Source of the DNA: a virus
Length of the DNA stretch: 24,744 nucleotides
Virus record (IMG/VR): IMGVR_UViG_3300013131_000236
Span: 1-24,744 of that record
Strand: one strand, 5' to 3'
The notes below the pieces were generated by a model that did not search any database, was not told the origin of the DNA, and was given only the letters and a program-made list of their open reading frames with translations. The first letter of the stretch is position 1. Every line of letters begins with the position of its first letter. Made by a program: the position numbers and the translations under genes. This document shows positions 1 to 24,744 of the stretch, in pieces.

Positions 1-1223
1 ATAGCTCAAAATCACAGTTGAGAAGACAAAAAGAGGAGGTAAACAGAATTTCCGGCATATTTCACAATGGCTGACGCATCATTCCAATAACTTCTAGAGA
101 AATGAGCATATATTATGGTCGTGGCACGAAGTGGTGCATATCAGCGGAAAAGAGTGAAAATTATTATATTGACTATAGAATAAAAGGTGTATCTTTTTAC
201 TTTTTATTCAAAGATAATAGAAAATATGCCATAGCTATAAAAAATAATGGCTTTGAATTATTTGATGAAAATGATAAAAAAATATCTGAAGGTAAAAACA
301 TAAAAAGTTCAAAATGACTTAAAGATAACGGCCTAATAGATTTTAATTTTGAAATGATACCATTGACTTTAACTAAAGACGAAATAGACAAGCATATTAA
401 AAGCGATCCTGATAAAGCATATGAATATGCTAAAAACATTATCAAAGGAAGATGACCAGAAGCTGAACCTATTATAGCTAAAGATCCATGATGTTCATAT
501 GAATATGCTAAAAACATTATCAAAGGAAGATGACCAGAAGCTGAACCTTCTATAGCTAAAAGCGATCCTGAAAAAGTATACTCATACGCTAAAGATGTTA
601 TCAAAGGAAGATGACCAGAAGCTGAACCTATTATAACTAAAAATTCATGATATTCATACTCATACGCTAAAGATGTTATCAAAGGAAGATGACCAGAAGC
701 TGAACCTATTATAGCTAAAAGTCCACCATATTCATACTCATACGCTAAAGATGTTATCAAAGGAAGATGACCAGAAGCTGAACCTATTATAGCTAAAGAT
801 CCATGATGTTGAAAGAAATATGCTAATCTATTTAATTTAACTAAATTAGATAGAGAAAAAGCATTACAACTTACTGAGACGAAGCGAATGATATCTAAAT
901 TAAGAATAAAACAAATTATTAAAGAAGAAATATATAAGTTATACGAATGACATCCGGATAAAGAGTGAGATGAATATAGTCATAATCGTAAAGATAAAAA
1001 CGTTCAAAATAATGAAATCATAGAATTATGATACGGCGATTATAACGATAAATTTGATACAAAAGTAGTAAAAGATAAAACAACAAATGTAAATATGAAT
1101 TTCCCAGACATAAAGACGGCCGTAGAGTATGCGAAACGGATGAAAAGTAATGGCAAAGCAAAGTTTATTTGAATGTTAACACGTCGAACGGGAATGTCTG
1201 ACATATTTACACCCATATCGTAA
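1..1223 (+). CDS. Repeat protein with WCIS-type N-terminal domain (5' partial)
   Basis: The reading frame is open to the left edge of the window, so the start is missing. The first visible third contains YYGRGTKWCIS, typical of a phage-associated domain of unknown function, followed by a hydrophobic strand-rich segment. From 420 to 812 there are five tandem units of 26-27 residues built on YAK(N/D)(I/V)IKGRWPEAEP(I/S)I(A/T)K. This repeat is known from T4-like phage proteins, where the residue after GR is Trp; here it is TGA in all five units. A later segment carries LRIKQIIKEEIYKLYEW, a motif shared with many other genes of this window. The last part, MNFPDIKTAVEYAKRMKSNGKAKFIWML, looks like a small alpha/beta unit. 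Under the standard code the gene would be cut into many pieces; under code 4 it is intact to TAA. Function unknown. Confidence 0.85.
420..812 (+). repeat. Five tandem 78-81 bp coding repeats
   Basis: Near-identical direct repeats within the first gene, each encoding 26-27 residues with the core KGRWPEAEP. The units start about every 78 bp (one is 81 bp). The second half of each unit is more variable (IIAKDPWCS, SIAKSDPEKV, IITKNSWYS, IIAKSPPYS). They are protein repeats, not CRISPR: there are no unique spacers and unit length stays a multiple of three. Confidence 0.9.
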
Positions 1224-1237
1224 AGAGAAATTATAAT

Positions 1238-1468
1238 ATGAAAAAACAAATTGTAAATGAATTTATAAATAATTTATGCAATAATAAGAAATTTATAGTG
1301 TCGTTACAAAAACAAGGTTTGATAAAAGAAGAGTTAACAAGATCAGATGTTGAAATTATAAAAAGACTCATTATATCCGGAATCGAGGGTATTATAACTA
1401 ACCTATTTCTAAGAAGAAATATTGCAACAATTGGTATAAATTGACCGGCAGTTTCAACAAAAGGATAG
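1238..1468 (+). CDS. Small hypothetical protein upstream of terminase
   Basis: A 76-residue protein reading MKKQIVNEFINNL at its start and INWPAVSTKG at its end (one TGA read as Trp near the C-terminus; stop TAG). It is mostly helical and basic in the first half, with the string LIKEELTRSDVEIIKRL. It ends 3 bp before the terminase gene, so the two are likely co-transcribed. The position just before TerL is where a small terminase often lies, but at 76 residues it is far shorter than T4 gp16 and no family motif is visible. I do not assign a function. Confidence 0.7.
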
Positions 1469-1471
1469 AAT

Positions 1472-2068
1472 ATGGTAAAAAAAAATATAGTTCTTACAAA
1501 AGAACAACAGTTTATTTTAAAGGAACGTGATAGATGTCGCAAAAATCCCATATATTTTCTTGAAAAGTATTGTAAAGTATTAACAGAATCTGATACACCT
1601 CAACCGTTTAAGTTATATGAATTTCAAAAAGAAAAGTGTATCATGCCTTTCTTACAATATGATACTATCGCCATTGCAAAAGGAAGACAAACAGGCGTTT
1701 CTACAATTGTTGCTGGATATGCTTTATGAAAGATGATATTTATAGAAAACTTTTTAACGGTTGTTCTTGCTATTGATAAGGATGTTGCGCAAAACATAAT
1801 TGAAAAAGTTCAGCTAATGATTGATAATGTTCCTGGATGGTTAATGCCAAAGCAAACAATGAAAAATAAGCATTCAATAGGTTTTAAGAATAAATCAAAA
1901 ATTATCGCCATGGCTAGAGGCGGTAAAAAAGGTCGTTCTTATTCACCAAAACTTTTGATTTTTGATGAATGTGTTGTTGGTGATACAAAAATAAAAATTA
2001 GAAATAAAATAACGGGTGAAATTAGAAAAATCAACATAAGAGATTTATATGATGCAGAATATAAATAA
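1472..2068 (+). CDS. terL: Large terminase, N-terminal half fused to split-intein N-part
   Basis: A 198-residue product holding the first half of the DNA-packaging ATPase. Residues 1-166 are terminase: the adenine-binding region around FKLYEFQKE (47-54), a P-loop-like GRQTGVST (71-78) in which the usual Lys is Val, GYALWKM with Trp encoded by TGA (82-88), and Walker B LLIFDE (161-166). The protein does not continue into the expected CAFI. Instead the Cys opens a 32-residue intein N-part, CVVGDTKIKIRNK...RDLYDAEYK, ending at TAA. CxxGDTxI is intein block A. The rest of the terminase is in the next gene but one, in another frame. The ATPase must be rebuilt by protein trans-splicing, or the break is a frameshift or assembly artefact. 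Confidence 0.85.
1970..2065 (+). mobile_element. Split intein N-part (TerL insertion)
   Basis: Codes for 32 residues starting with the catalytic Cys1 (CVVGDTKI, block A). The insertion point is between the Glu of the Walker B motif and the next Cys of FDE/CAFID, a strictly conserved spot of TerL and a typical intein site. The N-part is very short compared with ordinary split inteins (roughly 90-120 residues). This is the arrangement known as atypically split, described for the AceL-TerL intein, also in a phage large terminase. Confidence 0.8.
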
Positions 2069-2069
2069 T

Positions 2070-2171
2070 ATGAAAGAACATATCTATAATATTCTTGGTT
2101 ATAAAAAGAACAAGAATAGATTAACGGCCTATAATACACACTCAAACAATTTATTAAATAATTATGAATAA
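2070..2171 (+). CDS. 33-codon ORF bridging the two terminase halves
   Basis: The ORF MKEHIYNILGYKKN...LLNNYE begins one base after the stop of the N-half (TAA-T-ATG) and its stop overlaps the start of the C-half (ATGAATAA). It has no Shine-Dalgarno sequence and neither does the C-half, so a stop-restart relay of ribosomes through it would couple translation of the two halves. It could also be a piece of the intein in a third frame (a +1 shift at each end would give one continuous protein), or the relic of a lost endonuclease insert. No family is recognisable. Confidence 0.4.
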   Translation: MKEHIYNILGYKKNKNRLTAYNTHSNNLLNNYE

Positions 2172-2487
2172 AGTAAAATGAATAACAGAATGAGAAATTG
2201 ATACACCAAATGGATGATCAAATTTTGATGGTGTTTGTGAAAAAGATATGAATGAAATCATAGAAATTGAAACAACGAATAATAAACTGAAATGTTCACT
2301 AAATCATAAATTGGAATTAAAAACAAATGAATTTTTATCAGCTTCTTCCGTTGAAATAAATAGTATATTATCAAACGGAGATATTGTAATTAATATCAAT
2401 AAAGTTAAAGAGCAAGAAAAATTATATGATTTGCTAAACGTATCCAAAGATAATAAATATTATACGAATAATATAGTTAGTCATAAT
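2164..2487 (+). mobile_element. Split intein C-part (TerL insertion)
   Basis: Codes for 108 residues from the start Met to the terminal Asn of VSHN, just before Cys+1. It holds all blocks needed for splicing except block A: the block B region with NH, and block F/G with the final His-Asn. No LAGLIDADG, HNH or GIY-YIG endonuclease motif is present. With the 32-residue N-part it makes a complete 140-residue Hint domain, the size of a minimal intein, so the 33-codon ORF between the halves is not needed for the fold. Confidence 0.8.
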
Positions 2488-3678
2488 TGTGCATTCATAG
2501 ACGATGCAGAAACGGTGTTTGTTGCGGCGATCCCAGGTTTAGCAAAAACAAGAGGTCAACTTATTGCGATTTCAACACCAAACGGTGTTGGCAATTGATT
2601 TTATCGCGTTATACATGAATCACCTGAAAATGGTTTTCATACGGAAAAGATATATTGATATGAAATGCCTGATAGGGATGAGGCATGAAAAGAAAAAGAA
2701 CTTGCGAGACTTGGACCAAAGATGTTTGGTCAGGAATATAACATTGATTGATTGCAATCCGGTAGTACGGTTATATCTGTCGATGATATCATATGACAAC
2801 AAAAAAATAATGTTTGCGAGCCAAAAGAAATGATAAATATTAGTGATCCAGACAACGCAATAAAGAAACTAAATCGTGAAAAAGAGGTCTGGATATGAGA
2901 AAATCCAATTCCCGGTAGATATTATGTTGTTTCATGCGATGTGTCTAGAGGTGACAGTTCTGACTTTTCCGCGTTCTCTGTATGAAAATTACCAACGGAA
3001 GAAGACATATCCATAAATATAGGTCCGGTTCAGGTTGCAGAATTTAAGGGTATGATAAAAACAGATGATTATGGAAAACTAATCAACGTTATTGGATTAA
3101 CATATAATAACGCAATTGTTATCGTTGAAAACAATTCTTTAGGTATTGCAACCTTAAATGTTTTAGTTGAAAAAGAATATCCAAATCTTTATTTTACAGA
3201 TAAGGCCGCTAAACAGATATCATTTGATGAGGCCGTAAATTTAGATTCCGTTGCGAGTGTACCAGGTTTCGCAACAACGGCAAAAACCAGGCCATTAATT
3301 GCCGACGCCACCGAAGCCGCATGGAGAAGTCATCAATATATTATAAGAAGTAAAAGAATGTTAATTGAAGCACAGACATGAATATGAATAAATGGTAGGG
3401 CCGAACACGAACAAGGTTGTCATGATGATCTTATGATGTCAAGTGGTATATTTTATTATTTATATCAAACATCATTGAAAAGACAAGGTGTATCGCATGA
3501 TAGATTTATAGGTGCATTGAATTTGATTACGGAAAGAAAAGAAAAAGAGAAGTATGACATTCTAGATAAGATAAAAATTGTTAAACAACAACAAAAAAAT
3601 TCATGAGTTTTGAATTATGGAACAAATAATAATGAAAATTGAAACTTATCAGAGATGGTTAAAACAAAATTATCATAA
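2164..3678 (+). CDS. terL: Split-intein C-part fused to C-terminal half of large terminase
   Basis: A 504-residue product. Residues 1-108 are the intein C-part: WEIDTPNGWSNFDGV, block B-like LKCSLNHKL, and the end NKYYTNNIVSHN (blocks F and G) followed by Cys109, the +1 residue. From 109 on it is terminase: CAFIDDAETVF, coupling motif AISTPNG (135-141), then the RNase H-like nuclease with VVSCDVSRGDSSD (Asp259), VIVENNSLG (Glu322) and GCHDDLMMS (Asp421/422). Several Trp are TGA. Splicing with the N-half would give a 562-residue TerL, a normal length for T4-like gp17. The start ATG at 2164 overlaps the preceding small ORF and has no visible ribosome binding site. Located directly before the portal gene, as expected. 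Confidence 0.88.
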
Positions 3679-3697
3679 CGGTTTATATTTAACTTAA

Positions 3698-3706
3698 ATA
3701 TATAAT
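3698..3706 (+). promoter_or_regulatory. ATATATAAT box upstream of portal
   Basis: The same nine bases occur upstream of 7368, 16601 and 17252, each in a gap before a new gene block. It resembles a -10 element. No convincing -35 is visible, and the sequence is simple enough to recur by chance in AT-rich DNA. Confidence 0.25.
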
Positions 3707-3742
3707 TAGAACAAATCATTCATTTGAATAGGATAATAAAAC

Positions 3743-6187
3743 ATGGCAAAAACAATCAAAGCAAAAAAGATTATGCCGGATGAAAATGAGGTAACTCGAG
3801 ATGTACATGCGGAGCCTAAAATATCAAATCGTTTTTCAAATTATAAAAGATCTACAGAAACATTTAATGATATGGGTCTTACGCAAGGTAAATTAGCAAG
3901 ATCTAGAAAAGAAAGAACATCAACTAACGAAAGTGATATTGAAAATATTGTCGTTAGAAGAGAAGAATCTACATTTAAGCATTTATTTAAAATGTTGATT
4001 GGACAAAGTTTACTTCCCGATTTTGATCAATACGCAAATAAAAAACTATCAACGGGTCAAAAAAAGAAAATTGCTCGCTGAGAAGAATATTTCAAAAAAA
4101 TTCAAAACATGACATATTATGGAGTTATGAATAATGAAGGTGATAGAAGATTGCGTTATATGGAATATGATAGAATGGAATGAATGACACCGGAAGTTGG
4201 CAGGGCATTAGATGTTCTTGCGGCTGATGCAACAATAAAAAACGAGAATAACGATACTTTAACAATTGTAACTGAAAATCAACAGTTAAAAGAAGAATTA
4301 GAAAAATTGTTCTATGACATCTTAGATTTAAATTCTCAAGCGTTCTGAATGGTTAGAGACATGATAAAATATGGTGATAGTTTTTGAACGAATCATATTG
4401 ATACAAAATATGGAATGAGAAAATTATTGCCCGCACCTGTTGAACAATGCGAAAGAGAGGTTGGATACGATGAAACAAATCCTTTAGCTTATAGATTTAG
4501 AATAGCTGGTATGGGTTCTGAGTATCTTATGCCTTATGAAGTTTCTCACTTTAGATTAAAAAGCTCTGTTGATTTTGGTGAATATGGTAAATCCGTTCTT
4601 GAAAACGGCAGAAGAATATGAAGACAACTTATCACAATAGAAGACAGTATGTTGATATATCGTTTGGTTAGAGCGCCAGAAAGAAGATTATTTTATTTCG
4701 ATGTTGGTAATCTAAATCCGGCAGAGGTAGAAAATGCCGTTAATAGATTTACCGCAATGATGAAAAAAGATCGTATTTTTGATGATAACGGAAATATAGA
4801 TTATAGAATGGGCCTTAATCCTATTCATAAAGATTCTTTAATTCCCCTATTAGATAATAGAGTTATAACAATAGAAAATCTTTCAAAAGAAATTGAGGAA
4901 GGTAAAGAAAATTGAGTTTATTCAATAGATGATAAAACTCATGAACTAAAACCTGGTAAAGTTGTTTGATGTGGAAAAAACTTTAGTGATGCGGAAATTC
5001 TTAAAGTTGAATTAGATGATGGAAGTTATATTTTATCACACCCAACCCACCCATTCATTCTTAGAGATGGATCACATATTTTAGCGGCAGATCTTAAAGA
5101 AAATCAAAGTTTGATGCCTTTTTATTCTTCTATAGACAAAAAAGGATATGAAAGAGTTTATAATCCAGCCACTAATAGAAAAAAAGGTTCGCGCACTTTT
5201 GTTTCGCAATCTATTCACAAAGTAAAATCCGTTTCTATATGAAATGAAATGTCTGATGTATATTGTATGTCCGTTGTTGGACCGAACGAAGAAAATGATA
5301 GACATAATTTTGCGGTTCTTCCCTTTAATATGAAAACTACAAATAAATGAAATCGTTATAGCGGTATTTACATCAGTAATTCTGTTGACGAGGACATCGT
5401 TATCCCCACAAGAGGTGAAAAAAATTCAACAAAAATTGAAACATTACCTTCGCAACAATGATCTGCAATTGACGACGTAAAGTATATTCAACAAAAGTTT
5501 ATTACATCTTTAGGTGTTCCAAATGCTTATTTGGGTTATGAAGAAGCACTTAATTCAAAAGCAACTTTAGGTAATGAAGATATTAGATATGCAAAATACG
5601 TAGAAAGAATTCAATCAGCGTTTTTAGAAACATTATATGATATTGCACTTATTCATTTATATCTAAAAGGTTATAAAACAAATGACCTTAAAGAATTCGA
5701 ATTGCATTTATCAAATCCATCTCATATCAATGAACTTCAAGAATTAGAGATTATTCAAGCGAGATTAGATTTATACAATAACGCAAAAGATTCTGGCGCG
5801 TTTTCAACATATTATCTTTATAAGAATGTCTTAAAACTATCAGATGATGAAATTGAAGAAGAAGAAGGTTTAAAACTTAGGGATGGTATTTATCAGTTCT
5901 GTATTCAAAATGCGCAAAGTGGAACATTTCTAACGGTTAAAGATGTTCTTGATTTTAATAAAAAACAAGGCGCCGCTGCCCAGGATGCATTAGGTGGAGA
6001 TATTGGAGGTGGCGGTGGTGGTGGATTTGGCGATGATTTAGGTGGAGATATTGGTGGATTTGGTGGAGAACAAGACTTTAGTGATATGAGCGCGGAAGAG
6101 GTTACGAATGAAACCGGAATAGAACCACCTGATCTTTCCGGCGGTTTAACGGAAGAACCAACCGATAATGCTGAAGAAGTATTATAA
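3743..6187 (+). CDS. Portal protein with in-frame intein
   Basis: An 814-residue precursor of the head portal (T4 gp20-like), the 12-subunit ring at the packaging vertex. Portal signatures include MRDMIKYGDSFW-type residues around VRDMIKYGDSF, LLPAPVEQCER, and the highly characteristic RAPERRLFYFDVGNLNP. Residues 365-546 are an intein; removal joins NPIHKD to SVDEDIVIPTRG, which matches the EDYFxPRRG region of portals, and leaves a 632-residue mature protein. The C-terminal domain continues with TLPSQQWSAIDDVKYIQQKF and LGVPNAYLGYEEAL, and ends in a Gly-rich then acidic tail (from about residue 745). Several Trp are TGA, so the standard code would fragment it. Follows terL and precedes small genes and the protease. 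Confidence 0.93.
4835..5380 (+). mobile_element. Contiguous 182-aa intein in portal protein
   Basis: Starts with Ser1 (SLIPLLDNRVITIENL, block A with Ser in place of Cys), continues with VVWCGKNFSDAEILKVELDDG, block B SHPTHPFILRDG, ADLKENQSLMPF, and ends with VYCMSVVGPNEENDRHNFAV (block F) and GIYISN before Ser+1. From memory of the phage portal-intein family, larger members carry an HNH endonuclease after a YERVYNP segment. Here only YERVYNPATNRKKGSRTFVS remains and the HNH core is gone, so this looks like a mini-intein that has lost its nuclease. The last residues are SN, not the usual HN. Confidence 0.85.
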
Positions 6188-6201
6188 AGGAAATATAGAA
6201 C

Positions 6202-7188
6202 ATGACAGAGAAAAATTACTTAAAACAAAGACTAAATAAAATATTAAATAAATCAAACACGCCAGCTAATGTAAATGAACTGTTCCCGGAAAGCAAGATG
6301 AAAAATCTTAAGGATGCAATTAAATTCTATTCAATGGCATCAACGATGACAAAGGTAGAAAACGATGCGTCAAAAATGAAATTTGAACAAATAGAACTTG
6401 CGTTGGGTTTACAACAAGATGTCACTGATAACTCTAATCAGTCTACAACAGCTACTACTACCGTTAATGACGGTGGTTTACAACAAGATGTCACTGATAA
6501 CTCTAATCAGTCTACAACAGCTACTACTACCGTTAATGACGGTACATTATGACAACACGCTTTAAATAATTCTTTATTAAATGAAGGTAGTTTTTCATCA
6601 GCTATTAATATTAAAGATAATATTCAAACCGCATTTAACATAGTATTTGATGCCGCTAATATCGTGAAGAACGCCGCCATTAATATAGTTGGTGCTGGAT
6701 GGAACATATATACAAATTGAAAACAATTAAAAGGAGGCAAAATTATTTCTTCTTTTGAAAAACAAAAAGCCATATTGGAGCAATTTAAATCTGAAACGAC
6801 AAAATGATATAATGAAATAGTCGAACAAATTAATGATGCTGTTAATATAATAGGTAAAACTCAAAAATATAAAATACTTGGCGAGCAAATGCATCAACAT
6901 TTAAAACAAATATATAGACAAGATATGATTATATTTAAAAATGCCGAAGAAAAGTTTCAAGAAATATTAAATTCATTAAATAACATAAAAAAAGAGGATG
7001 ATTTTGAAAGATTATCACAAAAAGACAAAGAAAGTTTACAACAAATATTTTGAGCTCCAAGCAATGCCCCCGATGAATCACAACAAAATAATACACCAGA
7101 GCAACCCCAGCCGCAGCCGCAGCAACAAAATAATACACCCGGATCACCCCAGCCGCGGCCGCAGCAACAAAATAATAATAATAATTAA
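6202..7188 (+). CDS. Repeat-containing hypothetical protein, C-terminus probably frameshifted
   Basis: A 328-residue protein with Shine-Dalgarno AAAGGAAA. It begins MTEKNYLKQRLNKIL, carries a perfect duplication of 23 residues (GLQQDVTDNSNQSTTATTTV...) encoded by 6406-6543, then a hydrophobic Ala/Ile-rich stretch (IQTAFNIVFDAANIVKNAAI), coiled-coil-like helices, and a Pro/Gln-rich tail made of 42-bp repeats. The frame stops inside an AAT tract. One base later the next frame continues with KKYNSEQQERIDKFWKNNEAAKLRG and ends at 7288, which reads like the true C-terminus. Function unknown; position between portal and protease suggests a virion or prohead component. Confidence 0.75.
6406..6543 (+). 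repeat. Perfect 69-bp tandem duplication
   Basis: Two identical copies (6406-6474 and 6475-6543) encoding GLQQDVTDNSNQ...VNDG twice, in frame. The identity at every base, including third positions, points to a recent duplication or to slippage. Confidence 0.95.
7081..7185 (+). repeat. 42-bp Pro/Gln repeats running into an AAT tract
   Basis: Two nearly identical 42-bp units (7081-7122, 7123-7164) coding QQNNTP(E/G)xPQPxPQ, and the start of a third that degenerates into AAT codons from 7171. The CCGCAG-type codons are unusually GC-rich for the gene. The AAT run is interrupted by one additional T at 7185/7186, which creates the stop. Confidence 0.85.
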
Positions 7189-7288
7189 TAATAATAATAA
7201 AAAATATAATTCTGAACAACAAGAGCGAATAGATAAATTTTGAAAAAATAACGAAGCCGCTAAACTTAGAGGTACTAATAAACAATAA
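7189..7288 (+). pseudogene. Out-of-frame C-terminal remnant of the 6202 gene
   Basis: In the +1 frame relative to the preceding gene, the sequence reads Asn codons, then KKYNSEQQERIDKFWKNNEAAKLRG and NKQ to a TAA at 7286-7288, with one Trp as TGA. No start codon with a ribosome site precedes it. Skipping a single T at 7186 joins it to the preceding gene through an uninterrupted Asn run. Confidence 0.6.
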
Positions 7289-7324
7289 ATATTATGACCG
7301 GTTTTTTATTTTATTAAAAAAACA

Positions 7325-7333
7325 ATATATAAT
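7325..7333 (+). promoter_or_regulatory. ATATATAAT box upstream of the 7368 gene
   Basis: Second copy of the nine-base box, 35 bp before the ATG and before a Shine-Dalgarno GGGAGAG. Candidate -10 element only. Confidence 0.25.
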
Positions 7334-7367
7334 AAATGTAAACTATTATCAGGGAGAGTAATAATAA

Positions 7368-8240
7368 ATGAATCATAATAAAAATACTAATGTTTCTATA
7401 TTATACAATGCATTGCTTCAAATTATAACGGAGGCTGTTATAGTTGAAAATAAAAAAAATGCTGAAAATGCGCTTATTGCTAAAAATATCATCAAAAAGT
7501 TTTTTATTCCCGGTAAATCGCTTAAAGAATATGTTGATATTAGTGATGCAATCGTAAATTCCAATATGATTAATGAACAAAAAAATACGGCAATCAAATA
7601 TTTGGAAGAAGTTGAAAAGTTTATTAAGGAAAAGAAATGAAAGAATTATACCAATGAAAAAGTTGAATTTTTAAAAGAAATAAAGAAATGTTTTAATCTT
7701 GATGATTTAACTGGTAGGAATTTTCCAAATTATAAACTTCTTGCATCAACACATTTATTTATTGAAAGTTGTATTGGAGAAAAGTCAATCAATAAACTTG
7801 ACGATAAGGTAAAAATTTGTTATACACTCGTTGAAAGACTAATAAACAAAGATGAATTGTCGAAAAAAAGAGAAGAGCTTGTAAAGTTTATGAAAGAAAA
7901 TAACATTGATAAATATACCTTATTACTTGCGACAAAAGAATTCAATAATAAATTAAAACAGCTAAAAGAATCACATCGCCAAATCATTTCAGTGTTTATA
8001 AATGAAAATGATTCAATAACAATATCAAACATTTTATCTTCAAAAGTTAGAAATTATATTAGCGAATTAAGACAAATATCCACAAATATAGACGACAAAG
8101 AAACATCAAATAAAATATCATCAGTTATTCTAAATCTGGAACAATATAAAAATAATATTCCAAAAGATAGATTAGAAGAAATTGCGGAGAAACTTATTGA
8201 CGTGGATGATCTGATTGAAACACTAAAATCAACGGTATAG
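7368..8240 (+). CDS. Hypothetical helical protein
   Basis: A 290-residue protein, one TGA Trp at the KKWKNYTNEK junction, stop TAG followed by TAA. The start is preceded by GGGAGAG. It is Lys/Glu/Asn/Ile-rich and predicted by eye to be almost all alpha-helical, with heptad-like Leu/Ile spacing in the last third (LKQLKESHRQIISVFI, VRNYISELRQIS, LEEIAEKLIDVDDLIETL). No signal peptide or membrane segment is evident. Lies in the core-gene position between portal and protease. Not recognised. Confidence 0.8.
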
Positions 8241-8258
8241 TAAAAAGGACCATCTACA

Positions 8259-8648
8259 ATGATCGATACCTTAGCGATATACACTGCCACCGCGGCGGCT
8301 TTAATACTTGTGATACAGGGTATTTTTCAAATTGTTCAGGCAATAAAACAAACTTCAAGAATTGATAAAATTGAATTAAATGCCGAACAATCTTTAATTA
8401 ACATTGAAAAAATTGTTAGTGAAAATAAAATAGTGAGAGTAAATATTGATGACATTAGAACAAAAGTTTCTGAGCTTTATGTATTGCATAATGTTAGAGA
8501 TGATTCAGGTGTTCCAGTTTGATATAATAATTCAAACTTTATTAAAGATCTTATAAGTGCCGTTGCTAAATTAAATGATAGCATTGTAAATCAAAATGCA
8601 TTATTGCAAAAACAGTTGATTATTCTCGAGAATCAAATAAAAAAATAA
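8259..8648 (+). CDS. Small membrane-anchored protein with coiled coil
   Basis: A 129-residue protein after Shine-Dalgarno AAAAGGA. Residues about 5-28 (LAIYTATAAALILVIQGIFQIV) form a single hydrophobic helix, likely an N-terminal membrane anchor; the rest is a polar coiled coil with a conserved-looking patch LHNVRDDSGVPVWYNN (Trp by TGA). Small proteins with one membrane helix and this kind of RDxxGVPVWY patch are common in phage structural regions, but I cannot give a role. Confidence 0.8.
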
Positions 8649-8707
8649 ATTATTTGCTTATAAACCGAAAATCAAGAATAAAGATGAAAAAGGGAGATAA
8701 TATAAAA

Positions 8708-9019
8708 GTGGAACTAACTAAAAAAACAACTAATATTTCTAGAAATCAATTAAAAGAAATTATTAGAAAGGTTTACTTGAAGAATATTATTAAAGAAGAC
8801 GTTGACGAGGGATTAAAGACTCAAATTTCTAATATATTATCTAACTTTTTTGCCGATGAAAGAAATCTTGAAATTATTGGCGATGGTCAATATTTTGAAA
8901 TTAGTATGACAAATAAAAATAAACTACAACAAAATTTAAATTCAATTGGATATATGATGAAATCCCATGATTTCGAAGATGAAAGTAATTTTTATTTAAT
9001 GTTAAAGAAAACTTTATAA
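8708..9019 (+). CDS. Small hypothetical protein with SRNQLKEIIRK module
   Basis: About 103 residues from a GTG start at 8708, chosen because GGGAGA lies 11 bases before it and the product then begins MELTKK. An in-frame ATG at 8684 or 8654 would lengthen it but lacks a good ribosome site. The N-terminus carries ISRNQLKEIIRKVYLKNIIKED, a version of the IIKEE-like module found in many genes here; the rest (ISNILSNFFADERNLEIIGDGQYFEISM) looks like a small alpha/beta fold. It ends two bases before the protease gene. Function unknown. Confidence 0.7.
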   Translation: MELTKKTTNISRNQLKEIIRKVYLKNIIKEDVDEGLKTQISNILSNFFADERNLEIIGDGQYFEISMTNKNKLQQNLNSIGYMMKSHDFEDESNFYLMLKKTL

Positions 9020-9021
9020 TC

Positions 9022-9738
9022 ATGTCTAGAATACTTCTTATAGAACATCCTATTGGAAATACCACTTCAATAAAGTCGAATAAAACTCCTTTATCAAAAT
9101 TTGTAAATGAATCAGCTATTCGTTTGCCGGAAGGGGTTGGAGATGATTCTATTTTGATAAGAGGACCCGTGCAACGGGCAAATGTTGAAAATAAAAACAA
9201 TAGAATATATCCAAAAGCACTTTTAAATAGAGAAATGTTAAAACTTCAAGAAATAATTGGTACTAACGGCGGTTTTCTTGGAGAACTCGATCACCCAGAT
9301 ATTGCAACTGTTGGTCTACAAAGAGTTCCAATTGCGGTTAGAAAACTTTGATGAGATGATAAGAATATTAATGAAATGTATGCAATTTGCGAAATATTAG
9401 ATCCCACGATAAACCCTCAAGCCGGTATTGCTTATTCCATAATAAAAGCTGGATTACCTTTAGGAATATCCTCGAGAGGATTGGGTTCTGTTGAACAAAA
9501 AAATAATATTTCTATTGTTCAGGAAGATTTCGAGATGTTAACATTTGATCTTGTTTCAGATCCTTCAACTCACGGTGCATTATTAAGACACTTCAGAGCA
9601 AACAAAATAACGGAGAATATTGAAAAGGCTCTTGATGTAAATTCTCAAGTAAAAAAAGAAATCAACGGTTGACATCTTGCAAATAGCGAAAAGAAAAAAC
9701 TTAAAAACTTATTAGATGATCTTACAATTAAATGATAG
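9022..9738 (+). CDS. Prohead core protease
   Basis: A 238-residue serine protease of the T4 gp21 (peptidase S73/U9) type, which matures the prohead by cleaving scaffold and capsid proteins. Visible family features: RGPVQRANVENKNNRIYP (48-64), GGFLGELDHPD with the catalytic His91, PLGISSRGLGSV with the catalytic Ser at 150 or 151, and FDLVSDPSTHGA (175-185). Two adjacent TGA give Trp110-Trp111, and the penultimate codon is TGA. Length matches the family. Its end overlaps the start of the next gene (AATGATAG). T4 gp21 cuts after (I/L)xE, which matters for the IIKEE module discussed in the findings. Confidence 0.92.
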
Positions 9739-10361
9739 ATATTTATATGAAACAGCTAATAAAAGAAATCAATCTTGTTTACGAAGATAATAAATATACT
9801 ATGAATAAATTTTTCAAAACTAGAAAACTAATAGCAGAATATTTAATGTTTAAATATCAAGGAATTGTAACAGATGAAGACTTTCAATATGCTTATTTTC
9901 TTGGAAACAAAGTCATGGATCTAATAGAAGTTAGTAATCAATTAATAAAAAAGAGAAAAGATGGTAATGAAGAAATGATCTATGCATTAAACAAATATGT
10001 TCAATATTTAAATAATAGAAAAAATAAAATAATGAATTCCTATGGTGAAATATCCGAACAGGTTGTAACATTGAAAAATAACACAAAAGATAAAATAAAA
10101 GTGATGTTCGAGGATGATCATCTTTCTTTGTTTTTTGACCCAACGCAGTTTAAAGATTATGAAAAAAAATTAGAAGACTTTGTTGACGAATTAGATATTG
10201 AAGAGCCGAAAAAAATTGAATCGATTGGAATGTTAAGTGGAAATATAATTAACCTTTCAAACAATCATAATAAAATTATAGATGCTCTAAAAGATATTGT
10301 TCATTCGGAAAAATTTGATGTAACGGTTGTAAATGACGAAGAAATATTAATCAATTACTAA
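9732..10361 (+). CDS. Hypothetical protein overlapping the protease gene
   Basis: A 209-residue protein starting 7 bases before the protease gene ends, so probably translationally coupled to it. It begins MIDIYMKQLIKEINLVYEDN, again with an LIKEI string; an internal ATG at residue 6 would give MKQLIKEI. Mostly helical, then a strand-rich end (FDVTVVNDEEILINY). The N-terminal half has FKTRKLIAEYLMFKYQG. No recognised family; the position suggests a core or neck accessory protein. Confidence 0.75.
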   Translation: MIDIYMKQLIKEINLVYEDNKYTMNKFFKTRKLIAEYLMFKYQGIVTDEDFQYAYFLGNKVMDLIEVSNQLIKKRKDGNEEMIYALNKYVQYLNNRKNKIMNSYGEISEQVVTLKNNTKDKIKVMFEDDHLSLFFDPTQFKDYEKKLEDFVDELDIEEPKKIESIGMLSGNIINLSNNHNKIIDALKDIVHSEKFDVTVVNDEEILINY

Positions 10362-10375
10362 GGAAATATTATAAG

Positions 10376-11095
10376 ATGTCAACTAAAAAAAGTATAAAAG
10401 AAATGAAGGAAGATCTAAGAGCAATATTTGGATCTTCCGATAGTTTTGAACTTATTAGATTATATGATTATGTTTCTAAAACAAACTTCGCTAAAAATAT
10501 ATCTACATCAAAAGCATCTAAAAGAATCAACGAAAATAAATATCTTGATGCAAAATTAAGAACAGCATTCGAACAATTGTTAGAAATGGCAAAGCCATCA
10601 CAAATCATAGATTTATGAAATTTTATTGTAAACAAAAAGAAAAACACAAAACAATTTTTTGAATGAGTTGATAGAGAAAGAGCAGAAAAGATGGGTAAGT
10701 TTAGAAAATCGATGAAATCTTTATTAACGAAAATAGAGACAAAAGGTTTTGAAATAAATGTAGACGCACAACCATCAGAAGGAACATTATCATTAGAGTT
10801 TATTACATCAACGGATGCATGTTATATGGATTTCATTGATTTTCTTAGAGAAGAGTTTTTAGACAAGATAGATGGTAAAGAATGAATGCTGACCGCGAAA
10901 AATGGTAATTTGATCGTTTTAAATTATTTACCAGTTCAATCTACGGCAGACGTGGAAGAAAAATTAAATGATAAAGTTGATGATAAAATAAAAGATGAAA
11001 CGGAAAAAATGGGAAAAGCAAATAAATATGGAGCAAATGTTGATCCAACAAAAGATAATACGATTACAATAAAAGAATGAAAAACCTGATATTAG
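10376..11095 (+). CDS. Hypothetical protein
   Basis: A 239-residue protein after Shine-Dalgarno AAGGAAA, with five TGA Trp codons (for example LWNFIVNKKKN, FFEWVDRE, GKEWMLTAKNG, and two in the last four residues), stop TAG. The N-terminal 80 residues are helical, the middle has FEINVDAQPSEGTLSLEFITSTDACYMDFIDFLREEF, which reads like an alpha/beta domain, and the C-terminal 45 are charged. No family recognised. Confidence 0.78.
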
Positions 11096-11113
11096 AAAAA
11101 AGGAAAAATAAAA

Positions 11114-11227
11114 ATGAAATTGACGAAAATGATGTTAAGAAACATTATTATGGAAGAGATAGCGAAGTCTTCTAATGGCGAAGAATCTAGTCATTCAGCT
11201 AGAATGATGATGAAATACCCGGAATAA
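11114..11227 (+). CDS. 37-aa small protein with LRNIIMEEI module
   Basis: A 37-residue peptide MKLTKMMLRNIIMEEIAKSS... with a good Shine-Dalgarno (AAAAGGAAAAA) seven bases upstream. Nearly half of it is the recurring N-terminal module. Its last codon and stop lie inside the first copy of a 40-bp direct repeat, so the gene may have been truncated when the cassette downstream arrived. Too short to assign. Confidence 0.5.
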   Translation: MKLTKMMLRNIIMEEIAKSSNGEESSHSARMMMKYPE

Positions 11228-11261
11228 TGGATTGTCGTTTTATCAAATGGATGAATTAAAA
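11222..11261 (+). repeat. 40-bp direct repeat, copy 1
   Basis: Begins GAATAATGGATTGTC and ends GGATGAATTAAAA; identical to 11674-11713. The two copies are 452 bp apart and enclose a GC-richer segment with its own small gene. Both contain a 10-codon ORF (MDCRFIKWMN) of doubtful meaning. Confidence 0.95.
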
Positions 11262-11281
11262 ACAAAATAACAAGGAGAAAA

Positions 11282-11617
11282 ATGAAAATGAAAATCACGA
11301 AAGAGCAACTGAGGCGGATGATCCAGGAGGAGAAGGCGAGATTGAATGAGGCACCTCCGATCAGATTCGGCAGTGAAACAGGTAAACCAGTAAGAAAGAG
11401 TCGTGGTAAGCATGAGTATCCTATGTCCGATAATGGGATAGATATAGAAGGAGGTATGCATACTGCTCAGGCCGTCTTCGAGATCACTATGATGTCCAAC
11501 TCAAATCTTAGTGATATTGCCGCTGAACTAGATGAATATCTCGATCATGTTACAGAGACTAATGAAACGGATGGCGTCATCTCCGTCCACTTCGTCAGAT
11601 GAGTCAATCGTAAGTAA
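11282..11617 (+). CDS. Small protein in repeat-flanked GC-rich cassette
   Basis: 111 residues under code 4 (106 if the TGA at 11600 were a stop), with Shine-Dalgarno AAGGAGA. It starts MKMKITKEQLRRMIQEEKARL, the clearest copy of the recurring module, and then has a small domain, AQAVFEITMMSNSNLSDIAAELDEYLDHV, ending DGVISVHFVR. Codon use differs from the neighbours: GAG, CGG, ATC, GTC and TCC are frequent while the surrounding genes prefer AT-ending codons. It uses no other Trp codon. The sequence could derive from a standard-code donor with the TGA as the original stop, the final WVNRK being a read-through tail. Confidence 0.75.
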
Positions 11618-11619
11618 CT

Positions 11620-11670
11620 ATGAAGTCATCCATCATCCGTATGTTCCGCGAGGAGCTGAAGAGGCTATAG
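11620..11670 (+). pseudogene. 16-codon remnant of the IIKEE-type module
   Basis: Reads MKSSIIRMFREELKRL then TAG. It is a stand-alone copy of the module that begins other proteins here, with no body after it and no good ribosome site. Most likely the beginning of a gene cut off at the second 40-bp repeat, though a very short peptide cannot be excluded. Confidence 0.4.
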
Positions 11671-11673
11671 GTT

Positions 11674-11713
11674 GAATAATGGATTGTCGTTTTATCAAAT
11701 GGATGAATTAAAA
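11674..11713 (+). repeat. 40-bp direct repeat, copy 2
   Basis: Perfect copy of 11222-11261, at the right edge of the GC-richer cassette and 18 bp before the next gene. Confidence 0.95.
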
Positions 11714-11731
11714 TAATTATCGGAGTATTTT

Positions 11732-12124
11732 ATGACAAAAAATGAATTAAAAAAAATTATAGATAATGCGATCGAACGGAGATTAGAAGAATTCTTTGTA
11801 AACGATTTACCGGATATTGTTTCCGAAGCTGTAAATATAAAACTTAAAAAAGTTCTTAACGAACAATCTCAATCAAAAAAAGTACCATTAAAAGATAGAA
11901 TATTGAGTTCATATGAAGAAATGGATGAGCTTACATTTGGAGAAAGAAACGAAAACATAAAAAGAAATGTTTCTAAATTAAAAGCAGAATCGGTTAAACC
12001 GACAAACTTATTTGATAAATCCAAAACCATAAATGCATTACCTGTTAATAGCGTTGATCTAGATGGTACTGATTTAGATGCATTGGCTGGGGCTGATTAT
12101 GATGATAGTCTTTTAGGTTTATAA
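11732..12124 (+). CDS. Hypothetical core-region protein
   Basis: 130 residues with CGGAG upstream of the start. It begins MTKNELKKIIDNAIERRLEEFF, related to the recurring module, and then has an amphipathic helix region and an acidic end with GTDLDALAGADYDDSLLGL. No Trp codons of either type. Small charged helical proteins beside the scaffold gene in T4-like phages (gp67, gp68) are prohead core parts, and this may be one, but only position and composition support it. Confidence 0.7.
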   Translation: MTKNELKKIIDNAIERRLEEFFVNDLPDIVSEAVNIKLKKVLNEQSQSKKVPLKDRILSSYEEMDELTFGERNENIKRNVSKLKAESVKPTNLFDKSKTINALPVNSVDLDGTDLDALAGADYDDSLLGL

Positions 12125-12218
12125 AAATCATCATTTTTTAAATAAGCAATATATATTAATAATTATAGAAATCTTTATTTCTATGTCCATAAAAACAAAG
12201 TAAAAAGGAGAAAACGGA

Positions 12219-13118
12219 ATGAACAGATTTGCAAAAGAAACTCTCCGCTCTGCTAGAACGTTAGCTGATGCTAGTGTATTGCAGGCGAAATCGGAAGTCC
12301 TTGCATCTCTAACTCCGCAGATCAAAGACATTATTGAGGAAGAAATCAATCGAGAGATTAAGAAGTCTCTTCGCGAAGAAAAATTCAATGATATCGAAGA
12401 TCTAGAAAATCCCATCCCAGAAGAAGATGAAACTTATGAGGATGAGATGGAAGAGAGTGAGGAAATACAAGAAATGGAAGATGAGGAAGGATCGGAAGAA
12501 TTCGATCTAGACGACGATCTTGGATATCCTCCTGACGGTGAAGATGATTTAGAGGAAGGTGGAACGGAAACAATTTCCGTTGAAATCGACGGTACGGAAT
12601 ATACAGGTGAATATAATCCTGGTGATGAATCTATCGAACTTCAACTAGCGGATGCGGAAGGAGGTGATTTCGAAGACGAAGATGAGGATCCCATTGTCAC
12701 AGATGAAGAAGAATTTAATGTTGAAGACGATGAGGAATTTGAGGATGAAGATGAATTAGATGTTGAAGTTGAAGATGAAGATGAAGAGGAGAGTCGACTA
12801 CGTAACGAAATACGCAAAATCATTCACTCCAGAAGAAGAAAATTGAGTGAAAAAATTGATCGTAAAATAGCCGAGTCTCGAAAATTACGAAAGTTACAGG
12901 AAAATGCAGTTCGTAAAACTGTTAGAGAAATCCTCATCGAAAAGTTATCTAAAAAGAAGGTAACACCAAAAAAGAAAGTAAGAAAAAGTCTAACAATTGA
13001 AGAGAAACTTAAGAATAAGGGTCTTATTCCAATGACGACTTCTTCAAAGAATAAACTGTTCGAAAACGATAACGAGAGAAAACAAGTCTACGATCGTTTA
13101 ATCGAATTAATGGGTTAA
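12219..13118 (+). CDS. Acidic scaffold / prohead core protein candidate
   Basis: 299 residues with a strong Shine-Dalgarno (AAAAGGAG). The N-terminal 70 residues are helical and basic to mixed (MNRFAKETLRSARTLADASV, EEINREIKKSLREE). Residues about 70-190 are extremely acidic (runs of Glu and Asp), and the last third is basic and helical (RKIIHSRRRKLSEKIDRKIAE and KKKVTPKKKVRKS). Size, charge layout and the place directly before the major capsid gene fit the role of T4 gp22, the scaffold degraded by the prohead protease. There is no sequence motif to prove it. Codon use is closer to the capsid gene than to the AT-rich neighbours. Confidence 0.65.
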   Translation: MNRFAKETLRSARTLADASVLQAKSEVLASLTPQIKDIIEEEINREIKKSLREEKFNDIEDLENPIPEEDETYEDEMEESEEIQEMEDEEGSEEFDLDDDLGYPPDGEDDLEEGGTETISVEIDGTEYTGEYNPGDESIELQLADAEGGDFEDEDEDPIVTDEEEFNVEDDEEFEDEDELDVEVEDEDEEESRLRNEIRKIIHSRRRKLSEKIDRKIAESRKLRKLQENAVRKTVREILIEKLSKKKVTPKKKVRKSLTIEEKLKNKGLIPMTTSSKNKLFENDNERKQVYDRLIELMG

Positions 13119-13148
13119 AATAACTTAGTTAAAAGGAAAACAAAAAAT

Positions 13149-14774
13149 ATGGCGATGAATTCAGCAATTGATAGGTTTAATACTAGACTTATTAATGAAG
13201 CAACTGGTTACAACGATATGGAGCAAAAGCGTGCAGATATCTTCAATCGTTGGTCCAAAACACCTCTACTTCGTAAATTAAACGAAAAAGAGGCAAAAGA
13301 TGTATCCGTACTTCTGGAGAATCAGGCGATCACCTTAAAGAAAATGATGAATGAGAATACAAATACCTCAGACATCGCAACTTTCAATAAGGTTGCTTTC
13401 CCACTTGTTCGTAGAGTATATGGTGGTCTTATTGCAAAAGATATCGTATCTATTCAGCCAATGAGCTCACCTCAGACGCTTGTATTCTATATTGATTATA
13501 AGTATGTTGATAATAACCAAAATAATCTTGGTTATCCTTATGGCCACCTAGAGTCTAATGCTTTTGATGATGCTGCTTTCAATAAAGATTATTCAGCATA
13601 TCTTTCCACCGGAACCGTGATGCTCAGTGGTGGAATGACAACCGATTCAACGAACGGTCAGGGATATTTCAGTATTTCAGCTGCTGCAGCAATGACATTA
13701 TCTGCTGGACTTCCAAGCGATCTAGAGTGGGGCTCACTAGTAAAGGTTTATAAGACCGGTCTAACTGGTTGGGCAACAACAAATTGGAATTATGGTGGTG
13801 TTGGTACAACATATCCTTATGGTTCACCGACCGAATATATGGGTTCTTATCATACCGATAGACTTTATATTTATAAAGCTATTAGCGCTGATAATACCGA
13901 GTTCTCCGGTTCAACCTTAGCCGCTGTACTTACCGGTGCTGCATTTACTGCGGAATATTCACAGAGAGCTTCTAAATCTTCTTCCGAAGGTAGTGCAGCC
14001 GTGCGGATTCCTCGTATCTCATTCGAGATGAAGAGTAAGCCCGTTGAAGCTAAGACACGTAAACTCATGGTTCAGTGAACAACTGAAGTTGAGCAGGACG
14101 CTAAGGCTTATCATGGTTTAGATGTCGAGAAGACATTGACGGACTTCCTGACTGAGCATATCACTCTTGAAATTGATCGCGAAATCATTTACGATCTATA
14201 TGAAGGTTATGACAAGAGATTAGAGACATCATGGAATGTTGCCGCTTCTCCGAGCTCATTAGGCCAGTATACAAACTACGAAACCTTCCAACAGGGCTTG
14301 ATTCGTGCGATGAATCAGTTGTCAAATCTGATTTTCACAAGCACGAAACGCGGTGGAGCAACATTCGCTCTTTGTTCTCCGGAAATCGCAACAATTCTTG
14401 AGTCGATTCCCGGATTCACAACCATCAATGATGGCAATGGAACGGTTCAGGGTGCAGGCGTTCAGAAGATTGGTAATGTCAGCAAGAAGTGGGATATCTT
14501 CGTTGATCCACTGTTGGCTGGAACCATACATTACAACAAGATTCTGATGGGTTATAAGGGTTCAAACGTATATGATTGCGGATACATTTATGCTCCGTAT
14601 GTCATCGGTGTAATGAGCCCCGTAATCTACGATCCAGATGAACTGTTTACTCCAAGAAGAGGTATTCTGTCCAGATATGGAAAGACCTGGATTCGTAGAG
14701 ATTTCTACGGCGTTGTAAATGTAAGTGGTGTAGAGAGTTTTGCTAGCACCACGAATTTACTGCAAAAAGTCTAA
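13149..14774 (+). CDS. Major capsid protein
   Basis: 541 residues, T4 gp23-like HK97 fold. Family features: NKVAFPLVRRVYGGLIAKDIVSIQPMSSP (about 77-108), the strand FYIDYKY, RISFEMKSKPVEAKTRKL, then MVQWTTEVEQDAKAYHGLDVEKTLT, where the Trp is the only TGA of the gene and matches a Trp found there in gp23 relatives, and the spine-helix region LEIDREIIYDLYEGYD. The C-terminal P-domain contains GNVSKKWDIFVDP and RYGKTWIRRDFYGVV. All seven other Trp are TGG. The gene is visibly richer in GC than its surroundings, as expected of a highly expressed gene. It closes with a strong terminator. Confidence 0.95.
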
Positions 14775-14798
14775 TCTATAACCTAGGTTAGTTTTTAG

Positions 14799-14827
14799 AA
14801 GAGGGGCTTCGGCCCCTCTTTTTTTAT
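14799..14827 (+). terminator. UUCG-loop intrinsic terminator after the capsid gene
   Basis: Stem AAGAGGGGC / GCCCCTCTT around the tetraloop TTCG, followed by a T run. 25 bp after the capsid stop. A near-copy follows the 16601 gene. Confidence 0.93.
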
Positions 14828-14871
14828 CATTTATATGATAGCCTGGTATATATCGAAAAAAGGATTTCAAT

Positions 14872-16545
14872 ATGTCAAAGGGATTCCCAATTTCTATAAA
14901 TGAATTCGTGAATAAATCGAACATTATTCATAATAATAAATATGATTATTCTTTAGTTACTTTTAAGGTCGTTAGGGACATTGTGACTATAATTTGTCCT
15001 ATTCATGGTTCATTTCAACAAAAAGTTGTTAATCATATGAATGGTTCCGAATGTCAACTTTGTTCAAAGAATAAATCATCAAATAAACAACGTACAAGTT
15101 TAAGTGACATTATATCTAAATCAAAAAGTAAATATGATAATAAATTTGAATTTGATGAAACTTCATATCATTCATTTTATAAACCAATGAAAATAAAATG
15201 TAAACAGCATGGATGACAAACAATGAGTCCGGACTTTCATCTAAAATCAAAAAACGGTTGTAAAGAATGCAATTCTATAAAATTAGATTTTAACGAATTT
15301 TTAAGTAGATCTAAATCAATTCATGGTGATAAATATGATTATTCTAAATGCGTGGATAATTATAATGGAGCGATAAAAAAAGTAACAATAGTCTGTCCCA
15401 TTCATGGATCTTTTGAAATGACTCCAAGACAACATTATAAAGGCCATGGTTGCCAAAAATGTGCAGCACAAATCATATCATCAAAAAATTTACTAACGCT
15501 TCAAGAATTTATATTTAAGTCAAATAAAAAACATAATAATAAATATGATTATTCAAAATCAATATATGTTAAAAAGAATTCAGATGTTTTAATAACCTGC
15601 AGGACTCACGGCGATTTTTGACAAAGGGCGGAAAATCATTGGGCTGGCGCTGGCTGTCCTAAATGTTCAAAAGTTGGTAAATCAAAAGAAGAAAAAGAAG
15701 TGCTTTCTTTTATAAAAGAAATATATGATAAAGATATAATTGAAAATGCTAGAAAAATTATTGATAATTATGAATTAGACATTTATTTGCCGAATAAAAA
15801 TTTAGGAATAGAATATAATGGATTATATTGACATGCTGAAGATAAAAAAGGAAAAACATACCATATAGATAAAACAAAACAAGCTGCAATTCATGGAATT
15901 GATGTTTTGCATATATTTTCAAACGAATGATATAATAAAAAAGAAATATGAAAGTCGATAATAAAAAACAGGCTTGGTATTTGTGATAATATAATATATG
16001 CTAGAAATTGTTCGATTAAATCCATCTCTTCGGAAGAATCAAAACTATTTTTAAATGAAAACCATTTACAGGGTTATATCAACAGTTCAATAAGATATGG
16101 TTTGTTTTATAAAAATGAATTAATTGGTGTCATGACTTTTGGTAAATCAAGATTTAATAAAAAGTATCAATATGAAATACATAGATTATGTTTTAAGAAC
16201 AATCATAGAGTTATTGGGGGTGCATCAAAACTTTTTTCTGTTTTTTTAAAAGAACATAATCCGGAATCTATCATTTCATATTGCGATAAAAGATATGCAA
16301 ACGGAAAAGTGTATGATAAATTGGGATTTCATTTAGAAAAAGAAACAAAACCAAATTATTGATATACGAAGAATAATTTAACAATTCTATCTAGAGTTTC
16401 TTTTCAAAAGCATAAACTAAAAAAGAAATTAAGTAATTATAATTCGGATATAACTGAATGAGAAAACATGAAAAATAATGGATGAAACAGAATATGAGAT
16501 TGCGGTAACTTAGTTTTTTGTTGACACAATGTTTCTTTTTTATAA
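14872..16545 (+). CDS. Putative Vsr-like homing endonuclease with zinc repeats and acetyltransferase-like end
   Basis: 557 residues. Four repeats (about 8-64, 75-133, 139-197, 208-265) have the pattern HxxKYDYS, then IxCPIHGSF, then CxxC (for example KYDYSLVTFK, ICPIHGSFQQ, CQLCSK); each can bind a zinc ion and probably DNA. Residues 275-370 look like a PD-(D/E)XK/Vsr-type nuclease: NYELDIYLPNKNLGIEYNGLYWHAE (Glu301, Asp303, Glu314, His321), YHIDKTKQA and HIFSNEW. Residues 380-500 (LFYKNELIGVMTFGKSRF, ISYCDKRYANGKVYDKLGF) resemble a GNAT-like domain often joined to such phage endonucleases. Nearly all Trp are TGA. It lies as a separate unit behind the capsid terminator, a usual place for a homing gene. 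Confidence 0.8.
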
Positions 16546-16552
16546 ATGATGT

Positions 16553-16561
16553 ATATATAAT
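16553..16561 (+). promoter_or_regulatory. ATATATAAT box upstream of the 16601 gene
   Basis: Third copy of the nine-base box, 40 bp before the start. TTGACA at 16521 and TATAAATG at 16541 (close to the T4 late box TATAAATA) also lie here, but their spacing is not that of a standard sigma-70 promoter. Confidence 0.3.
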
Positions 16562-16600
16562 AAATCGCTTAATACTCAAACGAAAGGAGGATTTAATTAA

Positions 16601-17158
16601 ATGGCTAGAATTCAAATGACGGTAATGACAAACGAAATGACAACCAGGGTAGAACAGGTAAATTTTGATTCTGTAACGGCAGTAAGAGTAACACCGGTTT
16701 CATCTTATCCACAGCAAAATCCACCAATGACATGATTAATTCCCGTTGCTCATCAGCCTCACATGCCGGAAACATATTATGCACTTACCGCAGATGGCGG
16801 TATAGTAGCGTCGGCTTATAATTCATCGCATTCTTCAACGGGATCATTATCGGCCGTTGTTGATTCCGGCGTATTCGCGAACGCTTTTGGCATTGCTCCA
16901 TCGAAATTATTCTTCTATCATCGTTCCACCGCCGCAAGCGGTGCGTTATATAGAATTGCAATGTTTAGTTCTTGTACCGCCGTTCAAACAAATAAAGCAT
17001 CTCAGTTATTACCAAGATCAACATGAATATATCTTGGTGCCTCTGGATCATATAGTCCAAATCAAAACATTAGTGCAAGAGCCGTATTTAATTTTGACGG
17101 TACCCCAATTGGTCAAACGGGAACATCAGCCGATGGAATGGTTTATTTCGGCTGGTAA
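16601..17158 (+). CDS. Probable abundant virion protein (decoration-like)
   Basis: 185 residues with the strongest Shine-Dalgarno in the window (AAAGGAGG). Composition is Ser, Ala, Thr and Gly-rich with few Lys, strand-rich and unlike the Lys/Asn-rich neighbours: VTAVRVTPVSSYPQQN, FFYHRSTAASGALYRIAMF, ISARAVFNFDGTPIG, ending GMVYFGW. Two Trp are TGA and one TGG. It is a one-gene unit, with a possible promoter in front and a UUCG terminator behind, separated from the capsid gene only by the homing-endonuclease gene. This suggests a capsid decoration or head fibre protein made in large amounts; no family motif proves it. Confidence 0.75.
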
Positions 17159-17184
17159 TTAATTTATTTTCTATTATAAATTAT

Positions 17185-17212
17185 AAAGAGGGACTTCGGT
17201 CCCTCTTTTTTT
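17185..17212 (+). terminator. UUCG-loop intrinsic terminator
   Basis: Stem AAAGAGGGAC / GTCCCTCTTT with TTCG loop and T run, 27 bp after the stop of the 16601 gene. Confidence 0.93.
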
Positions 17213-17222
17213 ATTATTTACC

Positions 17223-17231
17223 ATATATAAT
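17223..17231 (+). promoter_or_regulatory. ATATATAAT box upstream of the neck gene block
   Basis: Fourth copy of the nine-base box, directly after the terminator and about 20 bp before the GTG start of the next gene. It may start transcription of the downstream block. Confidence 0.3.
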
Positions 17232-17251
17232 AATGGAGATATATAAATTAA

Positions 17252-18226
17252 GTGAAGAGTATCAATTTGATGAAAACTAAACTTATATCCGAAAATTCAT
17301 TAGAACCAGATTGGGCCTCATCTTTTTCTAAGTATTCTATTGATGGTACTGTTCAAAGAAGAGTAGATGATATGGAAAACAAGAAAAAAAAGAAAAGAAA
17401 ATTTTCCGCATTCAAAAAAGCAAATTCCAAAGATACTATAGATATATTAATTAATGTAGCCGAAGGAGATAATCTAAAAATGATCAAGAAATCAGATGTA
17501 AGAAGAATAATAAGAGAAGAGTTGTTGAAAGAAAGTATCTTTAATATTTTTAAGAAAAAACAAAAAGAAGAACCGCAAGAACAACAACCGGAAGAAAAAA
17601 ATAAATTAAAAGATTGAATTGAATACGTAAAATTTAGAGTACCTACCAAATCAGTTTTAGAACATGGAGAATCTGATCAGGGTATAGATTGGTTTTTAGG
17701 CCATTTAAGATGGATTGAAAAATTAAATAAATTAAGAGAAGCGCAAAATTTAAATACATATGATGTAGGTCCGTATATTTCTCGTTTAAAGTACGAAGAT
17801 ATTAAAGAAATTCATGATTTTGCACGTCGATGAGATCCGGCTTCAGTTTTTTCCAAATATTTGAAAACGAGAGCGAGTTATTTTGACAATCCAAAAATGC
17901 CATCATTTAAAGAATGTCAAGACAGTAGGAACAAAGATTACGAACGTTTTCAACGTATTTGTACGAGATTAGAAGAATTATACAAAAAATTTAGTTTAGA
18001 ATTTGATAAAATATACGAAAGGGGTGAAAAAGCTCGTCAACTTTATTGAGCACTCTGTCGACAAAATGAAAAAGGAATTCGTTCTGATGAAACCTTTATT
18101 AATTCACTAAATAATCAGCAGTATAGGGATTGGGCTGGCGAATGAGCGGATGCGGCGTCTGATTTTGCTTGAACCCTTCGGCGTTATAAAAAAGAAATAG
18201 AAGAATATGTTAACTTATCATTTTAG
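17252..18226 (+). CDS. Hypothetical protein with internal VRRIIREEL module
   Basis: 324 residues from a GTG start with GGAG 13 bases upstream; an ATG six codons later is a possible alternative. The first 75 residues contain a very basic stretch (MENKKKKKRKFSAFKK). Then comes MIKKSDVRRIIREELLKESIF (about 77-97), the shared module in an internal position, a Glu/Gln/Pro linker (EEPQEQQPEEK), and a helical C-terminal region with many aromatic and charged residues (GIDWFLGHLRWIEKL, YRDWAGEWADAASDFAWTLRRY). Trp codons are a mix of TGA and TGG. No family recognised; it may be an ejected or core protein. Confidence 0.75.
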
Positions 18227-18279
18227 AATTTATGAAAAATAAAACTATAAAATAAATAAAAAACAGGGAAAAACTGATC

Positions 18280-18885
18280 ATGAAAAACGAAAAAATGATA
18301 CGAATTATAAAAGAAGAGTTAGCTAAGTTTAAGGATGGACAATCTGGTTCAATAGGCTATCCACCAAATCGCGACATTGAACCAATTGAACCATATATCA
18401 AAACATATATAGAAAAAAAGATGAAAGATCGGGGGCTGCAGTACCTCGACCTCGATCAGACCCGTGAGCCTAGGTGTCGCGCCCTGCTGGCTTGAACGAT
18501 GGAATTTGGTGAATTGCCTAAAGAATATCAAAGAGAGTTAGCTAACTATAAATTTTCTTTAGATAATAGTGGCGACAAACCAATGGAAATATATTATAAT
18601 AATTTGGATATTTATAATAGAAAAGCGAGTGATTGAAAAAACAGAATAAGAGAAGAAGTTGAGTTTTGAAATGATAATTATGATGAAAATGATTTACTGT
18701 CTCAGTTTATAGACGAAGCAATCAGAATGGCGAATCTCGCTTATCAAAAAACAGCATCGGCAATTTCTCAAAATGGTGGCATGGGAACTGATAATCCATC
18801 TAATTCATATTTAATTAAAGCTTCAAGATCATTAAAAGAAACAATTTCTCATTTATCAACCGCGGAAAAAATGGCAAAACAATAA
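18280..18885 (+). CDS. Hypothetical protein with IIKEEL module and GC-rich patch
   Basis: 201 residues with Shine-Dalgarno CAGGGAAA. It begins MKNEKMIRIIKEELAKFKDG, the recurring module. Residues about 51-72 (RGLQYLDLDQTREPRCRALL) are encoded by a short, strikingly GC-rich patch. The rest is helical (FGELPKEYQRELANYKF, LLSQFIDEAIRMANLAYQK) with a Gly/Asn turn and a helical end. Its stop is 3 bp before the next start. No function can be assigned. Confidence 0.75.
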
Positions 18886-18888
18886 AAT

Positions 18889-20049
18889 ATGGCAAATCAA
18901 GAATATAAAATATACTTTCCAGAAATAGTTCCCGTATCTTTATCTTCGGAATATATTGATTATGAACTTTGAGTAAAATCGAGATTAGGTGACGATATTG
19001 CGTCCGTTGAGTTGACACCCAATCAAATTTTTATTAGTCTTCAAGAAGCTGATATGGAATTTTCGAGTGAAGTAAATACCGTTTATATGAAAAATTATAT
19101 GTCTCATTTTTATGGATTATCACAATCTCAAAATGTCAGTGGAATAAATCCCAATTTTACATACTCATATCTTAATCATATAACAAAAGGTATTGGAGAT
19201 CTGGCTGGTATAGGTGGAAATAACAAGGATTTTATCGGCTATATAACATTGGTTCAAAATCAACAAAATTATGATTTGCGGGATTCACTATATGATAAAG
19301 ATGGTAATCAAGTTGACTTTTCCAACGGTGTTGAAATAAAAGAAATATACTATAATGATTTAGACACAACATCTAGATATATTGATACATGATCATATTA
19401 TAATATAATGGCTGGAGAATTTGGTGTTCAATCAGCTCTATATAATACAATGTTTGCGATGTTGCCGATTAATGCGAATGTTATGATGATGCAACATGTC
19501 AGATATAATAACAAATTAAGACTCAGTAATTATACATATGAAATGTATGGAGATCAAACTCTTAAGATATTTCCGTCGCCAAAGGTTGGTAATAAAAAAG
19601 TTTACATAAGATTTAGACACATTCAACCAATAGATTCAACACTTTCTGTAACAGGATCATCTGATGGTAGTACAAGAACAAATGGAATAACGGATCCTAT
19701 TGGAAATTTTTCTCAAGTAAAGTTGCAGCCATTTAATTGAGATTCATTGAATGGCATTGCAAAAAGATGAATAAGAATGTATGGACTTGCTATTTGTAAA
19801 GAAATACTGGCTTTTGATAGGGGTAAGTTTAAAACAGTTCCGTTTGCATCCGAAAATAATACGGTAGAATTGAATTGAGATATGTTATCATCCCAAGCAA
19901 AAGATGAGCAATCAAAATTAAAAGAAACGCTTAGACAAGATTTAAATGATATAATGAATAATGCGGAGTTATTGAAAAGAGATGCTGATGCGTTAGAACA
20001 AATACAAAAACAATTAACATACGTACCATTATTTCCATATTGAAGATAA
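18889..20049 (+). CDS. Neck / head-tail connector-like structural protein
   Basis: 386 residues starting MANQEYKIYFPEIVPVSL. Recognisable is the layout YITLVQNQQNYDLRDSLYD (about 116-134), VEIKEIYYNDLDTTSRYID, a middle part with FGVQSALYNTMFAMLPIN, and LSNYTYEMYGDQTLKIFPSPKVGNKKVYIRF, which is the pattern of a virion structural protein widely found in large myoviruses near neck genes. The last 60 residues are a long helix (DEQSKLKETLRQDLNDIM). Several Trp are TGA. Position after the capsid genes and before the sheath fits a gp13/gp14-like neck role, but that precise equivalence is inference. Confidence 0.7.
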
Positions 20050-20062
20050 AGGAAAAACAAAT

Positions 20063-20335
20063 ATGAAACTAACAGAATGAGAATGATATGATAATGTAGA
20101 GGATCCATTTGAAAATGAAACATCTGGAGATCATGATTTAGATGAATTAAAAGATGAATTGATTGCAAAAATGGAGAGAGATTATTGAAATTCTAAAGGG
20201 CCGTTATCGTTTGGAGAATATTTTGAAATGTTAGAAATGAGTTTTGGAAAAATAGACCCATCGTCGGCTGAAGAACTGTTTAGTACTTATCAAAATTATA
20301 GAAATCAAATAGATCCAACATTACCAAAGGAGTAA
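20063..20335 (+). CDS. Small acidic hypothetical protein
   Basis: 90 residues, Shine-Dalgarno AAAGGAAAA, starting MKLTEWEWYDNVEDPFENE with two TGA Trp in the first eight codons and a third later (RDYWNSKG). Under the standard code it would be invisible. Strongly acidic and helical (DLDELKDELIAKMERDY, GEYFEMLEMSFGKI). Ends 6 bp before the next gene. Unknown. Confidence 0.7.
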
Positions 20336-20341
20336 AATAAT

Positions 20342-21337
20342 ATGTCATTCATAAATAAAAGAAAACAAGTAAAAGAATTGGCTAGAAGAGGTAGATTACC
20401 AAAGGTAATTCGCGAAATGGACCCAGAGACCGGAGAAGAGTTTGACGTTACTCCAGAAAATATTGATTTTGATGAGACGGTGGTTGACGATTCAATGGAA
20501 GATAGTAAAGCACCATTAAGAGATAAATATTCTCCATTTAGAGGTGGAAAATTAGAAAATAAAAAAATAAAAAGTAACGTAAAAAAGTTATCTGAAAAAC
20601 AATTTAGAAAATTTATAAGACAATTACTTATTTCAGAAATGAAAAAAAATAAATCAAATGTTGTAAAGATTGATGGTAAATCAATAAAAAATATGATAAA
20701 AACAATGTTGGGAGAAATGGACACTAGTGGTCTTGCCGTTCCGCTGGGTTTTGTTGATAATAATTCAAATCAGAAAAAAGGTGTAAAAGGCATTAAAAAG
20801 AAAAAAAGAAAGTCGGGAATAAAAACAGAATCATATGAATCTCCCTACGCAGAAAATGATGAATATACGGATGAATTAGAAACGCAGTTAATATCAGCTC
20901 AAACAAAACAAACATCAAAAAGAGCAGATATTTTAAATTCAAAAAATAAGCGTAAATTTGTTGCGAATATAATAAAGGAAATGGATAAAAAAATAATAAA
21001 TAGCGATGATGATTATATTCAAATGAGTTCAATGTTACAAAGTCTAATGATGGAAGATTTTGAGCAATTTTCAAGCGATAAAGAATTTGATTTATTTGAC
21101 GAAAATAATTATTCGCATAGATTTGCTAATTTTGAAGAATATTGACAAATAATAGTTGATGAATTTAATATATTTGATGGAAAATATAACGATGAAATAA
21201 AAAATATATTATGAGATGAATATGATGAAATTGTTTTAAATCCCAATATTCTTTATAATGAAAATAACGAAAATAACGAAAATAATTATAATAATTATAA
21301 TGATTATGAGGAAGATGAATATAATGAACAAGTATAG
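20342..21337 (+). CDS. Hypothetical charged protein with low-complexity tail
   Basis: 331 residues, Shine-Dalgarno AAAGGAG. Basic N-terminus (MSFINKRKQVKELARRGRLP), an acidic segment, then LSEKQFRKFIRQLLISEM and IDGKSIKNMIKTMLGEMD, two variants of the recurring module, then a Lys-rich segment (KKGVKGIKKKKRKSG) and a helical part with two TGA Trp. The C-terminus is Asn/Tyr/Asp/Glu-rich, coded by short direct repeats (GAAAATAAC three times). The stop TAG lies 14 bases inside the next gene. No family recognised; the charge pattern suggests a core or scaffold-like or packaged protein. Confidence 0.75.
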
Positions 21338-21809
21338 AAAATTCATAGCAGAAACATCCTTAATGCCTGGTAATGGCGAAGGTCTTATCAATGTTCCTAA
21401 TCGTACAATGAATCAGAAATTATGAGATAATAAAGAATGTGAACACTGTAATGGTGATGGCTGATATGAAGATGGAACGATGTGCGAATATTGCCACGGT
21501 TATGGTATAAATGAAAGTCTTTTAAACAATGAAATGAACGCGACAAATATGAATAGTGAAAATGATGAAGAAAGTAATCCAATTGATGAATTAGAAAAAC
21601 AAAAAGAAACGGTTGAAAACACTGAAGATATTTTTAAAAAAGTATCATCCGGTAGGAATGCCAAAGATATAGGAAAACGAATTATTACGAATTCTGGAAA
21701 TGAAATTATTGGAAAAAAAGCTTCAGATATAGATCAATCAATACTTGCATCACTAATAGCATCTGGAAGTGTAATCATTGATGGCGGTGGTATAATTAAA
21801 AAAAAGTAA
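21324..21809 (+). CDS. Small zinc-finger protein (DnaJ-type CxxCxGxG)
   Basis: 161 residues; the ATG overlaps the end of the upstream gene by 14 bases (GGAAG upstream). Residues about 39-60 carry CEHCNGDGW and CEYCHGYG, two CxxCxGxG knuckles as in the DnaJ zinc domain, enough for one zinc ion. The W is TGA. Between residues 60 and 100 is an acidic helical linker, and the end DIGKRIITNSGNEIIGKKASDI...IIDGGGIIKKK looks like a compact small fold. Found among virion genes, it may be an assembly chaperone-like factor or a structural zinc protein; unproven. Confidence 0.78.
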
Positions 21810-21815
21810 TTAAAT

Positions 21816-22250
21816 ATGGCATATGTAACGGAAAAGGATCTAAAATTATTCAATTCTATTCAAGAGGAATTGATGTTGAATTTTAGACAACAGGAAATAG
21901 ATTATATTACCATTTCAAATCTTCAATCCGGGGATCCGGATGAAAATATTTATGGAGAAATAACAAAAGAAGACATTGTTTTTTCTGATCCCATTACTAT
22001 TCACGCATATGTTCAACAAAATGCTCCAGAAATACAAACAACCGAATTGGGTATAAGATATAAGAATAGTATTATTGTGTTTGTTCATAAAACATATTTG
22101 GAAGATATGGCATTACAAATTATAGAGGGTCAGTTCTTTAGATGAAATGAAAACATATATCAAATCATGCAACAAACCGGACAACAAATTCAAATTTGAG
22201 GTAACCCGGATTGGCAGGTTTATAGAAGATTTATTTGCATATTAAAATAA
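21816..22250 (+). CDS. Head-tail connector / completion-like protein
   Basis: 144 residues. Pattern YGEITKEDIVFSDPITIHAYVQQN (about 46-70), IRYKNSIIVFVHKTYLED, GQFFRWNENIYQIMQQTGQQIQIWG and final DWQVYRRFICILK. The order beta-rich DPITIxAYV, then a hydrophobic strand, then FFRWxxxxYxI is that of head-completion or stopper proteins of myoviruses. Trp codons at 110 and in QIWG are TGA, the one in DWQV is TGG. Its place before the tail-completion and sheath genes agrees. No single diagnostic residue, so the name stays tentative. Confidence 0.65.
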
Positions 22251-22263
22251 GGAACAAATTAAA

Positions 22264-22719
22264 ATGAAAATTTCGAAAATACGACAAATTATAAAAGAAG
22301 AATTAAATGATGCTGATTTAACCAGACCAAAAGAGGATCAGGAATGAGAGGATTATGATGATTGAATTAATTGAAGAGATAAAAAAAGAGAAATGGAGGG
22401 TAGGTCTGGAAATTTTGGCGGTTTAACAAAAAATGCAATTAAAAAAAATGATACTGACGATGAGTGTAATAGTGCTTTTTGCGATTTCAGTAATGATTAT
22501 GAAGAATACGGGTTTGTTTCAAGACAAGACATAAGTCGCGGATATTTAACAAAAAAGGCAATAACTGATTTGATCAGATTGTCAAAAGCATCTGGTACTA
22601 CTTTAGAAGAAATATTAAAGTATTATTATTCAAATTTAAATAAATGGAATGATTCATTTCCAGAAAGAATGCCGATGATTAATTTTAATAACCCATTTAA
22701 AAAAATAAAAGTACAATAA
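22264..22719 (+). CDS. Hypothetical protein with IIKEEL N-terminus
   Basis: 151 residues, Shine-Dalgarno AAGGAA. Starts MKISKIRQIIKEELNDADL, the recurring module at its cleanest, then a Trp/Asp/Glu-rich segment with three TGA Trp (EWEDYDDWINWRDKKRE), two Cys (ECNSAFCDF), and a helical C-terminal part (DLIRLSKASGTTLEEILKYYYSNLNKW). It ends 2 bp before the next gene, so the two are probably co-translated. Function unknown. Confidence 0.75.
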
Positions 22720-22721
22720 AT

Positions 22722-23438
22722 ATGCCTTTAAAGAAAAAATTTATTTCAAAAAAAGAACCGAGTAAAAACGCTCAATCTCAATATGGAAAATATCTTTTTG
22801 GTGGAGAGGATGCTGGAGATCGTATTTATGGAGATGTTATTGAACCGGATAAAAGATTAGAAAGTAAAATATTGGGAATTATTACGGATTACATAGATGG
22901 TTTTTTTTCAAAAAATGGAAAAACCATAATTAACGCAAAAACAATGAGTTATTTTAAAATGTTAAATCAGGTAAAAAACGATTATCCTGAAATATTGATG
23001 CCGCCGATCGGAAAAACTGTATATAGAGGAATTTTTGTTCCTTTTTCATTATATGATCATTTATTACAATATGTTAATGTTAATTGAAAAAATATTGATG
23101 CTGATAATATTACAAAACAATTATTATCAGCGTTTAAAGGTCAAAGTTTCATGTTTAAGCCACATACTAACGTCCAGTCTTTTTCTACAAACAAAACAAT
23201 ATCGAAGGGATTCATGTATAACACTCCTAAATTTATTTATAATGATTATAACAGTAAAAAACTAAAGTACCCGATATGTCTAAGTTTTTTATTATCAACA
23301 ACGGTTAACAAAGAAGATTATTTATTTAATAGTAAGTTTTTAAGTATCATCGGTCAATACGAAGAAGACGAGGTTATTAGAATTGGAAATCACCCCGTTG
23401 AATGTAAAATAGAAGACTTACACACGGAAATTCTTTAA
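22722..23438 (+). CDS. Candidate ADP-ribosyltransferase
   Basis: 238 residues. The arrangement fits the R-S-E class of mono-ADP-ribosyltransferases: TVYRGIF (Arg102), then QSFSTNKTISKGF with SxST (Ser153-Thr156), then QYEEDEVIRIG with an ExE motif (Glu215, Glu217). Order and spacing agree with that fold, which uses NAD+ to modify proteins, and T4-like phages carry such enzymes (Alt, ModA, ModB), Alt being packaged in the head. About 95 residues precede the Arg motif (MPLKKKFISKKEPSKNAQ is basic). One TGA Trp. The assignment rests on three short motifs only; a non-catalytic structural protein is possible. Confidence 0.5.
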
Positions 23439-23450
23439 GGAAACTAACAT

Positions 23451-24110
23451 TTGAATTCAAATCAAAATATAATTGGTGAATTAGACAAATTAGTTGTTAA
23501 TCATTTTAATAGTGAAAAACCGTTTGATATATCCGGCGGTATTGTCCCGGCAATATATTTAAGAGGTACTCCAGATAAATTATCTGTTTCAGATTTATGA
23601 ACAAATGTTGGAGACATAAAGTATCCCGCAATTGCAATTACTAGAGATAATAACTTTAAAGTAATGCCCGAAAGAGGTACGATAAAAACGGAGGCTACAC
23701 AAATAAAAGTTTTAAAAATAGAAAAAAACAAGTATATATTAGAGGAAGAACCCGGCATAAATGTAGAGATATATTTATATGATAGTCCTATTTACTTTTC
23801 GACTAAATATAATGTTATCTTTTTTTGTGAATATATGAAACATGCTAATGAATTTCAATCTATGTTTATTGATAGACTCAGTCAACAATATTATAAGATA
23901 ACATCTCAAAAGTATCAATCTTTGTTTTTTGATGCAATATTTATGAATAAAGATGGTTTATCTTTTGAAGATAACTTTAATGAAACAGTCGAATCAAAGA
24001 GAATAATTAAAGTTACAGCTAGTATCGATTGCGAAGGTTATTATCTTGCTCAAGCTTCTGATGTCATAAATAGATCGATATCAAAAGCAACACTTGCAAT
24101 AATAGATTAG
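23451..24110 (+). CDS. Tail-completion-like protein (TTG start)
   Basis: 219 residues from TTG at 23451, the only start codon after the upstream in-frame TAA that has a ribosome site (AAGGAAAC, 8 bases away). The next in-frame ATG, at 23664, would remove 71 residues of clearly coding sequence. Features: IPAxYLRGTP-like VPAIYLRGTPDKLS, DIKYPAIAITRD, NVEIYLYDSPIYF, YNVIFFCEYMKHANEF and a long helical middle. Such a strand layout just before the sheath gene suits a tail terminator or completion protein (T4 gp3/gp15 position), but no diagnostic motif is present. Confidence 0.65.
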
Positions 24111-24132
24111 ATAAAGGGAGAAATAAAGAACA

Positions 24133-24744
24133 ATGGCAAGAAATTTAGTAAGTCCCGGAATATCTTTCGGAGAAATTGATCTTAGCCAAGTAGCACAGGT
24201 TACTGCATTGATGGGTCCAGCATTTGTTGGAACTACACAAAGCGGCCCAGCATTCAAACCGACTATTATCAATAATTATTCGAATGAATTTATTCCGATT
24301 TACGGAGGATTAAATACCTCTCATTATGTTCCTTATGCCGTCAAATATTATTTGAAGTATGGATCGAATGCCGTAGTTTGTAGAATACTAGGTACAAATA
24401 CTAGCATAGCTACAAAAGATGATTCTTTTATTATCCCAGCATCCGCATCTTGAAATGATGTTGCGGGTAGTGGCGTTGTTTCATCATCCGGCGTTATTCC
24501 GTTTGCGGTTCTGAGAAAAAGAACCGGCTCTACGGTTACTTCACTAAGTGCATCATTTAATACGACTTCGACAATGTGAACAGTTAGCGGAAATGGCGAC
24601 TTTGGTGGACCATATACATTTAATGATACTAATATTGAGGCATATTTCACCAGAGATGCTGTAACAATTCCGCCATCACCATCGTGTTCATCGTTATATC
24701 TAGATGTTCTTTATTGAACGCAGGCAACCGAAAATTCGGCGGAC
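24133..24744 (+). CDS. Tail sheath protein (3' partial)
   Basis: First 204 residues of the contractile tail sheath (T4 gp18-like). The start MARNLVSPGISFGEIDLSQVA matches the SPGVxxxEIDLS opening of sheath proteins, followed by ALMGPAFVGTTQSGPAFKPT, YGGLNTSHYVPYAVKYYLKYG and AVVCRILG, all typical. Shine-Dalgarno AAAGGGAGAAA. Several Trp are TGA (ASWNDV, TMWTVSG, LYWTQA). The frame is open to the right edge. A contractile sheath marks the phage as a myovirus. Confidence 0.9.

What the first reader, a model, noticed from the sequence alone, without database searches (positions are those of the whole stretch)
1970..2487. Atypically split intein breaking the large terminase inside Walker B
The terminase is encoded by two genes in different frames. 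The first ends with a 32-residue block A peptide right after FDE, the second begins with a 108-residue intein C-part ending VSHN before CAFID. Split inteins with such a short N-part are rare; the AceL-TerL intein is the described example and sits in the same protein. I know of none described in a UGA-recoded phage. A split inside the ATPase active site would make DNA packaging depend on trans-splicing. Short N-intein pieces are also of practical interest for protein chemistry.
Basis: partly seen in the sequence, partly recalled or inferred. Interest (0 to 1): 0.85.

Follow-up and report, generated by a model that had tools for sequence, protein, structure and literature searches.

The report
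Split intein in phage packaging motor
A phage that reads the UGA stop codon as tryptophan makes its DNA-packaging motor as two separate proteins that a short-armed split intein must join; the arrangement is real, but the same kind of split, at the same place, also occurs in many cultured phages.

Summary
The large terminase (TerL) is encoded by ORF 1472-2068 and ORF 2164-3678 (UGA=Trp). ORF 1 ends with a 32-residue intein-N directly after the Walker B residues FDE. ORF 2 begins with a 108-residue intein-C ending VSHN before Cys+1 (CAFID). A second contig, L002, matches window 1-7050 with no gaps and 4 mismatches (none in 1900-2500), so an assembly indel is unlikely. All splicing residues are present. 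The predicted intein-C fold matches the atypically split Cat intein (Z 16.0, rmsd 1.3 A) and VidaL (Z 13.5). It is therefore very probably a working class 1 trans-splicing intein. It is not rare. Atypically split TerL inteins are widespread in IMG/VR, at several TerL sites. At this exact site they occur in cultured E. coli, Yersinia and Pseudomonas phages. In Campylobacter Fletchervirus the two TerL halves lie on opposite strands, about 22-27 kb apart. At least two other UGA-recoded phages carry close relatives at another TerL site. Specific here: no homing endonuclease gene in the 95-nt gap, which holds a 33-codon ORF touching both neighbours. The nearest same-site relative, L175, has a 353-residue homing endonuclease there. 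Verdict: a new member of a known kind. Splicing was not tested.

The parts
1472..2068 (+). TerL-N gene: N-extein (166 aa, ATPase N part with Walker A, ends LLIFDE) plus intein-N
   Evidence: phrog_5989 E 4.5e-42
1961..1969 (+). Codons FDE, the acidic end of Walker B, directly before the splice junction
   Evidence: the 80 intein-free relatives have xDE here (commonest triplets listed), followed by Ala in 77 and Cys in 3
1970..2065 (+). Intein-N, 32 aa, Cys1 and block A (CVVGDTKI)
   Evidence: TIGR01445 22.4 bits for the fused intein, just under its cutoff of 24.5
2069..2163 (+). 95-nt gap between the halves; no Rfam match; no homing endonuclease, unlike most same-site relatives
2070..2171 (+). 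33-codon ORF starting 1 nt after the TerL-N stop and ending over the TerL-C start; possible coupling leader (inference)
   Evidence: shuffle P 0.002, post hoc; not conserved in L181; no similarity to homing endonucleases
2164..3678 (+). TerL-C gene: intein-C plus C-extein (396 aa, starting CAFIDD)
   Evidence: phrog_2 E 1.3e-21
2164..2487 (+). Intein-C, 108 aa; block B His48 (2305-2307), block F Asp89 (2428-2430), His107-Asn108 (2482-2487)
   Evidence: invariant in 46 sequences; AF2 pLDDT 94.3; Cat Z 16.0, VidaL Z 13.5
2488..2490 (+). Cys+1, the second nucleophile; Ala in 77 of 80 intein-free relatives

Best explanation
This is a naturally and atypically split class 1 intein of the Cat/AceL-TerL/VidaL type, inserted directly after the Walker B DE of a T4-like TerL. 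The phage translates TerL-N with a 32-aa intein-N and TerL-C with a 108-aa intein-C from two adjacent genes. The short intein-N docks on the nearly complete HINT core of intein-C. Cys1 makes an N-S acyl shift helped by block B His48 and block F Asp89. Cys+1 then takes the acyl group, and Asn108 cyclises next to His107. The exteins are joined as LLIFDE-CAFIDD, giving a 562-aa TerL with an intact ATPase site. Shown here: anatomy, conserved residues, predicted fold of intein-C, homology, and the same split in a second contig. Inferred: splicing itself, its need for packaging, and loss of a homing endonuclease from the gap of an L175-like ancestor.
For: Two non-overlapping ORFs with exactly complementary intein parts. 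A second contig with the same split. phmmer to Cat 1.2e-10 and VidaL 2.5e-6. Gly17, His48, Asp89, Ser106, His107 and Asn108 are invariant over 46 intein-C sequences including this one. AF2 pLDDT 94.3; Cat Z 16.0 and VidaL Z 13.5. Intein-free relatives have Ala at the +1 position in 77 of 80 cases, while this one has Cys. Contiguous inteins at the same site in SRB7757, VmeM-32 and L090. Same-site split inteins with both parts in kaaroe, phiR1-RT and PspYZU05. In Campylobacter phages CP39, CPX and NCTC12673 the TerL halves carrying intein parts are on opposite strands. The intein is closer to that of L175, L091 and L181 (IntN 59-64%, IntC 45-47%) than the exteins are (33-40% over the longer stretches), as expected of a mobile intein.
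Against: No biochemical evidence of splicing. No raw reads were examined. The window and L002 are near-identical and may come from related samples, so the second contig is only partly independent. Intein-N alone is too short for a significant match by itself (E 0.7 to CatN). The contig is a 24.7-kb fragment, so an intact second TerL elsewhere in the genome cannot be excluded. TerL-C lacks an obvious Shine-Dalgarno sequence.
Confidence: 0.92

Rival explanations
1. The intein is broken: a former cis intein was split by mutation and can no longer splice, so the TerL gene is dead or the phage genome is defective.
For: No homing endonuclease remains in the gap; splicing was not tested.
Against: Both parts end and begin where atypically split relatives do (IntN 32 vs 32 aa, IntC 108 vs 110 aa in L175). 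All catalytic residues are kept. Both exteins are open over full length and conserved. L002 carries the same sequence over the intein.
Confidence: 0.04
2. The two halves are joined at RNA or translation level (intron, programmed frameshift or ribosome bypass) and the intein acts in cis.
For: The gap is short (95 nt), and an AAA codon precedes the TerL-N stop and recurs just after the TerL-C start.
Against: No overlap of the frames; stops in both. No Rfam family at gathering threshold. The gap is much shorter than known group I introns (own knowledge). Gap sequence is not conserved in L091 or L181.
Confidence: 0.02
3. Sequencing or assembly error created the split.
For: Only metagenomic contigs are available.
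Against: L002 shows identical sequence over 1900-2500. The gap holds 95 nt of extra sequence, not a single indel. Sister arrangements exist in many contigs and cultured genomes.
Confidence: 0.01

Closest known systems
AceL-TerL, GOS-TerL and the Cat consensus split inteins
   Same: Same host protein; short intein-N (25, 37, 30 aa; PMC11766414) and long intein-C (104, 115, 104 aa); class 1; Cat is the best fold match
   Different: 32/108 aa; inserted at DE|CAF after Walker B, whereas Cat-like sequences sit at the CEFLGS site; UGA-recoded phage; about 37% identity to CatC
Split TerL inteins of cultured T4-like phages kaaroe/TB34, phiR1-RT and PspYZU05
   Same: Exactly the same insertion site (YIDE|C ... 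SHN|CAFI), short intein-N, intein-C first in the second gene
   Different: They carry an endonuclease gene between the halves or fused to TerL-N; standard code; about 24-25% extein identity (phiR1-RT and L116)
Split TerL of Campylobacter Fletchervirus (CP39, CPX, NCTC12673)
   Same: Same Walker B site; intein-N CVAGDTKITVRNKKTGVIEDITMEELYNRIG in CP39
   Different: Halves on opposite strands about 22-27 kb apart
Uncultured phage L175 (IMGVR_UViG_3300015375_000430)
   Same: Same site, intein-N 32 aa, intein-C 110 aa beginning MNEVIKNISEWEIETPSGWSNF
   Different: Standard code; 353-residue ORF resembling the other gap endonucleases in the gap
UGA-recoded phages L091 and L181
   Same: Close intein relatives (IntN 62-64%, IntC 46-47%), UGA=Trp, gaps of 89 and 91 nt without homing endonuclease
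   Different: Inserted at another TerL site, STP|CG
Fractured genes with split inteins (Dassa et al. 2009, named from the reference list of PMC6892783)
   Same: Host gene split by intein-N and intein-C
   Different: The described layout has a homing endonuclease between the halves (own knowledge; paper not read here); none in this gap

Membership tests
Class 1 intein | Cys/Ser at position 1 with block A | tested here: met
   Cys1, CVVGDTKI after FDE
Class 1 intein | Block B His, block F Asp, penultimate His, terminal Asn, nucleophile at +1 | tested here: met
   His48, Asp89, His107, Asn108 invariant in A4; Cys+1
Class 1 intein | HINT fold | tested here: met
   Intein-C model pLDDT 94.3; Cat Z 16.0; the complete two-part intein was not modelled
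Class 1 intein | Protein splicing activity | not testable with these tools
   needs expression
Atypically split intein (Cat/AceL type) | Two separate genes, intein-N much shorter than intein-C, split between block A and block B | tested here: met
   32 and 108 aa, separate frames; same split point as L175, L091, L092
Atypically split intein (Cat/AceL type) | Sequence and fold similarity to Cat and VidaL | tested here: met
AceL-TerL allele family (same insertion site) | Same insertion site in TerL | tested here: inconclusive
   Cat-like inteins L122 and L117 sit at the C[EN]FLGS site; the AceL flanks themselves could not be read
Fractured gene with homing endonuclease | Homing endonuclease ORF between the halves | tested here: not met
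   95-nt gap with only a 33-codon ORF
T4-like large terminase | Walker A, Walker B and nuclease domain across the spliced product | tested here: met
   PHROG terminase matches of the spliced 562 aa; alignment of the C part with Flavobacterium immuto and Microcystis Mel-JY01 TerL

The most novel reading that the evidence does not exclude
In UGA-recoded phages these split inteins have lost their homing endonuclease, are fixed parts of TerL, and are kept because two-gene expression plus trans-splicing times or tunes packaging. In this phage a 33-codon ORF couples translation of the second half to the first.
Probability: 0.12. Interest if true: 0.6.

Novelty: new member of a known kind. Interest (0 to 1): 0.36.

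Why it matters
It adds a new short-N split intein pair (32/108 aa) for protein chemistry, to my knowledge and searches not described before in a UGA-recoded phage. It also shows that splitting TerL at Walker B is a common natural solution. The comparison brings up cultured phages, including one isolated on E. coli K-12, in which trans-splicing-dependent DNA packaging can be tested directly.

Tried and rejected
RNA families: none at gathering threshold. Homing endonuclease remnant in the gap: no similarity above shuffles. Conserved gap element among recoded phages: none seen. Resolving the intein tree: most forks unresolved; nearest rows by path are L091 and L090. A first script on the intein-N loci printed nothing because of a wrong pattern, repeated correctly. 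Papers on Cat and VidaL not held. Pfam has no match for TerL-C and only a sub-threshold one for TerL-N. Genome search: the window is a 24,744-base virus record, so there is no larger genome to look in. TGA=Gly rejected.

Full report
Observation. Under UGA=Trp, ORF 1472-2068 encodes 198 aa ending LLIFDE|CVVGDTKIKIRNKITGEIRKINIRDLYDAEYK. ORF 2164-3678 encodes 504 aa whose first 108 end YYTNNIVSHN before CAFIDD. The insertion lies directly behind the DE of Walker B, not inside the motif. The two frames do not overlap: the first stops at 2066-2068, and the second is closed by TAA at 2155-2157. A second contig, L002, matches window 1-7050 with four mismatches and no gap and is identical over 1900-2500. 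An indel error is therefore unlikely. Possible shared sampling origin makes this only partly independent. No reads were available.

Code. At residues 165 and 245 of TerL-C, encoded TGA, 80 of 80 relatives have Trp. Over all TGA columns Trp is the commonest residue (387), Phe next (218), and Gly is absent from the ten commonest. UGA=Trp is well supported.

Identity. The joined intein parts match the consensus atypical intein Cat (6dsl, E 1.2e-10) and VidaL (6vgv, 2.5e-6), and TIGR01445 just below its cutoff. In an alignment of 46 intein-C sequences (the window and IMG/VR loci), Gly17, His48, Asp89, Ser106, His107 and Asn108 are invariant. The AlphaFold2 model of intein-C has mean pLDDT 94.3. 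The best solved match is Cat, Z 16.0, rmsd 1.3 A over 104 residues; VidaL has Z 13.5. Intein-free relatives carry Ala at the +1 position in 77 of 80 cases, whereas here it is Cys. The spliced sequence of 562 aa matches TerL families over both halves.

How common it is. An IMG/VR scan with the intein alignment gave 80 loci. Many have intein-C first in their ORF and no block A in the same ORF. In TerL they occur at Walker A, just before Walker B, directly after Walker B, at STP|C and at CEFLGS. At the window's own site, split forms are L092, L113/L114 and L116 (IntN 34, 42 and 43 aa), with endonuclease-like ORFs between the halves. The closest same-site relative is L175: standard code, IntN 32 aa, a 353-residue endonuclease-like ORF, IntC 110 aa. 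Contiguous inteins at the site are in L090, Nitratidesulfovibrio phage SRB7757 and Vibrio phage VmeM-32. In 80 other TerL relatives the site is uninterrupted. The gap ORFs were identified as homing endonucleases by resemblance to each other and to annotated ones (phiR1-RT g167), not by a separate family search.

Cultured phages. The intein-C query matches 100 of 50,697 phage records (E <= 0.1). Escherichia phage kaaroe (host E. coli K-12 MG1655), Yersinia phage phiR1-RT and Pseudomonas phage PspYZU05 have TerL split at YIDE|C...SHN|CAFI. The tblastn search found one TerL-C place in kaaroe. In Campylobacter phages CP39, CPX and NCTC12673 the N half with its intein-N is on the opposite strand from the C half, about 22-27 kb away. 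Only trans-splicing, or non-covalent assembly, could make TerL there. A paper on another Campylobacter phage described TerL as interrupted by an intein and an intron enclosing a homing endonuclease (PMC3322345). I did not check that genome. Aeromonas phage PX29 is annotated with putative N- and C-inteins in TerL, at another site. Salmonella phage Maynard is reported with a TerL intein (PMC3868846).

Other recoded phages. L091 and L181 use UGA as a sense codon and carry the nearest intein relatives (IntN 62-64%, IntC 46-47%), inserted after STP in TerL, with gaps of 89 and 91 nt and no homing endonuclease. The finding is therefore not unique even among recoded phages. Inteins are more alike than exteins between these phages, and L175 and L092 share exteins at 47-57% but inteins at 33-34%. 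This fits horizontal movement of the inteins.

The gap. It is 95 nt. A 33-codon ORF starts one nucleotide after the TerL-N stop and ends over the TerL-C start. TerL-C has no clear Shine-Dalgarno sequence, while most other genes in the window have one. Shuffles reach such a bridging ORF in 0.2%, but this test was chosen after seeing it, L181 has no such ORF, and it has no similarity to homing endonucleases. Translational coupling is a guess.

Mechanism. By established class 1 chemistry, the short intein-N docks on intein-C; Cys1, His48, Asp89, Cys+1, His107 and Asn108 then carry out N-S shift, transthioesterification, Asn cyclisation and S-N shift. None of these steps was observed here.

Judgement. 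Real, and very probably functional, but a new member of a known kind. AceL-TerL, GOS-TerL and Cat have intein-N lengths of 25, 37 and 30 aa (PMC11766414), and PolB16 OarG has 15 (PMC10189870), so 32 is ordinary. The most interesting by-product is the set of cultured phages in which trans-splicing-dependent packaging can be tested.

Noticed in passing
window 4835-5380 (inside portal gene 3743-6187): A second, contiguous intein of 182 aa in the portal protein (PF14890, E 1.8e-11), with Ser1, Ser+1 and an unusual C-terminal ...YISN, Ser in place of the penultimate His.
   Followed up: partly
window 14872-16545: Free-standing homing endonuclease gene (phrog_559, E 1.5e-141) after the major head protein gene, not in the TerL gap.
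   Followed up: partly
L170, L219-L223 (Campylobacter phages CP39, CPX, NCTC12673): TerL encoded in two halves on opposite strands about 22-27 kb apart, each with a split-intein part at Walker B; the C half is annotated as terminase or not at all.
   Followed up: partly
L169 (Escherichia phage kaaroe): The gene annotated as hypothetical upstream of TerL is TerL-N plus intein-N fused in frame to an endonuclease-like region.
   Followed up: partly
L007 (Vibrio phage vB_VmeM-32) 1102-3216: TerL C part begins with an intein-C at Walker A and also holds a contiguous intein at Walker B; the matching intein-N was not looked for.
   Followed up: no
window 418-826: Imperfect direct repeats of about 78 nt (YAKNIIKGRWPEAEP units) inside ORF 18-1223.
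   Followed up: no
window 6406-6543: Exact 69-nt tandem duplication inside ORF 6202-7188.
   Followed up: no
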